Assembly: GCA_947044365.1 (NCBI GenBank)
Contig: OX345637.1
Location: forward strand, 7,391,701 to 7,455,700
DNA length: 64,000 nucleotides
From: Petrosia ficiformis
Lineage: Eukaryota > Porifera > Demospongiae > Haplosclerida > Petrosiidae
Direction of reading: 5' to 3'
Part shown: piece by piece, positions 1 through 64,000 of the stretch
Position numbering within the stretch: position 1 is the stretch's first letter
Layout: each line of letters begins with the position of its first letter
The notes under the pieces: generated by a model
Databases searched by the model: none
What the model was told of the DNA's origin: nothing
Seen by the model: only the letters and a program-made list of their open reading frames with translations
Translations under genes and position numbers: made by a program

Positions 1-490
1 ACTACTGTGGAGAGCCTGACTACTACGTAGTACCTTCAAATTCCTTAAGAGAGATCCACTCATTCCAGCTCTCAAACACTCCTCATATCTTTCTCCTAGC
101 TCTTGTGCTTGCTCCCTCCACCACTTCTCCTTCGCCTCTGTAACTTTCTTTTTTGACAATGCCTTAAGTCTCAAATACTCCATTTTTAACTCTACCTTCC
201 CAGGATCATTCATCCACCTAACCCAGGCCTTTCTCTTCAGCTCTGAAATTCTGCAAACTTCACTTGTCACCCAATCACCACTGTTGTGTACCTCCTGAAC
301 AGGCAACACAACCTGAGCTTTACTCAAAGCCTCCTTAAATTCCATCCATGACACCTCCACTTCTTCAAACTTACATTTTTCAAAGAGACTTAATATCCTT
401 CACATAATGATGATGAACAAATTTCTTCTTCTTTTTTATCACTTTAAACTTCACCCTCACTTTGGCAACCACAAGCCTATGATCTGACTG
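1..490 (-). mobile_element. Non-LTR retrotransposon fragment (endonuclease end and linker to reverse transcriptase)
   Basis: Read on the minus strand from about 490 down to the window edge. The first part gives SDHRLVVAKVRVKFK, which fits the C-terminal SDHxLV motif of the AP-endonuclease domain of endonuclease/reverse-transcriptase retroelements. The next part continues as an open charged helical stretch (VEVSWMEFKEAL, then AWVRWMNDPGKVELK and KVTEAKEKWWREQAQELGERYEE) typical of the endonuclease-RT linker. The two parts are in different frames, and the first frame stops at 380-382, so a frameshift lies near 360-400. The element is a decayed fragment cut at the left edge; the RT domain would lie outside the window. 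Family assignment is from motif memory. Confidence 0.75.
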
Positions 491-860
491 TAAATACATA
501 CATACATACATACATACATACATACATACATACATACATACATACATACATACATGCATGCATGCATACATACATACATTAATACATACATACATATAAT
601 TTATACATACATACATGTACATACATACATACATGCATACATACATACATACATACATACATACATACATACATACATACATACATACATACTATGTATG
701 TATGTATGGACATGTATATATGTACGTATGTATGTATGTAAGTTGTATGTTATGTACAGTGTACGTAATACATACATACTATGTACATGTATGTATGTAT
801 GCATGCATGCATGTATGTATGTAAGTATGTATGTAAGTATGTATGTATGTATGTATGTAT
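491..860. repeat. CATA/TATG tetranucleotide microsatellite
   Basis: Long runs of CATA on the left change to TATG on the right, with ATGCATGC interruptions, so the tract can fold on itself. The apparent reading frames rich in Tyr, Ile, His, Met, Val and Cys are artefacts of the repeat. A shorter tract of the same repeat follows at 1116-1215. The 255 bases between them show no gene. Confidence 0.95.
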
Positions 861-1115
861 TAGTGTTCTGGTTAGGCCTTTTTGTGGTGGTTGCACCACC
901 AAAATTACTGTCTGCACCACCAACAGAGGTTCAAATTTCAATTTTGCACAACCAAGCATTGTTATACTTAATTACGATGAAACCACATGATATTATTACC
1001 CAACCTACAAACCACATTGTTTAAACAATCAATGAACTGGACTTTGAAGTTTATATATTCATTATTTATTTAAAAGCGTGGGGCACCATCAAATATGAAA
1101 ATCCTGGCAAGAACA

Positions 1116-1215
1116 CTGGTATGTATGTATTATGTATGTATGTATGGACATGTATATATGTATGTATGTATGTATGTAGGTATGTATGTAATACATACAT
1201 GTACATACATACAGT
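1116..1215. repeat. TATG/CATA microsatellite, second tract
   Basis: TATG repeats run into CATA repeats around ATACATACATGTACATAC, the same composition and orientation switch as the tract at 491-860. Confidence 0.9.
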
Positions 1216-1234
1216 GTCCGATAATTAACTCTTT

Positions 1235-2260
1235 ACTCTACCTCAAACTGAACATATAAAGTTGAATTATTTTCAATTTTAACAGTTAAATTCTTTGTTT
1301 TTGCCTAATAACAATGGAAAATATATATAACCATGTATAATTTTCTTATACTGTAATTATATATATAATTATTATACATCACAATTGTATAATTATATAT
1401 ACCTGAAATTAGCACACTCCGACTGTTAATACAAGTTGCAGAGTAATGTTATATCAATTACAAGGATCAGGATTATTTATTGTATACTCATAAGCATGAT
1501 CATAACATGGTAAATGTATGCTATCATTGAGTTATAAGAATCATTAATATTCAGAATGAAGGTACAATTGTTAGTTGAGGTATACACATCCCATAATATG
1601 AGGAGTGTGCTTGTATCAACTGTGAAAATACTTCTATATCATTCACTAAATATGAATCACCTGAAGTAGTAAACACTTGAAAGATAATATGTATGTGTAT
1701 TTTGTGTATGAAAATGGTTTCCAATGAAATTTATTGTATTATCAGATGTGATTAAATACTGCTGTGGCAATTGCACTAGTACTATACATTTATTGTCAAA
1801 TTTGCAATTGGACTTGTAGCATTTCCACCAGCAAGAGGTGGATATGCTCCCAGTATATCTCACTGTTATTGTTGAGACAATTAGTCATTTGAGTAGTATG
1901 GAGAATATTGATTATAATATCCTTATTCTTTCTTTCCTCCATTTCTTCTGATATCATGTTTTCAGTATTGACACCATTAATAAACCAGCAGAGATATGAA
2001 CCATCATTATAACAATAGAAAGTAGCATCACTACCAACATCAACTGTTACTGAACCATCGAAACCATATAGATCTACATGATGGTAAAATGTGATACAAT
2101 TATTGATTTATACATACATGCATAATGACAAGATAACGAAGTGGGTACAACAGTCACCAGAAAAATAAAAATTCTAAGTACACAGTCTCTTACTGTGATG
2201 TGGTCGTGATATAACACGTGGATATTGTGAGCAGTGTAATTCAGTACTGTCGTTTCCAGT
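1235..2260 (-). pseudogene. Receptor copy A: decayed Ig/FN3 receptor 5' half
   Basis: Minus-strand remnants lie in the normal order: signal-peptide exon (about 2118-2190), Ig-like exon (about 1785-2077), first FN3 exon (about 1409-1665) and linker exon (about 1240-1310). The damage is visible. The signal exon reads VPTSLSCHYA, but the ATG used by copy E is changed. The Ig exon shifts frame after EEMEERK and hits a stop before LNNNSEIY. The FN3 exon lacks about 20 bases after the TACAAGTTG equivalent. The stalk, TM and tail exons are absent; microsatellite and retrotransposon sequence take their place. This is a truncated relic of the family described under copy F. Confidence 0.8.
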
Positions 2261-2535
2261 AATCTTGCAACGGCGCTCTCAAACCAGAGATGACGTAATT
2301 ACACTTACAATAGTAAACATTACAGCAAACAACACATGATGAGAGTAAATTGATTGGCTAAATGTTATACCACACCCATTCCCGCTTTGACATTTTTTGT
2401 TGCAAGATTGATGCAAATGACAGTACTCTAAGGTCAACTCCCTCTCCACCCTCCATGGATCATTCTGATTTGATTCAAATATAACACACACCTTCTCGAA
2501 ATTCATGCATAACCACACCCACTAAAAATGATGGG

Positions 2536-3410
2536 ATTCGAACCTAGTCTCGTCCCCAGACTACCACGCCTCACGGCGAAAGGTAGTCTGGTATTTTTGC
2601 TTCGTTTTCCTGGGACAGGAAGTGAAGTTATAACCTTAATATCATGTGATCTAATTATAATAAGTAGTGTAAAACCTGTTTGTGTACTCTGTAAGGAGAT
2701 ACTTCCCTTCTCCAACCAAAGGAGAAGACTGCAAAGCACTACTTGTACACACTCTACACACAATTCATAGCCAGATTCCAACTTTTAACGTATTGATAAC
2801 AAATAATTAACATTATAATATACAATTTGCCTGTGATTAAACCCACACACACAAACACACACTATTTTATGCCATCAGTACAATCTGGCCAGTTTCACTA
2901 TCAAACAGAATTAATTGATTTTGTTGCAGAGCTGCTGAACATGTGATATTTCTCATCTCTTTTCCTCGTACCCTGGCAGATGAAACAATGTTATCTCTCT
3001 ATTGGGGAACAAAATGAAAATAATGAATTATTCTACCTCTTCCATGATACACTTACCACATATTCAAATGATCCATGCACTAGAACGTATCCATTGTTAG
3101 ATATAGTCACCAGTTGCTCTCCAAATGTTTCCAAACACGGAGTATGAGTAAGCTTTTCATTCTGACGACCAAGTTCATTACTCATATCAGATGCTAATCC
3201 TTGCAGGTTGCTGAAAGTCTAGGCAAAACACAATAACTATTCTCTACAGACTCCATGTTTTTCACACGATTACATGTGACTAAACTGATTTGATTGGACA
3301 CCCTGAAACTTGGTGTGGATTTACTTCCTGTCCCAGGAAAACGAAGCAAAAATACCAGACTACCTTTCGCCGTGAGGGGTGGTAGTCTGGGGACGAGACT
3401 AATTCGAACC
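2536..3410. mobile_element. 857-bp TIR element with 9-bp target duplication, carrying coding fragments (Pack-MULE-like)
   Basis: The element spans 2545-3401. Its ends are inverted repeats of about 80 bp that begin TAGTCTCGTCCCCAGACTACC on both sides and contain an internal stem, CCAGACTACC/GGTAGTCTGG. It is flanked by the exact 9-bp direct repeat ATTCGAACC at 2536-2544 and 3402-3410. Long TIRs with 9-bp duplications are typical of Mutator-like elements; that family label is inference because no transposase is present. The interior carries two spliceable exon fragments on the minus strand, described separately. Confidence 0.85.
2880..3218 (-). pseudogene. Captured two-exon gene fragment inside the TIR element
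   Basis: The exon at about 3062-3216 (acceptor CCTAG, donor GTAAGT) reads NLQGLASDMSNELGRQNEKL and continues to NGYVLVHGSFEYV. The second exon, about 2871-3010 (acceptor CCCCAATAG), continues in phase 0 as RDNIVSSARVRGKEM, then NQLILFDSETGQIVLMA and a stop. The first piece has the heptad and LxxLAxDMxNELxxQN pattern of a SNAP-25-type t-SNARE helix. The second looks like the end of a beta-propeller repeat. There is no start codon or promoter within the element, so this is read as a captured 3' gene end. The family resemblance is tentative. Confidence 0.5.
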
Positions 3411-3489
3411 AGGGACACTCAGCTCTTCATTTGTCCATTCAGTTCACTAATTACACTAATTGGGGCTTGCCAATGAAGTTCAGATTACA

Positions 3490-6400
3490 ATGATGGTAGT
3501 AATATAAGTGATATATTTTTGGGTCCTGCAGTATGCAAATACTGTTGACAGTTACAATAAGGTAGTACAAAATAATAAATGTGAACAAAACAAACTAACT
3601 AATTATCATACTATCTACAATGAAAATGAATTAAGTTATTTCTTGAAAAATAATTACAGTTCATTGGTCATGAAATTATCGAAAGTTTATATTAACATAA
3701 GGGCGTGGAATATCTACCATCTCATATGTATGAGCATTTTCTTGGTTTGGTTGTGATGGTGGCAGCTTTTCTGTTAATGATACACAATCAGAATTATCAA
3801 TTTTGTAGTCGTATGTATTCAGGACTGGAGTCCTACTTTCTGAAAAATAGAGAGTTGATGTAAAGCCTGTCTGAATTGCTAAATGCAAAATATTTTCCTT
3901 TATAATAGTCATGATATGTAGCTTACTTTTTTTTGGTCGCAGTTTTTTTCTAACTAAGATTATGAATCCCGCAATAAACAAAATAGTGAGAGTTAATGCA
4001 GTTATACCAAATAAAGTGATGAAAATAATGAGTGTACCTTTAAGAAAAGATAACATTTATTGTTTTAATAACTAATAAATGAATTTACTTTTATTGGAGT
4101 TGATGTTGAATTGTGTATAGGCTGTTTTTAACATTACTATATCAATTGCTGATTTAGTAATAATCTGTTTTAAGAAGTTTATATGTATAATCAAAGCCTT
4201 TCCCATAGTGCAAACTAATTTTAAAGCTTGGCAAATGCTTATTTTTCTCTATTCAAAGGATAACATGAAACATGCACTTTATTATATAGTAATGCATTTT
4301 CCTTTGTAATATATAAATCATGTGCATATTGTCTTAAGCTCTCACAGTGTATATTAAAAGCTCACAAGCATTTCAAAGTGGATTTTAGTGATGTCATTGC
4401 ATAGGTCACAAGCATTTCAAAGCACAATTTTTTAAATTATATGTCTAAAATAAAATAACAACAACAATAATAATAATAATAATAACATGATTTTGAAATG
4501 CTTGTGACCTACATATTATCACATGCAGTAAGATCTTAAGACAATGTGGTTTTTCTATAAAATAATGTCAGTTGCAATTGAAATAGTACTAACTTTCTTC
4601 AGATGGAAGTGTATTCTCAGATGTAGACAGAGGAGTATTTGTGATATCTGTAAAAATATTATTTTTCAGTACATACTCTAATACAAATAATAGTTTACCA
4701 AGTAACTGAGTAATGAATTGTGATACAGGTACATTCTTGGTAATACCTGTCATTCAGAAAAGAATGATTAACTAATAAATATGAAATTCATAAATTTATA
4801 CTATAGTACTAACTTTCTTCAGATGAAAGTTTATTCTCAGTTTATTTTTTAGTAGTACTAATGCTATAATTAGTTTTACCTAGTGATTGAATAAGGAATT
4901 GTGATGCAGGCACATTCTTGATTGTACCTATAATTCAGAAAGAACGATTAACTTATAAACATGAAATTCACAACATACTTAATGTTGAAGGAATTCCATT
5001 TACAATGATCCATTTCACTACAGCTGGTTTTGAACTTATTTCTCCATCCTTCTCCCAGTCATACACTGATATCAGGTAGTTACCATTCTCTGAGAGAGTT
5101 AAACAGTCTACAGCAGTATTATCAGTCAATATAGCTCTTGCCAATATTGGTATTTCAGGTTGCAAAGTACCCGTAACTAGCAACAATGATGCTATACATC
5201 CTTTTACTGTTGACCCTTGTGCAAAAGTACAATTCAGGCAAAGTTCAGATCCATCTAGAGTATAAGTCAATTTTTGTGTATCATATGTACCTACATAGTA
5301 CTAATTAATTTGCGATGAACACTATAAAATTAGTTTATACAACTCACTCAAGATAAATGGTTCTGAGAGTGCTTGACCCAGTATATTATGTGTAATAACA
5401 AAGGTTTGATAGAGGGTGTTGTTTTTCAAGAAAATTGGCCATTTAATTTGATAGATTCCATAATGTTCTCCCATAACATGAGACCTGATGATTGAGCATC
5501 ACCTCCATTATCCTCAATTAGGAGATTTCAAATTTGGAAAATGTCCAAACACACAGTAAATTATTGATCTAAATTCAATGCCGATTGAAATAATTATAAC
5601 TAGCATTCATGCATCCAAATAGTACAAGAGAGTTGATAAGATTTTAGTACATAATAATTATAATAACTAAGTCCTGATTTATTAGCTCACCTCAAATTGG
5701 ACAAGTAATACTGAATTGTGTTCAAGTATTGCAGCTACACTCTTAGATTTAGCTGGAGTTTCTGAAAAACTCAATATAATTATATTATAAGGTCACTGCT
5801 GCTTCTTAATTACCTGACACAAAATTTGCTGTTGCATTTCTAATGTCATTACAGAATACATCAGTTTCAATTGTTATACAAATCTCGTATTCAATACAGA
5901 GATCAGGATCGTTAAGTTCATACTCATATGCTTGATTGAGACATGTTAATTCTTTTGTGTCCATCAAGTTATGAGAATCAGTGATATCAAGAGTGAGAGT
6001 ATAGTTATCAGTAGAGGCAGACACATCCCATACTATAAAAGGCTATTTTCAGTACTATGAATAATTTTTAGCTCATTTATTACAGTAGGATTTCCTGAAT
6101 GAGAAAAATAATAAGAATAGATAATAATATGTAGTCACTAAGTGTTACTTACCTTTTACAGTCAAATATGCAACAGAGCTTGTCCGTCTACCATAATTTG
6201 AATCACCCTGAATTACACAGTATATTTCACTGTTATTGTTATGACAGTTACCAGCAATTGTCAAGTAAGACGTTTAAGATACACAATCATAATAATATTT
6301 GGGAATATAATTGTAATATCCACTGAAACGCATTCGTCTGTTTTCTATTTCTTCTGCTGTCATGGATTCAGTATTCACACCATCAACAAACCAGTACAGA

Positions 6401-6866
6401 TATGAACCACGACCATTACAATAGAAAGTAGCATCACTACTAACATCAACTGTTACTGAACCATAGAAACCGAATAGATCTGATAGAAAAAAAACAATTA
6501 ACAGAAGAAACTGAAAATAAACATATTGTCAACATTACATCCATTGTGACAACATAATAAAGCAGGTAGAACAGCTATTATAAGAACAAGAACAGCCTCA
6601 AAACTACACTCTTTTACATTCTTCAGAGCCATTCCCATTCTAAGATGAGTAACATGAAACTTGTATGCTTGAAGGCTTAACGTTATATGATCATTATTTA
6701 ATTATAATTATAATTTATTTATAGTGGGTGTTAAGTAAACATAATCTTTCTTTTCTATCATAATCATGCTGATAGACAGAAGAGAACACAATAATAATTG
6801 TATTGTTGCAAGTTTACTATGATACAGTACTTCATTATAGCATTACAAAATCGAGTGAATCCAGTT
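3490..6866. repeat. Segmental duplication unit 1 (contains copy B)
   Basis: The sequence from about 3490 (GGGTCCTGCAGTATGC region) to about 6866 (TCGAGTGAATCCAGTTGTA) matches 9490-13745 collinearly: 3' flank, all exons and introns, 5' flank. The right end of the match coincides with the start of the TATG microsatellite at 6867. The second unit is longer only because several small transposons have inserted in its introns, so this unit serves as the empty-site reference. Confidence 0.85.
3676..6632 (-). pseudogene. Receptor copy B: full-length Ig/FN3 receptor with disabling mutations
   Basis: All exon types are present: signal peptide from ATG at 6632 (MALKNVKECSF...LPALLCC), Ig exon to about 6160, first FN3 exon about 5814-6090, linker about 5690-5762, damaged second FN3 exon about 5350-5570, third domain 4979-5290, TM exon 3927-4037 and tail exon 3676-3839. 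The tail carries YDYKI, YEMV and YVNI motifs. Two lesions make it a pseudogene in this assembly. An in-frame TAA at 6274-6276 lies where copy C has CAA in the Ig domain. The second FN3 exon has indels: about 10 bases are missing near 5459-5465 relative to copy C, and further small indels fall near 5515-5560. The remaining exons are still open, so the inactivation looks recent. Confidence 0.8.
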
Positions 6867-6927
6867 GTATGTATGTATGTATGTATGTATGTATGTATGT
6901 ATGTGTGTATGTATGTATGTATGTGTG

Positions 6928-6959
<32 letters not shown>

Positions 6960-7133
6960 TGTATGTACGTATGTGTGTATGCATGTATGTATGTATGTAT
7001 GTATGTATGTATGTATGTATGTATGTATATATGAATGTATGTATGTATGTATGGATGTATGTGCATACGTATGTATGTATGTATGTATGTATGTATGTAT
7101 GTATGTATGTATGTATGTATGTATGTACATATG
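6867..7133. repeat. TATG microsatellite
   Basis: About 267 bases of nearly uninterrupted TATG repeats with scattered TGTG and ATAT variants. It sits exactly at the right border of the segmental duplication seen at 3490-6866, just upstream of copy B. Open frames across it are repeat artefacts. Confidence 0.95.
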
Positions 7134-7610
7134 CATGAATCTAAGCAATAGCAGTCTAATGAGTTTAACATCAATACATTTTGTTAAATACATACACATG
7201 GATGACATATACTGCACACATATAATTATTATTATAATAATGATAAATAAACAGAAGAGACATTAAACAGCAAATACATTGTTAAGTGTGTTTATAAAAT
7301 TTCAAGGTATCATTCGTATTTTTATTGTGTCATGTGCAGCCACAATTTAAAACAGTTATAGTCATTTCAATCTTAAGACACTCTGTAACTACAAATTATG
7401 AATGTAAATGGTACAAGACAAAAGTTAAATATGTCATTTTGTATCCAAAAAAAGTGTAAACATTAAGTTCTTTACACAAAGATTACAAAAATAGTAATGA
7501 TATGTTTGAGTGATGTAATGACTGGAATCGTATTTTCTGAGTAAATAAAGTGTTGATATAAGTCTTGATTGCTATAAATGATTACATTCTTTTATTATGG
7601 TAGGATACGT
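7134..7610. other. Spacer without a recognisable gene
   Basis: AT-rich sequence between the microsatellite and the TM exon of copy B2. It lies where the tail exon of B2 would be expected; I see no YEMV- or YVNI-type tail in it. Confidence 0.5.
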
Positions 7611-7616
7611 AACTCA

Positions 7617-9340
7617 CTTACTTTTCTTATGTTGCAATTTTTTCCTGATTATGAATATGGTTCCAGCAATACAAACAACAGCAAGAGTTAGTACAGTTAT
7701 ACCAAATAAGGTGATGAAAATAATGAGTGTACCTTTAAGAAAAGATAATATTTATTGTTGTAATAACTAATGATGAACTAACTTTCATTGGAGTCATCTT
7801 TTCTTGATGTTGGAGTGCTTACTGAGTAAGTAATATCTGTAAAAACGATAAACACATATAATGCATTAACCATTATGAAAATGCTTTTGCAAGTTAATTT
7901 GGCCAAATAATGCTTTCTCCTTTATATTACAAATATGACATGAAAAGGTGCATATTGACATGCTTGTGACATGGCACAATGTTACATGATGAAGTGTCAA
8001 ATGCAACTGTCTTAAATAATGGTACTGACTTGTTGAAATGGATGTTGATTCTTAGAAGTAGGCAGAGCAGTGCTTGTATGATCAGTTCTATCAATTATAT
8101 TTTAATTAGTCCAACTGAGAAATAATAATTTACCCAATGATTGTGGGATGAAGACTGATTTTGATGGAGACACATTCTTGATTATATCTAAGATTAAACA
8201 AACAAAAAGATATGAAATTCACAAGACTTGATTGATAATCAGTTTAATTTATATTCGCTAAATGATTATGATGCTGACATATTCATGGTTATATCTCATA
8301 GGAGTTTGAACGAGAATGATTTAATATAAATATTTATTCTAAGTTCACTGATCTGGAATTTAGCGACTAGTCAGCTACCTTGTTTCAGTGTAACACACAG
8401 GATACTTCCTGGACTAATTGAGCCACACTGGCTTTTATTAATAAAGAACAATTTAAAAGAACTATCATATCAAAGAGGAGACTTCTACCATCTTAGAGCC
8501 CAGTCTGGCTCAATCAGTCCAGGAAGCATCCTGTGTGTTATACTGAAACAAGGTGGCTGACTAGTCACTAAATTCCCAATCAGTGAACTTAGAATAAATA
8601 ATAAAACACCTGATCGTTCAGAATTATTCCAAAAAGAATGATTTAGTAACTAATAATGAGATTTGAATATCACAACATACTGCAACAGTGTAGTATCTTA
8701 TGAGTAGTTTCAATTAATTGGAGCATCATGGAAACTATATAATGAATTATGGCTTGTGCGTAATTGTGTTGTTTGCATATTTTGAATCTTTGATGATATA
8801 TCAATCTGTTTATGATTATAATTGACTTGAATACATAAATCTTTCTAATGCCTGCTAATAGGCAAATGTCAATTATTTGAAATTGTGAAATGTGTTACCT
8901 CAAACTGAACGTATAAAGTTGAAGTGCTTTCAATTTTAGCAGTTAAAGTTTTTGCTTTTGCTGGAATTTCTGAAAATATATAGTAATCATGTATAATTTT
9001 ATTATACTGTACTTATATATATATATATATATATATATTATACATCACAACTGTATAATTATATATACCTGAAATGAGCACACTCCGACTGCTAATACAA
9101 GTTGAGACATTAGCTTCAACAGTTACAGTAATGTTATATTGATTACAAGGATCAGGATTATTTATTGTATACTCATAATCATGATCATAACATGGTAAAT
9201 GTATGATGTCCATTGAATCATTGATATTCAGAGTGAAGGTACAGTTGTTAGTTGAGGTATACACATCCCATGATATGAATAGAGTGTTAGTATCAACTGA
9301 AAATACTTGTATATTTTTTAATAAATATGGATCACCTGAA
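7617..9340 (-). pseudogene. Receptor copy B2: partial, 5' exons lost
   Basis: Recognisable exons: first FN3 exon about 9069-9336 (DPYLLKNIQVFSVDTNTLFISWD, ending SVLISG before a GTATAT donor), linker exon about 8899-8970 (AKAKTLTAKIES), small stalk exons near 8030-8190 and 7783-7840, and a TM exon about 7621-7734 (TLIIFITLFGITVLTLAVV, then RKKLQ). No second FN3 exon or third-domain exon lies between 8190 and 8899, where a 270-bp inverted-repeat element sits. Upstream of 9340 the Ig and signal exons are missing because the duplicated unit containing copy C starts at about 9490. No tail exon is seen. It is a gene fragment created at a duplication border. Confidence 0.65.
8331..8600. mobile_element. 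270-bp foldback/MITE element
   Basis: Arms of about 100 bp run from TATTTATTCTAAGTTCACTG at 8331 to its complement ending at 8600. A few mismatches and a central AT-rich loop near 8440-8500 separate them. A possible 5-bp duplication, ATAAA, lies on both sides. No coding capacity. It sits in the region of copy B2 where two exons are missing. Confidence 0.75.
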
Positions 9341-9674
9341 GTAGTAAACATTTGAAAGATAATATATATGCATGTGTATTTTGTGTATGAAAATGGTTTC
9401 CACTGAAAATTTCTTAGTCGCTCAGGCTCGCCCCAATTAATATTTGCATTAGAACACAAGACCAAAGTTGAACAATTAAGTTCTGATGGTAGTAATGTAA
9501 CGATATATTTTGGGTCCTGCAGTATGCTAATACTGTTGATAGTTAAAATACGGTAGTACAAAATAATGAATGTTAACAAAACAAACTAACTAATTATCAC
9601 ACTATCTACAATAAAAATGAATTAAGTTTGACATTTATTTCTTGAAAAATAATTACAGTTCATTGGTCATGAAA

Positions 9675-12600
9675 TTATCGAAAGTTTATATTAACATAAG
9701 GGCGTGGAATATCTACCATCTCATATGTATGAGCATTTTCTTGGTTTGGTTGTGATGGTGGCAGCTTTTCTGTTAATGATACACAATCAGAATTATCAAT
9801 TTTGTAGTCGTATGTATTCAGGACTGGAGTCCTACTTTCTGAAAAATAGAGAGTTGATGTAAAGCCTGTCTGAATTGCTAAATGCATAATATTTTACTTT
9901 ATAATAGTCATGATATGTAAGTGTTTAGCTTACTTTTTTTTGGTCGCAGTTTTTTTCTAACTAAGATTATGAATCCCGCAACAAAGAAAATAGTGAGAGT
10001 TAATGCAGTTATACCAAATAAAGTGATGAAAATAATGAGTGTACCTTTAATAAAAGATAACATTTAGAATGAATTTACTTTTATTGGAGTTGATGTTGAA
10101 TTGTGTATAGGCTGTTTTTAACACTACTATCAATTGCTGATTTAGTAATATCTGTTTTAACAAGTGTATATAGAGAAAAAAACATCCCTATGATTGCTTT
10201 ACAAATTTAAGTGAAGATAAAAGTATCCCTATGACTGCTTTTAGTCTCGCGAGCCAGACCCATACCATGAGAAAGGGTCTGGTTGCATACTATACATCAG
10301 ATTGCAGAACGTCATGATACATAATCATTTCATGACGTCACGTTTTCCTTTTTTTACAAAAGAGAGACGCATTTGTAATATTACCAACAAGATTTGGAAA
10401 AGGTGTGTCTATTACATCATATTGCATTTGTGTTGTCATACGTGTTGTTATACGGCTTCCCGGAACAAACTGATGTATAGCATGCAACCAGACCCTTTCT
10501 CATGGTATGGGTCTGGCTCGCGAGACGAGACTGCTTTGTGGTGTCCAGCATTCAGTAATCATGGCTGACTATCAAGCATGAAAGACAACAGCTTATTATA
10601 GTTATTATTTTGATTATCTACTCTCTTTACCTTTTAAAGAATCTTGTAGAACTTTAGGAATGTATTTCAGGTAGAATAGCTAGCTAGTAGTTTATATGTA
10701 TAATCAAAGCCTTTGCCATAGTGCAAACTAATTTAAAAGCTTGGCCAAATGCTTATTATGGCCCGTAGGGCCATCCCTATGATTGCTTTCCCACGGGTTC
10801 GAACTATTATATATATTTTCTTGTGTCACCTACGCGAGTATGCGTTGTATACGTAGTTAAGTTACATCATTCGGTCAATTAATGGGCGGTGGCGCGTAAA
10901 AGAACGCGCGAGCGGCGCGATCAAGCTCTACAGACTAGACGAAAGAAAACTGTGTAGCTTTCGTAGAAACTGGAACTAATAGCTAGCTATCCTACCTGAA
11001 ATATATTCTTTAAGTACTACAAGGTGTTTTAAAATATAAACAGAGTAGATAATCAAAATAGTAACTATAATAGGCTGATGTGTTTCAGGCATCATAAAGT
11101 TAGTCATGATTACTGAATGATGGACACCACAAAGCAGTCATAGGGATACTTTTATCTTCACTTAAACAATCATAGGGATGTTTTTTTCTCAATATACACT
11201 TTTTTTTCTCTATTCAAAGGATAACATGAAACATGCACTTTATATATATAGTAATGCACTTTTCTGTGTAATATATAAATGATGTGCATATTGTCTTAAG
11301 ATCTCACAGTGTGTATATTAATATCATTATATAGGTCACAAGAATTTCAAAGTGCATTTTAGTTACTAAATTTCGATATCATTGCATAGGTCACAAGCAT
11401 TTCAAAGTGCAATTTTTTAAAACTATAATTATGTCTAAAATAAAATAATAACAATAATAATAATAATGATAACATGATTTTGAAATACTTGTAACCTACA
11501 TATTATTATCACATGCAGTAAGATCTTAAGACAATGTGGTTTTCTGTAAATGTCAGTTGCAATTGAAATAGTACTAACTTTCTTCAGATGTAAGTTTATT
11601 CTCAGATGTAGACAGAGGAGTGTTTGTATCTGTAAAAATATTATTTTTCAGCACATGATCTAACACAAATAATAGTTTACCTAAAGTATGTTCACGTTGA
11701 GTTGCCACCAAACTAAATTATCATTTAGTTTGGTGCCAATTCAACGAGAACATACTTTAGTAACTGAGTAATGAATTATGATACAGGTACATTCTCGATT
11801 GAACCGATCATTCATTAAAGAACGATTAACTAATAAATATGAAATTCACGACATACTTAATGTTGAAGGAACTCCATTTACAATGATCCATTTCACTACA
11901 GCTGGTTTTGAACTTATTTCTCCATCCTTCTCCCAGTCATACACTGATATCAGGTAGTTACCATTCTCTGAGAGAGTTAAACAGTCTACAGCAGTATTAT
12001 CAATCAATATAGCTCTTGTCAACATTGGTATTTCAGGTTGCAAAGTAGTAACCAGCAACAATGATGCTATACATCCTTTTACTGTTGACCCTTGTGCAAA
12101 AGTACAATTCAGGCAAAGTTCAGATCCATCTAGAGTATAAGTCAATTTTTGTGTATCATATGTACCTACATAGTATTAATTAATTTGTGATGAACACTAA
12201 AATTAGTTTATACAACTCACTCAAGATAAATGGTTCTGAGAGTGCTTGACCCAGTATATTATGAGTAATAACAAAGATCTGATAGAAGGTGTTGTTTTTC
12301 AAGAGAATTGGCCATTTAATTTGATAGATTCCATTAATCACAGTAATATTCTCCCATAACATAAGACCTGATGATTGAGTTTCACCTCCATTATGATCAA
12401 TTAGGAGTATTTCAAATTTGCTTGGTAAATGTCCAACACACAGTAAATTATTGATCTAAATTCGATGATAGAAATAATTATTATTATAGCTTTCATGCAT
12501 ATATATCCAATAGTCAAGAGAGTTTATAATTAAGATTTTAGTATATATACATAATAATTATAATAATAAGTCATGATTTATTAGCTCACCTCAAATTGGA

Positions 12601-13530
12601 TTAGTAATACTGAATTATGTCCAAGCATTGCAGCTACAATCTCAGCTTTAGCTGGAGTTCCTGAAAAACTCAATATAGTTATATTACAAGGTCACTGCTG
12701 GTATGTTAAATACCTGACACAAAATTTGCTTTTGCATTCCAAATGTCATTACAGAATACATCAGTTTCAATTGATATACAAATCTCATATTCAATACAGA
12801 GATCAGGATTGTTAAGTTCATACTCATAAGCTTGATTGAGACATGTTAATTCTATTGTGTCTATCAAGTTATGAGAACCAGTGATATCAAGAGTGAGAGT
12901 ATAGTTATCAGTTGAGGCAGACACATCCCATGTTATAAAAAGGCTATTTTCAGTACTATGAATAATTGTTAAGTCATTTATTACAGTGGGATTTCCTGAA
13001 TGAGAAATACAATTGCAATAGTAATAATAATAATATGTAGTTATTTACCTTTTACAGTGAAATACACAGGAGAACTTGACTTGCTACCATAAACAGCAGT
13101 ACCCAAGATTACACAGTATATTTCACTATTGTTGTTAAGACAATAACCACCAATTGTCATGTAAGAATATTGAGTATCACAACCAGAGTAATATGGAGGA
13201 TAATGATTATAATATCCACTGAAACTCAATCCTCTTTCCTCTATTTCTTCTGCTGTCATATTTTCAGTATTCACACCATCAACAAACCAGTAAATATATG
13301 AACCATCTCCATAACATAAGAAAGTAGCATCGCTACCAACATCAACTGTTGCTGAACCATAGAAATTGTATAGACCTGATAGAAGAATGTTTATTACATA
13401 ACAAAAAATACACAATATTGTCAACATTACTTGCATAGTGACAACACAATGAAGAAGGTATAACAGCCACATGTATTAGAAGAACAAGAGCAATCTTAAA
13501 ACTGCACTTTTTTGCATGTTTCAGATCCAT
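9675..13530 (-). CDS. Receptor copy C: Ig/FN3 transmembrane receptor, 549 residues
   Basis: Nine exons join with consistent phases and sum to 1650 nt: 13431-13530 (ATG 13530; MDLKHAKKCSFKIALVLLI signal), 13049-13375 Ig domain (TFLCYG, YWFVDGV, YCVILG), 12714-12995 FN3, 12590-12660 linker, 12221-12455 second FN3, 11857-12165 third domain (GSELCLNC ... CLTLSENGNY ... VYDWEKDG), 11579-11629 Ser/Thr-rich stalk, 9934-10044 TM (TLIIFITLFGITALTLTIFF, then RKKLRPKK) and 9675-9838 tail. Tail tyrosines are in YDYKI, YEMV (about Tyr534) and YVNI (about Tyr543). A type I cell-surface receptor is predicted; ligand unknown. An extra stalk exon present in copy B near 4700-4750 is ruined here, with a stop and a hairpin insertion at its donor at 11681, and must be skipped. 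Its large TM-proximal intron holds nested MITEs. Confidence 0.75.
10160..11210. mobile_element. Nested MITE cluster in copy C intron
   Basis: Comparison with copy B gives clean empty sites. Insertion one lies between CTGTTTTA (about 10160) and GTTTATATGTATAATC (about 10690). It is a partial plus-orientation copy of a family with ends CATCCCTATGATTGCTTT, interrupted by the element at 10242-10528. Insertion two, about 10757-11205, is a near full-length copy in the opposite orientation that begins ATGGCCCGTAGGGCCATCCC and ends AATCATAGGGATG. The two flank about 65 bases of native intron. Other copies of the family lie at 14707-15190, 48277-48664 and, decayed, 51888-52625. Confidence 0.8.
10242..10528. 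mobile_element. 287-bp TIR element with 9-bp target duplication, nested in another MITE
   Basis: Ends TAGTCTCGCGAGCCAGACCC and its complement (one mismatch at position 2) form nearly perfect inverted repeats of about 48 bp. The 9-bp direct repeat GACTGCTTT flanks it at 10233-10241 and 10529-10537. The related copy at 14785-14800 has a single uninterrupted GACTGCTTT, confirming the insertion. Same terminal TAGTC and duplication length as the elements at 2545-3401 and 35818-36209. Confidence 0.9.
11681..11760. mobile_element. 80-bp hairpin insertion at a stalk-exon splice donor
   Basis: CTAAAGTATGTTC at 11681 and its complement GAACATACTTTAG ending at 11760 bound a near-perfect hairpin with a short TTATCA loop. 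Copy B lacks it (TTTACCAAGTAACTG at about 4697). The insertion replaces the donor of an optional stalk exon, which here also carries a TAA after VPVS. Confidence 0.8.
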
Positions 13531-13545
13531 TCCACTCTAACATTG

Positions 13546-14200
13546 ACCGTTGTAATATATGTTTGAAGGATTTATTATTATCATTACTTAAATGATATTT
13601 TTATTGTTTACCAAAGGGTGTTAAGTAAACATACTCTTCCTTTTCTATCATTTAGATAGATAGAAGAGAAAACACATTTAATAATGGTGTCATGCAGGTT
13701 CACTGTGATACAGTACTTGTTTCAAAATCGGATGAATCCAGTTGTATTACCAAAGAAGAAACCATACAGTTTTGAATCAATGACTCGATTTCAGTTTGTA
13801 GTTAATATGATAAAGTATATATCATAATAATTATTATAATAGTGTACAACTAGGTGAATTTGTAGTTTACTGAACTATGATCTCATTAACCTCTACCAAC
13901 ATATTTTTCATCAACAGCAACTTCAACAAATCACTGTATACACATCTGTAAACTAATACATGTATTAGTTTACAGATGTGTACTTGCAAATAAGATGTAT
14001 GAATTAACACAATACCAAACCATTCGCATTCTGATTTTGTGTAATACAAAAATAGACCTGAATGTAATATTCAGTTTTAAAACATTGTACATACAGGAAG
14101 TATCTTTCAGAATCCTCAAATCACAAAGCTTGTCATATATATGTACAAGTTAATTGTACAATGGTTGGGGCTTTCTTGTTATCAGATTGACAAATTCCTA
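13546..14200. other. Intergenic spacer with 44-bp perfect palindrome
   Basis: The region holds the 5' flank of copy C up to about 13745, then AT-rich sequence with no gene I recognise. A perfect 44-bp palindrome occupies 13939-13982 (TACACATCTGTAAACTAATA meets its complement at the centre ACATGT). Confidence 0.7.
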
Positions 14201-14360
14201 CAAAACCTCCTTCACTTGAGATCACATGATGTTCATGTCCATCACAACAATAATTATTTACATTTTAATTTGAGTTGTACATATTCAGGATGTTTATTAT
14301 CATAAAAAGCATCAAGTATTTTCATATACTTATAGTAACTAAGCAAACGATTGATCTATA
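14200..14360 (-). pseudogene. V-ATPase subunit A exon fragment 1
   Basis: The minus strand from about 14352 reads INRLLSYYKYMKILDAFYDN and then KHPEYVQL. This is collinear with the genuine V-ATPase A exon at 46043-46186 ([28 protein letters not shown]). The homology continues into the neighbouring intron and the CTCCTTCAC exon start (TGAGATCACATGAT near 14217). No other V-ATPase exons accompany it, so it is a duplicated relic. Confidence 0.8.
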
Positions 14361-14706
14361 CTGTATATGCTTTATTATATAAAGGAAAGTATATAATCAT
14401 TACCCATATAACAATTACTTAATGTGAACACACAAACAAAACTGTAAATATCATGACAGGCATGTTATATATACTTACTTAAATTGTGACAGGAGAATGA
14501 AATAGATACTGTAACAGTCATTACAAGAAATAATTATATTCTAGTTGACATTAATTTCACTAGGGGTATATGCATATCAAATATTTCATTTCTTAATTGC
14601 TTTTATTGAAACATACTGTAACATAAGTTACTGGTTCATACATAAGTCAAATTTAAAATGTCATACTGTCTAGTTATACTTGTAATTATTCTCATGTAAT
14701 GATTAC

Positions 14707-15190
14707 AATCATACAGTTAAACAAGTGTATATAGAGAAAAAAAAAACATCCCTATGATTGCTTTACAAATTTATAAAAGTATCCCTATGACTGCTTTGTG
14801 GTGTCCAGCATTCAGTAATCATGGCTGACTATCAACCATGAAAGACAACAGCTTATTATAGTTATTATTTTGATTATCTACTCTCCTGACCTTTCAAAGG
14901 ACCTTGTAGAACTTTAGGAATATATGTCAGGCAGAATAGCTAGCTATTAGTTCCAGTTTCTACGTTAGCTACACAGTCACAGCTTTCTTTCTGCTGGTGT
15001 ATAGAGCTTGATCGCGCGTTCTTTCACGCGCCACGCCCATTAATTGACCGAGCCCCCCCCGGAATGATGTAACTTCCTTAACTACGTATACAACGCATAC
15101 TCGCGTAGGTGACACAAACATATATATAATATATAAACATACATCGAACCCGTGGGAAAGCAATCATAGGGATGGCCCTACGGGCCATAA
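14707..15190. mobile_element. MITE, uninterrupted copy of the CATCCCTATGATTGC family
   Basis: Runs from ACATCCCTATGATTGCTTTA near 14735 to AAAGCAATCATAGGGATGGC near 15176, ending in the small palindrome ATGGCCCTACGGGCCAT. About 480 bp, AT-rich, no coding capacity. This is the best reference copy for the nested versions at 10160-11210. A frame reading MLSHGFDVCLY on the minus strand is incidental. Confidence 0.8.
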
Positions 15191-15329
15191 AAAAGAGTTA
15201 TTAGTATTTCCAGATAATTACGCATGTTTTTACTAGTAAAAAAGTATAGCAATTAATTTACTACTGGAATATTAACATGTTTGCTTGTCAGCAAGTATTG
15301 TAAACATTCTAAAGCCGGTCTCACTGTGC

Positions 15330-15900
15330 ACAGAATCTTATCAAATTGTATTCAATAATTGTCGATTAATGAACAATTGTACTCCAATAAAGTTAGATTG
15401 TGTCATGACTGACTGATTTAGCTCATTCTTAAAATCAGTGACCGTGCACAGATTTCATTTAAAGCACAAGTATAAGGCTCTTTAAATATGTACATAATTG
15501 TAATATTTTTATAAATGCATTATTCGCACTATTACCAAGTATTAGTTCTTGCAGTGTTATAAAAAGTCATTTATAACTGAAAGTCTGAAACTAAAACATT
15601 GAAAATAATTTATATCAAAAAGTGTTACTGCATAATTATATAATAAACATCATTAAATTGATATACATAATCCATAATCTCCATCATCTGAACATTAATT
15701 TTATCAAATGTTTATAATAAGAGCAATATAATCTGTTTTTGAATGCTAATGACAGCTGTATTTTGGGTTTATTTTGAAAATTATCTTACTCAAATACATT
15801 GTATAACTTATTTCTTATGAGTATAATCCATAGTGTAATCTTATTTAAAAAGAAACAAAATTGCTAATAAACTGCCAAATACAACAGTCAGTTATTTTAT
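15330..15900 (-). pseudogene. Decayed 3' end of a receptor copy (D subtype)
   Basis: The 3' flank matches that of copy D (TTTCATTTAAAGCACAA, AATATGTACATAATT; compare 16215-16260). It is followed by GAGCAATATAATCTGTTTTTG (compare 16740) and a broken TM exon at about 15800-15900 resembling 16824-16937. No tail exon remains and no open frame is left. Confidence 0.6.
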
Positions 15901-18274
15901 TTAAATCATTAGGAACGTATCTATCTACATCACAATCATTTGGTAAATTAATGTTTCTTAGTTTTATTATTAATAAAATAATATAGCAGATCTTACAACT
16001 TAACCATATGTCTTCTCTGCTACTTCTAAGAATACATCTTCATATAAACAATTATTTGTTCACAAAATTGAATGTTATCTTATTTTCTTACGCTGCACAT
16101 TAACAAGAGATTCAATCTGTAATCCTAAACTATTTCCATATACTTACCAACAGAGTAAGATCATCTCATGAATGAATGTATGCTTATTCTTGATATCCGA
16201 GGCTGATCACAAGTTTCATTTAAAGCACAATGCTCTTTTAAATATGTACGTAATTATACGTATTAGAATTCGGACATAAAATAAATGTTAACATTACCAA
16301 GCAGTAGTTATGACAAATTTAAAAAGTCTTAGACATACAATTATACTTAAACTAAAAGTAAAAATATATCAAAAAGTATCACTATAATATAAAGATTAAC
16401 ATACATAATTCATAGTCTGTAGACAACAAATTGTGGTATATTAGACTTCCTTATAGCTAAAAATATTTACAGTATTAAAAAGACTGTATTAGAAGTTAAC
16501 ATTATCATACAGCCCAGATGAAGGTGGAACATTTACAGTGACCATTTCATAAGCATGTGCTCCATCTCCAGTCTCATTTTGGGTAGTTGGTTGTAATATT
16601 GGTTGTTGTATGTTTACATCTGATGAAGCAAACTTAGCAGTTCCATATGCTGCATTAGTGCTAATGGACATACCCTGTTCATTATGTTCTAAGAACGAAG
16701 AAATGCAATAATTTATCAAATGCATGTTTATCTTGAACAATAAGAACAATATAATCTGTTTTTGAGTGCTAATGAAAGCTATGTCAAGTATTTATCTTGA
16801 TAATTATTTCTACTTTTTCTTACTTTGATATTTTAAATATAATTTCTTTTTTATGATGAGTATGATGCATAGTATAATAATGATTAGAAACAACATTGCT
16901 AACGCAAATAAACTGCCAAATGCCAATGTCAATTTATCTTGGGAGAAGATAAAAAGATATCCTTCATTTCGGTAAACTAATAATAGTAACTAAGTTTGTT
17001 CTGATGAAGGTCTATTCTCAGGAGTAGCCAGAGAAGTGCTTATAAGATCTGTAATTTTATTTCATTTAGTATTATATAGTAATAATAAAACTAAGAAACA
17101 ATATAATTTACCCAATGATTGTGATGTAGACACTTTTTCAATAATACCTACAAAAGAAATATAACTATCAACAACAGACTCTTTATTTCAGTCCTGGTAA
17201 TATACAATAAGAAATTATGTTGAACAAAATGATTGTGATGTAGATATGTTATTGAATATGCTTAATATGCATGTGTTTGAAAAAAAGGATAACTACTATA
17301 TAAACCATGAGTTTCTCTTGTACTTATAATGTTTCTTCAAAGTAAATATTAACACTGATGAATATGCATGAAACACCCCATCCTTATGATCACTTTCTGA
17401 ATGTATATTTGTATATATTTTTGTGTCCATAAGGATGGGGTGTACTACACAAGGAACTCATAGGAAGAAGGCAGGTTATAAAAATAAATTGCAACGATAG
17501 ACTATTGAATTTCAGACATTATGAAAGTCATCAGCAATGATTTGGGTTGGGGAAATTGTTACTTCCGTTTCATTGAGGATTTAGAATTTAGAACACACAG
17601 AAACAGTGCCATCAACAATGAGTGATAGCTGTCACAAAGTAATCAGATACTTAATTGTAATATATTTTCAAACTTATTTTCTATAATTATAATGGTTATG
17701 ATAAAGCTGGAGAATAAAACCCACGAGTGTTATTGTATTTTAAGATTTGTATGTTATGAAGACAAAACTTGTTATTAGGCAAATACATTCTAATTGAAAT
17801 GCAAACAATGATAAACATATAGTTTTGTTACCAATATAACTAGTACTGACAGTGTACTAAGCTATGCACAACTAAGGTGGTGTAACTACAAAATTAATAA
17901 CAAAATGGGTTGTTCTAATTATTATGACCTGTGAAAATCATAACATACTTGATGTTGAAGAAACTTCCTTTATAACAATCCTTTCCACTACAGCTGGTTT
18001 TACACTTAATATTCCATCTTTCTCCCAGTCATATACTGATATCTGACCATTATCTGATAGTGTTAAACATTCTTTAGCACTGTTATCATCAGCCTTTGGT
18101 ATTTCCAATATTACATGATATAAAGTACTGAACACTGTGAACAGTAAAATGGAAGCTGTACATCCTTTTACTGTTGAGTGTAGAGTAAATGTACAAGTCA
18201 GACAGAGTTCAGATCCATTTAATGAATAATCCAATTTCTGTGTATCATATGTACCTTTATACAGAGAAGGTTTA

Positions 18275-18654
18275 GCATGGCTATTATTACATGTTCAAGT
18301 GTTCTGGTTAGTGAGAAACTAACTGGCATGGCTATTGTTACATGTTCAAGTGTTCTGGTTAGTGAGAAATTGAATATCACTAACTGGCATGGCTGTTTTA
18401 TTTGAAATCTGTAGCCAAGTAAACTAAATCACTAACATGTTGCCAAATCCAGACTTAAAATGCTAACAAGGCTATACTTGTTCTTGTTAACTATCCTTTT
18501 ATCTGCATCAGTTCAGGTCGAGCCGAGTCGATCGCTCTAGCTATGTAGCTTGAATAATTAAGGGCGTGTCCGGCGTGACATTATTTTTTATCAAAAGAGG
18601 CGTGTCAAAGTTTTTTATCCACTAACCAGCACGATCACTAACTGGCACGGCACA
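18275..18654. mobile_element. Solo copy of the transposon right end
   Basis: These 380 bases match the right end of the large element (26833-27212) almost base for base and in the same orientation, including the terminal repeat; I noticed one substitution (AAAAGAGGCG versus AAAAGTGGCG). It abuts the ACCATC target duplication, so the full element appears to have inserted next to an older or deleted relative. Confidence 0.8.
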
Positions 18655-18772
18655 ACCATCTGTGCCGTGCCAGTTAGTGATCGTGCTGGTTAGTGGAGGG
18701 CGTATGCTAAAAAAACGTTGTGCCCCTGCCCACAATAATTATTAGTCTATTATTAAATAACCATGCTGTAAA

Positions 18773-18815
18773 ATGGCGACTTCCCGCGAAAATAGTACTG
18801 TGGTGACGAACTCTT
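18773..18815 (+). CDS. Possible first exon of a plus-strand transposon gene
   Basis: ATG in a good context (AAAATGGCG) reads MATSRENSTVVTN and reaches a consensus GTAAGT donor at 18816. It sits 110 bases inside the left terminal repeat, as expected of a first exon. No continuation exon could be identified confidently; the open stretch at 19308-19532 is not obviously related. Confidence 0.25.
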
Positions 18816-18939
18816 GTAAGTTGTAACAGAAAAAGATATTGAGGTATGATCTTTTCTATCCTATCCCCTACCTGATATAGTAAAAACCTGAGTTGGCTAC
18901 ATGAATATGAACTCTTTTGTTATATTGTACCAGGTCTAT

Positions 18940-19060
18940 ATAATAATTATATATATATATAGGATAACAATAAACATTATATATATATATAGGATAACAA
19001 TAAACATTATTTTGCCACTACAATCTTCACACTATCCAAAAGAATTATGAAATAAATGCA

Positions 19061-19104
<44 letters not shown>

Positions 19105-19270
19105 ATAACAATAAACATTATTTTGCCACTACAATCTTCACACTATCCAAAAGAATTATGAAATAAATGCATTTATATATATATATATATATATAATAGG
19201 ATAACAATAAACATTATTTTGCCACTACAATCTTCACACTATCCAAAAGAATTATGAAATAAATGCATTA
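18940..19270. repeat. Short tandem repeat with TA runs inside the transposon
   Basis: Three copies of a unit that begins GGATAACAATAAACATTATT and ends GAAATAAATGCA, separated by TATA runs of different length, plus one truncated first copy at 18960-18985. Confidence 0.9.
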
Positions 19271-19934
19271 TGAATTATGAAGTAAACTTAAATATCTTTG
19301 AAACCAATTGGAGCTAGGGAATGTTCAAGATAACACTGCAGTGATTGAACTGTTGAAATTGAAAAGGTTTCTTGAAGTATTTTTATCATTGCCTATAGTA
19401 AAAATATCAGGAGTGATAACAATAGCTATAATATGCAAATTACATAATACCTCTGGCCTTAAAATCGATTTGAATAGCACTTTTGGAGGAATGTGTTTGT
19501 GTTTTTTTGATGGAGCCAACATCTCCAAGTAATAGAATACTTCATTCACCTATATATATAATAATAATATACACAGGTGATTTAAATTATATACATGGTG
19601 TGTGAAAAGCTGAATTACCACTACTGGATGAGACAATGGCCATGTTATTGCTGGCAGTGTATCTTTATCACGAACTCTCTTTGTCCGAAGAATCTCAAAG
19701 AAAACACTTCTTTGAGGTGATGCAGCAATTTTCTGTAGTTCAATCTTTAAAATGTTTAGAATTATAATTATTATAATTCTAACTGTGATGATTGTTGTAC
19801 CTCATTCTTTTTTAGAATATTAATCATCTTAACTCTCACAATGTGTCCATCCCTAATATGTTTTAGTTTCATAAATAAAAGTTACTTATAATAATTATGT
19901 ATTTACATTCACCTTTCTGGTGGTCTACACATGA

Positions 19935-20400
19935 TCTTTTGCAGTACTGAAAAACAATACTTCCGATGATTCTTCTGGTGTGTTTTCTTCAGTTATATCT
20001 GGCATCAGTATTGGAATATCATCTATGTCGGATTCTGTTGGACATGATGGATTGATATCAGCATTACTGACGTTTAATAATTTTCCATGTTCACCTTCAC
20101 CAGCACTTGTGAACTCTGTGATAGTATCAGGGCTGGTACAGCTGTCATCTGTGTTAAAGCATGTTCACATATCACAACAAGTATAAGTGTACAGCTCTCA
20201 CCATCATCATATTCTATAGTCGATCCTTTTCTTTCTTCCCAATGCAAAAACTTAAATGATGGCATATATAATTATAATCAACAGTATATAATTCATACAC
20301 TCACTTCATTCTGAGCTACATCAACATCAGCTTTAGTGCATTCGACAGAAAGTGAGGTCCAATTATTAATAATTGATGGAAATTGATGTGAAGCTGTTAT
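19935..20400 (-). CDS. Possible small acidic transposon protein (3 exons)
   Basis: Candidate exons on the minus strand: about 20301-20390 (SVECTKADVDVAQNE, donor GTGAGT), about 20203-20250 (FLHWEERKGSTIEYDD, donor GTGAG) and about 19935-20148, joined in phase 1 (DSCTSPDTITEFTSAGEGEH ... DIDDIPILMPDITEE ... FFSTAKDHV, stop). Acidic and low complexity, with no domain recognised. It lies just downstream of the Ulp1-like stop at 20446 in the same orientation, so it could be a separate gene or an alternative 3' end of the protease gene. Confidence 0.35.
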
Positions 20401-20445
20401 AGTGTATTTATTATGGAATGTTGCCACACATACAAGCTATAGATT

Positions 20446-23173
20446 TCACCTTGACATTATTTCCTTTGTCAGCCACTTCCTAAGATTAGCCAACTCTGAC
20501 TGAAATTATTATATGTTAATGTAAAAATAGGTATTACAGTTCATTTTTTTTTTTTTGGAATTAGTTTCAATTATATGAATATATATATTATATATAATGT
20601 ATATATTTTAATATTAGCCGATTCACCTCAAATTGTAAGCCTTTGTAATCATTGTTGACTATCACAGCTGCATACTGAAATTTTAATAATAATAAATGAT
20701 TATACTAAACAAATTTCCAAAATATCAATTATACCTTGCAAACAAAGACCCCACAATCATTTTCATTTGTTTGGTGTGATTTTTCCTGAATTAACAGGTA
20801 ATTATTTACAATTAATGTATGTACCGTTATCTTTTCAATGGACCATTTATGAATATCTCTCTTCTTTCCATTTCTCCAATACACTTTCTCAAGAAGTTTG
20901 CTAAATTATTAGAGTATAGAGAAGAATTATCTATAAATTATTCATAGGATTTCAATTACAATATTTATTTAGTATGAGAGAATAAATCATTGACTTCAAG
21001 TTAAATTTAATTGGTACATTTAAAGGATCATAGTACCGTATAATTCTTTTACACACATCTATTTCCTATAATAACAAATATTAGCATTATGAATTATTAA
21101 TATATACTATAATATAAAGCTCAATGCATACCACAAGTATCCAATGTTTTGCAGTATTAATAGGAATCAGCAGTCTTCTTAATTGACTAAGCTCTTCCTA
21201 GATGTAAAACATTTGTGGTGTAATATTTATATATGCTCAAGTCACATTTTAAACAGAATTACATCAATGTGACTTGCAGTTATCTCCCAAGATGTATTAC
21301 CTCCACTGGACTGAAGAAGTGATGGATAAAAGAATGATGTCAAACATAATGTTTTACTTCTTCCAGACTGATTATATTTGACAAAAAAAGAAGATAATAT
21401 ATAACTTAGAGCTTTAAGTGTAACTCACAAGTACTGAGTGACTTTGCTCTACATTTAACAACTTCATCATATAATTGATAATCTGTGCATGGTAGTATAA
21501 CAGACTATAATTATAATTATTATAGAAGCACTGAAAATAATGAAACATCATTCTGTGCTAAGAGATTCAAGCAATGTAAGGATAGATGCACAATTGCACA
21601 TGTAATGTACCTATATATATTACCTTGTCATTCAACCATTCTTCACATGAAAAAACAAGTCTTAGATCATAGGCAGTAAGTTTCACCTCTATGTTTCTTT
21701 CAGTCCTTAGTACCAATATAATTTCATCATCGTGGACTCCTAAATTCAATTAAACTTTCATGAATCTGCACCCAATGAATTATTTACTGCTTACTAGGTG
21801 AAGATAAAGATTTTGACACTTGCACTTTCCTTTCTGTGGAAACTTCTGCTGCACATGTTAACTGTTTAGCTTTAAAAATCATAAACTGAATAAGTAATAA
21901 TACTAGTCTATTATATACCTGATGGTCCTTCATTTGTTTTAGTACTGTTTATGTCTGGCGGTACCACAGAAGATGCAGTAGCTATGTGATTACTGTTATG
22001 TTGCTGTAGATGATAAATTGCTGAAAATTCACTGGAATCGCCAAATTGTCGTTTGAGATATTGGGATAACTGATGTACAGATATCCCCTTTGCCTTATTC
22101 TGTTTGGAATCCATCAGCCATATAGTGTGTGGCTGACTTTTGATGTGAATGCATATGTAGTGATAATGCTTCTTTACTACAAGAAAGCTATTACGAAATT
22201 GTTGTTCACAATTGAGAATATCTAGTAGTTGATCTGTTGAACTTGTAGAGAGTCTACCATCAAGCAGTGATCTAATCTTAGGGGTGAGGCACACTAATGA
22301 ATCTCCATTAATCTCTACCACCTTATCTAAGACATGAAAAGCGTAATCTCCTACTGTTGAACACAGTGGTTGCACCCCGTCTGTTATTTTTAAGCCAACG
22401 TCAGAAAACTGGCTTAACCACATCTCATCAGCAATGTCATCCAGTTGATCAATACAAGAAATGGTTTTACCACATAAATTATTCAAAGCACACAAACCAC
22501 ATAGATTTGACTGACCTTGAGATTGCATCCATATTGGTGAATGCAATATGTGGAAATGATTCTGAACATTTTTTGGTACTTGATGACCTATGTCACATGC
22601 AGCATAGCGGATATTGGTTGAAAGATTGGTTTTCTCGGAGGAGCTTAATTGTGACCAAAGTTGAAGGCTTTCCCTTGCACATGTAACTATTTGTTCTGGA
22701 ATGTTTTGCTGTGTTAGACCACATACAAGTGAGGCAAGACGCTGTGTGGACAAAACAGCAAGGTTTGAAGTAGGGGACATAAAGAATAATTGCTCAGGAA
22801 AAGTTGTAGTAGCTCTCAACATTATTGAACTTTTATGCTTTCCATTTTTTTTTGCTTTTGCTCCCAACGACCTATGTGATGATTGTTTGCCGGGTGTCTT
22901 CATAGATAACATACAACTATGCTTTGATCTCTTTACTGGAGGTTCAAAACTACATTCTTCATCTTCCTTCTGTCTCTTGCTTGTATTTTCATTACGTAAT
23001 ATTTCACTCCCCATATCTTCGGTATTTGGAGGATTATCACCTTTTGTTGCAACGAAGAATCCACAGGATTTTCCGGCTCTTTCATACCACTCCTTGCAGC
23101 ATATATGTTGGCAAGGTTTCAGGAGTTGAATGCAATGTACACATGAATGTGATACACCCAAAAAAGACGGCAA
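20446..23173 (-). CDS. Transposon protease with Josephin-like and Ulp1-like domains
   Basis: A large exon (23173 to about 21921) has a Cys/His cluster (CVHC, then PCQHICC), a charged nuclear-type region, and a Josephin-like catalytic pattern: QSNLCGLCALNNLCG (Cys), later HYHYICIHI (His) and IWLMDS (Asp). It ends at a phase-1 GTATAT donor. Downstream exons continue in phase: about 21789-21866, 21650-21750 (FSCEEWLNDK), about 21431-21484 (IINYMMKLLN), about 21270-21385 (LTSFFYPSLL), 21132-21200 (LLIPINTAKHWILV), about 20960-21067 (YYDPLN), about 20836-20908, 20733-20784 (NENDCGVFVCK), about 20624-20675 and 20446-20499, ending at a TGA. EWLND, IPIN..HW, YDPLN and NDCGVFVC are the diagnostic Ulp1/SENP (C48) blocks with the His-Asp-Gln-Cys set. 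The predicted product would act on both ubiquitin and SUMO. The true start may lie upstream; TTG at 23173 is only the first in-frame start-like codon. Confidence 0.75.
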
Positions 23174-23610
23174 TTCTTTCCTGTGGATACAGAATGAGAA
23201 GATTTGGGTGTTTTGAATCCGTGATTCTTCCCATATCTGTATTCCAGATAAATAATGCGAGAACTTTAACTCATTTTAAGCACCAACAATCAAAGAATAT
23301 CTAATGGAACAATCATCTCAGAATGCCTTGTAAGAACTACCACTGCAATAGTAACTCAAAAAGCCAACATCACATGCCATTGAGAACATATCTATCAGAA
23401 AAGATGTATCGTTGACTCTACTGTTCTGACCTGAAATTTGATTCAATATGTTCTCAGGACTGGTGGGCGTAGAGTTTGGAATACTCTGGATTTAGCCAGA
23501 ATGTACTTTCTCACGTAATCTCAAACTGTATTCAGTGATGCTATCGGAGGCACTAGCAGTGACTGGCATTGGTTCGATGCAACTGCTATTAGTCGATGTT
23601 CTGCTTATCA

Positions 23611-24310
23611 TCATTCCTCCATATTGAATACATGAGCATGGGTCTCCAGCGCTATTTTTGTAATCAATTGCATATGGGGGTGATATGGTTGACCGTGTAT
23701 AATGTTTACATTTAAACCATTACACAACTCTTTAATTATGTTACTAGTAAACTCACCACCATTGTCGCTTTGCAAAATTTGAGGGGAGCCAAATTGAATG
23801 AAAATATCATGAAGAGCAGTGACAACATGTAGAGTGTGTTTACTTGTCAAAGGTAATAACCAACAATATTTTGAGAAGCAATCTTTTACGACAAGTACTA
23901 AGCGAAATCCATGTATCGACATAGCTTTAAATTTACTTTGCGGACCATACATTTCAAAAAGATCTACCTGAATTCTCTCCATAACCCTGTGCATACGGAT
24001 TAATCGCGGTGGAGGATTTTTACACTTGATTACTTTCATGTTTTGACAAGTTCCATTGCATGTTTTTTTTTACATCAATAACTATATCCTTTATGCCCTT
24101 GCAGTGGTATGTGAGTGAAAAGCGTTTTACCAGCATGTTCACTCCATCTTTGCGGCAAGCACCACCTGAAGGTCTGTGTAGATCAGCTACTATCGCCTTT
24201 GCTCGCTGACCAGACACAACGATTCTTTTTTTCTGAGCCACACATCTTGTATAGGGTCTTACTATCTTCGTCAAAAGTGAACTTAGGCCTTGTCTGACAA
24301 CTATTTTCAT
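23611..24310 (-). pseudogene. Integrase (rve/DDE) of the transposon, degenerate
   Basis: From 24310 down, one frame gives a zinc-binding-like N-terminal segment (LHRPSGGACRKDGVNMLVKRF). A run of A residues near 24061-24071 shifts the frame; past it the text resumes as TCNGTCQNMKVIKCKNPPP and then the catalytic core: IQVDLFEMYG (first Asp), LVLVVKDCFSKYCWLLPL and ILQSDNGGEF (second Asp). The expected glutamate after HGQPYHP is not seen, because the sequence diverges and stops at 23611. The core resembles the retroviral-type integrases of KRBA2/Ginger-like DNA transposons. The frameshift in a homopolymer and the missing third acidic residue suggest an inactive copy, or an unrecognised intron. 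Confidence 0.7.
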
Positions 24311-24754
24311 AAAGATAACTTAAGTTCGTTCGAGTAAACTCATCAACATCGTTACTACAATCAGGATTTCCTCTTACTGCACTACAAAGCAAATGGTAGC
24401 ATTCTTCAGTTAGAGAACCTCGATTATCAGAAGATCGAGTTCTTTTTCCTATCATAAGTATAGTGTGATGCATGAAGTTAACAGACTTCAATATACAACA
24501 AAGAATTATTGCTTGCAAATCATTCTTAATGCAGTTGACTTATAAGGAGACAATAATAGCTATATTTAGCACAATTCATACAAACAACGCTAATTCACAG
24601 AACACACAACAGTTATAATTATATTAACAACAAACCTAATTTTGCAGTCATGATCCCTCTCCTCAATGTGGGTGTATGTATATAAGTACTAGTGAACATA
24701 TAAGATTATTGTTTTAAATAAAACAATATACCCTTTAGAATGAGAAATGTACTT

Positions 24755-24900
24755 ACTATTTGGATCACAGAAGTTCAGAAATGCAGATTCAGTAGGATTC
24801 TTCTCACAGGCAGTACATGTGCTAAGATTGTAATAAAAACTTATACAGTGTGTTTTCAAGTAGGTGTTATAACCATGATTATATGAAATTCCTGTCACCT
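24755..24900 (-). CDS. Possible upstream exon of the integrase gene
   Basis: Open segment between an AG at about 24900 and a GTAAGT donor at about 24753, reading TGISYNHGYNTYLKTHC, then CTACEKNPTESAFLNFCDPN. The Cys spacing suggests metal binding. It lies upstream of the integrase segment in the same orientation; linkage is inferred. Confidence 0.35.
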
Positions 24901-24924
24901 TCGAAACAAACAGGCATTGGTTAG

Positions 24925-26960
24925 GAGAAACTTAACTCAATATCACTAACTGGCATGGCTATTAACTAACTGGCATGGCTATTATCACATGTTCAAGTGT
25001 TCTGGTTAGTGAGAAACTCAATATCACTAACTGGCATGGCTATTATTACATTTTCAAGTGTTCTGGTTAGTGAGAAACTGAATATCACTAACTGGCATTG
25101 CTATTATCACATTTTCAAGTGTTCTGGTTAGTGAGAAACTCAATTTCACTAACTGGCATGGCTATTAACTAACTGGCATGGCTATTATCACATGTTCAAG
25201 TGTTCTGGTTAGTGAGAAACTGAATATCACTAACTGGCATGGCTATTATCACATGTTCAAGTGTTCTGGTTAGTGAGAAACTGAATATCACTAGCTGGCA
25301 TGGCTATTATTACATTTTCAAGTGTTCTGGTTAGTGGGAAACTGAATATCACTAACTGGCATGGCTATTATTACATTTTCAAGTGTTCTGGTTAGTGAGA
25401 AACTGAATATCACTAACTGGCATGGCTATTATCAGTGTTCTGGTTAGTAAGAAACTCAATATCACTAACTGGCATGGCTATTAACTAACTGGCATGGCTA
25501 TTATCACATGTTCAAGTGTTCTGGTTAGTGAGAAACTGAATATCACTAACTGGCATGGCTATTATTACATTTTCAAGTGTTTTGGTTAGTGAGAAACTGA
25601 ATATCACTAACTGGCATGGCTATTATTACATGTTCAAGTGTTCTGGTTAGTGAGAAACTGAATATCACTAACTGGCATGGCTATTATTACATTTTCAAGT
25701 GTTCTGGTTAGTGAGAAACTGAATATCCCTAACTGGCATTGCTATTATTATATTTTCAAGTGTTCTGGTTAGTGAGAAACTGAATATCACTAACTGGCAT
25801 GGCTATTATTATATTTTCAAGTGTTCTGGTAAGTGAGAACCTGAATATCACTAACTGGCATGGCTATTATTACATTTTCAAGTGTTCTGGTTAGTGAGAA
25901 ACTGAATATCACTAACTGGCATGGCTATTATTATATTTTCAAGTGTTCTGGTTAGTGAGAAACTCAATTTCACTAACTGGCATGGCTATTAACTAACTGG
26001 CATGGCTATTATCACATGTTCAAGTGTTCTGGTTAGTGAGAAACTTAATTTCACTAACTGGCATGACTATTATTACATGTTCAAGTGTTCTGGTTAGTGA
26101 GAAACTGAATATCCCTAACTGGCATGGCTATTATTACATGTTCAAGTGTTCTGGTTAGTGAGAAACTGAATATCACTAACTGGCATGGCTATTATTACAT
26201 TTTCAAGTGTTCTGGTTAGTGAGAAACTGAATATCACTAACTGGCATGGCTATTATCACATGTTCAAGTGTTCTGGTTAGTGAGAAACTGAATATCACTA
26301 ACTGGCATGGCTATTATTACATTTTCAAGTGTTCTGGTTTGTGAGAAACTCAATTTCACTAACTGGCATGGCTATTAACTAACTGGCATGGCTATTATCA
26401 CATGTTCAAGTGTTCTGGTTAGTGAGAAACTGAATATCACTAACTGGCATGGCTATTATTACATTTTCAAGTGTTCTGGTTTGTGAGAAACTCAATTTCA
26501 CTAACTGGCATGGCTATTAACTAACTGGCATGGCTATTATCACATGTTCAAGTGTTCTGGTTAGTGAGAAACTTAATTTCACTAACTGGCATGACTATTA
26601 TTACATGTTCAAGTGTTCTGGTTAGTGAGAAACTTAATATCCCTAACTGGCATGGCTATTATTACATGTTCAAGTATTCTGGTTAGTAAGAAACTGAATA
26701 TCACTAACTGGCATGGCTATTATTACATGTTCAAGTGTTCTGGTTAGTGAGAAACTGAATATCACTAACTGGCATGGCTATTATTACATGTTCAAGTGTT
26801 CTGGTTAGTGAGAAACTGAATATCACTAACTGGCATGGCTATTATTACATGTTCAAGTGTTCTGGTTAGTGAGAAACTAACTGGCATGGCTATTGTTACA
26901 TGTTCAAGTGTTCTGGTTAGTGAGAAATTGAATATCACTAACTGGCATGGCTGTTTTATT
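24925..26960. repeat. Minisatellite, about 33 units of about 60 bp, made of TIR-like motifs
   Basis: The unit contains CACTAACTGGCATGGC and CTGGTTAGTGAG separated by short spacers, with variants such as TTATTACATTTTCAAG versus TTATCACATGTTCAAG and an occasional doubled short unit (ATTAACTAACTGGCATGGCT). CACTAACTGGCATGGC differs at one base from the terminal-repeat motif CACTAACTGGCACGGC, and CTGGTTAGTG is also a terminal-repeat block. The array lies just inside the right end of the large transposon. Confidence 0.95.
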
Positions 26961-28189
26961 TGAAATCTGTAGCCAAGTAAACTAAATCACTAACATGTTG
27001 CCAAATCCAGACTTAAAATGCTAACAAGGCTATACTTGTTCTTGTTAACTATCCTTTTATCTGCATCAGTTCAGGTCGAGCCGAGTCGATCGCTCTAGCT
27101 ATGTAGCTTGAATAATTAAGGGCGTGTCCGGCGTGACATTATTTTTTATCAAAAGTGGCGTGTCAAAGTTTTTTATCCACTAACCAGCACGATCACTAAC
27201 TGGCACGGCACAACCATCATGTTAGTTACAATTGATAATGTATTGACTTACTCAGGATAAATGGTTCTGAGATTGCTTGACCCAGTATACTATGAGATAT
27301 AGCAAAGATCTGATAGAATGTGTTGTCGTTCAAGAGAACATGCCATTCAAATTGATAGGTTCCATTGATATCATCAATATCCTTCCATAATATGAGACCT
27401 GATGACTGAGTGTCTTTCCCATTGTAATCAACTAGGAATACTTCAAGTTTGTTTGGTATATTAACAGCACAAAGAGTACTATAGACCTGAATATAATGAA
27501 GCAACAACGTACAATCTCATGAACATAATTATAATGTAATTATATTACGAAACTTAAGGATGGCTTACATATAATTATTCTGTTTGGATATTTTATATTC
27601 ATTGAATGATTAAGTTCACACTGTGAAAGTGTTTCTAATACACAATAATAGCTGAATGCCTGTATGTGTAGCAAATGAAATCATCAAACAACTAACCTCA
27701 AACTGAACAATCAAAGTTGAATTGCTTTCAATTATAGTATTTAAATTCCTTGCTTTTGCTGGAGATACCAACAGTGAATTAAGAATATATGTAATTGGAA
27801 ATAATAAAACATGTGGCGGCAATTCCGAATTTATGTATTATATAAATTATACCTGGAATTAGCACACTCCTACTGTCAATACAAGTTGAGACATTAGTTT
27901 CAAAAGTTAGAGTAATGTTATATTGATTAAAGGGATTGAGATCATTTAATGTATACTCATAATCATGATCATAACATGGTAAATGTATGGTGTCTATTGA
28001 GTGAAAAAAATCAATGATCTTCAGAGTGAAGGTATAGTTGTTAGTTGAAGTATATGCATCCCACGATATAAAGAGAGTGTTAATATCAACTGAAAATGCT
28101 ACATCATTCACTAAATGTGATTCACCTGCAGTAGTAAACATTTTAAGGTAGGATAGTATTATATGTACATGTGTCTAAAATGATGCCCA

Positions 28190-28600
28190 TTGAAAGGTCT
28201 TGTCATTGCACTGTGTTACAACCCTCATGCCAGGCTTGGGTCAAATACATCGAGTATTTGTATTTAGTCGTATTTAAATACTTTTTTTAGTATTTGTATT
28301 TGTAGTTTGATGTTGGCAGCAACAAGTATTTTGTATTTGTATTTAAATACATCACAATAGTATTTGAAATTCTTAAAATACATCTCAAATACACAGTTAG
28401 TTATCACTTTAGGGTTCTAGTCTGTCAATTATGTAATAGAATAATACTTGCTGACTAGTCATTTACACCTGCCAGGTATTTGTAATATTCAAGGGAAACT
28501 TTTCTTTGTTAGTCTAAATGACTAGTCATTTCCACCTGCCATGTGTAAATGACTAGTCATTTAGACTAACAAAGAAAGGTTTCCTTGCATTGCTAAAATC
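28190..28600. repeat. Interspersed AT-rich repeat and inverted repeat
   Basis: 28225-28400 repeats TATTTGTATTT/AAATACAT motifs typical of a MITE core. 28488-28592 is an inverted repeat: AACTTTTCTTTGTTAGTCTAA pairs with TTAGACTAACAAAGAAAGGTT, with CTAAATGACTAGTCATTT in the stem. No coding sequence. Confidence 0.65.
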
Positions 28601-28899
28601 GTTGCTCATTACTTAAGTATACCTGCATCATCAGCACCAGTTGAACGGCTGTCTAGTACTGCTGGTAAAGTTTTTAGATCTGAGAGATGCCAACTCAACG
28701 ATGAAACATTTAAAATGTTGATGTTTATTAAATGTAATAAGTAATTTAAGTTGATTTTATCTTCAATAGAACTATTTGGTCTAAGTGGGAAAGTCAAACT
28801 TGTGAAAACCAGCTTGGGAAGTGCATGCATGCACTGTAAAAATGAATTGGTTATTTTAACCCTTTTTTGGTTACTGGAGTTTCAATGCTGTATTGATAA

Positions 28900-29525
28900 T
28901 AAATATTAAGCTTGTGAGGTATAAATTATTGTAAATTCTAATTCAATTGTCTGTGGAGAACGAAGTTATTTGTTGACAAATTCCTCGACTTTGTTCTTAT
29001 AATAACAAATAATAAATAGCAAATGGATTTTTAAAAGTATATACATATATATAAATGTTTAAAAAAATTATTTGTTATTTGTTATAGGTACAAACTACAA
29101 AGTCGTGGAATTTTGTCAACAAAAAACTTTGTTCTCCACAGATAATTGAATGAGAATTTACAATAATTTATACTTCACAGCATAATATTTACAAGCATAA
29201 TTATTTACAAGAATAATAAAAAACATTTTAAAAAATGAAAGAGTATGTAGGGATATATATCAAAACCGAAAAAGCACAGGAACAAGATGGCTTTGGCAAC
29301 AAAATGAAATACCACTTCCACATAACAGCCGCACATAAGTATCATTTCTTTGTGTTTTGCCTTTACTTAAGTTGTTTATACTTATGTAGGGTTGTTATGT
29401 GGAAGTGGTATTTCATTTTGTTGCCAAAGCCATCTTGTTCCTGTGCTTTTTCAGTTTTGATATATAACCCTTACATACTCTTTCATTTTTTAAAATGTTT
29501 TTTATTATTCTTGTTTCGATTCTAT
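28900..29525. mobile_element. Two adjacent long inverted-repeat elements
   Basis: 28925-29170: TTCTAATTCAATTGTCTGTGG pairs with CACAGATAATTGAATGAGAA around a loop rich in ACAAATAATA. 29205-29520: arms of about 135 bp from ACATTTTAAAAAATGAAAGA pair with TCTTTCATTTTTTAAAATGT around a short loop near 29345-29370. The second pair is almost perfect, so it is young. Open frames across it are palindrome artefacts. Confidence 0.8.
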
Positions 29526-29529
29526 TTTT

Positions 29530-30900
29530 GAAGAATTCGTAGTAGGTTGGGTCTGGCTACGCGAGACTAGTACAGAAGCACACTCAGTTATACTACTGAA
29601 TGATTTGTACATGGACAGTTCAGTATCATCTGGGTTTACAAATTTTGCTATTTGTGGAAGTGATGATAAATTAAGAAATCAAAAAATATTTAAATTTTGG
29701 TAGTGGAATATGCCTAATTTTTAATGAATTTTTATGCACTATGGATGATTTCCAGTATTTGATTTTGGGTTAGCCCACTTTACCTCTGAGCCCTTCAATT
29801 ATTGATTGGTGAAGCAACCATAGAACAATGTATATCGTGTGAGTATACTCACATTTTAGACAAAATGTCTTATTGGAAGAGCAAATACATACTTATTGGA
29901 GTGCAAACAATGGCAAACATATGATTTTGTTAGCAATATAACTAGCTAAATGAATTGGTTATTTTAACTAACTACACAGTGGCTTGCCTCAGTACTTGCT
30001 ATAAGCAATTGGCACAACATAATTATACATCTCTTCATGTTTCATGTGGTAGTAGGATGTATTTTGGTAAGCCCATTCATGATTGCATGACTTGTGATAT
30101 TTTTTACTATAATCAACTAAGGTATACATATTATCCCTTTTTGAAACAGCCTGGGTAGTTGGGTGTATATATTTTGGCATGACTGTAGTCATAACATTCC
30201 TTTTACTATAATTATTATAACCATAGGAAATGTTAATTATCCTTATATTTCTTGTTCCTAATTATAATTACATTGGAAATGATTAATTACATCGTAAAAT
30301 GAATGGGTTATTTTAACCCTTATTTGGTTACATGATTTTCACTTCCTCCTGCACAAGACTCTATAAATCAATGCGGATTTCTTTTCTTGCTGTGAAATGA
30401 TTACATGTAGTAAAACTTATTTATTTTCATCTTGATCTATACTGACTAGTATAAGGTACATGCCATAATAAAGAATACAATTTTACCTCAGTTATAAACA
30501 TGATTATTATACTGACGTACTATCCATTGGGAGTAAAATGGTTGTTTTAAATTTCCACCATAAACATGATTATTATGTTTCTAATGGATAGTATATCTGT
30601 ACTTCCCATTAGGAACATAATAAACATGTTTACAATGGAAAGTAAACATTGCATTTTCAATTAGAAATAATTTATAGTATTGGCTACTTCATATAGCACT
30701 ATTAAGCAGATGACAAACAACCAATCAGTTTTTACAGTGTATCTGCAATTAAAAACCTGTAAGTGCAATGCTACTGAGGTAACTACTCTATTAAAATAAC
30801 TAATCTATTTTTACAGTGATATATACTGAGAGTGTACTAGGCAATACACAACTAAGGTAGTGTACTAGTACTACAAATTAATAACAAAACAGATTATTTT
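29530..30900. other. Repeat-rich spacer, no gene recognised
   Basis: Contains pieces of the ACTGTAAAAATGAATGGGTTATTTTAACCC family (28834, 30297, complement near 30800) and AT-rich filler. No exon of the receptor family is recognisable, although the Ig and signal exons of copy D would be expected somewhere here. Confidence 0.5.
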
Positions 30901-30904
30901 ACTT

Positions 30905-31930
30905 TAATTATGAGCTGTCAAAAATCATAATAAACTTTGATGTTAAAGGAACCCCTTCATTTAAAAACATCTTTTCCCCTACGACCGGTTTAAAACTGAT
31001 TATTTTAATTTTCTCCCAGTCACACATATACTGATAGGTACCATTCTATGATAGTGTTATATATTCTTCAGTACTGTTACTAGCTTTTGTTTTTTTTGTA
31101 ATATTACATGACACTAGTACTGGAAAGTAGCCTCATATTTGTAATTTGTATGTAATTACAAATTTTTGTAATCGTAATTGTAATTTTAATTGAAAATTTA
31201 TCTTCATGAAAATGGTATTTGTAATTGACTCCGACTGGAATTAGAAATGAATTACATACAATTACATAAATTAATGTTTACACACCTGTAAGTCATTATT
31301 ATAATTATATCATTCAGTGTCATGTGTAAACCTGAGGTATGAAAACAAAGGTGTTGAATTGTGAAAGGTCTAAGGTGTGAAACTGAATAGTTACTGTATA
31401 GATGGCACAAAAAGCACCCTTGATCCTGGATTACTATATGAAGTCCATTGTAGACATTAATGAAGAGAAATTGAGGAAGTAAATTGTTAATTGTAATTAA
31501 TTACAAAGTTTGAAAACTTTCAATTAGTATTTGAAGTTGTAATCATTACAGTATTTTGTTCAACTAATTTGTAATTTTAATGATTACATTTTCATTGTAT
31601 GTGCAACAAGGCTGCTGGACAGTAATATTGAAGCTGTACATCTTTATTGTATAAATCTACAAATTAGACTGAGTACAGGTCTATTTAATGTATAAAACAA
31701 TATCTGTATATACCTTCAGAAAATACAAACAAAAAAGATTGTGGTAATACCATCATGGATTAGTCACATCATTTAACTTACCCAGTATTATGAGACATAA
31801 CATAGATCTGATGTATTGTATTGTTGTCAAAATATGCCATTCAACTTGATTAAATTCCATTGATCATATCACTATCCTCCCATAACATGCATGAGACCTG
31901 ATGATTAGGTGTACAATTGCATGCTCACAT
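30905..31930 (-). pseudogene. Receptor copy D2: heavily decayed
   Basis: Fragments of the third-domain exon lie at about 30918-31120 and 31610-31690 (compare 33853-34152), split by an inserted AT-rich repeat at about 31125-31605. Fragments of the second FN3 exon follow at about 31785-31900 (GACATAACATAGATCTGATG matches the GATATAATAAAGATCTGATA region of copy E). Many indels and stops; no function expected. Confidence 0.7.
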
Positions 31931-32029
31931 TGTGTAAGAAAACTTACAGAATAGACATAATAATTAGGGTGTGACTTAAAGAGTTTTCAATGGTGAAGTG
32001 GCATTTTAATATATGCTTTTTCAAATAAT

Positions 32030-32235
32030 TCAGACTTCTTTTGTAAAATCTTCTTGATCTGAATTATGTGAGATCACATGATAATTGAGTGACAGCAATA
32101 ATTGTATACATTTTAAACTAGCCTTTGTTCTGAGTTGTACATAGATAGATATTCAGGATGTTTATTATCATAGAATACATCAAGTATTCTCATATACTTA
32201 CTGCAACTAAGCTAACAATTGATCGAAGAAATTAA
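32030..32235 (-). pseudogene. V-ATPase subunit A exon fragment 2
   Basis: The minus strand reads [18 protein letters not shown] with a TAG upstream in the LLSYS position. It is homologous to the real exon at 46043-46186 and to the relic at 14200-14360, with matching intron sequence near 32075 (GTGAGATCACATGATAAT). The relic sits in the same relative place, between one receptor's 5' end and the next one's 3' end. Confidence 0.75.
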
Positions 32236-32803
32236 ATATTTACTGGCACATAGCTATGTATCTTAACTTGACCACACACGTACAATAAAACTGTATAGTT
32301 ATCAGAGAAAATATAACTATGCAGATCATGATAAACATATTTTACAGTGATCACAAATAATAATTCTATCCTTGTAATTATTATTGTCTAGTTCAAATTC
32401 AAAGGCAATAATTTCATTAGTGATGCAATATTTTAATTTCTTGATTAAATTGATTGAAACATACTGTAACAGCTAACAATTAATTATAATACAAAACCTA
32501 TCACTGAAAATTTCAAATTTGAATATAATGAAAAATTATAGGGTTGCTACTTGCTAGGAATATATTGTTTTCTAACAGAGTTAGATCATCTTATGATTGA
32601 ATGATTTAGCTCATTTTGGACAGACCACAGGTTTCATTTAAAGAGCAATGCCTTTCAAACGTGTACATAATTATTTCTACAGTAGGAATATGTTAACATT
32701 ACCGAGCAGTAGTTATTGCCAAGTTGTAATTATACCGAAATAAACAATGAAATATATCAAAAACTGTCACTACATCATATAAAAATTAATATACATAATT
32801 TGT

Positions 32804-35618
32804 TTATTTCAAATATAATTTCTTTCTTATGATGACTACGATCCATAGTGTAATAATGATTAGAAGAAACATCATTACTAACGCAAACAAACTGCTAAAT
32901 GTCACAGTCAATGTATCTTTGGAGAAGATAAGATAGCATTCATTTTTGCAAACAAATAATAGTAACTAACTTTGTTGTGATGAAGGTCTATTCTCAAAAG
33001 TAGGAAGAGAAGTACTAATTATAAGATCTGTAATTTTATTTTATTAGTATTAGTAATAATAAAACTAATAAATATTAATTTACCCAATGATTGAGATGTA
33101 GACACTTTCTCAATAATACCTATAAAAGAAATAATTATAGTTATTAACAACAGATGCTTACTGTAAATATTGATTTACCCAATGTTTGAGATGTAGACAC
33201 TTCCTCAATAAAAGAAATAATTATAGTTATTAACAACAGATGCTTACAGTAAATATTAATTTACCCAGAGATTGAGATGCAGACACTTTCTCAATAATAC
33301 CCATAAAAGACATAATTATAGTTATTAACAACAGATGCTTACTGTAATCCTAAATTATTTCAGTCCTGGTAATATACATAAGACATAAAGCTGTATGAAA
33401 TGATTGTGATGCAGTAGATATAATTATCATTGAATATATCTGACATGTATGTGTTTGATTTGCTACCGCAAAAAATGATGTATTAAGCATGGTTATATGA
33501 GTTTCATTCACAATTATAAAGTTTATTAAATAAATATTAACACTGTTGAATATGCTAAATTAGGATGATTAATGTATGCTACTGGTATATATATCTGAAG
33601 AATAATTATAACACATGTGTGTGTGTGTATTGTATTTTCAGATTTGTGTACTTTATTATGAAGACAAAACGTCATATTGGGAGACCAAATACATTTTCAT
33701 CACAATGCAAACAATGACAAACATATAATTTTGTTACCAATGTAACTACTGGAAATACACAACTAAGGCAGTGTACTACAAAATTAACAACTACACAACT
33801 GCAGATTATTTTACTATAATAATTATTATGAGCTGTGAAAATCATAACATACTTGATGTTGAGGTAATTTCATTTATAACAATCCTTTCCACTACAGCTG
33901 GTTTTACATTTATTAATCCATCTTTCTCCCAGTCATATACTGATATCTGATAGGTACCATTCTCTGATAGTGTTAAACATTCTTCAGCACTGTTATTAGC
34001 TTTTGGTATTTCCAATATTACATGATATAAAGTATTAATCTGTAATATTGAAGCTGTACATCCTTTTACTGTTGAGTGTAGAATAAATGTACAAGTCAAA
34101 CAGAGTTCAGATCCATTTAATGTATAATCCAATTCCTGTGTATCATATAAACCTTTAAAAAAGTATAGGTAATACCAAGCATTATGGATTAATCACAATT
34201 AATAATGTATCATTAACTTACTAAGAATAAATGGTTCTGAGATTGCTTGACCCAGTATACTATGAGATATAATAAAGATCTGATAGAATGTGTTGTTGTT
34301 CAAGAAAACAGGCCATTCAAATTGATAGATTCCATTGATATCATCAATATCCTTCCATAACATGAGACCTGATGACTGAGTGTCTCTTCCATTATCATCA
34401 ACTAGGAATACTTCAAGCTTGTTTGGTATATCATCAGCACACAGTGTACAATAGACCTGAATTGAAGGAAGCAGTGACGTAGCATCTCATGAACAAATAA
34501 TGTAGTTTATAATGGTTTGCATATAATAATTATTATACTGTTGTGGGCTTTTATGTTAATTAATGATTAGTTCATAATGTGAAAATCTTTCTAATACACG
34601 ATAATAGCCAAATTAAATCATACAAATGTAGCAAATGAAATCACTGAACAACATACCTCAAATCGAACGATTAAAATTGAATTGTTTTCGAATTCAGCAG
34701 TTAAGTTCGTTGCTTTTGCTGGAGTTTCTAATGGTGAAAAAAGAATATGGAATATAGACACACAATGCAAATAACCTATACCTGAAATGAGCACACTCCT
34801 ACTGTCAGTACAAGTTGAGACATTAGCTTCAACAGTTACAGTAATGTTGTATTGATTACAAGGATCAGGATTATTTATTGTATACTCATAATCACGATCA
34901 TAACATGGTAAATGTGTGGTATCCATTGAGTTATAAGAATCAATGATAATCAGAGTGAAGTTACAGTTGTTAGTTGAGGTATAAGCATCCCATGATATGA
35001 AGAGTGTGTTTGCATCAACTGAAAATACTTCTATATCATTCACTACTGGTGGATCACCTGAAGAAGTAAACAGATAATACATACATGTGTATCTTAAGTT
35101 GCACAGGATATAATACTGCTGTGGCAAATGCAAGCATATAAGTATATACTATAATTATTGCTTACCTTTTACAGTCAAATTCGCAATTCGACTCGTGACA
35201 TTTTGAAGTGGATAAGCTCCCAGAATCACACAATATATCTCACTGTTGTTGTTGAGACAATTACCAGCAACTGTCATGTAAGAATATTGAACATTACAAA
35301 ATAAGTAATATGGAGGATTATAATTATAGTATCCACTGAAATTCATTCCTCTTTTTTCTATTTCTGCTGATGTCATATTTTCAGTATTGACACCATTAAT
35401 AAACCAGTAGAGATATGAACCACTACCATAACAAGAGAAAGTAGCATCACTACCAACATCAACTGTTTCTGAACCATAGAAACTGGATAGATCTACATAA
35501 TAGGAAGAACTTGAAAAACATTGGTTTTCTCTAAACTATTACTATACATACATGCTGCATAACGACAAGATAATGAAGTAGGTACAACAGTCAATAGAAC
35601 AAGAATAATTCTGAGCAT
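32804..35618 (-). CDS. Receptor copy E: Ig/FN3 receptor without a cytoplasmic tail
   Basis: Exons: 35552-35618 (ATG 35618; MLRIILVLLTVVPTSLSC signal), 35166-35492 Ig (FYGSETVDVGSDATFSCYGS, YWFINGV, YCVILG), 34782-35057 FN3 (FISWDAYTSTNNCNF), 34657-34727 linker, 34222-34456 second FN3, 33853-34152 third domain (GSELCLTC, CLTLSENGTYQ, VYDWEKDG), optional 36-39-nt stalk exons near 33084-33122 and 33263-33300, 32971-33027 stalk, and a final TM segment 32804-32916 that reads LFALVMMFLLIIITLWIV then RKKLYLK and stops at 32804. All phases agree, and without optional exons the total is 1446 nt, 481 residues. The donor and tail exon of copies D and F are deleted. The result is a membrane protein with a 7-residue inside, or a gene newly broken at its 3' end. 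Confidence 0.65.
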
Positions 35619-35639
35619 ATAGTCTCCTGCATGATAATT

Positions 35640-35808
35640 CATTTCACTACGTAGCCCAGTCTCCTGCAAAACTATAATTACCGCACTACTATTATAGTAG
35701 AAAAACCTGGGAAGTGAACCATTGTCTCTCGTAGCCGACCCAGCTAGTCTCGTCCCAAAACTCCACCCCTTTTTTTTTAGATCGGATCGCGGACGGCTGC
35801 CCACACTC
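35640..35808. other. 5' flank of copy E with repeat fragments
   Basis: Contains ACTAGTCTCGTCCC-type fragments related to the TAGTC elements and a short A/T run. No gene seen. Confidence 0.4.
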
Positions 35809-36218
35809 TACCTACTATAGTCAGGCTGAGCCTGACCCTTGCTGGAGGAGGAGGGTCAGGACCGGAGCATACACGCGAGTTGTTCTTGCTGCAGAATTTC
35901 TGCAGTGACGTCACATAATGAAATTTCGTTATAACGCCCACTATAATTATATGGCTGACGAAAGTGCTTCAGAGAGGCTTGGGTATGTTTTGAAGGAAGA
36001 GCAAAGGAAAGTTGTGTCTAGTTTTGTTAGTAGTGAAGATGTATTTGGTATATTACCGACTGGGTATGGTAAATCATTGTGCTATACAACTCAGCCCCAC
36101 CTAAAGCCTTGCAAGCCCCACCTAAAGCCGTACAAGTTATAGAACAACTTGCGTGTATGCTCCGGTCCTGACCCTCATCCTCCAGCAAGGGGCAGGTTCC
36201 GCCTGACTATACCTACTA
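35809..36218. mobile_element. 392-bp TIR element with 9-bp target duplication and a captured RecQ-like segment
   Basis: The element 35818-36209 begins TAGTCAGGC and ends GCCTGACTA, with inverted arms of about 70 bp (CCTGACCCTTGCTGGAGGA pairs with TCCTCCAGCAAGGGGCAGG). It is flanked by the exact direct repeat TACCTACTA at 35809-35817 and 36210-36218. Only about 250 bases lie between the arms, and they encode the helicase fragment described separately. Terminal bases and duplication length match the elements at 2545 and 10242. Confidence 0.9.
35918..36142 (+). pseudogene. Truncated RecQ-type helicase fragment captured in a MITE
   Basis: The open frame reads MADESASERLGYVLKEEQRK and then VFGILPTGYGKSLCY, after which it degenerates into a repeated PHLKP motif and stops in the right arm. 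LKxEQ followed by LPTGYGKSLCY is the motif 0/Walker A (motif I) arrangement of RecQ-family helicases; motifs II-VI are absent. It has its own ATG at 35918 or 35951, but no real helicase can be made. It is a gene fragment carried by the element. Confidence 0.7.
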
Positions 36219-36413
36219 TGAGTATAGGCAAGTGCAAATCGAGGGGCCTGCAAAAGATTGGGGACACGGTGATGGCTACTGCGTTGTAGCTGCCAAGGGG
36301 AGGATGCAGGAGTGAGATGTTCCCCCTTTTCCACAAAGTGCAGAAGCTAATAAGTAATGCTCCCAAATGTTGGTTCAATTTATATAATTGACCACAGAGA
36401 ATTGTTTTAAGTT

Positions 36414-37460
36414 CACTGTAAAAAGTAATGGGTTACTTCAGTTGGTTACAGGAGTTTCTATTTTCCTCGATGCTGGTTTGTTTTTCCTGCTAGCTGACTA
36501 ACATTTACAAGTACTAGTTTTATTTGATCTTTGACTAGTATACAAAGTACATGTCATAATAAAGCATAGTAAAAAATTTAATGTATAATATTAGAGTACC
36601 TGTGGTGTATTATTATCATTCACGTGCTAACATGTGAACACAATAGATATTACATGCCCATTCCAGTATAATTATGTACATGAATCTGTACTTATAATAG
36701 CAAATAACCTCACTGTAAAAATGAATAGGTTATTTTAACCCTCATTTGGTTACATGAGTTTCAATTATGTAACCAAATGAGGGTTAAAATAACATGTTTT
36801 GATTTTGACCTACATGTATATTGACTAGTATATGCCATAATAAAGAATGGTACATACATGTGCTGACTTTTCAAATATCTGTGGCGTATATTACATTATT
36901 TGCTATTATAAGTACAACTTCATGTAATTATCTACTCTGCAACGACATCTGTTGTTTTCACAGGTGTTGGAATTGGAATACTAATAATACACCACTATAA
37001 TACTATGCTACGTATATACAGTATATATATAGCTACATCATATTAATTAACAAAAGCAATACAATGTACATGTACTTTAAACATGTAAATCCCATAATAA
37101 TTACATATATGTGTTGGCGTTTCAAATATCTGTGGAGTATATATCACATGTTTGCTATTACAAGTACAAATTCATGTGCATATTTATATTAATTAATTCC
37201 TCTGGAATGAGGTAGTAACATCTCTTGTTTTCACAAATAATACACCACAGGTTGTACCTACAGTACTATGCTATGTATATAGCTACATTGTATTAATATG
37301 TTTGTTACCATATACCTTGTTATATATGACATGTACTTTGTGCATGACTTGTAAATATTAGTTAGCAGGAAATATAAATCAGCATGAAGGAAAATATAAT
37401 TGCATTGAAACTCCTGTAACCAACTGAAGGTTAAAATAACCTATTACTTTTTACAGTGCT
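36414..37460. mobile_element. 1.05-kb nonautonomous element with TTTTACAGTG ends
   Basis: The left end CACTGTAAAAAGTAATGGGT with GTTGGTTACAGGAGTTTC is mirrored at 37411-37460 (GAAACTCCTGTAACCAAC ... ATTACTTTTTACAGTG). The interior is AT-rich and noncoding. A smaller foldback relative (ACTGTAAAAATGAATAGGTT and its complement) is nested at 36714-36800, and further single ends lie at 28834, 30297 and 37735. The right end is duplicated at 38863-38912 by the tandem duplication. Confidence 0.7.
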
Positions 37461-38819
37461 GTGATACATGTACAAATATTTGAGAGGTCTAGAGTAATTG
37501 GCGTAGTTATGTACATGAATTTGTACTTATAATAACAAATAACATTTAATGTGCAGATAATTGAGAAGTTAGCACATACACATAATTACCATGAGATTTA
37601 CATTTACATGGTTGAAGTACATTGTATTGTTTTTGTTACCATATACTAGTCAATATAGATGAAGAGTTACTACTTGTGTAATATCACTGTACTGTCACTA
37701 ATGTGGCATGCAGTGCTAGTTGTGCAACAACACTGTAAAATTTAATGGGTTATTTTAACCATTATTTTGGTTACATGAGTTCAATACAATAGTATAATAA
37801 TATGCCTCGGAGACTATATAATTATGAATAATACTGAATGTTTACAATGCATATAGCCTCTACCACTGAGACAGGCAAGTTAGGTTCCAAATTAATCCTC
37901 ACACCACTAATCACTCTAAGTAAATGGGTATATATGTCTAAGGTTGCCTGATCCCATCACTGTTAATGCAAGTATAATAAATTGTTATAAGGAGTGTAAT
38001 TTTGGTGCATTAATTGGAATCCATATAGTTTTCGATTCACAGAAAACTCCCCCCACTGTTAGTTAATCATCTCTGACTGAACGACTCGGTTCATTAATTA
38101 ATTTTAATTAATTTAATTAATATCCATGGTTGATCAGATACTCTATCGTCAAATGTCTTAGACATGATAATTGATTTAAAGCAATGTTAACTGGACAATT
38201 TTTAAAACATTGTGCATTGACATTTAAATTTTAATAGCTCATAATATTTGTGAGCACAGTAATGATTGTGAAGTTATATAAATTAAGGATACATAAAGCG
38301 ATTAAAAAATATATAAATGTCAGTTTATGTCACTATGTAATTTATCTATTATCTCTAGACAAAACGAACATTCTTGCACATTATACATTTGTTTTAATAA
38401 AATCATGTGTCACCTCCTATCAATGACCATGATAAATTATATACATGTAATATATTAGAAGTTGACATTTTCATACAGACCAGATGAAGGAGGAACATCT
38501 ATAGTGACCATTTCATAGGCATTTACTCTATCTCCAGTCTGACTTGTTATGGTTGGTTCACTTCGTTGTGATATTGGCTGCTGTACAGGCACACCTGAAG
38601 CAAACTTAACAGTTCCATATGCTGAGTTAGTGCTAATGGATATCCCGTGTTCATTAGAATTCTCATTAACACTTTCTGAATAGAAAGAGAAACAAAACAT
38701 AATTATGTTTATTAAATTATCACAGTTGTATGAAGTGTATATCTCTCATATTATACTAAGGTGCTTCCTTACGTTGATTTCTCAAATACAATTTCCTTCT
38801 TATAATGAGTATTATCCAT
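37367..38819. repeat. 1453-bp tandem duplication, distal copy
   Basis: The segment starting AGGAAATATAAATCAGC at 37367 is repeated head to tail at 38820. Every block I compared was identical, including two 246-bp open frames. The unit contains the end of the TTTTACAGTG element, the receptor 3' UTR and the complete tail exon of copy F. Confidence 0.95.
38455..38675 (-). pseudogene. Duplicate receptor tail exon (distal)
   Basis: Identical to the tail exon of copy F (39908-40128), with the same AG acceptor, YGTV, YEMV and YENV motifs and stop. It lies downstream of the proximal copy's stop and 3' UTR, so it could be used only by skipping the proximal exon; the product would be the same. Confidence 0.85.
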
Positions 38820-40272
38820 AGGAAATATAAATCAGCATGAAGGAAAATATAATTGCATTGAAACTCCTGTAACCAACTGAAGGTTAAAATAACCTATTAC
38901 TTTTTACAGTGCTGTGATACATGTACAAATATTTGAGAGGTCTAGAGTAATTGGCGTAGTTATGTACATGAATTTGTACTTATAATAACAAATAACATTT
39001 AATGTGCAGATAATTGAGAAGTTAGCACATACACATAATTACCATGAGATTTACATTTACATGGTTGAAGTACATTGTATTGTTTTTGTTACCATATACT
39101 AGTCAATATAGATGAAGAGTTACTACTTGTGTAATATCACTGTACTGTCACTAATGTGGCATGCAGTGCTAGTTGTGCAACAACACTGTAAAATTTAATG
39201 GGTTATTTTAACCATTATTTTGGTTACATGAGTTCAATACAATAGTATAATAATATGCCTCGGAGACTATATAATTATGAATAATACTGAATGTTTACAA
39301 TGCATATAGCCTCTACCACTGAGACAGGCAAGTTAGGTTCCAAATTAATCCTCACACCACTAATCACTCTAAGTAAATGGGTATATATGTCTAAGGTTGC
39401 CTGATCCCATCACTGTTAATGCAAGTATAATAAATTGTTATAAGGAGTGTAATTTTGGTGCATTAATTGGAATCCATATAGTTTTCGATTCACAGAAAAC
39501 TCCCCCCACTGTTAGTTAATCATCTCTGACTGAACGACTCGGTTCATTAATTAATTTTAATTAATTTAATTAATATCCATGGTTGATCAGATACTCTATC
39601 GTCAAATGTCTTAGACATGATAATTGATTTAAAGCAATGTTAACTGGACAATTTTTAAAACATTGTGCATTGACATTTAAATTTTAATAGCTCATAATAT
39701 TTGTGAGCACAGTAATGATTGTGAAGTTATATAAATTAAGGATACATAAAGCGATTAAAAAATATATAAATGTCAGTTTATGTCACTATGTAATTTATCT
39801 ATTATCTCTAGACAAAACGAACATTCTTGCACATTATACATTTGTTTTAATAAAATCATGTGTCACCTCCTATCAATGACCATGATAAATTATATACATG
39901 TAATATATTAGAAGTTGACATTTTCATACAGACCAGATGAAGGAGGAACATCTATAGTGACCATTTCATAGGCATTTACTCTATCTCCAGTCTGACTTGT
40001 TATGGTTGGTTCACTTCGTTGTGATATTGGCTGCTGTACAGGCACACCTGAAGCAAACTTAACAGTTCCATATGCTGAGTTAGTGCTAATGGATATCCCG
40101 TGTTCATTAGAATTCTCATTAACACTTTCTGAATAGAAAGAGAAACAAAACATAATTATGTTTATTAAATTATCACAGTTGTATGAAGTGTATATCTCTC
40201 ATATTATACTAAGGTGCTTCCTTACGTTGATTTCTCAAATACAATTTCCTTCTTATAATGAGTATTATCCAT
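38820..40272. repeat. 1453-bp tandem duplication, proximal copy
   Basis: Second unit of the tandem duplication. It ends at ATTATCCATA inside the TM exon of copy F, where the first unit returns to AGGAAATATA. The breakpoint therefore cuts the TM exon: the distal unit has only its last codons. Confidence 0.95.
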
Positions 40273-43217
40273 AGTGTAATTATAATTAGAAGAAACAACA
40301 CTGCTAATGCAAATAAACTTCCAAATGCAACTGTCAATGTATCTTTGGAGAATATACATCATTTATAGATTGTGATGCAAACAAATAATGGTAAGTTGGT
40401 AGCTAACTTTGTTCAGGTGAAAGTCTTTTCTCAGAAGTGGTCAGGGAAGTGCTTGCAAGATCTGTAACATTATTTTATATACAGTATACTAGTAATATTA
40501 CAACTAAGAAATACTAATTTACCCAATGATTGTGTATAGACTGATTGTGATGCAGACACACTCTGGATTATAACTATATATATATACAATTTAATAATAA
40601 TTACTAATTCACTGCAGACTCCATCTGTAAATTAAAATTATTTCTAAAAAAAATACTTTACCAAATGATTGTGATGCAGACACACTCTTGATTATATCCA
40701 CTATAGAGTAATTATATAATTATTAGTGACTATATGATAATTAGATATGAAACAACAACATACTTTTGAATGTTGAAGGAACTTTATTTACAATAATCCT
40801 TTCCACTACAGCTGGTTTTATACTTATTACTCCATCTTTCTGCCAGTCATATACTGATATCCGATAAGTACCATTCTCTGATAGTGTTAAACATTCTTTA
40901 GCACTGTTATCAGCTCTTGGTATTTGCAATATTACATGATATGAAGTACTGGGCAGTAAAATTGAAGCTGTACATCCTTTTACTGTTGAATGTAGAACAA
41001 ATCTACAAGTCAAACAGAGTTCAGATCCATTTAATGTATAAACCAATTCCTGTGTATCATATGTACCTTCAATTGAAAGATATAGGTAATATCGTGATGG
41101 ATTAATAATGTATCAACTTACTCAGGATAAATGGTTCTGAGATTGCTTGACCCAGTATACTATGAGATATAATAAAGATCTGATAGAATGTGTTGTTGTT
41201 CAAGAGTACATGCCATTGAATTTCATTGATTCCGTTGATCTCATCAATTTCCTCCCATAACATGAGACCTGATGACTGAGTGTATCTTCTATTATAATCA
41301 ACAAGGAATAATTCCAGTTTGTTTGGTATATCAGAAACACAAAGTGTACTATAGACCTGAAGCAACAATGTTGTATCTCATAAGTAGCTTAAATTGATTA
41401 GAGCATCGAGAAAATTAATGAATCATGCATGGTGTGCATAATTATGTTGTTTGCATGTCTTGAATCATTGATAATAGATCTATCTGGTCATGATTGATTT
41501 CAACATAATTATGAAGAATTCAGTTAAAAATACAAAATTAATGTCTTTCTAATGCATGCTAATAACCAAATGACAAAAATCGCAAAGTGTCTTACCTCAA
41601 ACTGAACAAATAAAGTTGAATTGTTTTCAATTTTAGCAGTTAAATTCTTTGCTTTTGCCGGAGTTTCTAACAATTAATAAAAATTATATTTTATTATAAT
41701 ACATATATTTAATTACTTATGTTGTAATTGTATATACCTGAAATTAGCACACTGTGACTGCTAATACAAGTTGAGACATTAGTTTGAACAGTCAGAGTAA
41801 TGTTATATTGATTACAGGGATCAGGATTATTTATTGTATACTCATAAGTATGATCACAACATGGTAAATGTATGACATCCATTGAGTTATAAGAATCATT
41901 GATATTCAGAATGAAAGTACAGTTGTTAGTTGAGGTATACACATCCCATGATATGAAGAGAATATTAGTATCAACTGAAAATATCTCTAGATCATTCACC
42001 ACAGTTGGATCACCTGTAGTAATAAACAATTTAAAAGGTAATATAAGTAATAGTTATAACACCCCTAGGAGGGCTGTATCTGATTTACAGTCACCAATCC
42101 CAAGGGCGCGTAGCACCTGAGGGGGAGGTGACTGTAAATCAGATACTGCCCAACTAGGCATGTTATAAGTAATTTGTGTAATGACACACATCAAAGTTAC
42201 TAAGCATTTCCCATAGAAACGAAGTGACGTCATTGAAGAAACCACAAATGCACGTTTCACTATACCTCTCAATCCTCTGATTTCAGGCAGCTTCGAAAAT
42301 CTAGTACTGCTCTCAAAGACTCAAACGGCGAAATTTATATCTCAAGAGACTGTGTGTATGTATGTTTCTAAAGAATTGCTACTTGTGTTCATTGTAAACT
42401 TTCATTCATTTCAAGAAATGAATGTTTGATAATTTTTTGATTGAAAAAGAATTGTAGCACGTTTGTGTGCAAGTTGTATCACACATGTAGGCAATTTATC
42501 GATCAGTTGTGGGCATATTATAAAACACTTGTGGGTATATGCATTTCCAGTGAATTTAAATCCTGTGCGGTGTCTTTGATGTGCGTCATTACTGACACAA
42601 TTATAATTATGTACATGTGGATCTTATAAATCATGCCCACCAAAGTGGTAACTACTAGTGCAACAGGAAGGAATTTGCTGTGGCACTAGCTGTATATTAG
42701 CCATCACATGATATAATTCTACTGATATACATTTCAGTTATTATTTACCATTTAGAGTCAAATTTGCAACTGGACTCGTTGCATTTCCACCCGAAGGAGG
42801 TGGATAAGATCCCAGAATCACACAATATATCTCACTGTTGTTATTGAGACAATTACCAGCAACTGTCATGTAAGAATATTGAATATCCCAACCATAGTAA
42901 TATGGAGGATAATAATTATAATATCCACTGAAACTCAATCCTCTTTCCTCTATTTCTTCTACTGTCATGTTTTCAGTATTGACACCATTAATAAACCAAT
43001 AGAGATACGAACCAAGTCCTTCACAATGGAATGTAGCATTACTACCAACATCAACCGCTACTGAACCATAGAAACTGGATATATCTGTATGTTAGAAAAA
43101 ATGTAAATAGCAGCTTGTATCTTAATTATTATTAATTTTAAACGTACATCCAGAATGAAAAGATAATGAAGTAGGTACAACACTCATAAGAACAAGAACA
43201 ATTCCAAGTACCTTCAT
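39908..43217 (-). CDS. Receptor copy F: complete Ig/FN3 receptor with tyrosine-motif tail, 590 residues
   Basis: Eleven exons with consistent phases total 1773 nt: 43148-43217 signal (ATG 43217, MKVLGIVLVLMSVVPTSLSF), 42749-43084 Ig (residues 24-135; ATFHCEG, YWFINGV, YCVILG), 41738-42013 FN3 (136-227; LFISWDVYTS, YEYTINNPDPCNQYNI), 41596-41666 linker, 41122-41356 second FN3 (252-329; SSGLMLWEE, FYQIFIISHSILGQA), 40764-41066 third domain (330-430; GSELCLTC, VKGCTASI, CLTLSENGTY, VYDWQKDG), stalk exons 40662-40700, 40523-40573 and 40408-40461 (Ser/Thr-rich, all multiples of three), 40226-40342 TM (LFALAVLFLLIIITLWII, then RRKLYLR) and 39908-40128 tail. Tail motifs: SAYGTV (Tyr537, fits the ITIM consensus), NAYEMV (Tyr571) and LYENV (Tyr585, a YxN Grb2-type SH2 site). 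A plausible sponge cell-recognition receptor; ligand and pathway are unknown. Confidence 0.82.
42055..42172. mobile_element. 118-bp MITE in the Ig-FN3 intron of copy F
   Basis: TATAACACCCCTAGGAGGGC at the left and GCCCAACTAGGCATGTTATA at the right are imperfect inverted ends. GTATCTGATTTACAGTCACC and its complement form a perfect 20-bp inner stem. Confidence 0.85.
42173..42740. other. Rest of the intron between Ig and first FN3 exons of copy F
   Basis: No gene; several short frames without homology. Contains CACTTGTGTTCATTG-type unique sequence only. Confidence 0.4.
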
Positions 43218-43324
43218 TTCTCCGCTTTCAATTTACCCACACCCCACAACTATAAGCCTAGCCTATTCACGCTGAGTCGCCAAGTCAACAGCGGAAAAAT
43301 TGCATCGGAATATGAATAAAATAA

Positions 43325-43470
43325 TTCTCCATCCCTGTAAGGGTTCTAGGAAGTGAAACTAAAGATTATATCATAATGATTTTTATAATAAATTCTGTAG
43401 TTTATCAACATCCACAGATGTACACACTTATAGGTGCATGAACTTTCTCAGGAATGAAAATGAAACACTG
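43325..43470 (-). pseudogene. Relic of the V-ATPase last exon start and intron
   Basis: The plus-strand CTCCATCCCTGTAAGGGTTCTAG at about 43329 mirrors CTCCATCACTATAAGGGTTCTAG at 43815, the acceptor and first codons (NPYSDGE) of the real last exon. The following bases to about 43470 (TGCATGAACTTTCTCA) match the adjoining intron at 43925. A small local duplication lying between receptor F and the gene. Confidence 0.6.
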
Positions 43471-43474
43471 CATT

Positions 43475-43740
43475 AGTCTGACAAGCCAGACCCTTGTGGA
43501 AAGAGGGTCTGGGTTGGCAGACATATCCTTTGCAAAGTGAAGTATATTTTAACAATCACAACCTTAAAATGCTCCCAAGTTTCATCCCGACCACTTACTT
43601 CACCCTATGAATTCATTATAAAAATTAAATTATTCAGCGCGTAACTTCACTCACATAACTATACACAAAAAAATTACAAGCCACCAAAATAAACAGAAAA
43701 TGATACTAATTTTAATAAGTTTAATTGGTTCATATTTATG
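43475..43740. other. Intergenic between receptor F and the V-ATPase stop
   Basis: Contains a short hairpin (CCAGACCCTTGTGGAAAGAGG, then GTCTGG, at 43489-43513) of the same GAGCCAGACCC type as the 10242 element; otherwise the 3' flank of the V-ATPase gene. Confidence 0.5.
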
Positions 43741-43742
43741 AT

Positions 43743-55355
<11,613 letters not shown>

Positions 55356-57798
55356 AGCTTCTGCTGCTCTGACAAAGTGGACACACAGAAAGAAAGCCCT
55401 TCCCAACTAGGTAATGTTCCCAATTCCCGTACTAGCACGTGACAAGGACTCGTTCCCATACTAGATCTGGTACCTTAATTGGAGTGGCGGAGTTGCGAAT
55501 TTTTTTATTATGTGAGTTAGCACTTTATTAAACGTACATAGATAATTATTGTATATTATATTAAAAAGGAAGCAATTGGAAAGTGATTTAGGCCTATAAA
55601 CTAGTAAATATTATTCTCGAGCTATTCATATTTATATATATATATATATATATATATACCTATCAGTGAACTGAGGTACTTATTGTTGTGCAAAACTTGA
55701 GACAAGTCATGATTGACCTATGAAACTGCAGGAAACCTGCTACATGATTTCAGCACAAGCTGTTGTATAGCATTCTCTTTTTTTCCTTTCATTGAGGTTA
55801 AGTCGAAGTTAGGCCTGAGCACATTGTGCATGCAGGCATAATTTTGAGAATAATAGAACATTGAACATGCTGAAAGATTTTAAACATATTCATTAATAAA
55901 ATAATTGAGGTCACTTACTAGGTAAATTCAATGTTACTCTAATAAATGCCCCAAAAAGCATGACTGAAACAGAAAATTATAATTGTTGATACATTACTAA
56001 CACATGATATTCATTCATATTGATATTCATATTGACTTTTAAATTGTTAGTAATCAGCCAATCGTATAGCCAGAAATATTGGTGGAGGAGAAACTTTGGC
56101 GGTTTGGCGGTGTAAACGTAAATTCGTCAATATTAAAACCATAAAATTAAAAAATACTGTACAAAACTACATGCGATCATCAGCATGTTAAATAGTAGAG
56201 TGAGAGAAATGATACTGCTTGACGAGAACGACTGTACTCTTCTATCTGCAAATGAGCTCAAGGAAGTCAACATGAAGGTCCAGCAGTGCCATAACATACA
56301 TAGAGGTTAGCAGAAGTTGAGGTAGATGCCCAACAACAACACCTTTCCTTAGCACAACTATAGCATATTGATCAAAATCATTGTCTCCTATTCTGCACTA
56401 CAGTTCATCCCCTAGTGTTGGCGTCCATACATTCTTGTATACATGATGGCCCAGTATACAGCTGGTCGTATCGAAAGTGCTTGCATGCGTATACATACAT
56501 GTGTTCAATAAACCCCACCCAGTCGCCCACACATAAACTTTAATAATAAACCGTCAAAATTTACTTCGTAAACTTTTAATTTTACCTGTTTCTAGGCGAA
56601 ATTGCCAATGTTTTGTTCCGCCAATATTTCCGGCTATACAGTATATTAGAAATAATAGGAATAATATGCAAATAGGAAAGTCTTGGGACTTGGGAGAATT
56701 GCTAAAAAAATAATGGGTGAAAGGTTGAGCGTAATGTGCTCAGACCTAGTTGAGGCAAACTTTGATGTCATATATTCTAGCTAGCTTGTGGCATGAGTAC
56801 CAACAACCTTTAGTTAAGTGTAAAGAACGGCACCTTGAATATTTCGAAAGAGATGTCCTCGATCCTATGGCCTCTTGTAATTATGATTGTAATCTGTATC
56901 ATTTGCCATGCCTGCTTAAGGTGCTGTTCTTTACTGTATCGATTACTAATCCATTACACCCTGCTGTATTGAATAGCCTTTTGCGTAAGATAAAGTATTT
57001 TAATGGAAGATACATGACGTCACATCTGGTTCCTTATCTGTCACTAAACATTCTATAGATGTCAATAGAAAGAAAGTTGAAAGTTTGTGGGTTGTCAAAC
57101 TCTACCGTTTTTTTTCTATTTAAACTACACACTTACTTCTTCAGGCCCAAAGTAGTGATATTATAAGGATACTTTTTCTCAATATATCTTGTTTCTAATT
57201 AAACTCTTGGGAGAAATCCCAGCCTCTCCCCCTCTATATGAAACCCTGTTGATCACTAATATTTACTACTTTGGCCATTCTTGTTAAAAAGTAATCGATA
57301 CTCTACTCGTGTAGTAATAATCAGTAGTCATATTCATTAAACTTGTAGGTATTGCCCATTAGTAAATCTTTGTGAAGTGTCACATGACTGCTTTGTTAGT
57401 AGTAATACAACTCTAGATAGCAATCCCACCTAACCATGTGATAGTGTACATTCTCGCCATCTATGTAGGATCTTAGTTGGACTTTTTCACTAAGCCTATA
57501 TTCCCAAAATAATTGTCGGAATAATTTAAGCTAACACACACAAATGTTTGAACCTTCATTCACTTTTAGTAGTTTACCAAGCTTTACTATAGTTACAATT
57601 ATATTAATAATTTATTATAATTATACGTGTATATATATATACAATTGTAATGAAGTGGTCATAATGATTATTATTATTATTATTATTATACAAGTATGTA
57701 ATCAAGTGGTTCATTAAAGAGGTCCTTTGGTTATCAAAATATTATATTTTTTGTTTCTAGATTACTACTAGTTATCACAACAATACTCCTTTGACGGT
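55356..57798. other. Divergent intergenic region between V-ATPase A and the beta-helix gene
   Basis: Shared upstream region of two genes transcribed away from each other. It holds a TA run (55634-55659), a MITE-like pair at 56065-56636 (TATAGCCAGAAATATTGGTG and CGCCAATATTTCCGGCTATA, TA-flanked), an isolated 102-codon plus-strand frame at 56750-57058 without recognisable homology, and ATT repeats at 57668-57690. No promoter element could be fixed. Confidence 0.6.
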
Positions 57799-60700
57799 AT
57801 GCAGCCTTATAAGCAGCTAATTATATGGCTTTTGTTAACACTATTTTCAACTATCACATCAGCCAATCAGATCGTTTTTGTCAACGAATCTTCTCCTAAT
57901 GCTGTTAATACTCCTAAATGCTGGACTGGAGGAAACAATACCCCGTGTGTAAGCTTTGACCTTGGGATAGAAGGTCTGCATCATTTGTCAAAAGCTAAAC
58001 ATGTGGAACTAAGGATAGCTGAGCGTGAGTATAACTTCACAAATAATGAAACTGGTCATTTTAACAACTACACGAATGGAATATCTATTATCGGTAAGGC
58101 AGATAATATAAATGGGAATACAAAACCTGTTACTATAATCTGCTCTGACGGCATTGGTTTTAGTTTCATTAACTCTAGTAATATCATTATCAATGGTATA
58201 ATATTTAAGGGTTGTAGTCAATTACAGAATAGTACCAGTTTCGATGCTCAGAACAACACTGTTCAAAACAGTTCAGGACCTACATTTTTACAAACCTATG
58301 TATCCCTGTACTTTTTATTCTGCAAAGATGTAAACTTAGTTAATGTAAATGTTGAAAGCACATATGGAACTGGTATAGTGCTTTATAACATAGGAGGCTC
58401 GAACAAAATTGAGCACTGCGACTTTCTTGAGAACAAGTTTAAAGATCATAATGAAATATCGGGAGGTGGAGGAATGTATATTGAATATTCTTATTGTGTT
58501 CCTACTGCTAGTGGTATCAACTGTCTAAACACTGGTGAGTCTAATGTTAATAATATTTCATCTTATAACAGTGATGCTAGTGTTCATGTGATAAACTCCC
58601 ATTTCATTATGAACAAGGCAAATGTTTCTAGCAGCAGTTTTAATCAAGGTACTTTTATCCTCCCTCAAAAGCAAAACCATACTGCCTTTGGACGTGGAGG
58701 AGGTCTCTCAGTCTTTTTCAAAGGTTCAGCAAACCATATAAATATTACTATTGAACAATGTTTATTTCAAAACAACTCAGCTCTTTGGGGTGGAGGAATT
58801 TTTGCTGAATTTCAAGATCATGCATTTAATAATACCCTCCAAGTGAATTCTTGTAATATTTGGAACAATAAGGTTTATTTTATTGATACATGGAATGAAG
58901 GAACAGGAGGAGGTGGATCTCGAGTGGGCTTCATCTTTTATAATGACACAGCAGCATACAGTAATAGTATTGTGTTTGATCATTGCTGGTTCATAAATAA
59001 CAGTGCTTATTTCGGTGGTGGAGTCTCATTCTATACTGCTCGTCAACATAAATATCGTCCAAATAAACTAAAACTACATAATTGTTTATTTGAACACAAT
59101 CAGGCTAGGCTCGGTGCAGCAATTGACTTATCAGCTTGGCATTCATCTATTGTCGGTACTATTCCAACTCCTCTGGTTGATAACTGTGCATTTAGGTTTA
59201 ATTCTCCTCGTCAGGGTGGATTAATTGGTATAGGTGCAATGTATATAGATGCTGTTCATGTGCAATTTCAAAATAATGTGGAATTTGAATCCAACCAGGG
59301 CTCAGCTTTGGCCATAACTGGATCTCATATTGAAGTGCTTAAAAACTGTACAATGACATTTCAAAATAATAGTGGAAGAAATGGAGGAGCAATAGCACTA
59401 CTTGGTAATGCATTCATTGTTACTAATGACAATTCCCAGTTGATTTTCAATAACAATAGAGCTTATTACTCTGGAGGTGCAATTTACTACTTTAGTTCAG
59501 GTGAACGTGATTTGATCTCCTCGCGTAATTGTTTTATTCGATTTCATGATATCACTCTTCCACCAGATTATTGGACATCAACATTTGAATTTCGAAATAA
59601 TACTGCCAGTGAACATCCAAATTCTATATATGCTTCCACTATACTGCCATGTGTATGGGGTGGAGCATATGGTGCCACAAAAAATAACAAAGATGTCAAC
59701 ATGAGAGTGTTTTGCTGGAATGATTATCGTAGGAATTGGAGATACTTCCTCCATGATGGATCCGAATATCCTTGTTGTAACACGAGTCATGAGACAAATT
59801 GTGAGTCTTCTCCACAGGTTTCTACAGCTGCTTCAATGTTTTACCCAGATTCAAACTTGAATTCGTCTTACAATGTAATTCCAGGTAACATTACAACACT
59901 AAACCTACCTGTAAAGAATGACATGGATAGAGAAGTAACAGATAATACCATATTTATTGCTCGCATTACTCATACCAAGTTGGATGCAGATGAGGATGGA
60001 AAGGCTTCATTTAAAGCTGGTCATGATTATCAATATAACTACATTTCACATCAACAACTTTTTCTTTTGGGAGATGAAAACGCAACAGTAACGTTAGAAA
60101 TAGAAACTGTTGATCCAATTGTCATTCAGAAACAAATTACTGTCCATTTTAATAAATGTCCTCCTGGATATAAAATCAAATCTTCAAAATGTGTTTGTGC
60201 TGGAAATTATAATAGTTTTGTAGTCTGTGATGAAACAAACTATGCAGCAAACATCATTAGAGGAGTATGGATAGGACAATACCCTCATTATAATGATAGT
60301 CTTCTTGTTGGTCTCAGTCCCTATGTACAAGATGTCAGTGTTAGCGAAACAATCCAGTTGCCTAACGATGCAAGTGAACTGTCTGACTATCTATGTGGAC
60401 ACCGCAAAGGTGTATTATGTGGAGAGTGTAAAAAAGGATATGGGGTAGCTATGAATACAGAAGATTTCAATTGTATTCCTTGTTCAGAAGAGGATGCCCA
60501 TCGTAACTGGTTCTATTACATGTTAACAGAGTTTCTTCCAGTTACAATATTTTTTGCTGCAGTGTTTTTGTTTAGTATGACTGTCACTTTCGGTCCTTTG
60601 AACTCATATATATTCTTTGCTCAAGTTGTAACAACTGTTGTTAAATTCGGTGCTGATGGAATGATCCCTTTGGAGAACACAATTAAACACTACAAGGATA

Positions 60701-62178
60701 TTGAGAGTATTTATGTAATTCCGTATGATTTCTGGAATCTGAATTTCTTTCGTACATTGATGCCTAAATATTGTTTGAGTCGTAATATAACTACACTTGA
60801 TGTGCTCTCTTTAGGCTATGTGACAGCACTCTACCCATTACTATTACTAATTGTATTTATTACATTAATGAGTCTGTACAATCGAGGAGTCAGAATATTT
60901 GTCTGTATTTTTCGTCCACTGCACAGATGTCTTGCTCGATTCAGGCAGTGGACAAACCTGCAACAGTCCATTACTGGAGGAATAGCTGTTTTTATTGTGA
61001 TATCGTATACCAAACTCACATTAGTATCACTTCAACTTCTTCATTTTGTTCCCCTCTACAATGCAGTAGATGAAAAACCAGTTTATCATGTTTTCTATTT
61101 TGACGGATCAATTAAATTTGGTAATGAAGGTTGGAAGTATATTATGATAGCTTCAATCGTGATTTCCACTTTTGTTATCATTCCACCTTTGCTACTTGCC
61201 TATCCATCTGCACTTCGGTTTCTTGAGTGGATTTCTTGTGGGCGTCTAAGACTTGGAAAACTGTATCCAACACCAAAGCTACAAGCTTTCCTAGATGAAT
61301 TTCATGGCTGTTACAAAGATGGAAGTGACGGTGGATTGGATTGTAGATGGTTTGCTAGCCTATATTTCTGTTTACGTATAGCTCTCTTTGTTGTTTATTC
61401 TGTAATACCATCATGGCATGAGCAGTATATTGCGCAAATATTAATATTCTTGTGTACTGTTTTGATGATTGCAGTTATTCGACCTTATCGAGAAGAGTGG
61501 ATCAATAACATTGATGTTACAATGTTCTTAACATTAGCTTCTATCACAGCCCTTAGTCAATACAACCTTCAACTTACAAGGACAGGACAAGATGTAAATA
61601 CACTGGCCTTTGCAATACAGTATATACTGATAGTAATGCCATTGCTTTACTGCATTGGTTATTACTGCACACTAATGTGGTCACGAACAAAATCAAGATG
61701 CATTGATTTTGCAAAACGTAATTTAGTAAATGATAATGCTGCATTATTGGATGATGGATCAGAAGGTTCTCGAGATAACCTTGTTGATAGTACCCATGTT
61801 TCTAATTTCCTTGACTACATGGAGAGCACAGGACGCATGAGTGGTCGTGTTAGATTGTCAAATCCTCACAGGTGGAATACGAATCGTGGTAATGTCAATC
61901 ATCCTCAGCCTGGTATTATCAACTCTAACCAATTAGCCAGTGAAAGTACTCCGTTACTGACACCTAGTTCATCTAACACTGGTTCTAGTAGTAGCCAGAC
62001 AAGTCACGAAAGAAGAGGAAGAGGACAGAGGCAAACCGAAGAAGGAAAGAAAGATGAATCACAAAATGAGCCAACTGCCATTGATGTTCAATCGCATTCA
62101 GAAGGATATCAGACTACACCTACAAGAGATTGTGGAAGTGTAGGGCAAACTAGTTTACTTACAAGCTCTAAATTTTGA
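57799..62178 (+). CDS. Single-exon beta-helix plus multi-TM protein, 1459 residues
   Basis: ATG 57799 gives a signal peptide (about residues 1-22, LIIWLLLTLFSTITSA). Residues about 40-640 are N-glycosylation-rich and contain parallel beta-helix repeats with FxNN and GGGI/GGAI turns, such as LFQNNSALWGGGIF, WFINNSAYFGGGVSF and NNNRAYYSGGAIYY, superficially like bacterial Pmp repeats. A Cys-rich segment follows (about 785-895: CPPGYKIKSSKCVC, YLCGHRKGVLCGECKKGYG, CIPC). Then come about eight or nine hydrophobic helices between about 910 and 1294 (EFLPVTIFFAAVFLFSM, LYPLLLLIVFITLM, YIMIASIVISTFVII, QILIFLCTVLMIAVI, YILIVMPLLYCIGYY) and a Ser/Gln/Arg-rich cytoplasmic tail to 1459. I recall uncharacterised families of this shape in sponges and other invertebrates; function unknown. 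No introns, unlike its neighbours. A candidate AATAAA lies at 62572-62577. Confidence 0.9.
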   Translation: MQPYKQLIIWLLLTLFSTITSANQIVFVNESSPNAVNTPKCWTGGNNTPCVSFDLGIEGLHHLSKAKHVELRIAEREYNFTNNETGHFNNYTNGISIIGKADNINGNTKPVTIICSDGIGFSFINSSNIIINGIIFKGCSQLQNSTSFDAQNNTVQNSSGPTFLQTYVSLYFLFCKDVNLVNVNVESTYGTGIVLYNIGGSNKIEHCDFLENKFKDHNEISGGGGMYIEYSYCVPTASGINCLNTGESNVNNISSYNSDASVHVINSHFIMNKANVSSSSFNQGTFILPQKQNHTAFGRGGGLSVFFKGSANHINITIEQCLFQNNSALWGGGIFAEFQDHAFNNTLQVNSCNIWNNKVYFIDTWNEGTGGGGSRVGFIFYNDTAAYSNSIVFDHCWFINNSAYFGGGVSFYTARQHKYRPNKLKLHNCLFEHNQARLGAAIDLSAWHSSIVGTIPTPLVDNCAFRFNSPRQGGLIGIGAMYIDAVHVQFQNNVEFESNQGSALAITGSHIEVLKNCTMTFQNNSGRNGGAIALLGNAFIVTNDNSQLIFNNNRAYYSGGAIYYFSSGERDLISSRNCFIRFHDITLPPDYWTSTFEFRNNTASEHPNSIYASTILPCVWGGAYGATKNNKDVNMRVFCWNDYRRNWRYFLHDGSEYPCCNTSHETNCESSPQVSTAASMFYPDSNLNSSYNVIPGNITTLNLPVKNDMDREVTDNTIFIARITHTKLDADEDGKASFKAGHDYQYNYISHQQLFLLGDENATVTLEIETVDPIVIQKQITVHFNKCPPGYKIKSSKCVCAGNYNSFVVCDETNYAANIIRGVWIGQYPHYNDSLLVGLSPYVQDVSVSETIQLPNDASELSDYLCGHRKGVLCGECKKGYGVAMNTEDFNCIPCSEEDAHRNWFYYMLTEFLPVTIFFAAVFLFSMTVTFGPLNSYIFFAQVVTTVVKFGADGMIPLENTIKHYKDIESIYVIPYDFWNLNFFRTLMPKYCLSRNITTLDVLSLGYVTALYPLLLLIVFITLMSLYNRGVRIFVCIFRPLHRCLARFRQWTNLQQSITGGIAVFIVISYTKLTLVSLQLLHFVPLYNAVDEKPVYHVFYFDGSIKFGNEGWKYIMIASIVISTFVIIPPLLLAYPSALRFLEWISCGRLRLGKLYPTPKLQAFLDEFHGCYKDGSDGGLDCRWFASLYFCLRIALFVVYSVIPSWHEQYIAQILIFLCTVLMIAVIRPYREEWINNIDVTMFLTLASITALSQYNLQLTRTGQDVNTLAFAIQYILIVMPLLYCIGYYCTLMWSRTKSRCIDFAKRNLVNDNAALLDDGSEGSRDNLVDSTHVSNFLDYMESTGRMSGRVRLSNPHRWNTNRGNVNHPQPGIINSNQLASESTPLLTPSSSNTGSSSSQTSHERRGRGQRQTEEGKKDESQNEPTAIDVQSHSEGYQTTPTRDCGSVGQTSLLTSSKF

Positions 62179-62571
62179 GTGTAACTTTTCTTTAATTGTA
62201 AAGACTTTCATTGTTATGATAATTGAATTTAGTTGATTCCAAGGAGGGTGTGATTAGTTATAATTATAGTATATACAGGAATTTCCCCTTGATCAAGACC
62301 CACACAGTTGCTACAATATAGGATTGAATTGGTGGCTGATATATTCAAATTTGCATAATAGGTGAGTTATTACATTCAAGTATGATTTCTACATATTTGT
62401 GTGGAGATTAATGCATACTGAAACTATAACTAGGTACACCAGCAAAAATTAATAGTTAATGAAACTGCTTTGCTAAACTAATAATATTAATTATGATCAC
62501 TCTGTCTATCAGCTAATTCCAAAAGTATGTAGTGTGAATGTAATAAACAACCCTATTAGATAGTTTTAGGC

Positions 62572-62577
62572 AATAAA
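62572..62577 (+). terminator. Candidate polyadenylation signal of the beta-helix gene
   Basis: AATAAA about 394 bases after the stop codon at 62178, the strongest such hexamer in the 3' flank; another AATAAA occurs near 62542. Confidence 0.4.
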
Positions 62578-62689
62578 ATTGTACATCCTCAGAGTCAGTA
62601 TAGTAATTCATTAATCTTTGTATCTCAAGCACAGACTAGTCTGGCAATCGCAGCCCCTCCTATACTTCCAAAAGGAGGGTCTGGGAAAC

Positions 62690-62833
62690 TGTAATACAGA
62701 GGATTTCAGTTCCGTTGACACAATTATTCCGTTTCATAACCACGCCCTCCATATAATAGTACATAATTTTATATGGAGGTGTGGTTACGGAATGAAATAA
62801 TTGTGTCAACGGAACTGAAATCCTCTGTATAAC
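62690..62833. mobile_element. About 140-bp hairpin MITE downstream of the beta-helix gene
   Basis: ATACAGAGGATTTCAGTTCC at 62694 pairs with GGAACTGAAATCCTCTGTAT ending at 62830. The stem extends through GTTGACACAATTATT and an inner CCTCCATATAA with a short loop. Confidence 0.9.
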
Positions 62834-63540
62834 AAGTAGTTTCGTTGGAATGTAGGGTAACTATACAAATTCAACCATAATCATGTGACAATGAAAACGT
62901 GTGTTGTGCAATAATTCGCTTTGTATAGTTGTTGCCTGGCATGTGGCGTAGAGACTGTACTGAAATACAGGAAGGTTTTGTGAGATAGAGAAATTGTAAT
63001 GTTTTTTAAAAGGGCTTCTGTATCTAAAAAGGGCAAAAAAACCAACACTGCAGGCTTTATCAGACAAAGAAACAACAAACTATTGACCTTGAAGCAGTTC
63101 CATTAATCAAATCAAAAGAATTCCGTAGCAGGCACTTTTCCTAAACCCTGTTGGAAGACACACAAACACATCTTTCCCCTTTAAAAATATTCACATCCTC
63201 TCTCTACTCCTTTTTGATAGGGCAATATCTACAGCTTTTTGCCAAGCACTCGATCATGTCCATTTTTTCAATACATAATTTTGTGTTTATGGTATAACGT
63301 GATTTGATTGGGGCATCATATATTGGTGCCCAGAACTACTTGTTGCATTATAGTTCTCCAGACCCTCATTTGTGTGTGAGATACATGCATTTTACACAAA
63401 ACTCCCACTCTCACACTTCATGTCTTCATACTTGCACATCTCATTGACGATTTAAATGAACTGGATGTAGGTATGTGTTCATAAGAGTGTGTCTCAATTT
63501 TAACATGAATCATTTATATATATGCATGACAAAACGTGGA
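62834..63540. other. Spacer, no gene recognised
   Basis: A/T-rich with short frames only. No similarity to the array or V-ATPase seen. Confidence 0.4.
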
Positions 63541-63542
63541 TT

Positions 63543-63833
63543 ATGGCTCAGCGAACTTATGATTCTGACGAAAAGCTTCAAGAAGCACCTACAAAGAGAC
63601 TAAGGCTAGATTTTGGCGGCTTCAATTCTGTAAGTAGGGAGTTTAATGGTGCTTCAACTTTATAAGAGCAAATTCCAGAAAGCTGGCAGAAGAAGTGGGC
63701 ACATGTAACTCTAGCAAAAAATGATTGTAATGCTTTTTGCTGCACAGTTTGGTCAAAAGTAGTTTCTTGTGCACATCACGTAGAGAGGGATGTTACACGT
63801 TATATTACCTCAACCCAACATCAACTAATTTGA
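63543..63833 (+). CDS. Transposase-like protein N-terminus with a BED-like zinc finger
   Basis: Exon one, 63543-63629, starts MAQRTYDSDEKLQEAPTKRL and ends at a GTAAGT donor in phase 0. A second exon from 63669 (acceptor ATAAGAG) continues QIPESWQKKWAHVTLAKNDC, then CCTVWSKVVSCAHHVERDVT and RYITSTQH, reaching TGA at 63831-63833. CxxxxCC...HHVERDVTRYITSxxH resembles the C-C-H-H spacing with (N/R)DVTRHxxSxxH seen in N-terminal zinc fingers of transposases and their derivatives. Either a truncated element, or an unrecognised intron precedes 63831. The window ends before this can be settled. Confidence 0.4.
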
Positions 63834-64000
63834 GAGCTCTACAAAATATTCTAATAATGGTTGAAGACATTTTTTCATATACCAAAAGGATATGTCTCAG
63901 TTAGTATAAAGACACGTCTCACTCATAACTATAGCACTCACGCTCATTTTCAATTGTGTTATCACTTCAATGCCATGAGGTTGAGAGCTCTGTCATGGTT

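Follow-up and report, generated by a model that had tools for sequence, protein, structure and literature searches.

Introduction

Transposons carrying OTU, Ulp1, and VTD protease domains have been described (PMC2836005, PMC9741609), and the reason for carrying them is a standing question. Ginger1 elements encode a transposase resembling the Gypsy integrase with a C-terminal OTU or Ulp1 cysteine protease, and some contain introns (Bao, Kapitonov and Jurka 2010, PMC2836005). Their ends follow the pattern TGTNR, their target-site duplication (TSD) is 4 bp (CCGG or CCGT), and their authors suggest a role of the protease in the repair of transposition damage (PMC2836005). Ginger2/Tdd elements likewise have an integrase-type transposase and ends beginning with TGT, and their TSDs measure 4 bp, except for 5 bp in TDD-4/5; for Ginger2 the end pattern is TGTNR, the target is RTATAY, and the available text of the source names no protease domain (PMC2836005). 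TSD lengths of related superfamilies are given in PMC10045372. In 121 Helitrons, OTU accompanies a VTD deubiquitinase domain, and the authors propose that this protects transposition proteins from degradation (PMC9741609). Two deubiquitinase-class domains per transposon are thus not new, and the statement of a preliminary description of this locus that transposons carry protease domains only singly is too strong. The Josephin domain is a different matter: no title among the open-access matches listed places it in a transposon, although many matches to "josephin" may reflect the name Josephine. The literature match combining "Josephin domain" and transposase concerns USP25, and "josephin" occurs 0 times in the main text of the Ginger1 paper (PMC2836005).

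Here, we describe a transposon of the sponge Petrosia ficiformis within a stretch of 64,000 nucleotides (assembly GCA_947044365.1, contig OX345637.1, positions 7,391,701 to 7,455,700), referred to here as the window. With moderate confidence, we read the locus as the 3' part of a transposase gene that encodes an integrase and a Josephin domain, to which Ulp1 exons captured from a SENP1-type gene are joined by splicing. The preliminary description had proposed a Josephin and an Ulp1 protease in one gene; our data point instead to an order of integrase, Josephin, and Ulp1, of which the integrase-Josephin part is shared with other families.

The transposon and its copies

We found that positions 18661..27212 of the window comprise an 8,552-bp DNA transposon with its gene on the minus strand, bounded by 37-bp terminal inverted repeats (TIRs), flanked by accatc, and present in copies elsewhere in the genome. 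Its location in a transposon, as first described, is thereby confirmed. Comparison of the ends places the left TIR (TGTGCC...) at 18661..18697 on the plus strand and the right TIR (...GGCACA) at 27176..27212 on the minus strand, and a mismatch scan of the ends places the accatc duplications at 18655..18660 and 27213..27218. The assembly searched comprises 191 Mb in 29 contigs. It contains 37 matches to the 61-base left end of the element, right ends counted in, and matches to the Josephin exon at at least 14 loci, including the window and a 39-residue scrap.

We scanned the window and 20 loci, some of them overlapping, and found 11 copies with both ends; for the remaining loci, one end is missing from the fetched stretch. 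A TSD is present in 7 of these 11 copies, with sequences accatc, ctaagt, ctagtg, ataac, aaggt, cctgg, and ctggg. In contrast to the 4-bp duplications of Ginger1 (PMC2836005), the TSD of the element is 6 bp in three copies (window, L021, L027) and 5 bp in four (L023, L024, L025, L037), while matching flanks are absent in the other four (L022, L029, and two copies in L036). None of the duplications is CCGG or CCGT, none matches RTATAY, and the end of the element, TGTGC, departs from the TGTNR of both groups. The element resembles Ginger1 in its integrase-type transposase, its protease of the ubiquitin/SUMO class, its TIRs, and its ends beginning with TGT, and it shares the transposase type and the TGT with Ginger2/Tdd (PMC2836005). 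The integrase (rve) is followed by Ulp1 exons downstream in the same element, which a predicted splice would join to it; in Ginger1 the protease is C-terminal. Its protease part differs from the OTU or Ulp1 of Ginger1 in combining Josephin with Ulp1. By eye, the Ginger1 motifs GPY/F and YPYY were not seen in our integrase alignment (A3). We treat the element as a separate lineage of integrase-type DNA transposons, which departs from Ginger1 in TSD and end pattern and from Ginger2 in end and target pattern.

The integrase and its common frame with Josephin

The integrase core lies at 23614..24069 on the minus strand (PF00665, 3.7e-15). In the window, the first two Asp residues expected of a DDE catalytic triad are those of QVDL at 23970 and SDNGGEF at 23769. 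The window lacks the segment with the third expected residue, which in L022 is the E of QVENLNG, and alignment of the copies shows that L022 is longer by 667 bp between window positions 23674 and 23675. The integrase frame of L022 runs for 707 aa to a Cys/His-rich motif, where the frame changes.

The 3' part of exon 1 (21919..23275, minus strand) contains this Cys/His-rich motif (SHxCxxC..CxHxCC..C), a basic linker, a helical stretch, and the Josephin domain. A stop separates integrase and Josephin in the window. L023 reads through the same position, in a single open frame that passes from the C-terminal part of the integrase through the Cys/His-rich motif into Josephin, and is then truncated by a deletion. 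The Josephin exon of the preliminary description is thus an open frame that does contain Josephin, but the exon is longer and begins with the integrase, so that this frame covers only its 3' part.

We found the same arrangement in homologous proteins. P0011 (1201 aa), P0014 (1136 aa), and P0015 (1069 aa) each contain PF00665 and PF02099 in one frame, with Josephin scores of 24.7-25.1 bits, just below the cut-off of 26, and the match in P0011 covers only the first half of the PF02099 profile. P0004 (755 aa) is a fusion of the C-terminal part of an integrase with the Cys/His motif and a Josephin domain that scores 45 bits. P0008 (integrase) and P0003 (Josephin) are on contigs of equal length (4,663,597) and have a stretch in common at the end of one and the beginning of the other. 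In the last of the homologue searches, scoring was limited to the 7,993 candidates with the most words in common. Since three homologues have integrase and Josephin in one frame, Josephin is built into the transposase lineage as a standing part, and the integrase-Josephin unit is shared with other families. Josephin-integrase fusion in several diverged families means that another protease class has been recruited to the same place. A scan of IMG/VR with alignment A5 (integrase-Josephin and integrase proteins) found no relative among the 95 stretches that matched the pattern.

The Josephin domain

The preliminary description had recognized a Josephin-like domain from its pattern of residues. 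The open frame at 23275..21911 (minus strand) matches PF02099 with E 7.1e-6 and 26.4 bits, against a cut-off of 26 that is also exceeded by L021 (30.7), P0003 (41.7), P0004 (45.0), P0005 (39.7), P0006 (35.9), and P0007 (42.5). The catalytic pattern of the Josephin family is Q-C-H-N/D. Predicted catalytic codons in the window (first base) are Gln at 22525 or 22519, Cys at 22501, His at 22162, and Asp at 22111. Both Gln candidates and the Cys are kept in all nine rows of alignment A4, and His and Asp in all seven rows that reach that far; alignments A2 and A4 include partial proteins, and P0005 and P0006 are without the His/Asp part. One of the two conserved candidates is the predicted catalytic Gln. 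Identity to the Josephin of the window among the A4 homologues is 27-39%.

The domain as modelled (22001..22603, minus strand) adopts the Josephin fold with a pLDDT of 74 and a pTM of 0.73 and matches ataxin-3. Structure comparison places the model nearest to chains of ataxin-3 and Josephin-2 (PDB 3o65, 1yzb, 6pgv), two of them solved with ubiquitin, whereas PDB sequence searches with the Josephin part gave no match. This is the second of two models, made from a shorter piece with three more homologues than the first; the first (251 aa, 6 alignment rows) was of low confidence (pLDDT 44.7) and was set aside. Unlike the element, ataxin-3 and Josephin-2 are host proteins without an integrase. Profile match, conserved residues, and modelled fold together bear out the first recognition of the domain and support a putative deubiquitinase-type domain in the element. 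Structural modelling, which the preliminary description had named as a check that might refute a papain-fold protease here, thus came out in favour of the domain.

Four short Josephin matches, one above the cut-off, lie in a row elsewhere in the assembly (G000:C7:3704862-3737082, minus strand). These are probably the assembly's own multi-exon Josephin gene, as opposed to the intronless Josephin of the element.

A SENP-type Ulp1 module in small exons

Downstream of Josephin, we delimited exons 2-11 on the minus strand by aligning the copies, with all splicing predicted from sites and phases. Exon 2 (21795..21848) has 54 nt and phase 1/1, and both of its splice sites are intact in 9 of the 10 copies holding the whole exon. 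Exon 3 (21624..21739) carries DDEIILVL and the EEWLND block and is followed by exon 4 (21429..21482) and exon 5 (21263..21367, SFFYP...W block). The expected catalytic residues are distributed over exon 6 (21132..21197, LIPINTAKHW, His at 21146), exon 7 (20984..21065, RYYDPLN, Asp at 21029), and exon 9 (20735..20785, HQTNENDCGVFVC, Gln at 20775 and Cys at 20757), with exon 8 (20825..20900) between the last two. Exon 10 (20627..20674) and exon 11 (20446..20499), which contains the stop codon, complete the module. The phase-1 joins proposed earlier hold in that the sites are phase-compatible; their coordinates are revised to a donor after 21919, exon 2 at 21848-21795, exon 3 at 21739-21624, and an exon 5 that extends to 21263.

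In L022, exons 2-11 together with one base from exon 1 read as 717 nt of open frame closed by a stop codon, and all junctions are GT-AG. The spliced product of 238 aa matches PF02902 (7e-19, 69 bits, cut-off 20.7) and aligns with SENP1 across nearly the whole catalytic domain (4.5e-16), including the catalytic motifs AKHW, YYDP, and HQTN.NDC (His, Asp, Gln, Cys). A single frame of this length and score from the spliced exons means that the Ulp1 exons are not a product of chance. All of the Ulp1/SENP blocks of the preliminary description are present in these exons, and the likeness to SENP1 and SENP2 supports assignment of the domain to the SENP1/2 type, a putative SUMO protease. Unlike SENP1 and SENP2, these exons sit in a transposon, after an integrase and a Josephin domain. 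We also considered a host SENP gene hit by a transposon; this was ruled out, since copies elsewhere in the genome have Ulp1 exons in the same position.

Exons 2-7 of the window, joined in frame, match PF02902 at 2.6e-9 and 37.7 bits, and exons 9-11 give 0.0027 and 18 bits, below the cut-off of 20.7. Exon 7 of the window is missing 17 bp including the splice donor (about 20984/20983), which is kept in the nine other copies that align there, and the exon with the catalytic Cys is consequently not joinable in frame by that site.

The DDEIILVL of exon 3 (window 21739-21700), just before the Ulp1 domain, resembles by eye a SUMO-interacting motif (SIM). The C-terminus of P0011 is DDEGIIII which, by eye, may be SIM-like or could equally reflect an unspliced G/GTATA donor. 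Furthermore, the assembly contains 54 other PF02902 places, many of them single open frames of 140-490 aa, which are perhaps further Ulp1-bearing elements of the genome.

Origin of the Ulp1 module

We compared the module with L040, a SENP1-like gene on contig C15 in which the domain is spliced over five exons; a host gene here is a gene of the same assembly. Residues were counted by hand from the nearest conserved residue. The introns of L040 (slash) lie at WLNDE/IIN, RWTKK/IDL, VL(S)/, ECCK/DIPEQ, and FTCM/, with phases 0, 0, 2, 0, and 0, and those of the element at WLNDK/IIN, SHID/EEL, YPI(S)/, EKI[TM]/EKSHQ, and FVCK/, with the same phases in the same order. RWTKK/IDL is 11 residues before the P of LPVH, as SHID/EEL is 11 before the P of IPIN, and both ECCK/DIPEQ of L040 and EKI[TM]/EKSHQ of the element are 10 residues before the Cys. 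Overall, four of the five positions agree exactly; the phase-2 intron has the same phase and splits a Ser codon in both genes, but its distance from the catalytic Asp is 4 residues greater. The chance of at least four exact matches in five is approximately 8e-8, given uniform placement over an assumed 570 slots. The element has extra introns between exons 4 and 5 and exons 6 and 7, within the mapped region, and between exons 10 and 11, beyond it. Because intron positions are kept, the module would have been captured as genomic DNA of a SENP1-type gene and not as cDNA. Our data suggest that such an intron-retaining capture probably took place, and we do not claim L040 itself as the donor. A SENP-type domain taken up with its introns would make a clear example of how a transposon can capture exons. 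The assembly has another SENP-like gene, L041 (C8:130000-137000), with SENP1-like exons.

An alternative is that Ulp1, and perhaps also Josephin, processes the transposase polyprotein itself instead of removing host modifiers. We consider this improbable, as the Ulp1 domain is SENP1/2-like along its length and has the intron pattern of a host SENP, and as the nearest structures of the Josephin model include two chains solved with ubiquitin.

One protein or two

The donor of exon 1, G/GTATAT, is in phase 1, and GTATA is present in all 11 copies that hold the site among the 12 compared. Exon 2 has phase 1 at both ends and exon 3 starts in phase 1, so exon 2 can be skipped or included with the frame kept. 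From these phase-matched GT-AG sites, nine small Ulp1 exons and one linker exon would be joined to integrase-Josephin from a phase-1 donor before the Josephin stop. The frame of exon 1 closes 2-3 codons past the donor, and retention of intron 1 would thus give integrase-Josephin alone.

The same stop fits a reading with two products, in which integrase-Josephin ends behind the exon-1 donor and Ulp1 is made from its own transcript starting at an ATG in intron 1. An ATG in the frame of exon 2 is present upstream of that exon in both the window and L022, which makes a separate Ulp1 product possible and counts against our preferred reading; it also removes the argument that Ulp1 lacks its own start codon. 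In relatives, the integrase-Josephin frames likewise close no more than about 110 residues past Josephin and lack Ulp1. Upstream of the donor, exon 1 has a 4-bp insertion common to four copies (L025, L026, L027, L031), which would shift Ulp1 out of frame and again argues against one protein. Against two products stand the conservation of the donor in every copy holding it and of both exon-2 sites in nine of ten, and the compatible phases, although a phase match alone would arise by chance one time in three. On balance, we regard two separate products as unlikely and prefer a single spliced protein.

State of the copies and selection

The window copy is a dead descendant: the integrase has a deletion, a stop precedes Josephin, and the donor of exon 7 is lost. 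Copies were compared as a set of 12 (the window and 11 loci) out of the at least 14 known, with gapped sites skipped. No copy in this set is intact, and Ulp1 is open throughout only in L022, which has the frame change between integrase and Josephin.

We asked whether the copies retain traces of selection. Near-fixed differences, in which L021 and L022 differ from a base common to at least 80% of the other copies, number 8 in 696 sites of the Ulp1 exons, 22 in 709 of the introns, and 27 in 1351 of exon 1. The Ulp1 exons differ less than the introns (p 0.015), while exon 1 does not have significantly fewer differences than the introns (p 0.13). For L022 compared with the majority of the other copies, pN/pS of Ulp1 is 0.26, with 4 nonsynonymous and 4 synonymous changes. 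For exon 1 the ratio is 0.80 (27 nonsynonymous and 9 synonymous), with 7 nonsynonymous and 1 synonymous in the Josephin part. The pN/pS values were computed with exon 7 entered 14 bases short. Exon 1 is under little constraint among the copies of this genome, which we count against our preferred reading, and constraint on Josephin rests on the diverged homologues and not on the copies of this genome.

The Ulp1 domain was not seen in homologues, as judged from the Pfam columns of 2, 7, and 15 proteins and from hmmscan of P0003-P0012, P0014-P0016, and P0022; P0013 and P0017-P0021 were judged from the precomputed Pfam column only. The double enzyme is thus known from one genome. This absence from the relatives searched, together with Ulp1 frames that are broken or truncated in 11 of the 12 copies, would be expected if the Ulp1 exons were passenger cargo, i.e., a captured piece of a gene that is useless for transposition. 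The lower substitution in exons than in introns argues otherwise, as do the pN/pS between subfamilies, albeit on 8 changes, and the expected catalytic His, Asp, Gln, and Cys kept in L022. We think useless cargo unlikely, and retain a module that serves the transposon as the preferred reading.

Possible function

This lineage of cut-and-paste TIR transposons encodes a DDE integrase fused in frame to Josephin, as the single open frames of relatives show. We hypothesize that the transposase delivers a deubiquitinase together with a SUMO protease to its DNA and its complexes. Removal of ubiquitin may spare the transposase from ubiquitin-driven turnover, so that the deubiquitinase would keep it stable on DNA. 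Repair or silencing factors at the element or its ends may be stripped of SUMO by the SENP module, and of ubiquitin as well. The most likely function would be an own deubiquitinase for stability on DNA to which a SENP module removing SUMO at the element ends was added. It is a more tentative suggestion that the built-in deubiquitinase and the recruited intron-bearing SUMO protease act as one ubiquitin/SUMO eraser with retention of intron 1 as a switch, whereby retention would yield integrase-Josephin alone and splicing would yield the double enzyme. VTD and OTU Helitrons similarly have two deubiquitinase-class domains in one transposon protein; unlike the element, they are rolling-circle transposons with two ubiquitin-type proteases, and the available text names no Josephin (PMC9741609). 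SUMO has been reported to matter for silencing (PMC8131101). A protein acting on both modifiers, if true, would give transposons a new means of interfering with host controls, and it makes testable whether the element needs removal of ubiquitin or SUMO for transposing or for escaping silencing.

Additional features of the element and its surroundings

Five loci (L025, L026, L027, L030, and L031) have a match to the window that stops on the integrase side at about 23310; they have lost the integrase, and the Josephin and Ulp1 stretches are partly left and decayed. These are perhaps a non-autonomous subfamily. Approximately 1.8 kb of the element lie downstream of Ulp1 (18661-20440), with an acidic ORF at 19928-20164 (minus strand) and, at 18978-19269, direct repeats of about 96-111 bp that are nearly identical. 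The ORFs at 19928-20164 and 19328-19549 have no Pfam match. Immediately to the left of the copy (window 18275-18656) is another right-end fragment of the element, beside the accatc that serves as TSD, the product of a tandem arrangement or of recombination. Adjoining the element, an ORF at window 27782-28174 (minus strand) matches fibronectin type III weakly, at E 0.086 and below the cut-off, and is perhaps an exon of a host gene. In L028, a 213-aa open frame beside the copy (8845-9486, plus strand) is presumably similar to a P-element/THAP9-type transposase. Finally, Tandem Repeats Finder detected an array of approximately 61-bp units at 24945..26952, with a core (ACTAACTGGCATGGC ... GGTTAGTG) that by eye is TIR-like. 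Located beside the integrase end, it is perhaps an internal array of putative transposase-binding sites.
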